Of a stretch of DNA of 34,958 bases, positions 1-34,958 are shown piece after piece. The translations under genes were made by a program, and so were the position numbers. The stretch spans positions 1 through 34,958 of the forward strand of contig JAFDGZ010000027.1 of the NCBI GenBank assembly GCA_019309045.1, read 5' to 3'. The notes under the pieces were generated by a model. It was given only the letters and a program-made list of their open reading frames with translations, ran no database searches and was not told the origin of the DNA. Source of the stretch: Deltaproteobacteria bacterium. Lineage in GTDB: Bacteria; Desulfobacterota; Syntrophobacteria; BM002. Positions within the stretch are counted from its first letter, which is position 1. Every line of letters starts with the position of its first letter.

Positions 1-3
1 ACC

Positions 4-35
4 AGGCAGGGCCAAAGGTTGGACCCTGCCTTTTT
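4..35 (+). terminator. Intrinsic terminator for a gene left of the window
   Basis: Eight-base arms AGGCAGGG (4-11) and CCCTGCCT (24-31) are perfectly complementary and are followed by TTTT at 32-35. The T-run lies on the plus strand, so the terminator serves a rightward gene ending before the window. The stretch from 36 to 268 shows no convincing gene. Confidence 0.6.
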
Positions 36-268
36 CTAGCTGAACCGAAAGAGGCATTTTTTCAATCGGATGAGCCGATTAAATACTGGCAGCGAACCGC
101 CTCTGGCCATGTCACTGGAACAACATTAGTTGAAATCTCTGAAATGCACCACCTTGGAGCTCAGAGTGCTGTTTGCAGTCATATAATCGCAGTGTCTTTT
201 CTTTGCCATCTGCCTTTCGTCGCCTGCAAGCTTTGGCGGAACCGGCGCAAATGTTCCTGGCAAGCCAG

Positions 269-967
269 TTACCAGGGAAACACCAGCCGGTGAAAGGCCT
301 CAGCCAGTTCGAAGTCTTCTCCCTGGGCCATCTCCCGGCACCTCTGGCGCAGCCAGCCATCGAGATCTTCAGGATTGGGGAAGCCCTGTATCTGGCTCTG
401 GTGGCAGCGCAGCGCTGCTAGTTTGAGGGCAAAGGTGTCAGTGATATCCGAGCGATAGTTTATGTCTTCCGCAGCCCAGAACAGTATCTCCTCTACTTTG
501 TGGGGCTCCAGACCTTCCTCGAGAAGGTCTGGATACGACAGATGATCCCTGGCATAGGGAAACACTGCATCCAGGGTAACCTGGCCGGCGATGCGGTGGT
601 CACGATGCCACAGGTAGCGCCGATAGGGATCCAGGGTGACCACCACCCTGGGCCGAAAAATGCGCAGCCAGCGAACAATTTGTTTGCGAAATTCCGGGGT
701 GTCTTCCAGGCCTTGGTCAGGATAACCCAGAAATACCACCTCTCTGACTCCCAGGATCTCTGCAGCAGCAAGCTGTTCTTTCTGTCTGATCTGCGCCAGT
801 TGCTCAGGTTTGACGCTGCGGTCCGCTGTACCCTTGTCGCCGTTGGTGCAGACAAGGTAGGCAACCTGCTTGCCCTGCCGCACCCAGCGAGCCACTGTTC
901 CGGCCGCCCCGAATTCGGCGTCATCTGGATGAGCAGTAACCACCAGTACGTCAACTGTCTCTTTCAT
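269..967 (-). CDS. PIG-L family N-acetylglucosaminyl deacetylase (LmbE/BshB/MshB-like)
   Basis: A 232-aa zinc-dependent deacetylase of the PIG-L/LmbE family, whose members remove N-acetyl groups from GlcNAc conjugates such as GlcNAc-malate (BshB), GlcNAc-inositol (MshB) or GlcNAc-PI. The metal-binding and catalytic motif AHPDD is at residues 12-16 and the second metal-binding segment HRDH is at 121-124. Its length is close to bacillithiol BshB (about 235 aa) and shorter than actinobacterial MshB. The ATG start has a strong GGGAGG site. It is the last gene of the leftward run that includes an MshA-like glycosyltransferase, a GNAT protein and an S51/CysS-C fusion, which suggests it deacetylates the glycosyltransferase's product. 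The substrate is inferred; related enzymes also act on antibiotics and surface sugars. Confidence 0.88.
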   Translation of the reverse strand: MKETVDVLVVTAHPDDAEFGAAGTVARWVRQGKQVAYLVCTNGDKGTADRSVKPEQLAQIRQKEQLAAAEILGVREVVFLGYPDQGLEDTPEFRKQIVRWLRIFRPRVVVTLDPYRRYLWHRDHRIAGQVTLDAVFPYARDHLSYPDLLEEGLEPHKVEEILFWAAEDINYRSDITDTFALKLAALRCHQSQIQGFPNPEDLDGWLRQRCREMAQGEDFELAEAFHRLVFPW

Positions 968-1078
968 CCCGACCTCCCGCTATTGCTTGCTCCGCGAAGG
1001 AAAGCTTGTGAATAGAAGCATGGACTGCTACGACGTGCCTGCAACCTGCTCAACCAGCATTGGAACCGGCTGGTCGGC

Positions 1079-2308
1079 TCAGTTTCTCACAGCATGGTAT
1101 TCCCTGAACACCGTGCGGTACTGCTCTATCATTGCTGTGGCTACGCGCGCCCAGCTGTATTGCTGCACTGAGGCACGGATCTTCTCGGGCGACAGAGTGT
1201 GCCTCCTGGCAATGAAAGAGTCGATGCCGCTTGCCAACAACCTGGCTGAACCGTTGCCCACTAGATGTCCAGTCTCGCCCTGGCGCAGGACGTCTTCCAT
1301 GGCTCCCACCCGGGTGGCGACCACAGGCGTGCCCGAAGCAAGAGCTTCCAGGGCCACAAGGCCGAAGCTCTCATAACGGGATGGCAGTACCAGAACATCT
1401 GCAGCACTGTAGTATGGCGGCAGATCAGTTTGTGGCAGACTACCAGTAAAAGTTACCCGCTGGTGGATTCCCAGCTGGCGGCAAATTCTCTGCAGGTTTC
1501 GGGTCTCTGCTGTGTCCGGGCCGTCGCCACCAACTAGCACCAGTCGCAGCCACGGCAGGTGCTGCAGGTATTTTACCGCCTCCAGCAGCCTTTCTATGCC
1601 TTTCAAAGGAACAAATCTCCCCACATACAGGATGATTGCTTCATCCGGGTCAAAAGCAAGCTGCTCTCTAGCGGCAAGTTTGTCAATTGGCCGAAAAATA
1701 TCAAGGTTTACGCCACAAGGAACCACGTCAACTGCCTCGGCGGCAACATCATAGTGCTGTTGCAATTGTTGCTTTTCACTGTCTGTGGCCACCAGGATGC
1801 GCTGGCAAGTTTTCGCCAGTCGCATCTCAGCGTCTATGCGAAGCCGTGGTTCTCTTTCCTCAGCAGTTGCACCGTTTTTCATGGCAGCAACTGTGTGAAA
1901 CATGAACATATGAGGTATGAGCCATCTTTGCTGGGCCATCTGTCCCACTTCTCCCGAGAGCCAGTAGTGGCTGTGGATGATGTCATAGGAAAGAGATTTT
2001 TCCCAGCGCAATCGATCCATCTTCTGGAAGAACTCGTCCAGATGGCTATAGAGAGCCATTTTGTCCTCTGGGTTGCCATTGCCTGTTTTCACATGGAGCA
2101 AGCGCACATTGTCAGCCAGTGTGACGCTCTTGCCACTGCCGCCACCGTGGTGCCGAGTATAGATGTCCACCCGATGACCGCGTTTGCCCAGTGCCACTGC
2201 CAGTTCCTGGACATAGACGCTCATGCCTCCCGTGTCCCTGGTTCCCAACCTGCCTAGAGGGCTGGCGTGAACACTCAGCATGGCTATTTTCAACGTTTTG
2301 GTGGGCAA
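1079..2308 (-). CDS. GT4 family glycosyltransferase, MshA-like
   Basis: A 409-aa GT-B fold glycosyltransferase (family GT4). The N-terminal motif TRDTGGMSVYV and the segment YDIIHSHYWLSGEVG closely resemble MshA, which transfers GlcNAc from UDP-GlcNAc to inositol phosphate; sucrose-phosphate synthases share the first motif. The C-terminal half has the nucleotide-sugar segment VLPSRYESFGLVALEALASGTPVVA, with the retaining-GT4 E-x7-E pattern. The TTG at 2308 is chosen because GAGGTGA lies five bases before it; a GTG at 2317 would add three residues. It sits about 90 bp after the GNAT gene and 111 bp before the PIG-L deacetylase gene, the same pairing of classes used to start mycothiol and bacillithiol synthesis. 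Acceptor unknown; a role in surface glycan synthesis is the main alternative. Confidence 0.87.
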   Translation of the reverse strand: MPTKTLKIAMLSVHASPLGRLGTRDTGGMSVYVQELAVALGKRGHRVDIYTRHHGGGSGKSVTLADNVRLLHVKTGNGNPEDKMALYSHLDEFFQKMDRLRWEKSLSYDIIHSHYWLSGEVGQMAQQRWLIPHMFMFHTVAAMKNGATAEEREPRLRIDAEMRLAKTCQRILVATDSEKQQLQQHYDVAAEAVDVVPCGVNLDIFRPIDKLAAREQLAFDPDEAIILYVGRFVPLKGIERLLEAVKYLQHLPWLRLVLVGGDGPDTAETRNLQRICRQLGIHQRVTFTGSLPQTDLPPYYSAADVLVLPSRYESFGLVALEALASGTPVVATRVGAMEDVLRQGETGHLVGNGSARLLASGIDSFIARRHTLSPEKIRASVQQYSWARVATAMIEQYRTVFREYHAVRN

Positions 2309-2407
2309 GTGAATCACCTCGGGCCAGCCTTTCAGTCAACTGTGATCTTTTTTCCAGCTGCAGCAAAACAGAGCCGCCCCTGCCTGCATTTTTGCTCGAC
2401 TACCAGG

Positions 2408-3376
2408 TCACTCAAGAACAATCTCACATCTGTAGAGGGGAACAGGCTTGCCTCCAAGACGCCGTTTATAGGGTTCGTTTCCCTTGAGAAAATCGTATAT
2501 TTTTAAGCCTCGGCCAATACTGTCTCGGATGCTCAAAATCTTGCTGAGCAAACCAACACTGAGGGAACTGAATCTGGCATCATAGCCATTGTTGTAGAGA
2601 TAGACCCTGGAATTGTAGTCGAAACACATGGCAGCGGCTGCAGCCTCACCGTCGATCTCGAGAAAAAAGAGCTTCAGCAGGCGAGCCTCTGCCATTGCCT
2701 CTGCAAGCTCCCTGAAATATGTCCTCATCTGTTCAGTCATAAAAGCGGCCTTGTCCGCCCTGCTCAAACCAAACAGAGCAAGGAAGATCTCCATTTTTTC
2801 CCTTACCTCACTGACTTGCTGCACAAGATGGAAATTGACCTGGCCACTGTTGTACAGCCGTCGCAGCTTCCTTCTTGTCTCATGCCGTTCCTTGGCAGTG
2901 AGCTGCTGCAGAAAGTCCTCCCAGGTCGGCGGCAGCATCAGCTCCAGGATGACGTCTTCCTGTCGGCTGCTAACCTGGCATTTCTCTGCAGCGGCCCTGG
3001 CGGCCAGCTCTGTGAGCACCATGGACTCCGGCCGCACCAGCCCCAGGTTCAACCGGTTTACCCCCTGCTCTCTGAGGTACTGCAGCAATACCTGAAAGAA
3101 TTGCTGTCCCTGCCCCGGGGCAACCACGAAATCCAGGTAGTCGCATACGTCAGGATCACCCAGGAAGCGGGCCTCCTGTGCCTGCACTACAATGGGTGCC
3201 ATACCGATGGGCTCCTCCTCGCAACTCACCAGGCAGATATGCGGAGGCAGCCCCTCGGCAAAAATACGCCACCACACCTGCAGCCATGGCGGCAGTACAA
3301 AAGGGCACTCCCACCTCAAAGAGTAGGCAGCATTGCGCCAGTACGAGTCGAGACCCTCCAGGGTCTCCAGCTTCAC
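2408..3376 (-). CDS. GNAT-fold acyltransferase (Acetyltransf_6/BioF2-like, FemAB-related)
   Basis: A 322-aa protein resembling the BioF2-like/CelD acetyltransferase group (PF13480), which has two GNAT-like folds related to FemAB aminoacyl transferases. The central to C-terminal part is typical: an Arg/Lys-rich helix with RHETRRKLRRL (about residues 164-174), then FLEIDGEAAAAAMCFDY and VYLYNNGYDARFSSLSVG, and the closing FLKGNEPYKRRLGG. Such proteins transfer acyl or aminoacyl groups to amines. The start is a GTG with a weak ribosome site, so the exact N-terminus is uncertain. It lies between the S51/CysS-C fusion and the GT4 gene on the same strand. If the operon makes a sugar thiol, this gene would fill the slot of MshD (GNAT) in mycothiol synthesis; that is inference. 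Confidence 0.75.
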   Translation of the reverse strand: MKLETLEGLDSYWRNAAYSLRWECPFVLPPWLQVWWRIFAEGLPPHICLVSCEEEPIGMAPIVVQAQEARFLGDPDVCDYLDFVVAPGQGQQFFQVLLQYLREQGVNRLNLGLVRPESMVLTELAARAAAEKCQVSSRQEDVILELMLPPTWEDFLQQLTAKERHETRRKLRRLYNSGQVNFHLVQQVSEVREKMEIFLALFGLSRADKAAFMTEQMRTYFRELAEAMAEARLLKLFFLEIDGEAAAAAMCFDYNSRVYLYNNGYDARFSSLSVGLLSKILSIRDSIGRGLKIYDFLKGNEPYKRRLGGKPVPLYRCEIVLE

Positions 3377-3461
3377 AGAGTATTGCTTGCCTGCTATTTT
3401 CAGCTTACATCCCCCCTGCAGCTGTTCTCAGGATTTGCATCTGCTCCATGGTGACAGCAGC

Positions 3462-4715
3462 CTAAGACTTCAGGCGCCAGCGAGGTCCCTTCTCTGTATC
3501 TTCCACAAGGATACCTGCCCGCGCCAGGCACTGGCGAAGTTCGTCGGCCTCCCGCCACTTTCTCGCCTCTCTGAATTTTTGCCGCACAGCGAGCACTTCT
3601 TCCACCAGGGGCGTCAACCACTCTTCTCTGTCCCTCGGCAAGCACTCCAGTCTCAGGCCGACAACCACCATGAGATCCCGCAAAATCTCTCGTGCCTGGG
3701 AGATTGCCTCTTCACTCTCCAGAGCCTCTCTAGCCCGCCATATTGTGCGGTCGAGCTCCAGGAGGGCATTGGTCACTTCCCTGGGCCGATGCCCTGCCAT
3801 GGCAGCATCAAAGGCATCCTTGATGGCATGGATTTTCTCCCAAAATGAATCTCCCTCGTGCTCCAGGTCCCGAGCACCAGGTACCATTGCTGCAGTCGCT
3901 GCAGTGCCATTCTTCGCCAGTCCCTTGCCCCGCAATACATCCAGGGGAAAAGACTCTCCCGTTCGAAAGATCAGCTGCTCAGTGCCGCGCCACAGGGTAA
4001 CTGTGCCGATGCCCCTGATCACTGCCTCGTTCTTGGCAAGATTCATGAGACAGGCAGTATGCTCATCCAGACCCAGAACAGCTACCTCTTCCGGCAGCAG
4101 GCCCCGGAGCTCTGCAAATCGGCGCTGTCCCATGAAGCAGCAGCTGGTATCATGGCTTCCTCCCTCTGCATTGTTCCAGTGGGGGATCACCACTAGATTG
4201 AAACCGAAAGGTGCCAGGAGGTCCAGGCCAGCCACCCAGTGCAAGTCTTCACCCACTTTGTAGATTTCATAGACCGGCAGGGTATAGCGCCCCACTGTCA
4301 AGGCCGCGGCACTGGCTGCTACCAGGCAGCCGCCTTTTTCTACTTGCTCGAGAAGTATTCCTGGAATTGGCGTCTGTTGCCACTGGCGAACCGCATAAGT
4401 GGGACTGCCAGGACCAATCAGAATGAAATTGGCATGCCGCAACTTGTGCAGCGCCTGCTCCAGTTCGTAGAGAGAACTCGTCTCCTTTGACTTGAAAGAA
4501 GCCACCTCCAATGGTTGCTGAATGCGGTTCTGGAAGTATTCCTTTGCTCGCCGCGATATCTCGTCCACATTGAGCTGGAACCCGGCGGGTGTATCCAGGA
4601 ACACCGCCCGAGGTGGCTCTGGCACCCTTTTAAGGAGTTCTCTGTGGACTGCCACCATGGTGGCAGTCAGCTCTCCCGAACCCATGAGAGCAATGGTTCC
4701 TTTCCCTGCAACCAT
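3462..4715 (-). CDS. Peptidase S51-like domain fused to a cysteinyl-tRNA synthetase C-terminal region
   Basis: A 417-aa two-part protein. Residues 1 to about 265 resemble the S51 / class I glutamine-amidotransferase-like fold (cyanophycinase, dipeptidase E): an opening ALMGSGE, a nucleophile-elbow-like VAASAAAL with Ser135, and a conserved block around HWNNAEGGSHD (179-189) and LGLDEHTA. After a linker rich in Ala and Gly, residues about 285-417 match the end of cysteinyl-tRNA synthetase: FWEKIHAIKDAFDAAM, a helical DALR-like stretch, then REARKWREADELRQ and GILVEDTEKGPRWR, nearly the wording of the E. coli CysS terminus. The HIGH and KMSKS motifs are absent, so it cannot activate cysteine and is not a tRNA ligase. 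It is the first gene of the four-gene leftward run. Function unknown; a role with cysteine- or cysteinyl-containing molecules is inferred. Confidence 0.78.
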   Translation of the reverse strand: MVAGKGTIALMGSGELTATMVAVHRELLKRVPEPPRAVFLDTPAGFQLNVDEISRRAKEYFQNRIQQPLEVASFKSKETSSLYELEQALHKLRHANFILIGPGSPTYAVRQWQQTPIPGILLEQVEKGGCLVAASAAALTVGRYTLPVYEIYKVGEDLHWVAGLDLLAPFGFNLVVIPHWNNAEGGSHDTSCCFMGQRRFAELRGLLPEEVAVLGLDEHTACLMNLAKNEAVIRGIGTVTLWRGTEQLIFRTGESFPLDVLRGKGLAKNGTAATAAMVPGARDLEHEGDSFWEKIHAIKDAFDAAMAGHRPREVTNALLELDRTIWRAREALESEEAISQAREILRDLMVVVGLRLECLPRDREEWLTPLVEEVLAVRQKFREARKWREADELRQCLARAGILVEDTEKGPRWRLKS

Positions 4716-4757
4716 ACTCGACAGTGCTCCCCAGCTGAGTTGCCTATGTCTCGCTCG

Positions 4758-4786
4758 AACATCCGATAAATTGCAGCTAATGTCAA
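4758..4786 (-). promoter_or_regulatory. Candidate promoter of the thiol-like operon
   Basis: On the minus strand, TTGACA (4781-4786) is a perfect -35 box and GATGTT (4758-4763) lies 17 bases downstream as a weak -10. The first gene starts at 4715. The -35 is good but the -10 is poor, so this is tentative. Nothing else was recognised between 4716 and 4968. Confidence 0.35.
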
Positions 4787-4968
4787 AATACTACAATCCT
4801 GGTCGGATTGATTAAATTAAGTCTTTTTTCGTTGACTGTAAAGGGTTATTCAGGTTAGCAGGACTGGAGCCATCCGGTTCCCTGGTGCTCTTCCAGAGAT
4901 TTCCTGCTAGTAGCGGGCGGCTGCTAATGGGCAGAACCCCGGATGATTGTCTGTTTTACTGTAATGTC

Positions 4969-5481
4969 TCAATCCCCTTCCTTGCCCTTTTTCCAATGCA
5001 TGGTCTGACACGCCACCCCGAAGACGACCAGCACCGCATAGAGCATCCAGGTGAAAATACTGTTCCAGTACAAGCCCCCCACCAGAAGGGTGGCACCAGC
5101 GAGTGAGGACAGCGCGATCAGGGCAAAATCAAAAAAGAAAAGCAGCAGCGCTGCTGCCAGGCTGCCGCCGCCTGCTACCGCGACCAGAGTCCAGCCAGGG
5201 CCCATGAGGCCAAAAAGAGAAAAGAGAAAAATCAGCAGATAGGCCCCCATGATAAACCCCGCTATGCCCACAGCCAGATGCTGCGCCAGTATGGCCAGCA
5301 GCACACCTGCAAGTCCGGCAGCCAGGGGGACAATCACCATGAGAAGCGGGGAATGGCCGACCATGAACTGACTGGCCAGATTGGAGGCGAAGATAAACCC
5401 AGCCGCCCCCACAAAGATCCAGTACAGTTGGCGTCCCATGGTGAGCAGCGCCAGGCCTACAAAAATCGCGGGGATATGCAT
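4969..5481 (-). CDS. Polytopic inner-membrane protein (DUF4203/TM7S3-like)
   Basis: A 170-aa protein made almost entirely of hydrophobic helices. About six or seven transmembrane segments can be counted, rich in Gly, Ala and Leu, and a short Lys-rich tail (HWKKGKEG) is probably cytoplasmic. The overall look is that of the DUF4203/TM7S3-type family of unknown function. The ATG is preceded by AGGAGG at a spacing of about eight bases, so the start is secure. It stands alone: the thiol-like operon begins 254 bp to its left on the same strand but has its own candidate promoter. No catalytic residues were recognised. Confidence 0.7.
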   Translation of the reverse strand: MHIPAIFVGLALLTMGRQLYWIFVGAAGFIFASNLASQFMVGHSPLLMVIVPLAAGLAGVLLAILAQHLAVGIAGFIMGAYLLIFLFSLFGLMGPGWTLVAVAGGGSLAAALLLFFFDFALIALSSLAGATLLVGGLYWNSIFTWMLYAVLVVFGVACQTMHWKKGKEGD

Positions 5482-5639
5482 GAGTCTACCTCCTGGTGAG
5501 AACTATTATGGGGGATTCTCTTGCTGAAATCCAGCTCGCAGAAAGGGTACGGTTCACACCCAGGTTCTGAAGCCCGTTTCGGCAAGGGGCTGCGGCTAAG
5601 GGAAGAAAGACGACACTGGCAGCTCTTTAACCGTACGGG

Positions 5640-5682
5640 GATCGCGGCCGTGGCCCTTGTGGCGGTAAGATGCCGCTCCCGC
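5640..5682. repeat. REP-like element
   Basis: GATCGCGGC (5640-5648) and GATGCCGCTCCC (inside 5661-5682) match the two halves of the motif found intact at 23171-23194, here split by an extra 12 bases or so. Such GATCGCGGC...GCCGCTCC elements are common dispersed intergenic palindromes in proteobacteria. Confidence 0.5.
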
Positions 5683-5812
5683 AGGAGTTGCAGTTCCCAC
5701 TTTGACATGCTTGGAGGCTTCCACCCCTGGTCTGCATTCTGGTTTTGCTTTACTTGGAGCCGTTATGGAGGATCATCCTTCTGGGGCTTTGCGCCCTGGT
5801 CTAAAGCACAGC

Positions 5813-6056
5813 GGTTGATGGCAAAATGAAAATGCACCCCCTTCACTAGCCGATTGCTGGCAGCTAAAACCTCAAGGCTGAGCCAGCGGCCAGTACTACA
5901 ATGGCGCCATGGCGCAGTTGCTTGCCGCAATAGATAACAACACAGGACAACGCAGGCTGAAGCCTGCGGCTACCAACTTGTTGCCGTGCCTCCAGTTCCC
6001 TCTCCGCCTGGTTGATGGTACTGGTTATCAGGTGCACTTTCATTTTGCCATCAACC
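5813..6056. repeat. 244-bp segment bounded by 26-nt inverted repeats (MITE-like)
   Basis: The 26 bases at 5813-5838 begin GGTTGATGGCAAAATG. The 26 bases at 6031-6056 are their reverse complement with one mismatch. The 192 bp between them have no gene and contain the palindrome at 5951-5968. The arrangement resembles a miniature inverted-repeat element, but no clear target-site duplication was found. A very long-armed RNA hairpin is the alternative. Confidence 0.5.
5951..5968. repeat. Perfect palindrome, REP-like
   Basis: CGCAGGCT and AGCCTGCG are perfect arms separated by GA. The motif 'cgcaggctgaagcctgcggctac' belongs to a commonly dispersed intergenic type. It lies inside the inverted-repeat segment 5813-6056. 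Confidence 0.55.
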
Positions 6057-6176
6057 TGTAGCCCTTCAATTGCACAGGTCACCACAACAAGGCATCGAAG
6101 CGATTGAAGCACCACGAACAGTATGCTGCCCGGACAACAATGTCTGCCCATGTCAGAAATAACCACCCGGTTGCAT

Positions 6177-6719
6177 CTACTCTATGTCGTATTCTGCCTC
6201 GGTGAGGAGCTGCAAGAGTCTTCGCCGCTGAGGCGTGCGTTCTGGCAGAAAAAGGGGCTCGCATCGCTTGATGATTGATTTGCGAGAGACCACTGCCGCA
6301 GCAAAGGCTAGACAGGTAGGTTCGCCGCAGTCGCCGCAATTGGTGCCCGGAAGTTCCTTGAACACTGCCAATGGCCCGAGCCGCGCTTGTTTGCGCAGCA
6401 CCGGAGTTATGGATTCCTTGCGGTCATGGACGTCATTTATCAGGTTTCTGAGACAATCGCAGATTTTGCGGGCCTCGCTTTCGGACTTCACTGCTGTCAC
6501 TGTAATCTGCCGCGGTCGAATGGCTACAATGTGTCCCTCCTCCATGTAGTTGAGCTCGTCGTGGCCATGGATGTAAGTGCAGCCGCGGATTTCTGCCGCC
6601 AGATAAGGCAGCAGTTCGCTGATATCCTCTGGGAGGTCTATGATGGCGTTGAACTTGGTGGAGGTGGGCATGCACTCGATATTGAGCAGGTGCATATTCA
6701 CTCTATCCAGCAATGGCAT
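6177..6719 (-). CDS. 4Fe-4S protein with an ACS/CODH gamma-like cluster motif
   Basis: A 180-aa protein whose C-terminal third carries GTNCGDCGEPTCLAFA followed by a fourth Cys in IIKRCEPL. This C-x2-C-x4-C...C pattern is that of the Fe-S domain (PF04060) found at the N-terminus of the corrinoid Fe-S protein gamma subunit and in RnfB-like proteins. The N-terminal 120 residues form a soluble domain that I do not recognise. The open frame continues upstream to 7097, but ATG 6719 follows AGGGGGCGG, and the extra residues overlap the DnaJ gene, so they are excluded. It follows the DnaJ-like gene by 25 bp in the same direction. It is probably an electron-carrying or regulatory protein in anaerobic metabolism; no partner is visible in the window. 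Confidence 0.75.
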   Translation of the reverse strand: MPLLDRVNMHLLNIECMPTSTKFNAIIDLPEDISELLPYLAAEIRGCTYIHGHDELNYMEEGHIVAIRPRQITVTAVKSESEARKICDCLRNLINDVHDRKESITPVLRKQARLGPLAVFKELPGTNCGDCGEPTCLAFAAAVVSRKSIIKRCEPLFLPERTPQRRRLLQLLTEAEYDIE

Positions 6720-6744
6720 AGCTGACCGCCCCCTGTGAATTTCC

Positions 6745-7200
6745 CTAGCCGCCTGCACCGGCCTGGTGGCTGAGGGTCTCGTAGGCTCTTTGAATTTCCT
6801 GAAACTTTTCTTTGGCAAGCTCTTGAAACTCCTCTCCGAGGTGAGTGACTCGATCCGGATGATACTTCTGGGCAAGCCTTCGATATGCAGAGCGGATCTC
6901 TTCAGCAGTCGCTCCGGGAGCGAGACCAAGAATTTCGTAGGGATCCCTTTCCTGGCGCCGCCTTTCGGTTGTCCCATCGCCCGCCTGGTGAGCTCTGCCG
7001 GCGCCGCTGCGGTATGAGCTCCCTGTTTGGCCATACTCTGCCTCTGGTCTGAGTCTCCTGAACAGCCAGAAGGCCAGGAACATGAGCAAGATGTCATCAG
7101 TCCATCCCAGACCCAGGATGGAGTCGGGGAAGGCGTCTATGGGGCTCATGAAGTAGAGCAGGCCCAGGAGCAAAGGCCAGTAGCGTTTCAACCAACTCAT
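6745..7200 (-). CDS. Membrane-associated DUF1232 (YkvA) - DnaJ domain protein
   Basis: A 151-aa protein. Residues 1 to about 50 hold one or two hydrophobic helices with the DUF1232/YkvA-like core [13 protein letters not shown] and GWTDDILL. A charged linker follows, then a C-terminal J domain starting [17 protein letters not shown] with the diagnostic HPD in QKYHPDRV. The J domain stimulates an Hsp70 (DnaK) ATPase, here probably at the membrane. ATG 7200 (AGGGA about seven bases upstream) is preferred over an upstream in-frame codon at 7266 because it starts directly at the hydrophobic segment. Position within a leftward run of nitrilase, this gene and an Fe-S protein suggests co-transcription but not shared function. 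Confidence 0.85.
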
Positions 7201-7274
7201 GTTATTTCCCTGCTGAACAACAGCCAAAGAGGATGTCCTCTCAGAACAACATCCTCCATCAGTCAAAAGTGTTC

Positions 7275-8096
7275 CTATTCGAATGGACGCCTGTGAATGC
7301 CGAGCTGGCGCCAGAATTCACCGCGAAACTTGCGAGCTGTTCCCAGATTGACCTCCTCGATGCTCAGCTGTTCTCGCCTGTCCAACTCTACTGTAACCCA
7401 ACTTTCTAGATTGTCCAGGCTGCGGAACCATATTCTGAAATCATCTTTCGTGACCAGTTTGGGTGGTTGGACAATGAAACTGTGACCGCCATGCTGTCGA
7501 TACACCCGGCCGCCAATGCGGCTGTTGAAATCAGCGGTATTGATCCCCACAACCGGGATAAAATTGTCAAAAGCACGTACCAGGGCTCCATATTTCCAGT
7601 GGCCCCTGAGAAGGGGGAAAATGGCTTGATTTATAATCAAGTCAGCACCACGGTCCGTGAGAAGCCTTGCTGCTTCCGGCTGGCCCCAGAAATCGAGGCA
7701 GACTGGAATGCCCAGGCGCCCAAAATCTGTTTTGAATACCGGGTAGTCCCCGCTTCCAGGCGTGAGACCCATGCGGTCACGTTCCAATCTTCCCAGGTTG
7801 TATTTTCGTTGGCGCCCTACCAGGTTGCCATGCCTGTCAAAGAGCGTGGCTGTATTGTACCACTGGTTGCCCACCACCTCAATGAGTCCAGCAACGATGT
7901 AACAACCGAGTTTTTTCGCCATCTCCGCCACCACCTCATCTCCGGACCAGGGAAAGTACTCGGGCAAACAGGCAACGTCCACCTCCCTGCCGTAGCATTT
8001 CTCCAGCAGCCTGATGGCATGTCCTATGTTTCGAGGGTCGGCTAATTCTGGATAGGGTTTGGCCTGGACAATAGCAACTCGAACTGTCTCTTTCAT
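7275..8096 (-). CDS. Carbon-nitrogen hydrolase (nitrilase superfamily)
   Basis: A 273-aa amidase/nitrilase-superfamily enzyme with the full catalytic triad: Glu46 in CLPEYF, Lys98 in RKYNLG and Cys133 in PVCLDFWG. Members cleave nonpeptide C-N bonds in amides, nitriles or N-carbamoyl compounds, or transfer acyl groups. The short N-terminus [10 protein letters not shown] is the usual first beta strand. The ATG has GAGG at short spacing. It starts 48 bp after the EEP-family gene and probably shares its transcript. The specific substrate cannot be read from the sequence. Confidence 0.88.
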
Positions 8097-8143
8097 ATGA
8101 CCTCAACTTTCCGAATCGTCTGCAGTGTGCTTCAGCGGTCTGA

Positions 8144-8935
8144 CTAAGGTTGTTCAGCTCCAGGAGTCACCGAGAGCTCGAGCTTGGCCACGTAGGGAAA
8201 GTGGTCCGAAGGATAGCGGCCCTCCACGTTTTCATCAGCCACTACTGCGTCTACTACTACTATTTCGGGTACCACCAGGATCCAGTCGATTCTTCCTTTC
8301 TGGGGGATGCCTGTGAAGCCATGGTGAGTGTAACTCCTCTCATCTTCCTCCCTGCCCAGGACCTGCCAGGTGTCCACGAATGGGCCATCAGGGAGAGTAA
8401 GCACCTTGTGAACCTCAGAGCCCGGCATGTCGTTGAAATCCCCCATGAGTACTATCGGCTCCTCTCTATTGACGGACCAGTCACGAATAATTTTCGCCCC
8501 TTCTACCCTGGCCAGTCGCGAGATGTGGTCGAGATGGGTCACCGCACACCACACTCTCTGGCTGTTATCTCTCATCTCCAGGAGCACGTAACTCAGCATG
8601 CGCGGAAAGGCAGAATCCCAGCTCTTGCTGAGGTGAACATGAGGTGTTTCTGACAGCCAAAACTCTCCTCCTTCAACAGAGAGAAAATGATCTCGGCGAA
8701 AAAACAGGGTGGGATACTGGCAGTTGTCGTCCCAGTATCGCCAATCTGCAGAAATCTGGTAATCCTGCAGGTGCTGGCTCAGGTAAGAAAGCTGCGAGGG
8801 CTTGCCTTCCTGGGTGCCGAGCACATGCGGGCTATACTTCCTGATGGTCTCGAGGAGTATTTCACAGCGGTTCGCCCAGCAGTTGTCGCCGTCAAATTCA
8901 TTTTCAAAGCGGAGATTGAAGGTCATGACTCGCAA
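8144..8935 (-). CDS. Endonuclease/exonuclease/phosphatase (EEP) family hydrolase
   Basis: A 263-aa EEP-fold Mg-dependent phosphoesterase. It opens LRVMTFNLRFENE, has the metal ligand Glu in GTQEGKPSQL, the core VLMGDFNDMPGSE and the terminal RIDWILV and YPSDHFPYVA (catalytic Asp-His pair). Members include DNase I-like nucleases, sphingomyelinases and sugar-phosphate phosphatases; this small single-domain type is usually of unknown substrate. The TTG at 8935 is chosen because GGAG lies six bases before it; ATG at 8926 would remove three residues and ORF extension to 9001 has no ribosome site. No signal peptide is seen, so it is cytoplasmic. Confidence 0.85.
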   Translation of the reverse strand: MRVMTFNLRFENEFDGDNCWANRCEILLETIRKYSPHVLGTQEGKPSQLSYLSQHLQDYQISADWRYWDDNCQYPTLFFRRDHFLSVEGGEFWLSETPHVHLSKSWDSAFPRMLSYVLLEMRDNSQRVWCAVTHLDHISRLARVEGAKIIRDWSVNREEPIVLMGDFNDMPGSEVHKVLTLPDGPFVDTWQVLGREEDERSYTHHGFTGIPQKGRIDWILVVPEIVVVDAVVADENVEGRYPSDHFPYVAKLELSVTPGAEQP

Positions 8936-9142
8936 AAACAACTCCTTTCTCACCTGTGGAAAATTAGGCGCTCGTGGCAGGATTATATATAACTCCAGCA
9001 CGATGCCGCAAGCGGTAGCGACCAGCCCATATGGAAACTTTCTTGCTATCAGAAGCTAGCAACTGGTAATAAGGGTAGTGCCGACAACAATCTTTCCTGG
9101 CAGACTGAAACCTGTGCGAAGAGAGGCAAGCAGTCTCAGGCC

Positions 9143-10522
9143 ATGCACTCAGATACATCAGCAGCTCATCCCAGTCCGACCCGGGCAGAAACAACTGGCC
9201 GTGAAATCATTGGTTGGTGCTTCTACGACTGGGCAAATTCAGCCTTCGCCACCACGGTGCTTGCTGCAGTGCTGCCCATCTATTTTGCATACATTTTCCC
9301 CAAGCAGGGCCTCTACCTTGGACTTCCTGGGGGGCCAGGCTGGATCACCCGGGCTCCCTCGCTCTGGGCCTATGCAGTGTCCCTATCCCTGTTGCTGGTG
9401 GCCCTGAGCAGTCCGCTGCTCGGCGCCATAGCCGATCGCACCGGTGCAAAGAAGCGCTTTCTCGCCTGCTATGCCTTTACTGGGGCAGCTTGCACCAGTC
9501 TCCTCTATCTGGTGCAGAAAGGTGATGTCTGGCTCTGCCTCATTCTGTTCATGATAGCCAACATCTGCTTCGCCGGGGGCAATGTCTTCTACAATGCTTA
9601 CCTGCCGCAAATGGCTGAACCGGAGAAAATGGACCGCCTGTCCGGCTGGGGTTTTGCCGCCGGCTACCTCGGCGGTGGCCTCTTGCTCGCTCTCAACCTG
9701 CTCATGGTCAAGAATCCTGCCCTTTTCAACATACCAGACCCGCTGTTGGCCACACGTCTGTGCTTTATTTCCGTGGGACTGTGGTGGGCCGTATTTACTA
9801 TACCCACACTTGTCCTGGTCAAAGAGCGGGCCCCACTGCCGCCAGCATCGGACGACAATGTATGGCGCTGCAGCTTTCACAGACTCCGGACAACCCTGGC
9901 CAAGATTCGCAGCTACAGCGAGCTCTTGCGCTTTCTCATTGCCTTTCTCATTTACAACGACGGCATTCAGACAGTGATAGTAATGGCTACCATTTTCGGG
10001 AAGACTGAACTGCAACTCAGCTCCTCTACCCTGCTCACTACCCTCTTGCTCATCCAGGTCATTGGCATACCCGGGGCAATTCTCTTCAGCAAGTTGGCAG
10101 ACTGGTTCGGAGCCAAGTTTGCTCTGATGCTCTCTCTGGTCGTCTGGACTGCAGTTGCCTGCTACGGCTTCTTTGTGCAGACGGCGGTGGAGTTTCTTCT
10201 GCTGGCAGCGGCAGCAGGTCTGGTGCTCGGCGGCAGTCAGTCTATAAGCCGCTCCCTATATGGTCGCTTCGTACCCCCGGCGCACAGTGCTGAATTTTAT
10301 GGATTCTACGCGGTCAGTAACAAGTTTTCCTCCATACTTGGTCCCCTGCTGTTCGGCTTTCTTACAGATCTTACCGGCAACATAAGAATCGCGGTTCTCT
10401 CCATAACAGTCTTCTTCCTTGTTGGCATGGCCTTATTGGCGGGGGTGGACGTGGAAAAGGGAAAGCGGCAAAGGCGCCTGGGCAACGGTGAGGAGACTCA
10501 CTCTCCGTTGCAGCAAAGTTGA
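9143..10522 (+). CDS. UMF1-family MFS transporter (Atg22-like)
   Basis: A 459-aa major-facilitator protein with about twelve hydrophobic helices. The signature after a polar N-terminus, EIIGWCFYDWANSAFATTV, and the early loop GAIADRTGAKKR are those of the UMF1 (bacterial Atg22-like) family. Fungal Atg22 exports amino acids from the vacuole; bacterial members are mostly uncharacterised. The ATG has only a weak ribosome site. It is divergent from the EEP gene. The last 25 bp overlap the 3' end of the convergent gene 10498-10932. Confidence 0.86.
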   Translation: MHSDTSAAHPSPTRAETTGREIIGWCFYDWANSAFATTVLAAVLPIYFAYIFPKQGLYLGLPGGPGWITRAPSLWAYAVSLSLLLVALSSPLLGAIADRTGAKKRFLACYAFTGAACTSLLYLVQKGDVWLCLILFMIANICFAGGNVFYNAYLPQMAEPEKMDRLSGWGFAAGYLGGGLLLALNLLMVKNPALFNIPDPLLATRLCFISVGLWWAVFTIPTLVLVKERAPLPPASDDNVWRCSFHRLRTTLAKIRSYSELLRFLIAFLIYNDGIQTVIVMATIFGKTELQLSSSTLLTTLLLIQVIGIPGAILFSKLADWFGAKFALMLSLVVWTAVACYGFFVQTAVEFLLLAAAAGLVLGGSQSISRSLYGRFVPPAHSAEFYGFYAVSNKFSSILGPLLFGFLTDLTGNIRIAVLSITVFFLVGMALLAGVDVEKGKRQRRLGNGEETHSPLQQS

Positions 10523-10932
10523 CAGCAGTTTGCCTGCGAAGAACTGTGCTCGGAATGTTTGCTGTCACGGCAGAAGTCAGCTTTCAGACGGGCGCCAATT
10601 TGGACTAGAGCGGAAATATCGAAGCAGCCATAATCATGCATCCATTGATGCAAAATTCGCTGCTGCTCCTTGTCAAGATCTTGAAAGGTTTGCTGGGGGG
10701 CTCCCGGGATCTCCAACTGGCCTGGCTCTTGGTGGTTGTTCTTTATGCTCAGCATTATGTGCAGCAGCAAACGATCCGCCGGGCTCGTCTGTGGATCTTT
10801 CATGTCGAGCATCATCACCTGCACGTCAAAGTCTTTTATACTGCAGTCCCAATATCTCTTCCACCTGAAAGGAAAACACCGCTGCATAAGGTCCATAAAC
10901 CGAAGTTTGTGAGCGGTATTGTTCTCTGTCAT
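10498..10932 (-). CDS. Hypothetical protein with a Cys-rich tail
   Basis: A 144-aa protein that I do not recognise. The N-terminus is basic and Met-rich. The body is mixed charged sequence with LLLHIMLSIKNNHQE and LHQWMHDYGCFDISALV, and it ends in CCQLCC plus three residues. No membrane segment or signal peptide is present. The frame is open up to 11022, but ATG 10932 has AAGGGGG upstream. Its last 25 bp overlap the convergent MFS gene. The CC-x2-CC tail could bind metal, but no second Cys pair completes a known motif. Confidence 0.55.
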   Translation of the reverse strand: MTENNTAHKLRFMDLMQRCFPFRWKRYWDCSIKDFDVQVMMLDMKDPQTSPADRLLLHIMLSIKNNHQEPGQLEIPGAPQQTFQDLDKEQQRILHQWMHDYGCFDISALVQIGARLKADFCRDSKHSEHSSSQANCCQLCCNGE

Positions 10933-11070
10933 GAGCACTCGGCCCCCTTCTTGGTAGTGTAATTTTTTATTTTTAGCAAATTTTCGCTTCGAAGCCCAGT
11001 GGAAAACGACATCCGGCACCACATGTTTCCTTTCGCGCCTAGCTGGCCCACGGCCGCCAGGCTGCAGATT

Positions 11071-11607
11071 TTATCCTGACACCCTGCTGATGAATTGCTG
11101 CACTGCTGCGGGAATCATCCGACGGATGAAAGGTTCTCTTTCGAACTCGGTTAGACTGCGAAACTCATAATAACGCGGGTGAGAGGGGTGCAACTCGGGC
11201 ACCGCCGGTCTGCGCCCTTTGGGCCTGGATTCATACTGCGAGGCGAGTTGCACAATTGGCAGCCGTTGTGTTTCACTGGCAACCAGCCATCTCAGCCGAT
11301 GCATGCATTCGAATCGCAATTGGTCCAGTAGAAAAATGGAGACATCCACCACTTCCATCTTGGTAGTCTTGTCTAGAGAAAAGAAATCACTGCCCTTCCC
11401 CAGCTGTCGCACCCCCATAATGAAATCATAGAGAAGAAAAATCCGCTGTTCCTCGGGCGAGACCAGGAAAGCAAGCGTTTCATCCGACAGGTCCACAATT
11501 CTGGTGGTTTCGTCGAGCTTGTCGCTAAAATGTCTGGCCCAGTTCTTGAAACCTCTGTTTGCTGCCTGCCTGAGTCTAACAGATTCGAGATGAATGATTT
11601 CAGCCAT
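11071..11607 (-). CDS. Hypothetical soluble protein
   Basis: A 178-aa protein with no recognised domain. It is mainly helical and charged: an N-terminal helix (HLESVRLRQAANRG), a hydrophobic middle (EEQRIFLLYDFIMGV) and a conserved-looking basic end (FIRRMIPAAVQQFISRV). The middle contains an Asp/Leu-rich helix near LLDQLRFECMHRLRW. ATG 11607 is preferred to the longer frame start at 11637; its ribosome site is weak. It lies 138 bp upstream of the Cys-tailed hypothetical gene on the same strand, possibly in the same transcript. Confidence 0.6.
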   Translation of the reverse strand: MAEIIHLESVRLRQAANRGFKNWARHFSDKLDETTRIVDLSDETLAFLVSPEEQRIFLLYDFIMGVRQLGKGSDFFSLDKTTKMEVVDVSIFLLDQLRFECMHRLRWLVASETQRLPIVQLASQYESRPKGRRPAVPELHPSHPRYYEFRSLTEFEREPFIRRMIPAAVQQFISRVSG

Positions 11608-12446
11608 ACTACTAGGCCACTCTCTTCGTCTGCCCACGGGTGCGGCTGCAACTCTGGCCTGGCATATCTCTATCTCTTACAGAAAAGGCTCGAGCCACTA
11701 TAAGGCTGGCAATTGCTGCAGCGCCAAGTATCCATCCATTTCCCTGCCTTGCTTGCAGAGTTTGTCAGAGCCGCAGGCCAGGGCCGGCAATAAGTCACCT
11801 GTACGGCTCTGTCTATCAATTACCAAAGCCCTGCCAGCTTCTACTAACGTCACCAGGCACCCGGCGTCGCTCAAGGGGACGCTGTCCGTCTTTGCGAGCT
11901 ATAGATGCGCCGTGCCGTTGGACTTAACGAGAGCTGGTTTGGGTGGGCTTGGAGATACTAGAGAACATGAGTTGTCCTGCATCTGTATAGCATGATCCTC
12001 CAAATAAGACAACATGATAATTTTCGACTTCCTCAATGCCTCCCAGTGGTCCTCCCCAACAATGATTCTGGGCTGCTCGACAATCCAGCCTTTGAATGTC
12101 CTGCAGTTCTAGCTTACCGGCCGGTCCACCAGCCACCCAGAAATGACGCCTGCTAACAGGCCTCTCTGATTGCCGCTCCACAAAGAGTGCCGACAGGGCA
12201 GCGTGGTCAGCAAGAGATCATTGGCCGCGCCCAGGCTTTGGAGCCAATTGCCTCAGATTATTGTCGCTACTATCTGCTGATCTATGATCGAAGATATATT
12301 AAATCGTCTTGATTCTCGTGTCGATGAAAGCAGGGCAAATATTTATTTGCCTTAAAGTCCAGTCTCATTCTTGACAGAGCAAGGCCGAGTATGAGAAGTT
12401 GGTGATCAACTGAAAATCGTTAGCTATTTTGCTGAAGGGGATCCAC
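11608..12446. other. Intergenic stretch without a recognised gene
   Basis: Over 800 bp. The open frames here have no ribosome site and no family-like sequence. The only structure noted is the perfect 18-bp palindrome at 12334-12351, in an AT-rich part preceding the gene at 12447. Confidence 0.5.
12334..12351. promoter_or_regulatory. Perfect 18-bp palindrome, candidate operator
   Basis: GGCAAATA and TATTTGCC are perfect arms around a central TT. The site lies about 95 bp upstream of the coiled-coil gene at 12447 in an AT-rich region that may hold its promoter. There is no T-run after it, so a terminator is unlikely; a dimeric regulator binding site is the best reading. Confidence 0.4.
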
Positions 12447-12926
12447 ATGGTCGAGGAGATAGCGAAAAAGGTAATAGAGAGAATAGAAAATATGAGCAGA
12501 GCCGAAGATGAGTTCGAGGATGAGACTCTGCGTGAGTTTGCTGTTACCATTCAACATCTCCTGAAGAGGCACGCCCGCACGGAGGAGGTTCTGGCTCAGG
12601 CTGCCTCACTCTGTGCCCTGGAACAGTTCCAAAAAGACATGCAAAAACTGATAGATTACGCCAAACTGGGAGGCCTCAAGGAAAGAGAGGCCACCTTACT
12701 GGAAGTCCTGGATAAATTCGAAAAGGAGCTGGCCACTGCGGTGGCCACGAAAATCGACCAGTATGGCAGATCAGAGGAGGTGGCCAGCGAGATCACCGAG
12801 GCCATTCTCCTCCACCTGGAACCTACTCTCGGGCGAGGAAAATGGCAGGCCCGAGAAAAAAAAGCCATCCTCGAAACCGTCTCCCGCGTCATGGCAGGCT
12901 ACCTGGTGGCAAAAGTGGAAATCTGA
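12447..12926 (+). CDS. Helical hypothetical protein
   Basis: A 159-aa, highly charged and almost wholly alpha-helical protein, with heptad-like Leu/Glu/Lys spacing throughout (for example KKVIERIENMSRAEDEFED and LLEVLDKFEKELATAV). No Cys pair, membrane segment or catalytic motif was recognised. The ATG at 12447 follows GAAGGGG at a good spacing; the frame extends upstream to a TTG with no ribosome site. Its final 28 bp overlap the 3' end of convergent trpA, so the two genes terminate inside one another. Confidence 0.65.
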   Translation: MVEEIAKKVIERIENMSRAEDEFEDETLREFAVTIQHLLKRHARTEEVLAQAASLCALEQFQKDMQKLIDYAKLGGLKEREATLLEVLDKFEKELATAVATKIDQYGRSEEVASEITEAILLHLEPTLGRGKWQAREKKAILETVSRVMAGYLVAKVEI

Positions 12927-13711
12927 GAAGAAGCATCACTCGCTTGCCTGCCAGCCAGCTTCGAGTAGAAGGCGTTGACCGCTCCTGCTCCCTCGGATTC
13001 GAGAAGACGCAGCGCTGCGGTGCCCACTACGGCAATTTCCGCCTTGCCTTGCAAGAACTCCACGTCAGCCCTGCTGCTCACCCCGAAACCCACGGCCAGG
13101 GGTAGCCTGGTGGCCTCCCTGCATCTCGAGAGAAAATCAGTCACTTCAGAGGAAAAGGTTGTTTTGCTTCCTGTGACACCCTTGCGGGCAACACAGTAGA
13201 AAAAACCTCTGCCAAATGTGGCCAGGTAACGCAGCCGAGTGGGCGCAGTGGTGGGAGTTAGAATGAAAATGGGATCAATATTGCTCTTGTCTGCTGCCTC
13301 CAGGTAGAAATCGGCCTCTTCAGGAGGCAGATCTGCTACAATGGTACCTCTGATGCCAGCCTCAGCAGCCTCGGCAAGAAAGCGCTCCGCTCCTCTCTTG
13401 TACATGATATTGCAGTAGGTCATGAAAAGAAAAGGTATGTCAAAGCTGGAGGTAACTCGTCTGGCAAACTCCAGACAGTCAGCCACTCGAACACCAGCTG
13501 CCAGGGCAGCCTGATTTGCTTTGACAATGACCGGGCCGTCTGCAATGGGCTCCGAAAATGGAATCTGCAGCTCCATCAGGTCCACACCGGCAGAGACAAT
13601 CTCGCCCACAAGATCAAGACTGCTCTGCAGATCTGGGTAGCCCACCACCACATGGGCCATGAGGAGGATCTTCTTTTCCCTGCATCGCTCTCTTATGTAC
13701 TCTTCAAGCAC
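12899..13711 (-). CDS. trpA: Tryptophan synthase alpha subunit
   Basis: A 270-aa alpha subunit that cleaves indole-3-glycerol phosphate to indole and glyceraldehyde 3-phosphate in the last step of tryptophan synthesis; indole is passed to TrpB. The two catalytic residues are visible in MELQIPFSEPIADGP: Glu47 and Asp58. The phosphate-binding end is present as AVGFGVSSRADVEFL and VVGTAALRL. The start is GTG with GGAGG seven bases before, and it overlaps trpB by 8 bp, indicating translational coupling. The wording HVVVGYPD at the first strand differs from the enteric FVTAGDP type and is common in anaerobic deltaproteobacteria. It is the last gene of the operon and overlaps the convergent gene at 12447 by 28 bp. 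Confidence 0.96.
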   Translation of the reverse strand: MLEEYIRERCREKKILLMAHVVVGYPDLQSSLDLVGEIVSAGVDLMELQIPFSEPIADGPVIVKANQAALAAGVRVADCLEFARRVTSSFDIPFLFMTYCNIMYKRGAERFLAEAAEAGIRGTIVADLPPEEADFYLEAADKSNIDPIFILTPTTAPTRLRYLATFGRGFFYCVARKGVTGSKTTFSSEVTDFLSRCREATRLPLAVGFGVSSRADVEFLQGKAEIAVVGTAALRLLESEGAGAVNAFYSKLAGRQASDASSQISTFATR

Positions 13712-14933
13712 GGTATGCCTCCGATTTCGATGCTATGAACGATTCCCAGCCGGAGTCGCCCAGGGCCTCAGCAATGGTAAATATATCTTTGTCGCCCCGG
13801 CCTGAGAGATTGATCACGACGATGTCTGCCTCACTCAGTTGATCCGCTTCCCTGAATGCCCCAGCAAGCGCATGTGCAGATTCCAGCGCTGGAATAATCC
13901 CCTCTTCCTTCATGACCAATCTCGTGGCTGCCAGGACTTCTCTGTCAGTGGCTGCTTCGAATCGCACCCTGCTCTCCTCGGCGTAGGAGGAAAGAATAGG
14001 AGAGACGCCGATATAATCGAGCCCAGCGGCAACACTGTGAGTCTCCTGCATCTGACCGTCGTCATTCTGCAGAAAATAGGTCTTGTAACCCTGGGCAATG
14101 CCCACATCAGCATGATCAGAGGCAAGCCTGGCTGCATGTCTGCTGGTATGCAGGCCTTCGCCGCCGGCCTCTACTCCTACGAGCTCCACTTCAGGATCAT
14201 CGAGAAAACCACTGAAGATACCAAGGGCATTCGAGCCGCCGCCAACACAGGCATAGACCCTGGTGGGCAAACGGCCGGCCTCCCGGAGTATCTGCGCTCG
14301 AGCTTCCTTTCCTATGATGGCCTGGAAGGAGGCCACCATCTCTGGATAGGGATGCGGGCCACAGGCAGTGCCCAGCACATAGTGGGTGGTGTCCATGTTG
14401 CCTGCCCAATCCCGAAGCGCCTCATTAATGGCGTCCTTGAGAATGCGAGCCCCATCGCATACAGGCACCACTTCGGCGCCCAGCTGTTCCATCCAGAATA
14501 CATTGGGCCTTTGCCGAGCCACATCAACCTCTCCCATATAGACAGTGCAGGCGAAGCCGAACTTGGCAGCCATGGTGGCAGTGGCCACCCCGTGCTGGCC
14601 AGCGCCTGTCTCGGCTATGACGCGCGTCTTGCCCATTCTCTTGACCAGCAGCCCCTGTCCCATGACGTTGTTGAGTTTGTGCGCCCCAGTATGATTCAGA
14701 TCTTCCCTTTTCAAATAAAAGCGAGGTCCGCCAAAGCGGCAGCTGAGGTTGTCACAGTAAGTAAGGGGGGTTGGTCTGCAGGAATAGGTTCTCATGAGCT
14801 GCTCAAACTCTTGCCAGAAAGATTGGTCTTCCTTTGCGGCTGCAAAGGCCTCTTTTAACTGTTCAAAGGTGGCACTGAGAATCTCCGGAATAAAGGCGCC
14901 GCCAAAGCGGCCGAAATATCCTTGTTTCGACAT
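13704..14933 (-). CDS. trpB: Tryptophan synthase beta subunit
   Basis: A 409-aa PLP enzyme that condenses indole with serine. The PLP lysine is Lys86 in NHTGAHKLNNV, followed by AETGAGQHGVA (catalytic Glu), the phosphate-binding GGGSNALG and the terminal NLSGRGDKD. The opening YFGRFGGAFIPE and the full length are those of the standard TrpB1 type that works with TrpA, in keeping with the adjacent trpA. ATG 14933 is preceded by AGAGGGG. It starts nine bases after trpF stops. Confidence 0.97.
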   Translation of the reverse strand: MSKQGYFGRFGGAFIPEILSATFEQLKEAFAAAKEDQSFWQEFEQLMRTYSCRPTPLTYCDNLSCRFGGPRFYLKREDLNHTGAHKLNNVMGQGLLVKRMGKTRVIAETGAGQHGVATATMAAKFGFACTVYMGEVDVARQRPNVFWMEQLGAEVVPVCDGARILKDAINEALRDWAGNMDTTHYVLGTACGPHPYPEMVASFQAIIGKEARAQILREAGRLPTRVYACVGGGSNALGIFSGFLDDPEVELVGVEAGGEGLHTSRHAARLASDHADVGIAQGYKTYFLQNDDGQMQETHSVAAGLDYIGVSPILSSYAEESRVRFEAATDREVLAATRLVMKEEGIIPALESAHALAGAFREADQLSEADIVVINLSGRGDKDIFTIAEALGDSGWESFIASKSEAYRA

Positions 14934-14942
14934 GTTCCCCTC

Positions 14943-15593
14943 TCAAGTCAGTATGGTCTGCCGAACGTTTTTGATGAACTGTCTCATCTTGTCGTGGTCC
15001 TTCACCCCAGGGCTCTTTTCTAGACCACTGCTGGCGTCTACGCCATAGGGTTTAGCCTTGCTGATGGCAGCAGCCACGTTTTCAGGAGTGAGCCCTCCGG
15101 CCACAATGATTCTGCCATACTGCCGGGCCTGCCGCGCCAGCTCCCAATCAAAGGTTGTGCCGGTGCCGCCGCTCATGCCGCTGACAAAAGTATCAAGGAG
15201 TAGAGCTGCCGTCACCCCTGTATAGGCGGAGAGTCCGGACAGATCTCCCTGGTTCCTTACCCGCTGCGCCTTGATGACCTTCTGGGCAAAGCGCCGACAG
15301 TAGTCCACAGATTCATTGCCGTGGAATTGCAGAACATTCAGGCCACACCAGGAGGCAGTCCTTGCTACTTCTTCAGCAGAGGCATTTACAAAAACACCCA
15401 CTGTCTGCAAAAAAGGCGGCAGCTTGGCAATTATCTCCCTAGCCCTTTCGGGCAAGATTCGTCGGGGGCTCGCAGCAAAGACAAAGCCGAGGGCGTCAGC
15501 TCCCATCGTGGCAGCCGCCATGGCGTCCTCCAACCTGGTAATGCCGCAGATCTTGATGCGAACCACCTGCGGCTGTAGAGCACTCGAGCACAC
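14943..15593 (-). CDS. trpF: Phosphoribosylanthranilate isomerase
   Basis: A 216-aa TIM-barrel enzyme that isomerises N-(5-phosphoribosyl)anthranilate to CdRP. The catalytic Cys lies in VRIKICGIT and the catalytic Asp in LLLDTFVSG, followed by the phosphate-loop pattern GGTGTTFDW and VAGGLTPENV. The start is GTG 15593, with AGAGGAG six bases before; this adds about ten residues ahead of the first strand. It is a separate gene, not fused to trpC as in enterobacteria. Confidence 0.95.
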   Translation of the reverse strand: MCSSALQPQVVRIKICGITRLEDAMAAATMGADALGFVFAASPRRILPERAREIIAKLPPFLQTVGVFVNASAEEVARTASWCGLNVLQFHGNESVDYCRRFAQKVIKAQRVRNQGDLSGLSAYTGVTAALLLDTFVSGMSGGTGTTFDWELARQARQYGRIIVAGGLTPENVAAAISKAKPYGVDASSGLEKSPGVKDHDKMRQFIKNVRQTILT

Positions 15594-15655
15594 TGCTGTC
15601 TCCTCTGAATCATGATGCCGGACGGGTAACTGCGCTGGCCCTCAGCCTGCAACCC

Positions 15656-16465
15656 TTACCCTATCTGCGTTCGGGGCGCTGCTCTTCTGGAGGCGCCCAG
15701 TAGTTCTCTCAGCCTGTCCCCTGGCTCCTCTGCCCGCATGAGAGAAGTACCCACCAGAGCTGCCTGGACACCCATAGCTGCCAGTGATGCCAGATCATGG
15801 TGATCCTGAATGCCGCTCTCACTCACCACCAGCCGCTCGCCTGAAATCATGGGCATCAGCCTTTTTGTGGTGTGGAGATCGACCGCAAAGGTTTGTAGAT
15901 TCCGATTGTTGATGCCGATAATCCTGGCCTCCGTTTTCAGGACCCATGCCAGTTCTTTCTCGTCGTGGACTTCCACCAGGCATGCCATCCCCAGTGAATG
16001 CGCCAGGTCCATAAGGGCCGGCAAGGTGTTGCTGTCCAGCAGGGCAGCAATGAGTAAAATCGCATCAGCACCAGCAGCACGGCTGGCCAAAACCTGAACG
16101 GCATCGATTATGAAGTCCTTGCAGAGAAGCGGCAGTGAGGTGGCTGCCCTGGCCTGGGTCAGGTAGTCGAGGCTGCCAAAGAAGAACCTTTTGTCGGTAA
16201 TGACTGATATGGCTGCCGCTCCTGCTCTCTCATAAGAGGCAGCGATTGCTGCCACATCTAATCGGGACCTGATGATCCCAGCGGAAGGAGATCCCTTCTT
16301 TATTTCCGCTATCACTGCAGGCATGCCGCCCCGCCGCAGCGCAGCCGCAAAGTCGCGAACCGCACCCGCCCGCTCAGCTGCCTGCAAAAGATCTTTCTGC
16401 GGCACTCTCTTTTTCAGCCCGGCAACTTCTTCTCTCTTGGCTCTTGCTATGCGATCAAGTATCAC
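15656..16465 (-). CDS. trpC: Indole-3-glycerol phosphate synthase
   Basis: A 269-aa TIM-barrel enzyme that closes the indole ring of CdRP. Family blocks are in order: AEIKKGSPSAG (substrate Lys), SVITDKRFFFGSL, PLLCKDFIID, LVEVHDEKEL, GINNRNLQTF and VVSESGI. GTG 16465 follows AGAGG at about eight bases. It is stand-alone (no TrpF fusion) and sits 70 bp after trpD and 62 bp before trpF. Confidence 0.96.
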   Translation of the reverse strand: MILDRIARAKREEVAGLKKRVPQKDLLQAAERAGAVRDFAAALRRGGMPAVIAEIKKGSPSAGIIRSRLDVAAIAASYERAGAAAISVITDKRFFFGSLDYLTQARAATSLPLLCKDFIIDAVQVLASRAAGADAILLIAALLDSNTLPALMDLAHSLGMACLVEVHDEKELAWVLKTEARIIGINNRNLQTFAVDLHTTKRLMPMISGERLVVSESGIQDHHDLASLAAMGVQAALVGTSLMRAEEPGDRLRELLGASRRAAPRTQIG

Positions 16466-16535
16466 TCTGTTAAACCTCTGAATAGCAGGAGTTCACACCC
16501 TGCTTCCGCCGCTGACCGCCTGCTCCCTGGCCATG

Positions 16536-17585
16536 CTAGTTGGTCAGTGCTTTCAGGTGTTGCAGCTTGTCCAGAGCCTGTCCCGAGTCTATGGCTTCGG
16601 CTGCCTGGGCAATCCCCATTTGAAAATCAGCGGCTTTTCCCGCAGCAACCAGAGCAGCAGCTGCATTCAGCAGCACCATGTTCCTGCGGGGCCCCGGCTG
16701 TCCATTGAGAATTTCCAGCACAATTCTAGCATTGTCCTCAACGTTTCCACCGCGGATCTCTTCGAGTGAACCTCGAGGAAGGCCAAAATCTTCAGGCGTA
16801 ACCGTGTAGGTGCGTACCTGATCGTCCTTCAGCTCGCTGACTGTGGTGGGGCCAGTGATGCTGATCTCGTCGAGAGCGTCCTCACCGTGAACCACGAAGG
16901 CGCTGCGAGACCCTAGTTTTTGCAGGACCTTGGCCAGCAGTTCCGTGAGGCGTTCCTCGTAGACCCCCAGAACTTGCACGTTAGCCCCGGCAGGATTGGT
17001 GAGGGGCCCGAGGATGTTGAAAATGGTGCGGATACCGATCTCCTTTCTAGGCCCGATGGCATGCTTCATGGCACCATGCAGGGCCGGAGCGTACAGGAAG
17101 CCAATGCCAGCCTCGTCCATACATCTCTCCACAACCCGAGGCGGCACATCCAGGTTTACACCAAGCGCCTCGATCACATCAGCACTGCCGCACAAACTGG
17201 ACACAGAGCGGTTTCCATGTTTGGCCACTCTGATACCGCATCCCGCCACTACAAAAGCCGTGGTCGTGGAAACGTTGAAGGTGTTTGTGCCATCCCCCCC
17301 TGTACCGCAGGTGTCCACAATAGTTTCCAGGTCTATGTTGATTTCCTCACGGTCAATGTTCACCAGAGAATTGCCCACTTTGAGCCTGGTGGCCTTGCGG
17401 CGCATGAGCCGGGCTGCCCCGGTGATCTCGTCCACTGTCTCACCTTTGAGTCTCAAGGCGGTAATGAACGCCCCAATTTGTGCTGGCGTGGCCTTGCCGC
17501 TCATGATGATATCCATGGCCGACTCCATCTGGGCCGCACTGAGGTCCACGCGTTCCACCACTTGTTTGATGGCTGGTTTCAACAT
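16536..17585 (-). CDS. trpD: Anthranilate phosphoribosyltransferase
   Basis: A 349-aa enzyme that joins anthranilate to PRPP. The PRPP-binding loop [18 protein letters not shown], the [16 protein letters not shown] block (anthranilate and Mg sites) and [11 protein letters not shown] are all intact. The open frame runs to 17699, but ATG 17585 follows AGGGGG and gives the usual family length, starting in [11 protein letters not shown]. It is a stand-alone gene rather than a TrpG-TrpD fusion, as trpG lies 95 bp upstream. Confidence 0.96.
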
Positions 17586-17680
17586 GAAATTCCCCCTTTT
17601 TGACGCTTCTCTCTGCTGTCCAGCAAGCGGTTCTGCTGGCCAACCTACAGCAGCCAGCATTTGCTGCAAATTCCTCAGTT

Positions 17681-18289
17681 TCAATTGCTGGACAGGCATT
17701 GTTTGTCAATATTGTTCTCGTTTCTGTCGAGAGTCAGAAAATTTCTCAATATATTCATACCCTGTTCTGTAAGTATGGACTCGGGATGAAACTGGATCCC
17801 TTCCACCGGATATTGGCGGTGACGCACCGCCATGACCTCTCCATCTTCACTTTCTGCGGAAATTTCCAGGCAGTCAGGCAAAGAAGGACGGTGAATAGCA
17901 AGCGAGTGGTATCTGGTGGCAGTAAAGGGATCGGGAAGGTTGCGAAAGACCCCCTGACCGTCATGGCGAATTTCTGAAGTTTTGCCGTGCATGAGCCTGG
18001 CTGCATGCACCACTTCACCGCCAAATGCCACACCCAGCGCCTGATGCCCCAGGCATACTCCCAGTATGGGCATGTCTTGATAGAACCGTTTGATCAAGGG
18101 CACGATTATACCCGCTGTTTCCGGAGTGCCAGGACCTGGTGAGATCACCAGACGTTTCGGCCGCAATATTTCAACATCCTTGATGGTCACCTGGTCATTG
18201 CGATGTACTTGTACCTCCACCCCGAGAAGGCCAAAATACTGCACCAGGTTATAAGTAAAAGAATCGTAGTTGTCGATCATCAAGATCAT
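17681..18289 (-). CDS. trpG: Anthranilate synthase component II (glutamine amidotransferase)
   Basis: A 202-aa class I glutamine amidotransferase that supplies ammonia to TrpE. It opens [18 protein letters not shown], carries the oxyanion strand SPGPGTPE, the nucleophile Cys79 in [10 protein letters not shown], and the His-Glu pair in [11 protein letters not shown] 18289 has GGAGG from the end of trpE at a good distance; only four bases separate the two genes, so they are coupled. In many bacteria this subunit is shared with PabB for folate synthesis; no pabB is in the window. Confidence 0.96.
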
Positions 18290-18293
18290 TGCC

Positions 18294-19793
18294 CTACCTC
18301 CTTGCCCGAGGCGCCTCCTCCAGACCTGATACTGCCATCTCCAGGGCTCTCACCAGAGCCCTGCCCTTACTGACGGTCTCATCGAATTCACGGGATGGAT
18401 CCGAATCTGCCACAATTCCCGCACCAACCTGAAAATAGACGCGTCCCCGCCGCATCAGGAGCGTTCTTATAGTGATGCAGAAGTCCATGTTACCGGTAAA
18501 ACCCAGATAGCCTACTGCACCAGCATAGAGACCTCGCCTGGTGGGCTCCAGCTCATCTATGATTTCCATAGCCCTAACCTTGGGGGCGCCGGAAACCGTC
18601 CCGGCCGGAAAGCAGGCCTGCAGCACATCAAACATGTCCAGCCCCTGGGCGAGATCCCCCTCCACATGCGATACCAGGTGCATCACGTGCGAATATCTTT
18701 CCACAACCATCAGATCAGTAACCTCCACTGAGCCCACTGCAGCTACCCGCCCCACGTCATTGCGACCGAGGTCGACGAGCATGACATGCTCGGCGCGCTC
18801 TTTGGGATCAGCCAGGAGCTCCTGTTCCAGGAGGGCATCCTCCCTGTCATCCTTGCCCCGCGGCCTGGTACCAGCTATTGGTCTCAGGGCGATGCGGCCA
18901 TTTTCCAGGCGAACGAGAACCTCCGGTGAGGCGCCCACCACCACATCCTCCCCAAAATGGAGGTAATACATGTATGGCGAAGGATTCACCCGCCGCAGTG
19001 CCCGATAAACGTTGAAGGGATTCACCTCGGCTTCTGTGTGAAAGCGCTGGCTCAGGACTATCTGAATTGCCTCGCCGTCAGTGATATACTGCTTGGCTCT
19101 CCTTACCATCTCCTCGAATCTCTGCCGTTCCATGTTGGCTGTCAAATGAATAGGTTCACAGGAAGAAACCATCTGGGGTACTGTCTGGATGGGCGAGCGC
19201 AACTGCTCGAGAGTATGCTCAATTTCAGCAGCAGCACGCTCATAGGCGCCGGCTCTGTCTTCACCCTCTCTCAAATGAACGTTCACAACAATCTTGATCG
19301 TCTGGCTCAGGTTGTCGTAGATGAGCAGCTGGGCAGGTATCATAAATATTGCATCCGGCATGCCCACATCATCCGGTTTGTCGCAGGGAAGGTGTTCAAT
19401 AAACCTCACCATGTCATAGCTCAAATAGCCAACCAGACCACCAAAAAACCGCGGCAAACCAGGAATGTCAACGGCTCGAAAACCTCTGAGCAGATCTCTC
19501 AGGTAAGCAAAAGGCGAGGAGACCTCACGGATTTCGACACTGGCATTGCTGCAAAGCTCAACTCTTTTGCCAGTAATTCTTGCCAGGAGAATCGGCTGAT
19601 GGCCAATAAAACTGTAACGCGCCCATTTTTCCCCTCCCTCCACACTCTCCAGGAGAAAAGATTCCTTCCCGGTAGCAACCTTCTTGTAGAGAGTAATGGG
19701 TGTTTCAGTATCACCCGTAATCTCGCAATATACCGGCAGAATGTTTCCCTGCTCGGCAAGCCGCAAGAATTCTTTCTTGCTTGGAAAATACAC
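18294..19793 (-). CDS. trpE: Anthranilate synthase component I
   Basis: A 499-aa chorismate-using enzyme and the first committed step to tryptophan. The N-terminal part has the feedback element LLES (in SFLLESVEGG), which binds tryptophan. The chorismate domain is intact: QIVLSQRF, PIAGTRPRG, DLGRNDVGRV, FPAGTVSGAPKVRA and the terminal GAGIVADSDPSREFDET. The open frame extends to TTG 19799, but GTG 19793 is chosen because AAAGGGG lies six bases upstream. It is the first structural gene of the operon, 34 bp beyond the terminator of the leader. Confidence 0.96.
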   Translation of the reverse strand: MYFPSKKEFLRLAEQGNILPVYCEITGDTETPITLYKKVATGKESFLLESVEGGEKWARYSFIGHQPILLARITGKRVELCSNASVEIREVSSPFAYLRDLLRGFRAVDIPGLPRFFGGLVGYLSYDMVRFIEHLPCDKPDDVGMPDAIFMIPAQLLIYDNLSQTIKIVVNVHLREGEDRAGAYERAAAEIEHTLEQLRSPIQTVPQMVSSCEPIHLTANMERQRFEEMVRRAKQYITDGEAIQIVLSQRFHTEAEVNPFNVYRALRRVNPSPYMYYLHFGEDVVVGASPEVLVRLENGRIALRPIAGTRPRGKDDREDALLEQELLADPKERAEHVMLVDLGRNDVGRVAAVGSVEVTDLMVVERYSHVMHLVSHVEGDLAQGLDMFDVLQACFPAGTVSGAPKVRAMEIIDELEPTRRGLYAGAVGYLGFTGNMDFCITIRTLLMRRGRVYFQVGAGIVADSDPSREFDETVSKGRALVRALEMAVSGLEEAPRARR

Positions 19794-19827
19794 TGGCAAC
19801 CCCTTTTGCCAAGCTGCTTGAATACAA

Positions 19828-19904
19828 AAAGCCGTGAGTTCATCTAGGTCCCACGGCTTTCTTCAACAAAAAAGCCGTGGGCTGAAGAGCTTACCCACGG
19901 CTTT
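19828..19904 (-). promoter_or_regulatory. trp operon attenuator (four alternating arms)
   Basis: In transcript order there are four arms: arm 1 (19904-19894, AAAGCCGUGGG), arm 2 (19881-19871, CCCACGGCUUU), arm 3 (19860-19850, identical to arm 1) and arm 4 (19836-19828, CACGGCUUU plus U run). Arms 1:2, 2:3 and 3:4 can each pair, 11, 11 and 9 bp, and are mutually exclusive in sequence. Pair 3:4 ends in U5 and is the terminator. Pair 1:2 also ends in six U and could itself terminate. Pair 2:3 is the antiterminator. A segment of the leader ORF (19950-19942, UUUAUCCAC) can pair with GUGGGUAAG in and after arm 1 (19898-19890), which would free arm 2. Confidence 0.85.
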
Positions 19905-19927
19905 GAACTATTGGCGAATTTTACGGC

Positions 19928-20020
19928 TCAAGGTCCAGGTGGTGGATAAACTCCTCCTTTTGTGCACCACCACCAGCGCCAATTGAAATAAGCCACGATT
20001 TCCTTGCTCAGTTCACTCAT
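19928..20020 (-). CDS. trpL: trp operon leader peptide with four Trp codons
   Basis: A 30-codon open frame whose middle reads FNWRWWWCTKGG, giving Trp codons at positions 14, 16, 17 and 18. ATG 20020 follows GGAG with seven bases between, an ordinary ribosome site. The peptide itself probably has no function. Ribosome stalling on the Trp codons (19981-19967) when charged tRNA-Trp is scarce would control the RNA switch downstream. The Trp-codon run GGUGGUGG (19974-19967) is also complementary over 8 bp to CCACCACC (19945-19938), the Pro codons of the same frame, forming a leader hairpin that translation would disrupt. Confidence 0.88.
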   Translation of the reverse strand: MSELSKEIVAYFNWRWWWCTKGGVYPPPGP

Positions 20021-20040
20021 ACCATGCTCCAGTTGCGCCA

Positions 20041-20070
20041 ATGATACTAAAAATGGAGCACCAATGTCAA
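20041..20070 (-). promoter_or_regulatory. trp operon promoter
   Basis: On the minus strand, TTGACA (20070-20065) is a perfect -35 box. TAGTAT (20049-20044, spacer 15-16) or TATCAT (20046-20041, spacer 18) can serve as -10. The start of transcription would then fall about 15 bases before the leader ATG. I could not identify a TrpR-type operator with confidence. Confidence 0.65.
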
Positions 20071-20250
20071 CTGAAATGTGTCTCGCCATGCGACCACTCT
20101 GGTCGATATTTTGTCTGCACCAGATCGACGGCTTCCTGGAATTGCTGTTACTCAAGAGAAAATGAAGACTGTCGTGTATCAATCTATTGACTCCAGCCGC
20201 TATTTTTTATAAAGATGTGCATTTGCTACACCCACATTAAAGGAGCTCAT

Positions 20251-20376
20251 ATGGCAAGACACAAGAAGATCGAACGACGGAGAGAACTGGAACGGCGCAG
20301 ACGGCGCAGACGGAAGCGCTTGAAGCTCCGCGCCAAGGGGTTGCTTCCGGAAGCCGAAAATACGAAAAAGCCCTGA
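20251..20376 (+). CDS. Small Arg/Lys-rich protein (41 aa)
   Basis: A 41-codon gene with AAAGGAG placed five bases before the ATG. It begins MARHKKIERRRELERRRR and continues with KRLKLRAKGLLPE, so residues 5-28 are mainly Arg and Lys, with few acids. The run is long enough to bind RNA or DNA non-specifically, and short basic proteins of this look occur in deltaproteobacteria, but I cannot name a family. A candidate promoter sits upstream (TTGACT 20187-20192, TATAAA 20208-20213, spacer short at 15). It lies divergent from the trp operon, with the two promoters about 120 bp apart. Confidence 0.7.
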   Translation: MARHKKIERRRELERRRRRRRKRLKLRAKGLLPEAENTKKP

Positions 20377-20684
20377 CCTCTGGAAGAGTTGAAGGCAGCC
20401 TCTGCCGTTTTGCAGCCCTTGCGAGGAATAATAGTTTTAAAATTGAGAATATCAGAATCTTTCTATCCAGGGATAACTATCTAGTCGTCCAGCTCGTCAG
20501 TTGCAGGACAGGCCGGACCATAGCCTTTGCAGCCTGCCAGATATCCTCCTTGAAGTCACCATCTAGTTGTCTGCCCGCCTGATAGGAGCTCTCTTTGCGG
20601 CCAACCGGGTCCTCCTGCAGGTGCCGTTTCTGGCACAAGAATTGCTTTCTGCTTCCACATACTCCAACTAAAAGGAAGATGCCC
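20377..20684. other. Intergenic stretch, nothing recognised
   Basis: About 300 bp with no gene supported by a ribosome site. The AT-rich part near 20430-20460 could hold a promoter for the gene at 20685, but no good -35/-10 pair was found. Confidence 0.4.
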
Positions 20685-21419
20685 ATGAAGCAAAAGACTC
20701 TTCTGCTGTTTCAACTTCTGCTGGCGGTTTTTGCCTTTTACTCTGTACTGAACTACACGGGCACAGCGAAGCTACTGCTGCCGCTCATTTGTCTCACTGC
20801 AATGTTTGTGGTCTCCAAGATCGAGAGCAGAATTGCCGGTGGCAAAACAGGGACTGGCAGTCAGAAGCAAGACGAGGCCAAAGCCGAAGAGGAAAAAACA
20901 CAGCTCAAGCCGCTCGACTGTGTGTTGCGCAGCAAGAATATGTTGCTTCTCAAAGATGCAATACACTCTCTGCTGAAGGATTTGGGATTTGAAGTGGCCA
21001 GTTCCCCTGAAAATAATGGCGTGGACCGGCTTTGTAGAATAGCAGGGATAGACGCCACTTTCGGGCTCACTGTGTTGGGAGATGTTGCCGAAATTCGCAG
21101 CAACTGGGACAGATGGGATCTTCTGACGGCTTTTGACAACGGCAAAGGGGGCAAAAAGAGAGTTGTGCTCGTTGCCAGCAATAGTATGAAAAAGCAAACA
21201 GCTCCCAACCAGGGCTTCAAGAACTTTTCTCTCAGAGCACAGGAGGCCCTGGCAGCCAATGGCATCGTTGGCATGACCACCCTTACCTTTTACAAGATCT
21301 GTCTTCTCTGCCAGAAAAAAAAGGTCGATTCCAAGACGGTTTTTCGCTTGATCCACAATCACCCTGGTGGCGTCTTTCAACTGGAAGATTATGCCAAGCG
21401 ATCTCACAAGGCTGCCTGA
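20685..21419 (+). CDS. Membrane-anchored protein of unknown function
   Basis: A 244-aa protein. Residues about 5-47 hold two hydrophobic helices (LLLFQLLLAVFAFYSVL and LLLPLICLTAMFVV), followed by a charged linker (KTGTGSQKQDEAKAEEEK) and a cytoplasmic-type domain of about 170 aa. The latter runs ...DLGFEVASSPENNGVDRLCRIAG..., then VVLVASNSMKK, and ends near RLIHNHPGGVFQLEDY. The alternating strands with acidic residues and a following Lys-containing strand recall a restriction-endonuclease-like core, but no clear D-(D/E)xK was found, so I do not assign it. The start at 20685 has AAGGAAG upstream; a second ATG at 20679 would overlap that site. Confidence 0.65.
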   Translation: MKQKTLLLFQLLLAVFAFYSVLNYTGTAKLLLPLICLTAMFVVSKIESRIAGGKTGTGSQKQDEAKAEEEKTQLKPLDCVLRSKNMLLLKDAIHSLLKDLGFEVASSPENNGVDRLCRIAGIDATFGLTVLGDVAEIRSNWDRWDLLTAFDNGKGGKKRVVLVASNSMKKQTAPNQGFKNFSLRAQEALAANGIVGMTTLTFYKICLLCQKKKVDSKTVFRLIHNHPGGVFQLEDYAKRSHKAA

Positions 21420-21740
21420 GCTTGAATATTGAAACGCCTCACTTGCTGCTGCTTCTCATGGCATTCCTTTGAAGCAGCAGCCACACCCCGCCAACGAGCT
21501 GTCCTTTGAGCGTTGTCGATTATCTCCAGAGCAACTCAACAGTCAGTGCCCCACTGCCGGGGTAAAGTCCTTGTGCCACCAGATCCTGACACCCGAAAAT
21601 AAAACAAGGTGGGCAGCCCGGTCTGGCCTTCTTTCCCTTGGCTTGCAACCAGCCGTGGTGTATGCTGGGACCTCACCATATATTACTGAAGCAAACTTGC
21701 AGCAAGTGAATCTGAGGGCCAGATTTGTAATATCCTGCCT
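21420..21740. other. Intergenic stretch, nothing recognised
   Basis: About 320 bp between two plus-strand genes. A 91-codon open frame (21469-21744) has no ribosome site and no family-like sequence. No terminator hairpin with a T-run was seen. Confidence 0.4.
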
Positions 21741-22976
21741 GTGAAAGTCCAGACTGTGAAAAAGCTGCACCTTCGCAAAAAGCTTTTCATTGTCGGCCTC
21801 ATCTTCTTTGCAGAAGGCTTTCCCTTTGGTTTTCTCTGGGACACCTTGCCTGTTTATTTTCGCATCCACGGTTTGTCTCTTCGCGCCATCGGCTTCATGA
21901 GTATCCTGAGCCTGCCCTGGTCTTTCAAATTCCTCTGGGCGCCCGCGGTGGACGGCATTGGCCAGTACCGCTATTGGATGGGGACCTGCCAGCTGTTGAT
22001 GGCCATCGCTGTTGCGGCACTGACATTCATCAGCCCGAGCAGCGGCTCTTTGCCGCTCTGGCTCTGTTTGATGACCCTGGCATTTCTTGCAGCCACGCAG
22101 GACATAGCCATTGATGCCTACAGCATTGAAATACTGGAAACCAGGGAAATGGGGGTGGCCAATGGCATTCGCGTCTCTACCTACAGAGTGGCTCTGCTCG
22201 TGGCCGGCGGACTCTTTGTGGCCTTCGGCGGCTGGGTAGGATGGCGCTGGTGTATTCTACTGGCGGCGTGTTTTATAGGTCTTTTTTCCATCTACAGTTT
22301 CTTGCTGCCCCCCATTCAAGCAAGCCGTGGCCAGGGCTCTGCCATCGTCATAATTGAGCCATTGCGGGACCTATTGAAGCGCCCCAGAGCCCTTCAGGTA
22401 CTGGCCTTTATCTTTCTCTATAAACTTGGGGATATGGCCATGGGCCCCATGGTAAGACCTTTTTGGGTAGACCGTGGCCTGTCCACCACCGAGATAGGCT
22501 TCATTACCGGCACCGTCGGCATTGTAGCCTCAATTTCGGGAGCCCTGATTGGGGGCGGATTCACCAGCCGTTTTGGCATTTTCCACGGTCTCTGGTTTCT
22601 TGGCCTCTGGCAGGCCGTAAGCAACCTCGGCTACGCTGTAGTAGCCCACCTGCCGCAGACAGGGCACTGGGGCGTCTACTGCGCCTCCTTGATAGAATCA
22701 TTCTGTGGCGGTTTGGGTACAGCAGCCTATCTGGCCTTTCTCATGAGCATCTGCAACAAGAGATGGGCAGCGACCCAGTATGCGTTGCTGTCAGCCCTTT
22801 TTGGCATCGCCCGCTCTCTTGCCGGCTCCTTGAGCGGCTGGGCTACAGCAGGACTCGGCTACGGCAGTTATTTCACCATTACCTTTCTCCTGGCTTTGCC
22901 TGCTTATCTGCTCATTATGACAGTGAGGCCCTGGTTGAATGAATGCACGCTGCCAGGGGGGGAAGGAGGAGAGTGA
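21741..22976 (+). CDS. AmpG/PAT-family MFS transporter
   Basis: A 411-aa transporter with about twelve hydrophobic helices. The segment LPVYFRIHGLSLRAIGFMS followed by SFKFLWAPAVDGIG and the AATQDIAIDAYSIEIL motif are those of the PAT family: AmpG muropeptide importers and eukaryotic acetyl-CoA transporters (SLC33). In Gram-negative bacteria the AmpG type recycles anhydromuropeptides into the cytoplasm. The start is a GTG without a good ribosome site, so the N-terminus is uncertain, although the first helix begins at residue 15 and fits. No ampD/ampR or cell-wall recycling genes are next to it, so muropeptide specificity is not proved. Confidence 0.82.
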   Translation: MKVQTVKKLHLRKKLFIVGLIFFAEGFPFGFLWDTLPVYFRIHGLSLRAIGFMSILSLPWSFKFLWAPAVDGIGQYRYWMGTCQLLMAIAVAALTFISPSSGSLPLWLCLMTLAFLAATQDIAIDAYSIEILETREMGVANGIRVSTYRVALLVAGGLFVAFGGWVGWRWCILLAACFIGLFSIYSFLLPPIQASRGQGSAIVIIEPLRDLLKRPRALQVLAFIFLYKLGDMAMGPMVRPFWVDRGLSTTEIGFITGTVGIVASISGALIGGGFTSRFGIFHGLWFLGLWQAVSNLGYAVVAHLPQTGHWGVYCASLIESFCGGLGTAAYLAFLMSICNKRWAATQYALLSALFGIARSLAGSLSGWATAGLGYGSYFTITFLLALPAYLLIMTVRPWLNECTLPGGEGGE

Positions 22977-22980
22977 AAGG

Positions 22981-23035
22981 GGGGATGCGGAGTGGGGAAT
23001 GCGGAACGGGGAATCCGGAACGGGGTGTACGGAAT
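22981..23035. repeat. Degenerate 14-nt tandem repeat (four units)
   Basis: Four units with the consensus GGGGAATGCGGAAC: 22981-22993 (13 nt), 22994-23007, 23008-23021 and 23022-23035. The G/A strand is purine-rich. Similar GGGGAATGCGGAAT repeats occur in intergenic DNA of many bacteria. It starts just after the stop of the PAT transporter gene. Confidence 0.7.
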
Positions 23036-23170
23036 GCAGACCGAGACTGGCGGCCGGGTTAACGAAGCCTGTATCGTGAATCGGTTACTACGGCAGCGGC
23101 AAGAAAAGAACTCCATGCAAGTGGCTGCTTTACGACACAGGCTTGGTAACTCGAGCCATGGCCGTATCTT

Positions 23171-23194
23171 GATCGCGGCAGAATGCCGCTCCCA
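23171..23194. repeat. REP-like palindrome
   Basis: GATCGCGGCA-GAA-TGCCGCTCCCA: GCGGCA and TGCCGC are perfect 6-bp arms around GAA. It shares GATCGCGGC and ATGCCGCTCCC with the split copy at 5640-5682. Confidence 0.6.
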
Positions 23195-23482
23195 TTAGAT
23201 TGATACTGCTGTCTCCTCCCGTGAAAGGAGCGTGTCGTTGCAGTACTCGGCCGCGAGATCATTGCTTATCGGTAATAGTTACTGGTCATTTGCTGAGGTC
23301 CTGGCAATATGTGGGGAGCCGCTGGCCTCAGACTGCATTGTCCAGTCTTGAAGGCGGGGTTATAGGAGGCAGTTGGTGGCGTATGCTGACAAAAAATGAG
23401 CAGGGGCTGTCCTGGTCAATTTCAGCCATATTGCCGCGCATGCCTCTGGTGGCATCAACTAGGAGTACATTCGCATGGGGTG

Positions 23483-23812
23483 CTAGTTTTCGCTGCGTAC
23501 AACCCAAAAATAGATGTTCACTGCTGCAATTACCACAAAACCCAGCACGAACATTATCAACTTGTTTTTTTCTAGATCCACCACGTTAGTCTTTTGTGCC
23601 GTCTCCTGGTAAAGAATGAGTCCCACCGGAACAGACAGCATTGTAACTATAGCCCTCTTCATACCCCGGATCAAAAATACTATGCAGCAGATGGCAATGA
23701 TTCCAATAACCCATGGATTTTTGAAGAAGGTCACATAGTCAATCCTGGAGATCACGTCATTGATCGCCTGAAAATCATGGCTTTTCAGGGCCAGTATAAA
23801 TTCGGACCACAT
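23483..23812 (-). CDS. Small membrane protein
   Basis: A 109-aa protein with two or three hydrophobic helices: NPWVIGIIAICCIVFLI (about residues 32-48), IVTMLSVPVGLILY, and IMFVLGFVVIAAVNIYFWVV near the end. The N-terminal 30 residues are soluble and charged. No family recognised. The ATG is preceded by GGAGG eight bases upstream. That ribosome site is followed by TAACCTCC, so the site can fold into a 5-bp hairpin that sequesters itself (23813-23825). Confidence 0.6.
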   Translation of the reverse strand: MWSEFILALKSHDFQAINDVISRIDYVTFFKNPWVIGIIAICCIVFLIRGMKRAIVTMLSVPVGLILYQETAQKTNVVDLEKNKLIMFVLGFVVIAAVNIYFWVVRSEN

Positions 23813-23825
23813 GGAGGTTACCTCC
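23813..23825 (-). promoter_or_regulatory. Self-complementary ribosome-binding site
   Basis: Read on the minus strand, GGAGG-TAA-CCTCC ends directly before the ATG at 23812. The Shine-Dalgarno sequence is thus paired with an anti-Shine-Dalgarno of equal length across a 3-base loop. This could limit translation; the stem is short. Confidence 0.35.
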
Positions 23826-23980
23826 CTGAAGTTCTGGCAGTATGCTGGTACACTTCCACCTGATTAGTGCCCACGTCACTCAACTAGCGTAAAGCAACTC
23901 TCATGCCAGCACGACTGAGCCCAATCCCAGGGTACCCAGCAGAACCTCCTGGTACAGGGAGGTAGGGAAAAATTGTTCGA

Positions 23981-24691
23981 CTATTTTCCAGTAGAACTTT
24001 CGCCTTCAGAAGTTCGGTAGGTTCTCAATCTGGCAAGATCGAATGCATAATCGTATATATGGAGACCCTTCGACGCCACTACCATTTCACCATCTTCCAC
24101 GCCGATTTCCGCAGCCATGTACTCTTTCAACAACTGAATGCCGCCCAGGTTGGCCGGGTATCCGTTCCAGGCGTCCCAGGAACGAAAGTATACGAAAAAG
24201 TGCAGGTGGTTGTCCTGAATTCTAGTGTCGATATGACGCAGGCAGGGGGGATCTTCCAGTTGCAGATCAGTAGGCATGCCCACAGTCATGATCATCTGGT
24301 TGTTTCTGAAGCCGTACTGCTTGTAAGTATCGATCACCGTCTGAATCTGGTCTATGCCCACTCCGCCTGCCAGCCGTTCACCGTAAGTGTAGTCTTCACC
24401 TGTGGCCTTCTCAGGGGTCATCAGGTAGGGCAGATAGTCGTCCAGGTAATCCTCGGCCACCGGATTGGGAATGCCAAGGTGAGCAGGGATATCTGGCAAA
24501 AGCGGCCGTACTCCCGGATGCTTGACGTGAACTGTTATATAGTCAAGCTCCAGCCTTTTCTGCCCGGCATAGGAGCCGCGGTCTATGATCCATTCCCGAC
24601 CATGATCCAACAAGTTCCAGATGATCTGGAACCACGAATCAGGCAGTGTGGTAGCCTCGATAAAAACGGGTCTCAAAGTTCCTTTTGCCAT
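23981..24691 (-). CDS. thyA: Thymidylate synthase, methanogen/ThyA-like type
   Basis: A 236-aa ThyA-family enzyme that methylates dUMP to dTMP with methylene-tetrahydrofolate (or a similar C1 carrier). The nucleophile Cys150 is in EDPPCLRHID; the dUMP/phosphate segment FRSWDAWNGYPANLGG (169-184) matches the RSxDxxxGxPxN block, and ASKGLHIYDYAFD has the His/Tyr pair. At about 236 aa and with this wording it resembles the archaeal 'methanogen-type' thymidylate synthase, shorter than E. coli ThyA (264). ATG 24691 follows GGAGGAGAGGG; the open frame continues to 24742 without a better site. No folA-type reductase is nearby, and a C1 donor other than methylene-THF cannot be excluded. Confidence 0.82.
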   Translation of the reverse strand: MAKGTLRPVFIEATTLPDSWFQIIWNLLDHGREWIIDRGSYAGQKRLELDYITVHVKHPGVRPLLPDIPAHLGIPNPVAEDYLDDYLPYLMTPEKATGEDYTYGERLAGGVGIDQIQTVIDTYKQYGFRNNQMIMTVGMPTDLQLEDPPCLRHIDTRIQDNHLHFFVYFRSWDAWNGYPANLGGIQLLKEYMAAEIGVEDGEMVVASKGLHIYDYAFDLARLRTYRTSEGESSTGK

Positions 24692-25102
24692 CCCTCTCCT
24701 CCTTCGAAACATCGATAGTCCGTGTATCAGACACACCTGCAAAGCAACTGCCGCACCAGCCCGTCACCTCAAAAATGGGCCCAGCTGGAGTTCGCTCGGA
24801 GGTCTTCCCCGCCGCCAGAGAGCGGCTTTCTTCTGACTGATCTTTTCTGAATTTCAGGTGTCCTCGAGGCGAGACCAATACAGAAAACTCTCCGTCAGCA
24901 AGAGCCACCTCCTGCAACAGCATGGCCAAGAGGCGCACTCACAGTTGCCCCTGTGAAGCTGCGCCCAGATGGCGCTGCCATAAGAATGAACAAAGTCTTC
25001 TGCAGCTTTGTTGTGGCCTTGCTTCATACCGGGTATCAAGAAAAGAGCCTGGATTAAGCAACCAGGAAAGATGGCCGACCCGCTTGATCAGTGCTGCCAA
25101 CT
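24692..25102. other. Intergenic stretch, nothing recognised
   Basis: About 410 bp between thyA and the ferredoxin-like gene. A 99-codon minus-strand frame (24639-24938) overlaps the thyA start by 53 bases and has no ribosome site or family-like sequence. No terminator hairpin with a T-run was found. Confidence 0.4.
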
Positions 25103-25873
25103 TCATCCCTCTGCCGCCATCTCCCCAGCAGGCAACTCCTCACGCTCCAGTACATTGCCCTGGACCCCCAATTTGATGGTGGTAAGCGGCACTGCTCTGC
25201 CACTCGCTGTCAGGGCTTTTTTTACTAGATGAACCAGGCCGCTGCAGCAAGGTACCTCCATATAGGCAATCGTCACCGCCTGGATTGTGTTCTCGGCCAG
25301 TATATTGGTTAGCTTTTCCAGATACAAGGATGTGTCGTCCAGCTTGGGGCACCCTACTGCCAGCACCTTGCCGTCAAGATATTGTTCATGAAAATCTGCT
25401 GCGGCAAAAGCAAAACAGTCAGCAGCAATCAGCAGGTGGGCATCCTGAAAAAACGGTGCATTTATTGGCAGCAATTCTATCTGAACAGGCCAGTTTCTCA
25501 GCAGGGAGTTTGATTCTCCCTTGCCAATCCGAGCGAGGGCTGAACTGTCGGGAACAGCAAAACTCATTGCTGACACACTCGGACAGGCAGCTTTTGCCTC
25601 GGCTGTTGGTTCTCGCCCTGATTTCCCCTTGAGCCTTTCCAGATGCTCCTTGACGGCTTCCTCATCAAACGGCTCTGCTTCTCTGACCACAACGGTCAAA
25701 GCGCCTTGCGGGCATTCACCCAGGCAGGCCCCCAGTCCATCACAGTAGCTTTCCTTGACGATCCGCGCTTTGCCGTCATGAATTTCTATGGCACCCTCTG
25801 CACAGGCGATAACGCAGTTGCCGCAACCGTCACATTTCTCTTCGTCGATCTCAATGATGTTTCTTACACTCAT
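25103..25873 (-). CDS. 2x[4Fe-4S] ferredoxin-like protein (FrdX-like)
   Basis: A 256-aa protein. The N-terminal 70 residues hold two 4Fe-4S motifs: CDGCGNCVIACAEGAI (first cluster) and YCDGLGACLGECPQGA (second). In the second, the usual CxxC is replaced by C-x5-C-x3-CP, a variant typical of this family. The remaining 180 residues hold conserved Cys/His-containing blocks (CFAFAAADFHEQY, AVGCPKLDD, EVPCCSGLVHLV). Related proteins are encoded with hybrid-cluster protein (hcp) in sulfate reducers, where they are called FrdX and belong to the HcpR regulon; no hcp is visible here. ATG 25873 has GGAGG upstream. Its promoter carries a CRP/FNR-type site. Likely a redox partner in nitrosative or oxidative stress; inference. 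Confidence 0.82.
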   Translation of the reverse strand: MSVRNIIEIDEEKCDGCGNCVIACAEGAIEIHDGKARIVKESYCDGLGACLGECPQGALTVVVREAEPFDEEAVKEHLERLKGKSGREPTAEAKAACPSVSAMSFAVPDSSALARIGKGESNSLLRNWPVQIELLPINAPFFQDAHLLIAADCFAFAAADFHEQYLDGKVLAVGCPKLDDTSLYLEKLTNILAENTIQAVTIAYMEVPCCSGLVHLVKKALTASGRAVPLTTIKLGVQGNVLEREELPAGEMAAEG

Positions 25874-25904
25874 AACAACACCTCCGCCAGAATTTTGTAG
25901 CTTG

Positions 25905-25950
25905 ATTCTAAGCCACAAATGGCATCCTGGCTTTGATTTAAGTCAAAGCC
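25905..25950 (-). promoter_or_regulatory. CRP/FNR-type operator and promoter of the ferredoxin-like gene
   Basis: The palindrome at 25929-25950 has 8-bp perfect arms (GGCTTTGA and TCAAAGCC) and a core TTGATTTAAGTCAA, one base from the FNR-like consensus TTGATnnnnATCAA. A -10 box TAGAAT lies at 25910-25905 on the minus strand, so transcription would start near 25898-25899. The operator centre (25939.5) is then at about -41, the class II activator position. Regulator unknown; HcpR or another CRP/FNR family protein is the first guess. Confidence 0.6.
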
Positions 25951-26070
25951 CCCCTGAGGTGTCTCGCTGAAAAGAAGAGTATCATGATTTTACCTGCTGG
26001 AACAGTGGTGGCTTGCCCCTGACCAACAGATTCACTTCTTCTGCCCTCCGTGGAGGCAAGTTGTGACGAC

Positions 26071-26099
26071 TTCCAAAAATCAACTGGAGTGATTATAAT
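26071..26099 (+). promoter_or_regulatory. Candidate promoter of the bifunctional nuclease gene
   Basis: A perfect -10 TATAAT (26094-26099) with a poor -35 (TTCCAA 26071-26076, spacer 17) about 75 bp before the gene at 26173. The -10 is reliable in form; the -35 is weak, so an activator may be needed. Confidence 0.4.
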
Positions 26100-26172
26100 T
26101 GACAGAGAGCAACTGCCTGGGAAGCCTTCAATAACGGCCAACTCGAAATTCAGAGTATCAGGGGGGATGACG

Positions 26173-26628
26173 ATGACCATGGTAGAAGTGGTTCCTATTC
26201 AAGAGGTCTACTTGAAAACCGACCGGAGTTCAGGAAACATGGTTGTTCTCAAAGAACGTGAAGATGACAAGCGATACTTCATGATGTTTGTTGGCGACTC
26301 TGAATTTGCAGCCATTGCCAAAGAAAAAGGTCTTGTTGAAGCCAAACGTCCCCTTACCCATGAGGTCTATTTGCACATTCTCGAAAACACGCCTGTCGAA
26401 TTCCTGCGCGTTGAAATTTATGATATGCGGGAAAACACTTACTATGCCAATATAGTCTTTCGGGCAAACGACGAGGAATGCAGTGTGGACAGCAGACCAA
26501 GCGACGCAGTTGCCCTGGCTTTGAACCGAAAGATACCGATTCTGGTAAACCGCGCATTGTTCCGCCGCGAACTAACCCCAGAGGAGATCAAAGAGTACGA
26601 AGAAATCTGCAAGACTGTAAAGTTTTGA
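26173..26628 (+). CDS. Bifunctional nuclease family protein (BFN, DUF151)
   Basis: A 151-aa protein of the BFN/DUF151 family. The block VVLKEREDDKRYFMMFVGDSEFAAIA and the later VDSRPSDAVALALNRKIPILV are its signature. The plant founder of the family has RNase and DNase activity, and bacterial members are often DNA-associated or stress-linked but poorly studied. The start region has three in-frame ATGs (26167, 26173, 26179) after AGGGGGG; 26173 has the best spacing. The open frame upstream to 26050 is not family-like. It is divergent from the ferredoxin-like gene. Confidence 0.85.
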   Translation: MTMVEVVPIQEVYLKTDRSSGNMVVLKEREDDKRYFMMFVGDSEFAAIAKEKGLVEAKRPLTHEVYLHILENTPVEFLRVEIYDMRENTYYANIVFRANDEECSVDSRPSDAVALALNRKIPILVNRALFRRELTPEEIKEYEEICKTVKF

Positions 26629-26734
26629 ACAGCATCACTGAGGGGTGAGGATCTGCCTGGCAACAAGGAACTGTGGCTGTTTCTCAGCAAGTCTCTGCAA
26701 ACAGCATCATCTGCGACCGCCGAACAACTACTCA

Positions 26735-27988
26735 TCAAAGAGACTCTTTCTTCTTTTGCACCACAATCCTCGTTATTGATTTGGCAAACATCTGATCCAC
26801 CCGGAAGTTAAAATTTTGCCACTCAACTTCCTCGCCCTTTTCAGGGAGGCGGCCAAATAGGGTGAGCACAAAACCGGCAATTGTCTGATAGCCGTCCTCA
26901 GGCAGGTTCCAGCCCAGCCATTTATTGAGGTGACGGATCGACAAACTGCCGTCTACAGCATAGGAGCCATCACTGCGTCTCTGGATTCTTCTAAGAAACC
27001 TGTCATGCTCGTCTTCAATCTCGCCAACTATTTCCTCGAGAATATCTTCCAGCGTGACTATGCCGACAACCTCGCCATATTCGTCTACTACAAAAGCCAA
27101 ATGGAGTCTGCTCTTCTGGAAATCTACCAGTTGTTTGCGGGCTGACTTGCCTTCCGGCACAAAGGTAGCCTGCCGCAAGATCTTCCGCAAGGAAAAATCA
27201 TCTGGTCTAATGTGCCACTTGAACAGATCCTTGATATGAACAAATCCTAGGACTTCGGTCTTCTGGCCCTGATATACAGGATAACGGGAAAACTCCCGGC
27301 GGCGCGCAATGTCAAACACATCTTGCCATGGCATCTCCACATCGAATGATACCACGTCTCTCATGGGAACCATAACCGACTCTACCCGTATTTTGTCAAG
27401 GGCAAGGACCGCCTGCAGCATCTCCTCGTCTCTTTTTCTCAAGACGCCTTGCTCAGCACTTGCTTTAATCATTACAGCAATCTCATCAGGACTGGGAATG
27501 GAACGTCGGTCGGCTTTGCCTATACCCAACAAGCCGATCATCTTGCCGCTCACTGCAGCAAGCAGTCTGACCACTGGATAAAGAACAACAATTAGCACCG
27601 TAATCGGTCGAATAACGAGAATGGCAACCTTCTCAGGATAATAGGCTGCAATTGTCTTGGGGGTCAGTTCCGCCACAATCAATATAAGAACAGTCATTAC
27701 GAGGGTGGCCCAGATAACGCCGCCGTCACCCAGCCAGGACACTGCAAGGCTGGTGGCAATGGCAGATGCCGCCACATTTACCAGGTTGTTGCCCAGCAAG
27801 ATGGTACTGATGAGTTTGTCAGGCTCTTCGAGAGTTTTCTGTACTAACAGTGGTTTGCCTCCCTTTCTGGCCAGGTGGCGGAGGCGCCAGCGATCAACAG
27901 CCATCAGAGCTGTCTCTGAGCCAGAAAAAAAGGCGGAAAACACCAGAAGAACACCTAGCAACGACATGAGGAAAGGCCAAGCAGCCAT
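26735..27988 (-). CDS. CNNM/HlyC-type membrane protein (DUF21 - CBS pair - CorC_HlyC)
   Basis: A 417-aa transporter-like protein. The DUF21 domain (about residues 1-180) carries four membrane helices and the block [26 protein letters not shown] pair follows (about 200-325: [15 protein letters not shown] and [19 protein letters not shown]), then a C-terminal CorC_HlyC transporter-associated domain ending near [13 protein letters not shown]. Family members (CorB/CNNM, YtfL-like) act in Mg2+ or other divalent cation export. The DEYGG-type signature is here DEYGE. ATG 27988 follows GGAGG by nine bases; a TTG two codons earlier is too close. It stands alone on the minus strand, convergent with the bifunctional nuclease gene. 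Confidence 0.88.
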
Positions 27989-28512
27989 ATCCAAGTGCCT
28001 CCTTTTTAAAAGGGCCTCAGGCAGGAATCGCTATATTAATACCAGAGATTTCAGCTTTTGCCATCAACCGTTATTAATTATTGCTTTTAAATTATCGGTT
28101 ATTGGTATACGGCAACAGATCGGCAGACGCAGGGCCTATCTCGGATATCGACGCAGGAACACAATTGCCAGCATGGCCTCATTATTGATTGCACCACGCT
28201 CAGGTGCACAGCTGAGCCAACGAGGTCTCTGTTTCACTAGTCGGTCACTGCAATGGCAACAAATGACCCGACGCACGCGGCCCTGTGATGAGGCGGGCAT
28301 GGCAACCGCGACCGTGGCCGTCCAGGAATCGCAGCAGGACAAAACTGTAACGCCAGGCTTGCTCCTGTTTCTGCTCTCTGTTATAAGGAGCCTTGAGGGC
28401 TGGAGTGCTGTTAACCAGTTTTCCTTCACCTCAGAAGCCTCTGCTGGGTAGCGAGAAAATAGGCCTTCTTCCAGCCAGCGGAGGCTTTCTCATGCCGGGA
28501 GGTACCTGCACT
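27989..28512. other. Intergenic stretch with one strong hairpin
   Basis: About 520 bp without a supported gene. Near the right end, AAGCCTCTGCTGG (28435-28447) and CCAGCGGAGGCTT (28475-28487) form a 13-bp stem with a single G-U pair, ending 26 bases before the small gene at 28513. The stem is followed by TTCTC rather than a T-run, so it is not an ordinary terminator. Confidence 0.5.
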
Positions 28513-28668
28513 ATGACGAGAGAAGAAGAAAAGATTCTCAAAGTTACCAAGGAAATTGTGGTAAAGTTCATTGAGATTGGCCGCATTTCGCCCACTCAAT
28601 TCGACAGCTTTTTCAAAAGCGTATTCCGAACCATAAGAGCCAGCGTGAGCAGCGAAGAAACAGAATAA
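28513..28668 (+). CDS. Small conserved-looking protein (51 aa)
   Basis: A 51-aa protein starting MTREEEKILKVTKEIVVKF and continuing EIGRISPTQFDSFFKSVFRTIRASVSSE. It reads as two short amphipathic helices, with a shape typical of small deltaproteobacterial proteins that I cannot name. The ATG at 28513 follows GGGAGG by about eleven bases, somewhat far; an in-frame ATG at 28492 would have no ribosome site. It is preceded by a 13-bp hairpin (28435-28487). Confidence 0.6.
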   Translation: MTREEEKILKVTKEIVVKFIEIGRISPTQFDSFFKSVFRTIRASVSSEETE

Positions 28669-28853
28669 CCATGCCAGAAGCAAGCACTGACCGGTAGCTG
28701 GTTATTCTGCACGGGCGCGTGGCGCAGTCTCTACATTGATTGTAAGAAGGCTGGAAATTCAATTGACTGGCGAAGGGGAGCACTGCCCCCCTTCTGCCCA
28801 ATGCTTTGAGAGGTGGCAACCGTAAAGGTAATTTTTCTCAAAGCAGGCTGTTA

Positions 28854-29102
28854 TCAGGCAGCCTGCAAGGCGCTCTCCATAAAGGTATAGATATCCTGGA
28901 CATTCTTGATCTTTTCAGCTTCCTCATCAGGAATCTCCAGATTGAACTCCTCTTCCAGAGCCATTATGAGCTCAACAACATCCAGGGAATCTGCACCCAG
29001 ATCATCCACCACACTTGCCTCCGGAGTGATGTCTCCTTGATCGATTCCCAATTGGTTGGCAATAATCTCTTTTATCCTCTCTTTTATATCTGCAGCGCTC
29101 AT
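28854..29102 (-). CDS. acpP: Acyl carrier protein
   Basis: An 82-aa acidic four-helix carrier of fatty-acid intermediates. The phosphopantetheine attachment Ser39 is in [19 protein letters not shown], the classical ACP motif, and the closing helix is [14 protein letters not shown] 29102 follows GGAGGA at eight bases. No fab genes (fabD, fabG, fabF) flank it, unlike the usual acpP cluster; it is the gene downstream of a TetR regulator, which may control it or merely be its neighbour. Confidence 0.93.
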
Positions 29103-29325
29103 GTATCTTTCCTCCACGACAATTGTCTGTTCAGGACCTCCAGCATCGCTGGATCGACGCCAGGTCCCAAAAGGGTGTCAATTATCCACTGCTTGTTTAC
29201 TTCGGCTTCATATATTGTTTCCTCATGGGCAGAAGAAAATCACCCCGAAACAAGACTATTTGCCAGCATCCCCCCTTTCTTCTGGTATGTATGCCCTTAT
29301 CCTGCATTCAATATTCCACAGGAGC

Positions 29326-30336
29326 TCACGATCCTAGTTTGGCCCTTGTCTTCCGGGGAGCAGGAAGCGAACGACCATCTAGAAAATCGTGGTCTGAACC
29401 GCCATTTTGCACAAAACCATGAAACATTATTTCTACCACAGTGGGCAGTTCCTCAACAAGCGAATATCTGCCGTCACTGGCGAGCCATTTCTGAATCACC
29501 CCGTCCACAAAACCCATGACCCCGTAAAATACTGTCTGGAAGTTCAGCCTTTTCAACCGTCCATCTCGAGCAGCTTGAAAAATTTTGCGTTTCAGCAATG
29601 GTATCTTTCGGAGAATGTTGCCAATATAAAGTGCTTTGACTTCAGCGCCAAAATCACTCTGCTCCTGGATGAGAACTTTGTAGAGATCCCGATTGCGGTC
29701 AAAAAATTCGAAATAGACTCGCAAATAGGCCTCGATGGTCTCCAGCACATCTGCTTCAGGATCTATGGCACAGTTGACTTCTTCTTCCAGTTCGGCCACT
29801 TTGGTGCGGATCAGTTCACTGAAAAGCAGCCGCTTGCTGCGAAAATGCCTGTACACTGTTCCTTTGCCAAAACCCGCCCGCTCCGCAATCAAATCAACAG
29901 TTGCACCATGATAACCCTTGGCAGAAAAGACCTCCAGGGCAGCAGTCAATATTTTTTGCCGGGTCTCGGGACTGTGTATTCTGACCTGATCGCGGCCTTC
30001 TCCCTGCTTGATCAGATGACGCGTCAGCAATATCTCGAGGAAATCAGCTTTGTCGAGGCCGCGCTCAGCAGCAACTCTGCTCACCTCTCGCACCCACCTC
30101 ATGGAAAGAACACCGGAATCCTGGGATCGACTCGAAATGAGCGCCATTCCCTCTTCGAAGACCCTTGCCAGGACTTCGGCAGCCAGTTCAGTGGAGCGGG
30201 GAACTCTTGCCAGGACTGCCTGCCAGAAGGCCTCCCAGCGAGCCTCCACCCCTGAACCTGGATCGGCCAGCAAGTGCAGCAATTCTTTCCTGTGCTTCTG
30301 CTCGAGCCTGATTTTTACAGCTTTCTCAGATGCCAT
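29326..30336 (-). CDS. TetR family regulator with an N-terminal extension
   Basis: A 336-aa TetR-family repressor. The helix-turn-helix lies at about residues 122-170 (ILTAALEVFSAKGYHGATV, AERAGFGKGTVYRHFRSK), and a normal-length ligand-binding domain of about 155 aa follows. Before the HTH there are about 120 extra residues of mixed helix with no family assignment; ordinary TetR proteins start near the HTH. ATG 30336 is preceded by AGAGG. A perfect inverted repeat lies at 30353-30372, 17 bases before the start, so the gene probably represses itself. The ligand is unknown. The acpP gene downstream and the fatty-acid-regulator look of the HTH make an acyl ligand possible, but this is inference. 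Confidence 0.88.
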   Translation of the reverse strand: MASEKAVKIRLEQKHRKELLHLLADPGSGVEARWEAFWQAVLARVPRSTELAAEVLARVFEEGMALISSRSQDSGVLSMRWVREVSRVAAERGLDKADFLEILLTRHLIKQGEGRDQVRIHSPETRQKILTAALEVFSAKGYHGATVDLIAERAGFGKGTVYRHFRSKRLLFSELIRTKVAELEEEVNCAIDPEADVLETIEAYLRVYFEFFDRNRDLYKVLIQEQSDFGAEVKALYIGNILRKIPLLKRKIFQAARDGRLKRLNFQTVFYGVMGFVDGVIQKWLASDGRYSLVEELPTVVEIMFHGFVQNGGSDHDFLDGRSLPAPRKTRAKLGS

Positions 30337-30352
30337 TTCCAATGACCTCTAT

Positions 30353-30372
30353 ATGACGGACTGGTCCGTCAT
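30353..30372. promoter_or_regulatory. Operator of the TetR-family regulator
   Basis: A perfect inverted repeat, 9-bp arms ATGACGGAC and GTCCGTCAT around TG. GACGGACnnGTCCGTC is a typical TetR/FadR-like operator form. It lies 17 bp upstream of the regulator's ATG, in the promoter region, consistent with autorepression. Confidence 0.75.
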
Positions 30373-30533
30373 TATCCGCAATTATTGCTGCCTGTCAAGT
30401 TGTTTTTGGTGTACAGGGTGAAGGTTCCGGCTACCGAATGAACAGCAGAATTGTTTCATGCGAAAGCCCACACATGGCGGCAGCATAATGAAAGGCCCTG
30501 GACACGCATGGAGTTGCTTCAGAAATATTCCGT

Positions 30534-30995
30534 TCAGAATCTGGCAAAATAAACCTGCGCCTTCTCGCCGCAAAGGCAGCGGTATCCTCGGGCTATCACC
30601 TCCCTTGTCTCAGGGTTCAGTGCATATGAATCGAGCTCTTGCAGGGGCACCAGACGGCAAGCCAGAATGTCACTGTCTGCCCGCAGATTGCCCCCTCTTA
30701 TTTTGCAAAGAAAGTCAAGGAGCACATAGTGGTACCTCACCATATCTGTGGCATCTATGATAATCCTGTCCAGCACGGCTAGCAGCTCCAGGACCTCAAT
30801 ATGGAGACTTACCTCCTCGCTGACCTCCCGAACCACAGCTGCTGTGGTAGTTTCACCCAGCTCCACCAGGCCGCCAGGAAGGGTCCATTGTCCGTAGCCA
30901 GGAGGCTTGCCCCTGCGGACCAGTACCACCCTGTCATTGTCGATGATAACTGCTCCCACCCCCACCAGGGGTGAGTTCGGATATTCTCTCTGCAT
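30534..30995 (-). CDS. Nudix hydrolase
   Basis: A 153-aa Nudix-fold hydrolase that cleaves a nucleoside diphosphate linked to another moiety. The Nudix box is readable from GGLVELGETTTAAVVREVSEEVSL: Gly, Glu, the REUxEE core and its metal-binding Glu residues are present, but the closing Gly of GU is replaced by Val. The opening VGVGAVIIDNDRVVLVRRGKPPGYGQWTLPGG is typical of the ADP-ribose/MutT-like group. ATG 30995 has GAGGGG upstream; the open frame up to 31016 begins with a TTG. The substrate is unknown, and the Val substitution may be tolerated. Confidence 0.85.
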   Translation of the reverse strand: MQREYPNSPLVGVGAVIIDNDRVVLVRRGKPPGYGQWTLPGGLVELGETTTAAVVREVSEEVSLHIEVLELLAVLDRIIIDATDMVRYHYVLLDFLCKIRGGNLRADSDILACRLVPLQELDSYALNPETREVIARGYRCLCGEKAQVYFARF

Positions 30996-31069
30996 CTTGT
31001 GCCCCTCAAGAGGCAAGATGTCTATGGAGCACTCCTGGTGCTCCTCGACCGTTGGCGCTGGAAAAAACT

Positions 31070-31759
31070 TCAGGGCCGACAGCGACGGCAGGGACTGAAG
31101 CCCTCATAAAAGGCATGGAAGCGATCTTTGAAGCGTATTCTGTTTCGGCGAGCAGTTTTTTTGCCGAAAGGGCAATCCGGTCTGTGGAATATCCAGCTCT
31201 TGCTGTTGCCCAGGTAGTAACTCTCCGGATTTTTGACTGGCAGCGACCAGATACCTTTGTGCTCCTGCAGAGCCTTGCGCTGAAAATCGAGCAGCCGATC
31301 CCAGTAGCGCAAATCGGGCTGTCCTCTGAACAGATGCGCATAGCCTCTCCTGACAAGCTCGCCATTCACAAAAGTTCCGTCGGCCAGAAAGACATAGGCC
31401 AGCAGTCTACCGTAGTGGTCGCGGCGCTCTCTGTCAAACTCCAGCCACACTTTATGATTGCGCACCAGTCGCCTGTTGAAAGATCGAGCTGTGTTGCCAT
31501 ATAGTTCAGCTGGTTGATCCCCATGGGCAACTTCCGGCGCGTCAATGCCAAGGTAGCGAACCTTGCTACCATCCATAAGGACAATGGTATCGCCATCATT
31601 CACCCAGCGCACCTGGCGGCAAACCCTCTCGGGTCGACCTGACAGCACCGTCCCGGCCAGGAGGCAGGCCACCACAAGCAGGCTGATGCAGAAAAGCAGC
31701 AGGAGAACTGGTCTTCCCCTGCCCAGGAAAATTGCTTGCAGCACGCCTTTGCGTTGCAT
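31070..31759 (-). CDS. Staphylococcal-nuclease-like protein with Ada-like metal-binding tail
   Basis: A 229-aa exported or membrane-anchored protein. Residues 19-40 form a signal anchor (LLLLFCISLLVVACLLAGTV). The SNase (thermonuclease) domain has the metal ligands Asp55 and Asp57 in WVNDGDTIVL, the catalytic trio Arg68, Glu76 (YLGIDAPEV) and Arg118 (DHYGRLLAYVF). The C-terminal part, from SWIFHRPDCPFG to FSPCRRCRP, has His/Cys spacing (HRPDC and PCRRC) resembling the Ada-type zinc-binding domain found in some SNase proteins. ATG 31759 follows AAAGGA. It probably acts on DNA or RNA outside the inner membrane. It is 76 bp after the LPLAT gene and 74 bp before the Nudix gene. Confidence 0.85.
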   Translation of the reverse strand: MQRKGVLQAIFLGRGRPVLLLLFCISLLVVACLLAGTVLSGRPERVCRQVRWVNDGDTIVLMDGSKVRYLGIDAPEVAHGDQPAELYGNTARSFNRRLVRNHKVWLEFDRERRDHYGRLLAYVFLADGTFVNGELVRRGYAHLFRGQPDLRYWDRLLDFQRKALQEHKGIWSLPVKNPESYYLGNSKSWIFHRPDCPFGKKTARRNRIRFKDRFHAFYEGFSPCRRCRP

Positions 31760-31835
31760 GTCAGCATCCTTTCTGCTGTTTCACTCTTGTGGCAGGTATG
31801 CAAATGCCTGCCGCGGCAGCTACATGCAGCCAGCT

Positions 31836-32516
31836 TCACCCATGGTAGCCGCTGCAGCGATCCACCTGGAACATCATGCTGTTGAGGCGCGATTGCAAGA
31901 GCTGCCGCAATCTCTCCATTTCCTTCCTGTCACAGTCAGGCGGCACATGGATGGGTTCGTCTACTGCAAGATAGATTCGGCTCCAGGGAAGCGGCAGCAC
32001 CGAACTGTCCCAGCTGCCCTTGATGGTAAGGCTCCGGCTTGCCGAGCATATCACCGGCATTAGCGGTGCCCCGGAAAGCTTGGCCAGAACCAGCATGCCT
32101 TTCTTGGCAACAAAGGCAGGCCCCCTGGGACCGTCCAGCACAGTGGCACAGGCCTTGCCGCCCTGCTGCAGGTGCCTGCACATCTGCTGCAAGGCTTCCC
32201 TGGAACCGCTGCTCGAAGATCCACGAACAGGGATTATTCCACAGGCTTCGGCGTAATGCGCCAGGATTTCGCCGTCCTTGCTCCTGCTCATCATGACCAT
32301 TGGCTGAAAGCGACCAAAATAATAGAGCAGGTAAATCGCAGCCCGGTGCCAGGTGCAGGCCACCACCGGACGGGAGGAGAGTACGTAATCACGGTAAACC
32401 TGTTCATTGAGGATCACCACTTTACAGGTCCGGAACCACGCTCTGATCAGAGGCGCCAGGATCTTGCGAATGAAGGGAGCGGTCAGATAAAGGTCTGCAA
32501 GATTGCGAATCCGCAT
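31836..32516 (-). CDS. DUF374 lysophospholipid acyltransferase-like protein
   Basis: A 226-aa protein of the LPLAT superfamily, DUF374 branch. The catalytic-type His lies in VACTWHRAAIYLLYYF, and MMSRSKDGEILAHYAEACG, VRGSSSSGSREAL and VLDGPRGPAFVAKKG are the branch's blocks; the last is its DGPRGP signature. Members transfer an acyl chain to a lipid acceptor, probably in lipid A or outer-membrane phospholipid synthesis, at the inner membrane. No signal peptide but an amphipathic N-terminus. ATG 32516 has AGGA about ten bases upstream. It is in a leftward run with SNase and Nudix genes; the grouping does not point to one pathway. Confidence 0.85.
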   Translation of the reverse strand: MRIRNLADLYLTAPFIRKILAPLIRAWFRTCKVVILNEQVYRDYVLSSRPVVACTWHRAAIYLLYYFGRFQPMVMMSRSKDGEILAHYAEACGIIPVRGSSSSGSREALQQMCRHLQQGGKACATVLDGPRGPAFVAKKGMLVLAKLSGAPLMPVICSASRSLTIKGSWDSSVLPLPWSRIYLAVDEPIHVPPDCDRKEMERLRQLLQSRLNSMMFQVDRCSGYHG

Positions 32517-32670
32517 TTCTTTTCAGTCCTGTCACACCAAGCGACAGATCCAACAGCACTGCTGCGCTGTCGCGACAATCGAGCCCTGGTGCTGCTTCAG
32601 CAGCGATTAAGCTTCTGCAGAGTTCAAGCGCTGGCAGTTCTTGTCATCACTGTTTGCCCCGAGCTGCCCT

Positions 32671-33744
32671 CTATGGCAAGGCCTGCTGATCCAACAGGGC
32701 AACGAGGCCACCCCTGTCAGCTGCACTGAAACCGAGGCCTTCTCGCCAGATATCGTCACTTTCCATGCAAAGATAGATGCAAAGATCTCGCCTGCCCTGC
32801 CGCAAAAGATCACTGAGATGGCGGTACATCTCCACCCTCAGGTCACGAAAATAGCGGAGTTTGCCATCCATGCCAGTAATGAATTCCTCTCCGAGGATAG
32901 CGCTGTCCGCTATGCGCTCGAAGAGAGTTGCTTTCAGGGAGGGCATGAATCTCAAGGTGCCAAGGCTGATCCAGGCAATACCAGCAGGATCCACTGCTTT
33001 GAACAGTTGGGCCACCAGGTCAGCATAGTCCTGCTGCCAGCCAGGATAGGCGATCAGTGGATCAAAATGAAAAGCCAGCCGATATCCCCAGGCCTGACAG
33101 CGAGCAGCCGCTGCCAGCCTCTGGCTCAATGAAGCAGCACCGCACTCCTGTCGCTCAATGAGATATGGAGTATTGAGTGACCAGGCGACAATGGTATGGC
33201 CGCCATGTTCGAGGCCGCCGAGAAGATCCACGTTGGTAGTCTTTGTCTTTAGCTCGAGAACTGCATTATCCTGGTCGGCAAAAAAAGGCACCAGCTCCTC
33301 GCTCATTCTAGTGAGGGGATCGAGCAGCAGGCTGTCAGTGAATTCACCTGTACCTATGCGGTGCACTTTGCGGTTGGAGTTCCGCAGGTGCGCCTCTAAT
33401 TGCTGCCACATGTCGGTCATATTAGCGAAAATACGCAGAGCTGCCCCGGGGAAATAGCTCTGCAAGATGCAGTAAGTGCACCCCAGAGAACAGTTGGTCC
33501 CCAGATGGAGTATCTGGTAACCGCAACAGAGATAATGGCTGGTTCCCGGACAGGGTTTGATGAATCGTCCCTTGAATCTGACCACCTCCAGGGTGCCAGC
33601 ACTCATCTGGGAGGTGGAATTCACCTCGGAGACAAATTGGATCTCGGCGCCAGAAACTCTGGACAAGAGCTGCTGCACCATGGGGCTGTCCGCCACCGAC
33701 TCCTCTATAACAAACCGGTTGGGCTCAAAATTGCTCGAACTCAT
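32671..33744 (-). CDS. SPL-family radical SAM protein (spore photoproduct lyase-like)
   Basis: A 357-aa radical-SAM protein. The cluster-binding motif C-x3-C-x2-C is at residues 85-92 (CSLGCTYC), and the frame VRFKGRFIKPCPGTSHYLCCGY before it and the GTGEFTDSL and LELKTKT strands after it are those of the spore-photoproduct-lyase (SPL) family. True SPL repairs a UV thymine dimer in spores; SPL-like proteins occur in non-sporulating deltaproteobacteria, with unknown substrates. The ATG at 33744 has a weak ribosome site. It follows the ParB-like gene by 90 bp in the same direction. Confidence 0.85.
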   Translation of the reverse strand: MSSSNFEPNRFVIEESVADSPMVQQLLSRVSGAEIQFVSEVNSTSQMSAGTLEVVRFKGRFIKPCPGTSHYLCCGYQILHLGTNCSLGCTYCILQSYFPGAALRIFANMTDMWQQLEAHLRNSNRKVHRIGTGEFTDSLLLDPLTRMSEELVPFFADQDNAVLELKTKTTNVDLLGGLEHGGHTIVAWSLNTPYLIERQECGAASLSQRLAAAARCQAWGYRLAFHFDPLIAYPGWQQDYADLVAQLFKAVDPAGIAWISLGTLRFMPSLKATLFERIADSAILGEEFITGMDGKLRYFRDLRVEMYRHLSDLLRQGRRDLCIYLCMESDDIWREGLGFSAADRGGLVALLDQQALP

Positions 33745-33833
33745 CTGCAGTGCTCTTTCTACCCCACCATGGTGTCCGCAAGGGATTGTCCGTTGCCTGG
33801 CAATTGGGCTCTACCCTCATGAGCACAGTGCTC

Positions 33834-34802
33834 TCAAGGCCCACTCTGCATAACTTTCGCCAGATCATGGCTGCCAGCCAACCGTATCACTTGCTGCAGC
33901 TTGTCCACCAGGTCAGCTGGATGACCAAATGTACATTCCAGGCGCCAGCGAGGCCCTTCAAAGAACGGGGGCGGCGCCAGCTTCACCCCTGCGGGCAAGC
34001 CCAAATTGCGCACCTCCGCGGCGAATCTTTTCTTTCTGCTGCTGAGGCGTGGACTTCGCTTCTCCTGCAGATAGAGACGAATGTCCCCCGCCCTCTGTCT
34101 AGCTGGCCTGTTGGTCTGCAACCGAAGTTGACGAATATCCTCAGAGTCAATGACTGCGGCTATGGTGCTCCCATCCCTGAGGGCTATCTCGCTGGCGAGC
34201 TGGATGATCTCCTCTGCCACACTGGCACTGAAGGGCAGTTCTTTGAACAACTGAAACAGACTATGGCGGTCTTGCGGCCTCAGACCTGCAAGTGCAAAAG
34301 CAGTACGCTCGTGAAGGCTGTAAGTCGCTACCGCATCCAGCACAGCCGCTTCTACGGCGGCCAGGCTAAGGTAGCGTCCCAGCATCACCTCACTGGGCTC
34401 GAGAGAGAGCAGCGGCATATAGATGTCGATGAGTTCATCTCGACTTACATAGCCTGCCGTCTTGCTCAGAGCAAGGAATTTTTCCACCGGGTTCAGCTCC
34501 CTGGCAGCCGCATTTTCAAAAACAGCTATGCGCAGACAGGACTGCCGCGAAAGTTCCTCCGGCAGCAAGCTGCACCTGAGTGCATCGAGACCATTTTTCT
34601 TGCATATGGCGAGCCTGCGGCTGCCGCAGACAATGCGATAAAGGCCGCTTTTCTTCCTCTGCACAACGGGGCTGTGTACAACACCGATGGTTTCAATGGA
34701 TAGGGCCAGGGAGGCCGGGGGAGCTCCATAGGTAATCAAGCAGACGCTGTCCGACCAGTCAATGTCAGCCAGACGAATGAAATCTTGCTGTCCTGTATTC
34801 AT
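33834..34802 (-). CDS. Orphan ParB N-terminal domain protein
   Basis: A 322-aa protein with a ParB/Spo0J-like N-terminal domain. Residues about 30-75 read SLALSIETIGVVHSPVVQRKK, then YRIVCGSRRLAI, the ParB box-type GSRRLAI segment, and later helix-rich regions (AVLDAVATYSLHERTAFALAGL) match the central HTH area. The C-terminal part has a Arg/Lys-rich stretch and ends ECTFGHPADLVDKLQQVIRL. There is no parA or parS-like palindrome near it, so it is not a chromosome-partition pair in this window. The chosen ATG 34802 lacks a good ribosome site; the open frame reaches a TTG at 34862. It sits between purC and the SPL-family gene. Function as a DNA-binding or CTP-binding protein is inferred from the family. 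Confidence 0.75.
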   Translation of the reverse strand: MNTGQQDFIRLADIDWSDSVCLITYGAPPASLALSIETIGVVHSPVVQRKKSGLYRIVCGSRRLAICKKNGLDALRCSLLPEELSRQSCLRIAVFENAAARELNPVEKFLALSKTAGYVSRDELIDIYMPLLSLEPSEVMLGRYLSLAAVEAAVLDAVATYSLHERTAFALAGLRPQDRHSLFQLFKELPFSASVAEEIIQLASEIALRDGSTIAAVIDSEDIRQLRLQTNRPARQRAGDIRLYLQEKRSPRLSSRKKRFAAEVRNLGLPAGVKLAPPPFFEGPRWRLECTFGHPADLVDKLQQVIRLAGSHDLAKVMQSGP

Positions 34803-34874
34803 AATAATACTGCAATGTTCGCTGGAATAGCAGCAAAGGAATTTCTTGGACCGGACAGGCAATAGAGGAACTTG

Positions 34875-34958
34875 TCATTGCCCCGTTAGTCTTCGCAAGG
34901 CTTCCTGGTAGCGAGATCTGGTGTTTTGCACCACTTCGTCCGGCAGTGCTGGCGCCGG
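34875..34958 (-). CDS. purC: 3' end of SAICAR synthase (purC), cut by the window edge
   Basis: The last 27 codons of a minus-strand gene running off the right edge. They read LPDEVVQNTRSRYQEALRRL and end TGQ-stop, the usual PurC (phosphoribosylaminoimidazole-succinocarboxamide synthase) C-terminus in purine synthesis. Only the tail is visible, so catalytic residues cannot be checked. The stop lies 72 bp before the ParB-like gene starts. Confidence 0.7.
   Translation of the reverse strand, partial: PAPALPDEVVQNTRSRYQEALRRLTGQ

Follow-up and report, generated by a model that had tools for sequence, protein, structure and literature searches.

The closest described systems to the locus studied here are the biosynthesis of mycothiol (MshA, MshB, MshC and MshD) and that of bacillithiol (BshA, BshB and BshC). 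A gene survey found complete mshA-D sets in Actinobacteria only and placed the genes for bacillithiol in other phyla (PMC6282198). A third point of comparison is the FemABX-type transferases, which carry an aromatic-Lys motif (FemX Lys305, DhpH-C Phe328-Lys329) and include Orf11, which attaches Gly to streptothrisamine (PMC12945691). The cluster described below offers a concrete candidate, with a predicted product, for the protective thiol of Dehalococcoidia and many relatives of sulfate reducers. To our knowledge, no tRNA-dependent pathway to a low-molecular-weight thiol has been described before.

The window, that is, the whole stretch of DNA analysed (34,958 nucleotides), contains a four-gene operon on the minus strand (269-4715) encoding an S51/CysS_C fusion (called S51C), a GNAT-type protein of PF13480 (called GNAT6), a GT4 glycosyltransferase and a PIG-L deacetylase (table 1). 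Intergenic gaps were about 85-110 bases. ORF coordinates and domain matches confirmed the preliminary description of four ORFs lying on the same strand in close order. We propose, with a probability of about 0.55, that this operon encodes a mycothiol-type pathway in which a FemX-like aminoacyl-tRNA transferase takes the place of MshC, the ATP-dependent cysteine ligase.

Table 1. Features of the operon, with positions in the window
Feature	Positions	Strand	Length	Remarks
S51C, S51-type serine hydrolase + CysRS anticodon-binding domain	3462..4715	-	417 aa	
CysS_C domain of S51C, aa 367-414	3474..3617	-		R378, R382, W387, D391 at columns of E. coli CysRS G34 contacts R423, R427, W432, D436
GNAT6, FemX-like double-GNAT aminoacyl transferase (PF13480)	2408..3376	-	322 aa	Proposed cysteinyl-tRNA:GlcN-inositol transferase
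GNAT6 invariant Tyr303-Lys304	2465..2470	-		Proposed counterpart of FemX Lys305 / DhpH-C Phe328-Lys329 motif
GT4 glycosyltransferase, MshA-like	1079..2317	-	412 aa	MshA acceptor-site residues M32, K86, Y118, T142, R160
PIG-L family deacetylase, BshB1/MshB/diacetylchitobiose-deacetylase-like	269..967	-	232 aa	Metal-site residues retained

The linkage of the cluster genes is far above chance, real and old, and the grouping of these families recurred in other genomes. GT4 lay beside GNAT6 in 73 of 80 named loci from Desulfobacterota, Dehalococcoidia and Nitrospirota, PIG-L was near GNAT6 in 61 of them, and GNAT6 and GT4 shared a strand in all 107 loci examined. The gene order was repeated in seven families of the phylum, and in an eighth all four were present but separated by a few kb; PIG-L was non-adjacent in families f22 and f30. 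The distances of GNAT6 correlated with those of GT4 and PIG-L (r=0.86, permutations 0/500). S51C was missing from Dehalococcoidia-type clusters, and 28 of the 31 genomes with S51C also carried GNAT6, even when the two were unlinked (p=1e-23, with related genomes counted as independent).

Inositol-phosphate synthase (Ino1) was searched with PF01658, because PF07994 missed the actinobacterial type and was silent on the Corynebacterium control. It was present in 40 of 41 genomes with a strong GNAT6 versus 100 of 206 others (p=1.7e-10, related genomes again being counted as independent), and in 21 of 22 further GNAT6 carriers, mostly Dehalococcoidia. The window's own genome (G000) had three matches. 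Ino1 adjoins the cluster in some lineages, an inositol monophosphatase (IMPase) is adjacent in family f22, and phosphatases of the IMPase, HAD or His-phosphatase family occur in some clusters. Other neighbours were genes of the MshD-like (29 loci), GloB-like (33 loci), mycothiol-S-transferase (4 loci) and glutaredoxin-reductase fusion (4 loci) types. The MshD-like acetyltransferase (best 112 bits, cut-off 163) was confined to Dehalococcoidia-type clusters, which also add the GloB-like hydrolase; it had no match in G000.

The preliminary description had raised the question whether the hosts lack bshC, mshC and gshAB, and for bshC, mshC and gshB this is mostly so. BshC was not found in G000 and occurred in only 1 of 247 genomes of the phylum, and no MshC match exceeded the cut-off in 50 genomes (G000 and 49 others). 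The exception to the absence of MshC was a genome of the same family as the window (G135), which carries next to OsmC a 417-aa MshC-like CysRS paralogue without the anticodon domain (375 bits, cut-off 485); a more distant 417-aa paralogue (182 bits) was found in a Nitrospirota carrier (G251). For GshB (PF02955), G000 gave only ATP-grasp-like matches of 23-27 bits and clear matches were limited to G018, G020 and G058. Most hosts were without GshB, which was present in two genomes whose GNAT6 homologue is distant. Apart from these two and the mshC-like gene of G135, the outcomes that the preliminary description had named as refuting did not occur. A CysK-CysRS fusion of G000 (C29, L063:6568-8880) was also considered as the cysteine ligase and was rejected on its altered class-I HIGH region and on a distribution that does not follow the cluster.

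The GT4 protein matched the Pfam GT4 domains, and its placement was based on family-model scores and acceptor residues. MshA was its best NCBIfam family (331 bits, below the cut-off of 462.5; next family 134), and across five lineages MshA remained the top family at 309-354 bits, the next scoring at most 142; BshA gave 121.8 bits (below its cut-off of 273.7). The columns of the acceptor-phosphate binders R105 and R178 of sucrose-phosphate synthase (SPS) held Lys/Arg in 99 and Arg in 104 of 106 relatives. By these residues the enzyme is MshA-like in its acceptor site, with roles that, beyond those common to TeSPS, we take to be those of MshA. The deacetylase matched PIG-L in Pfam (120.5 bits) and scored below the cut-offs for BshB1 (104.5 bits, cut-off 182.5) and MshB (60.6 bits, cut-off 224), with Mca at 76.

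GNAT6 had been assigned the role of MshD in the preliminary description, and this mapping was not borne out. Sequence profiles against PDB chains gave nothing useful, and structure comparison alone was informative. The predicted model (pLDDT 96) matched FemA (Z 21.2 over 276 residues), FemX (Z 20.9 over 288) and Sbb17/Sba18 with streptothrisamine (Z 20.2) above GlcN N-acetyltransferase (Z 14.7) and MshD (Z 13-14). A Tyr-Lys pair was invariant in 82 of 82 relatives and fits the FemX aromatic-Lys motif in position, the proposed equivalence of Lys304 to Lys305 being positional. No conserved CoA loop was seen in a column scan of the same relatives, which counts against acyl-CoA as the donor. By family, GNAT6 matched Acetyltransf_6 (Pfam, 100.7 bits); 70 of the 82 relatives matched FemAB_like and 13 matched Pfam FemAB (PF02388) at E<0.01, the window's GNAT6 not being among the latter. 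Its best NCBIfam match was BspF, a crotonyl transferase (41 bits), and PF13480 also includes enzymes annotated as acyl-CoA dependent, such as BspF. Considering the fold, the CoA-loop scan and the separate MshD-like gene of related clusters, we ruled out MshD; the modelled fold suggests a FemX-like aminoacyl-tRNA transferase and thus a candidate for the "missing" cysteine-adding step.

S51C combines a CysS_C domain (Pfam 34.8 bits, cut-off 23) with a Peptidase_S51 domain just below its cut-off (21.9 bits against 23.9), and its predicted fold matched an S51-type peptidase (Foldseek E 4e-13). S135, H179 and E218 were invariant among relatives. Judged from the alignment, S51C retains the four residues with which CysRS reads G34 of tRNA-Cys, with the Trp column aromatic in all, and probably binds tRNA-Cys through this CysRS-type domain.

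In the proposed pathway, inositol-phosphate synthase, encoded elsewhere in the genome, would supply inositol phosphate, onto which GT4 would transfer GlcNAc from UDP-GlcNAc. One of the phosphatases would strip the phosphate from the resulting GlcNAc-inositol-P, PIG-L would deacetylate the product to GlcN-inositol, and GNAT6 would use Cys-tRNA-Cys to attach cysteine to the GlcN amine, so that Cys-GlcN-inositol is formed. Where the cluster is of the Dehalococcoidia type, the MshD-like protein would then acetylate this compound; since the window's lineage is without such a gene, its product may remain un-acetylated or bear another cap. S51C, whose reaction is the least certain part, might help to deliver or proof-read Cys-tRNA or hydrolyse a cysteine conjugate. 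We infer the substrates, the cysteine, the tRNA donor and the product from the linkage, co-occurrence, fold, residue conservation and gene absences given above. The idea of a sugar-based cysteinyl thiol, put forward before, has strong circumstantial support in the linkage, the inositol genes, the thiol-related neighbours and the absence of bshC, mshC and, for the most part, gshB; the role of the GNAT protein is what had to be changed. With slightly less than even confidence, we further suggest that anaerobes of Desulfobacterota, Dehalococcoidia, Nitrospirota and other groups share a widespread, hitherto undescribed class of mycothiol-type thiols. A FemX-like enzyme would ligate cysteine from Cys-tRNA-Cys to GlcN-inositol, and some of the lineages would couple this to a tRNA-Cys-reading hydrolase.

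The same chemistry could also yield no thiol at all, if GNAT6 loaded GlcN-inositol with a different tRNA-borne amino acid (e.g. Gly, Ala, Ser or Lys) to form a precursor of a solute, signal or lipid head group. FemX-like enzymes take many amino acids and the fold alone is silent on which; Orf11 uses Gly (PMC12945691), and S51C, the main hint of cysteine, is missing from Dehalococcoidia-type clusters. We regard this as unlikely, given the CysRS anticodon domain with its retained G34 contacts, the thiol-related neighbours and the scarcity of other thiol pathways. Ordinary mycothiol with an overlooked conventional MshC, GNAT6 and S51C serving turnover, could draw on the paralogue of G135, but it is very improbable against 0 of 50 genomes over the MshC cut-off. 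Moreover, 18 of 22 genomes examined, mostly Dehalococcoidia-type carriers, had a single CysRS-family match, which leaves most such carriers no spare copy for the MshC role, and G254, the closest closed genome and the one holding L065, has just two (512 and 783 aa), interpreted as CysRS and a fusion of CysK with CysRS like that in G000.

Polysaccharide clusters often contain GT4, PIG-L and PF13480 genes, and the operon might instead build a GlcN-containing surface sugar or glycolipid that GNAT6 acylates from acyl-CoA; XrtA-associated FemAB and BspF, relatives within PF13480, indeed score in NCBIfam. We give this rather little credence, because genes of the flippase, polymerase, sugar-nucleotide and export kinds did not recur among the linked families, GT4 favoured the MshA model over EPS models by about 200 bits, GNAT6 has no CoA-loop column, and the cluster is linked and co-occurs with Ino1. 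An SPS-like pathway to a disaccharide solute, with unrelated neighbours, would fit the GT4 profile almost equally (350 bits to the T. elongatus SPS structure vs 356 to MshA; overall similarity 33% and 34%). However, the column of the fructose-binding Gln51 of SPS is Met in 104 of 106 relatives and that of Ser159 is Thr in 105, both as in MshA, the linked deacetylase suits GlcNAc rather than glucose, and inositol genes are linked, so that we consider it hardly probable at all.

If the thiol pathway is correct, it would be a new route to the cysteine-sugar amide bond, one that draws its cysteine from protein synthesis and uses no ATP-dependent ligase. It could account for the puzzling S51/CysS_C fusion and would name the missing protective thiol of these little-studied anaerobes. 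Dehalococcoidia include dehalogenating lineages, in which thiols bear on the handling of metals and xenobiotics.

Compared with mycothiol biosynthesis, the operon shares an MshA-like GT4 with the acceptor residues, a PIG-L deacetylase and Ino1, with the MshD-like acetyltransferase in Dehalococcoidia-type clusters and a mycothiol-S-transferase family gene near a few. It differs in having no MshC and always the FemX-like transferase instead, in GT4, PIG-L and MshD-like proteins that fall below the mycothiol equivalog cut-offs, and in its occurrence in anaerobe phyla, complete mshA-D having been found in Actinobacteria only (PMC6282198). Bacillithiol biosynthesis likewise has an adjacent GT4 and BshB1-like PIG-L, whereas the operon is without BshC, its GT4 scores 122 bits to BshA vs 331 to MshA, and inositol genes, not malate, indicate the acceptor source. 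S51 peptidases (dipeptidase E, cyanophycinase) have the fold predicted for S51C and its Ser/His/Glu positions; unlike them, S51C carries a tRNA-binding domain of CysRS as a fusion and is encoded in an operon of the thiol type. The GNAT-fold aminoacyl-tRNA transferases (FemX, DhpH-C, streptothricin Orf11/Sbb17) share with GNAT6 the double-GNAT fold (Z 20-21 over 268-288 residues) and a basic helix, and their aromatic-Lys motif has a putative counterpart in it, at 12-14% identity. None of the members described was found tied to an inositol-GlcN thiol, and the streptothrisamine enzymes set a precedent, in that they form an amide on an amino-sugar compound in a tRNA-dependent way.

The four genes at one end of the window, in which the preliminary description saw an operon for an undescribed sugar-based thiol, do form a head-to-tail series on the minus strand, separated by 85-111 bases. 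Pfam and NCBIfam confirmed the class of each: an S51-type serine hydrolase, just under the Pfam cut-off for S51, fused to the CysRS anticodon-binding domain (S51C), a GNAT-type protein of PF13480 (GNAT6), a GT4 glycosyltransferase and a PIG-L deacetylase. The window is a single contig of 34,958 bases (C27) from a 3.9-Mb assembly (97% complete), and because its base 1 lies 268 bases past the PIG-L stop, sequence beyond PIG-L is not visible in this genome. In an even sampling of the phylum Desulfobacterota, the S51C protein had matches in 31 of 247 genomes. The linkage proposed for the four families also held elsewhere, since the order S51C, GNAT6, GT4, PIG-L was repeated in seven family groups, some contigs of this comparison having cut ends; an eighth group had all four genes a few kb from one another. 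PIG-L was the best conserved of the four proteins (63-70% identity). The genes upstream of the operon (4969-9001, minus strand), encoding a membrane protein, an Fe-S domain protein, a DUF1232-DnaJ protein, a nitrilase-family hydrolase and an endonuclease/phosphatase-family protein, were unlinked to the cluster in relatives.

The GNAT6 alignment was scanned against about 85,000 species genomes, which gave 493 relatives. The best 80, examined as loci, belonged to Desulfobacterota, Dehalococcoidia/Chloroflexota, Nitrospirota and a few others, as named in the record titles of these metagenome-assembled genomes. GT4 adjoined GNAT6 in 73 of these 80, and PIG-L was present in 61 and S51C in 28, several loci lacking a partner being cut by contig ends. 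Distant relatives (30-35% identity) from at least four other family groups directly adjoined an MshA-like GT4. Each of the 107 loci checked had GNAT6 and GT4 on one strand, usually within 60 bases of each other, and their pairwise distances were correlated (r = 0.86; 0 of 500 permutations reached it). At the Nitrospirota locus L133, the S51C, GNAT6 and GT4 reading frames overlapped by 4 bases.

We found two types of cluster. Type A (the window; Desulfobacterota, Nitrospirota) contains S51C and never an MshD-like gene, whereas type B (mostly Dehalococcoidia) contains the MshD-like gene and never S51C (26 S51C loci versus 29 MshD-like loci, none with both). The type B gene is antisense between GT4 and PIG-L and encodes a two-domain GNAT, whose best family was MshD at 97-112 bits (cut-off 163). 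Lineage rather than function may have caused this split. Both types include loci, 33 in total, with a GloB-like metallo-hydrolase gene antisense after PIG-L. In some type A loci two Gfo/Idh/MocA oxidoreductases are inserted, one with a fused ThuA-like domain; inositol 2-dehydrogenase was among their best models, and the pair could modify the product in its cyclitol or sugar moiety. Thiol-related neighbors were few but in the expected direction: a Pfam mycothiol-S-transferase gene in four loci (51 and 43 bits in the two scanned, cut-off 27) and a glutaredoxin-disulfide-reductase fusion gene in four others.

The best structural matches of the GNAT6 model (AlphaFold2 with 82 relatives, pLDDT 96) were aminoacyl-tRNA-dependent enzymes, FemA (Z 21.2) and FemX (20.9). 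Sbb17/Sba18, solved with streptothrisamine, scored 20.2 and MprF-type lipid aminoacyl transferases 16.5-19.3, while MshD (14.4 and 13.2) and glucosamine N-acetyltransferase (14.7) were clearly lower, with rmsd >5. Orf11 glycylates streptothrisamine from Gly-tRNA, and FemX-type transferases rely on one lysine, Lys305 in FemX and that of Phe328-Lys329 in DhpH-C (PMC12945691). In GNAT6, Tyr303-Lys304, 18 residues before the C-terminus, was invariant (82/82), and helix 161-176 was basic with invariant R164, H165, E166, R169 and K170. The CoA-binding loop pattern occupied a fixed column in 21 of 22 MshD-like proteins; in the GNAT6 alignment it had none, occurring in at most 12 of 82 members at any column. 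FemAB_like matched 70 of the 82 members and FemAB 13. The PF13480 relative BspF, annotated as a crotonyl transferase, calls for caution with the aminoacyl-tRNA reading.

The N-terminal part of S51C has the predicted fold of an S51 peptidase, with invariant S135, H179 and E218, presumably a catalytic triad as in cyanophycinase. Its C-terminal part aligned with CysRS, DALR-like helices included, through to the end. In CysRS, R427, D436 and W432 contact G34 of tRNA-Cys, and R423 lies within a water network (PMC12684709). Among 51 distinct S51C proteins these columns held R (50/51), D (51/51), W/F/Y (51/51) and R (51/51), respectively; of the 45 remaining domain positions, only 3 were equally strict (p = 0.004). 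GNAT6 was present in 28 of the 31 S51C genomes, including families with both genes far apart. S51C would thus bind tRNA-Cys and act with GNAT6, and delivery, proof-reading and recycling are candidate roles.

All GT4s tested had MshA as top NCBIfam model (full-length ones 309-354 bits, next model at most 142). Overall identity was equal for Corynebacterium glutamicum MshA (34%) and Thermosynechococcus elongatus sucrose-phosphate synthase (33%) and therefore left these two undecided; on sequence evidence, the acceptor pocket decides. R105 and R178 of the synthase bind the acceptor phosphate (PMC7264703) and correspond to K78 and R154 of MshA and K86 and R160 of the window GT4, with Lys/Arg in 99 and Arg in 104 of 106 GT4s. 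The fructose-binding Gln51 is Met in MshA and 104 of 106 GT4s, and Ser159 is Thr in MshA and 105 of 106. The acceptor is thus probably phosphorylated, and GT4 appears MshA-like rather than synthase-like. Genes for inositol-3-phosphate synthase (family f30) and inositol monophosphatase (f22) adjoin GT4, and the former is also linked to the cluster in L114, L118, L131 and L139. PF01658, the family used for inositol-phosphate synthase, was found in 40 of the 41 genomes that have strong GNAT6 versus 100 of the remaining 206 (Fisher p = 1.7e-10, a test that counts relatives as independent), in 21 of 22 further GNAT6 carriers, mostly Dehalococcoidia, and three times in the window's genome. PIG-L has invariant metal-site residues; its nearest solved structures, archaeal diacetylchitobiose deacetylases and then BshB and MshB, take the acetyl group off a GlcNAc unit.

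Known cysteine ligases were largely absent. BshC was not found in the window's genome and occurs in 1 of the 247. No match exceeded the MshC cut-off in 28 plus 22 genomes; the exception to a lack of MshC is G135, from the window's own family, whose 417-residue CysRS paralogue adjoining OsmC was the sole clearly MshC-like protein among cluster carriers. CysRS-family hits (E<=1e-20) numbered one in 18 of the 22 carriers (mostly Dehalococcoidia), two in 2 and none in 2, and a single copy must serve translation. As for glutathione, GshB was clear in just three of 31 genomes (G018, G020 and G058). The missing step is therefore cysteine addition, and the gene always present is GNAT6, a constancy that holds by construction in the 80 loci, where it was the query, and was searched independently in the 247-genome sample. 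We infer the substrates, cysteine among them, the product and the physiological role of the pathway. Many genomes of the phylum contain ORFs that resemble the PALP-CysRS fusion of the table in length and give CysRS-like hits.

Genes within or beside the clusters, and CysRS-like proteins of carriers
Feature	Context	Locus and positions	Other occurrences
ThuA-Gfo/Idh fusion and second Gfo/Idh oxidoreductase	between S51C and GNAT6	L065:5235-7965; L136:5300-7977	about 17 other loci
PNP_UDP_1-family phosphorylase	after S51C, which is unlinked from GNAT6	L040:8088-8828	seven other loci, one family group
Radical SAM/SPASM protein	upstream of GNAT6, one Desulfobacterota family	L152:6707-7837; L155:9347-10477	
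Short CysRS paralogue of G135, no anticodon domain, MshC-like active-site wording	OsmC gene alongside	L180:8186-9439	
Cysteine synthase (PALP) fused to CysRS-like protein, altered HIGH region, DALR and CysS_C	window's genome (G000), contig C29	L063:6568-8880	

The computations show linkage, co-occurrence, fold, residues and absences. No published description of the cluster was found in the literature searched, and a biochemical demonstration may exist elsewhere. Complete mycothiol genes are reported in Actinobacteria only (PMC6282198); the anatomy of the present cluster fits a mycothiol-type pathway with tRNA-dependent cysteine transfer, GNAT6 being the candidate to stand in the place of MshC.
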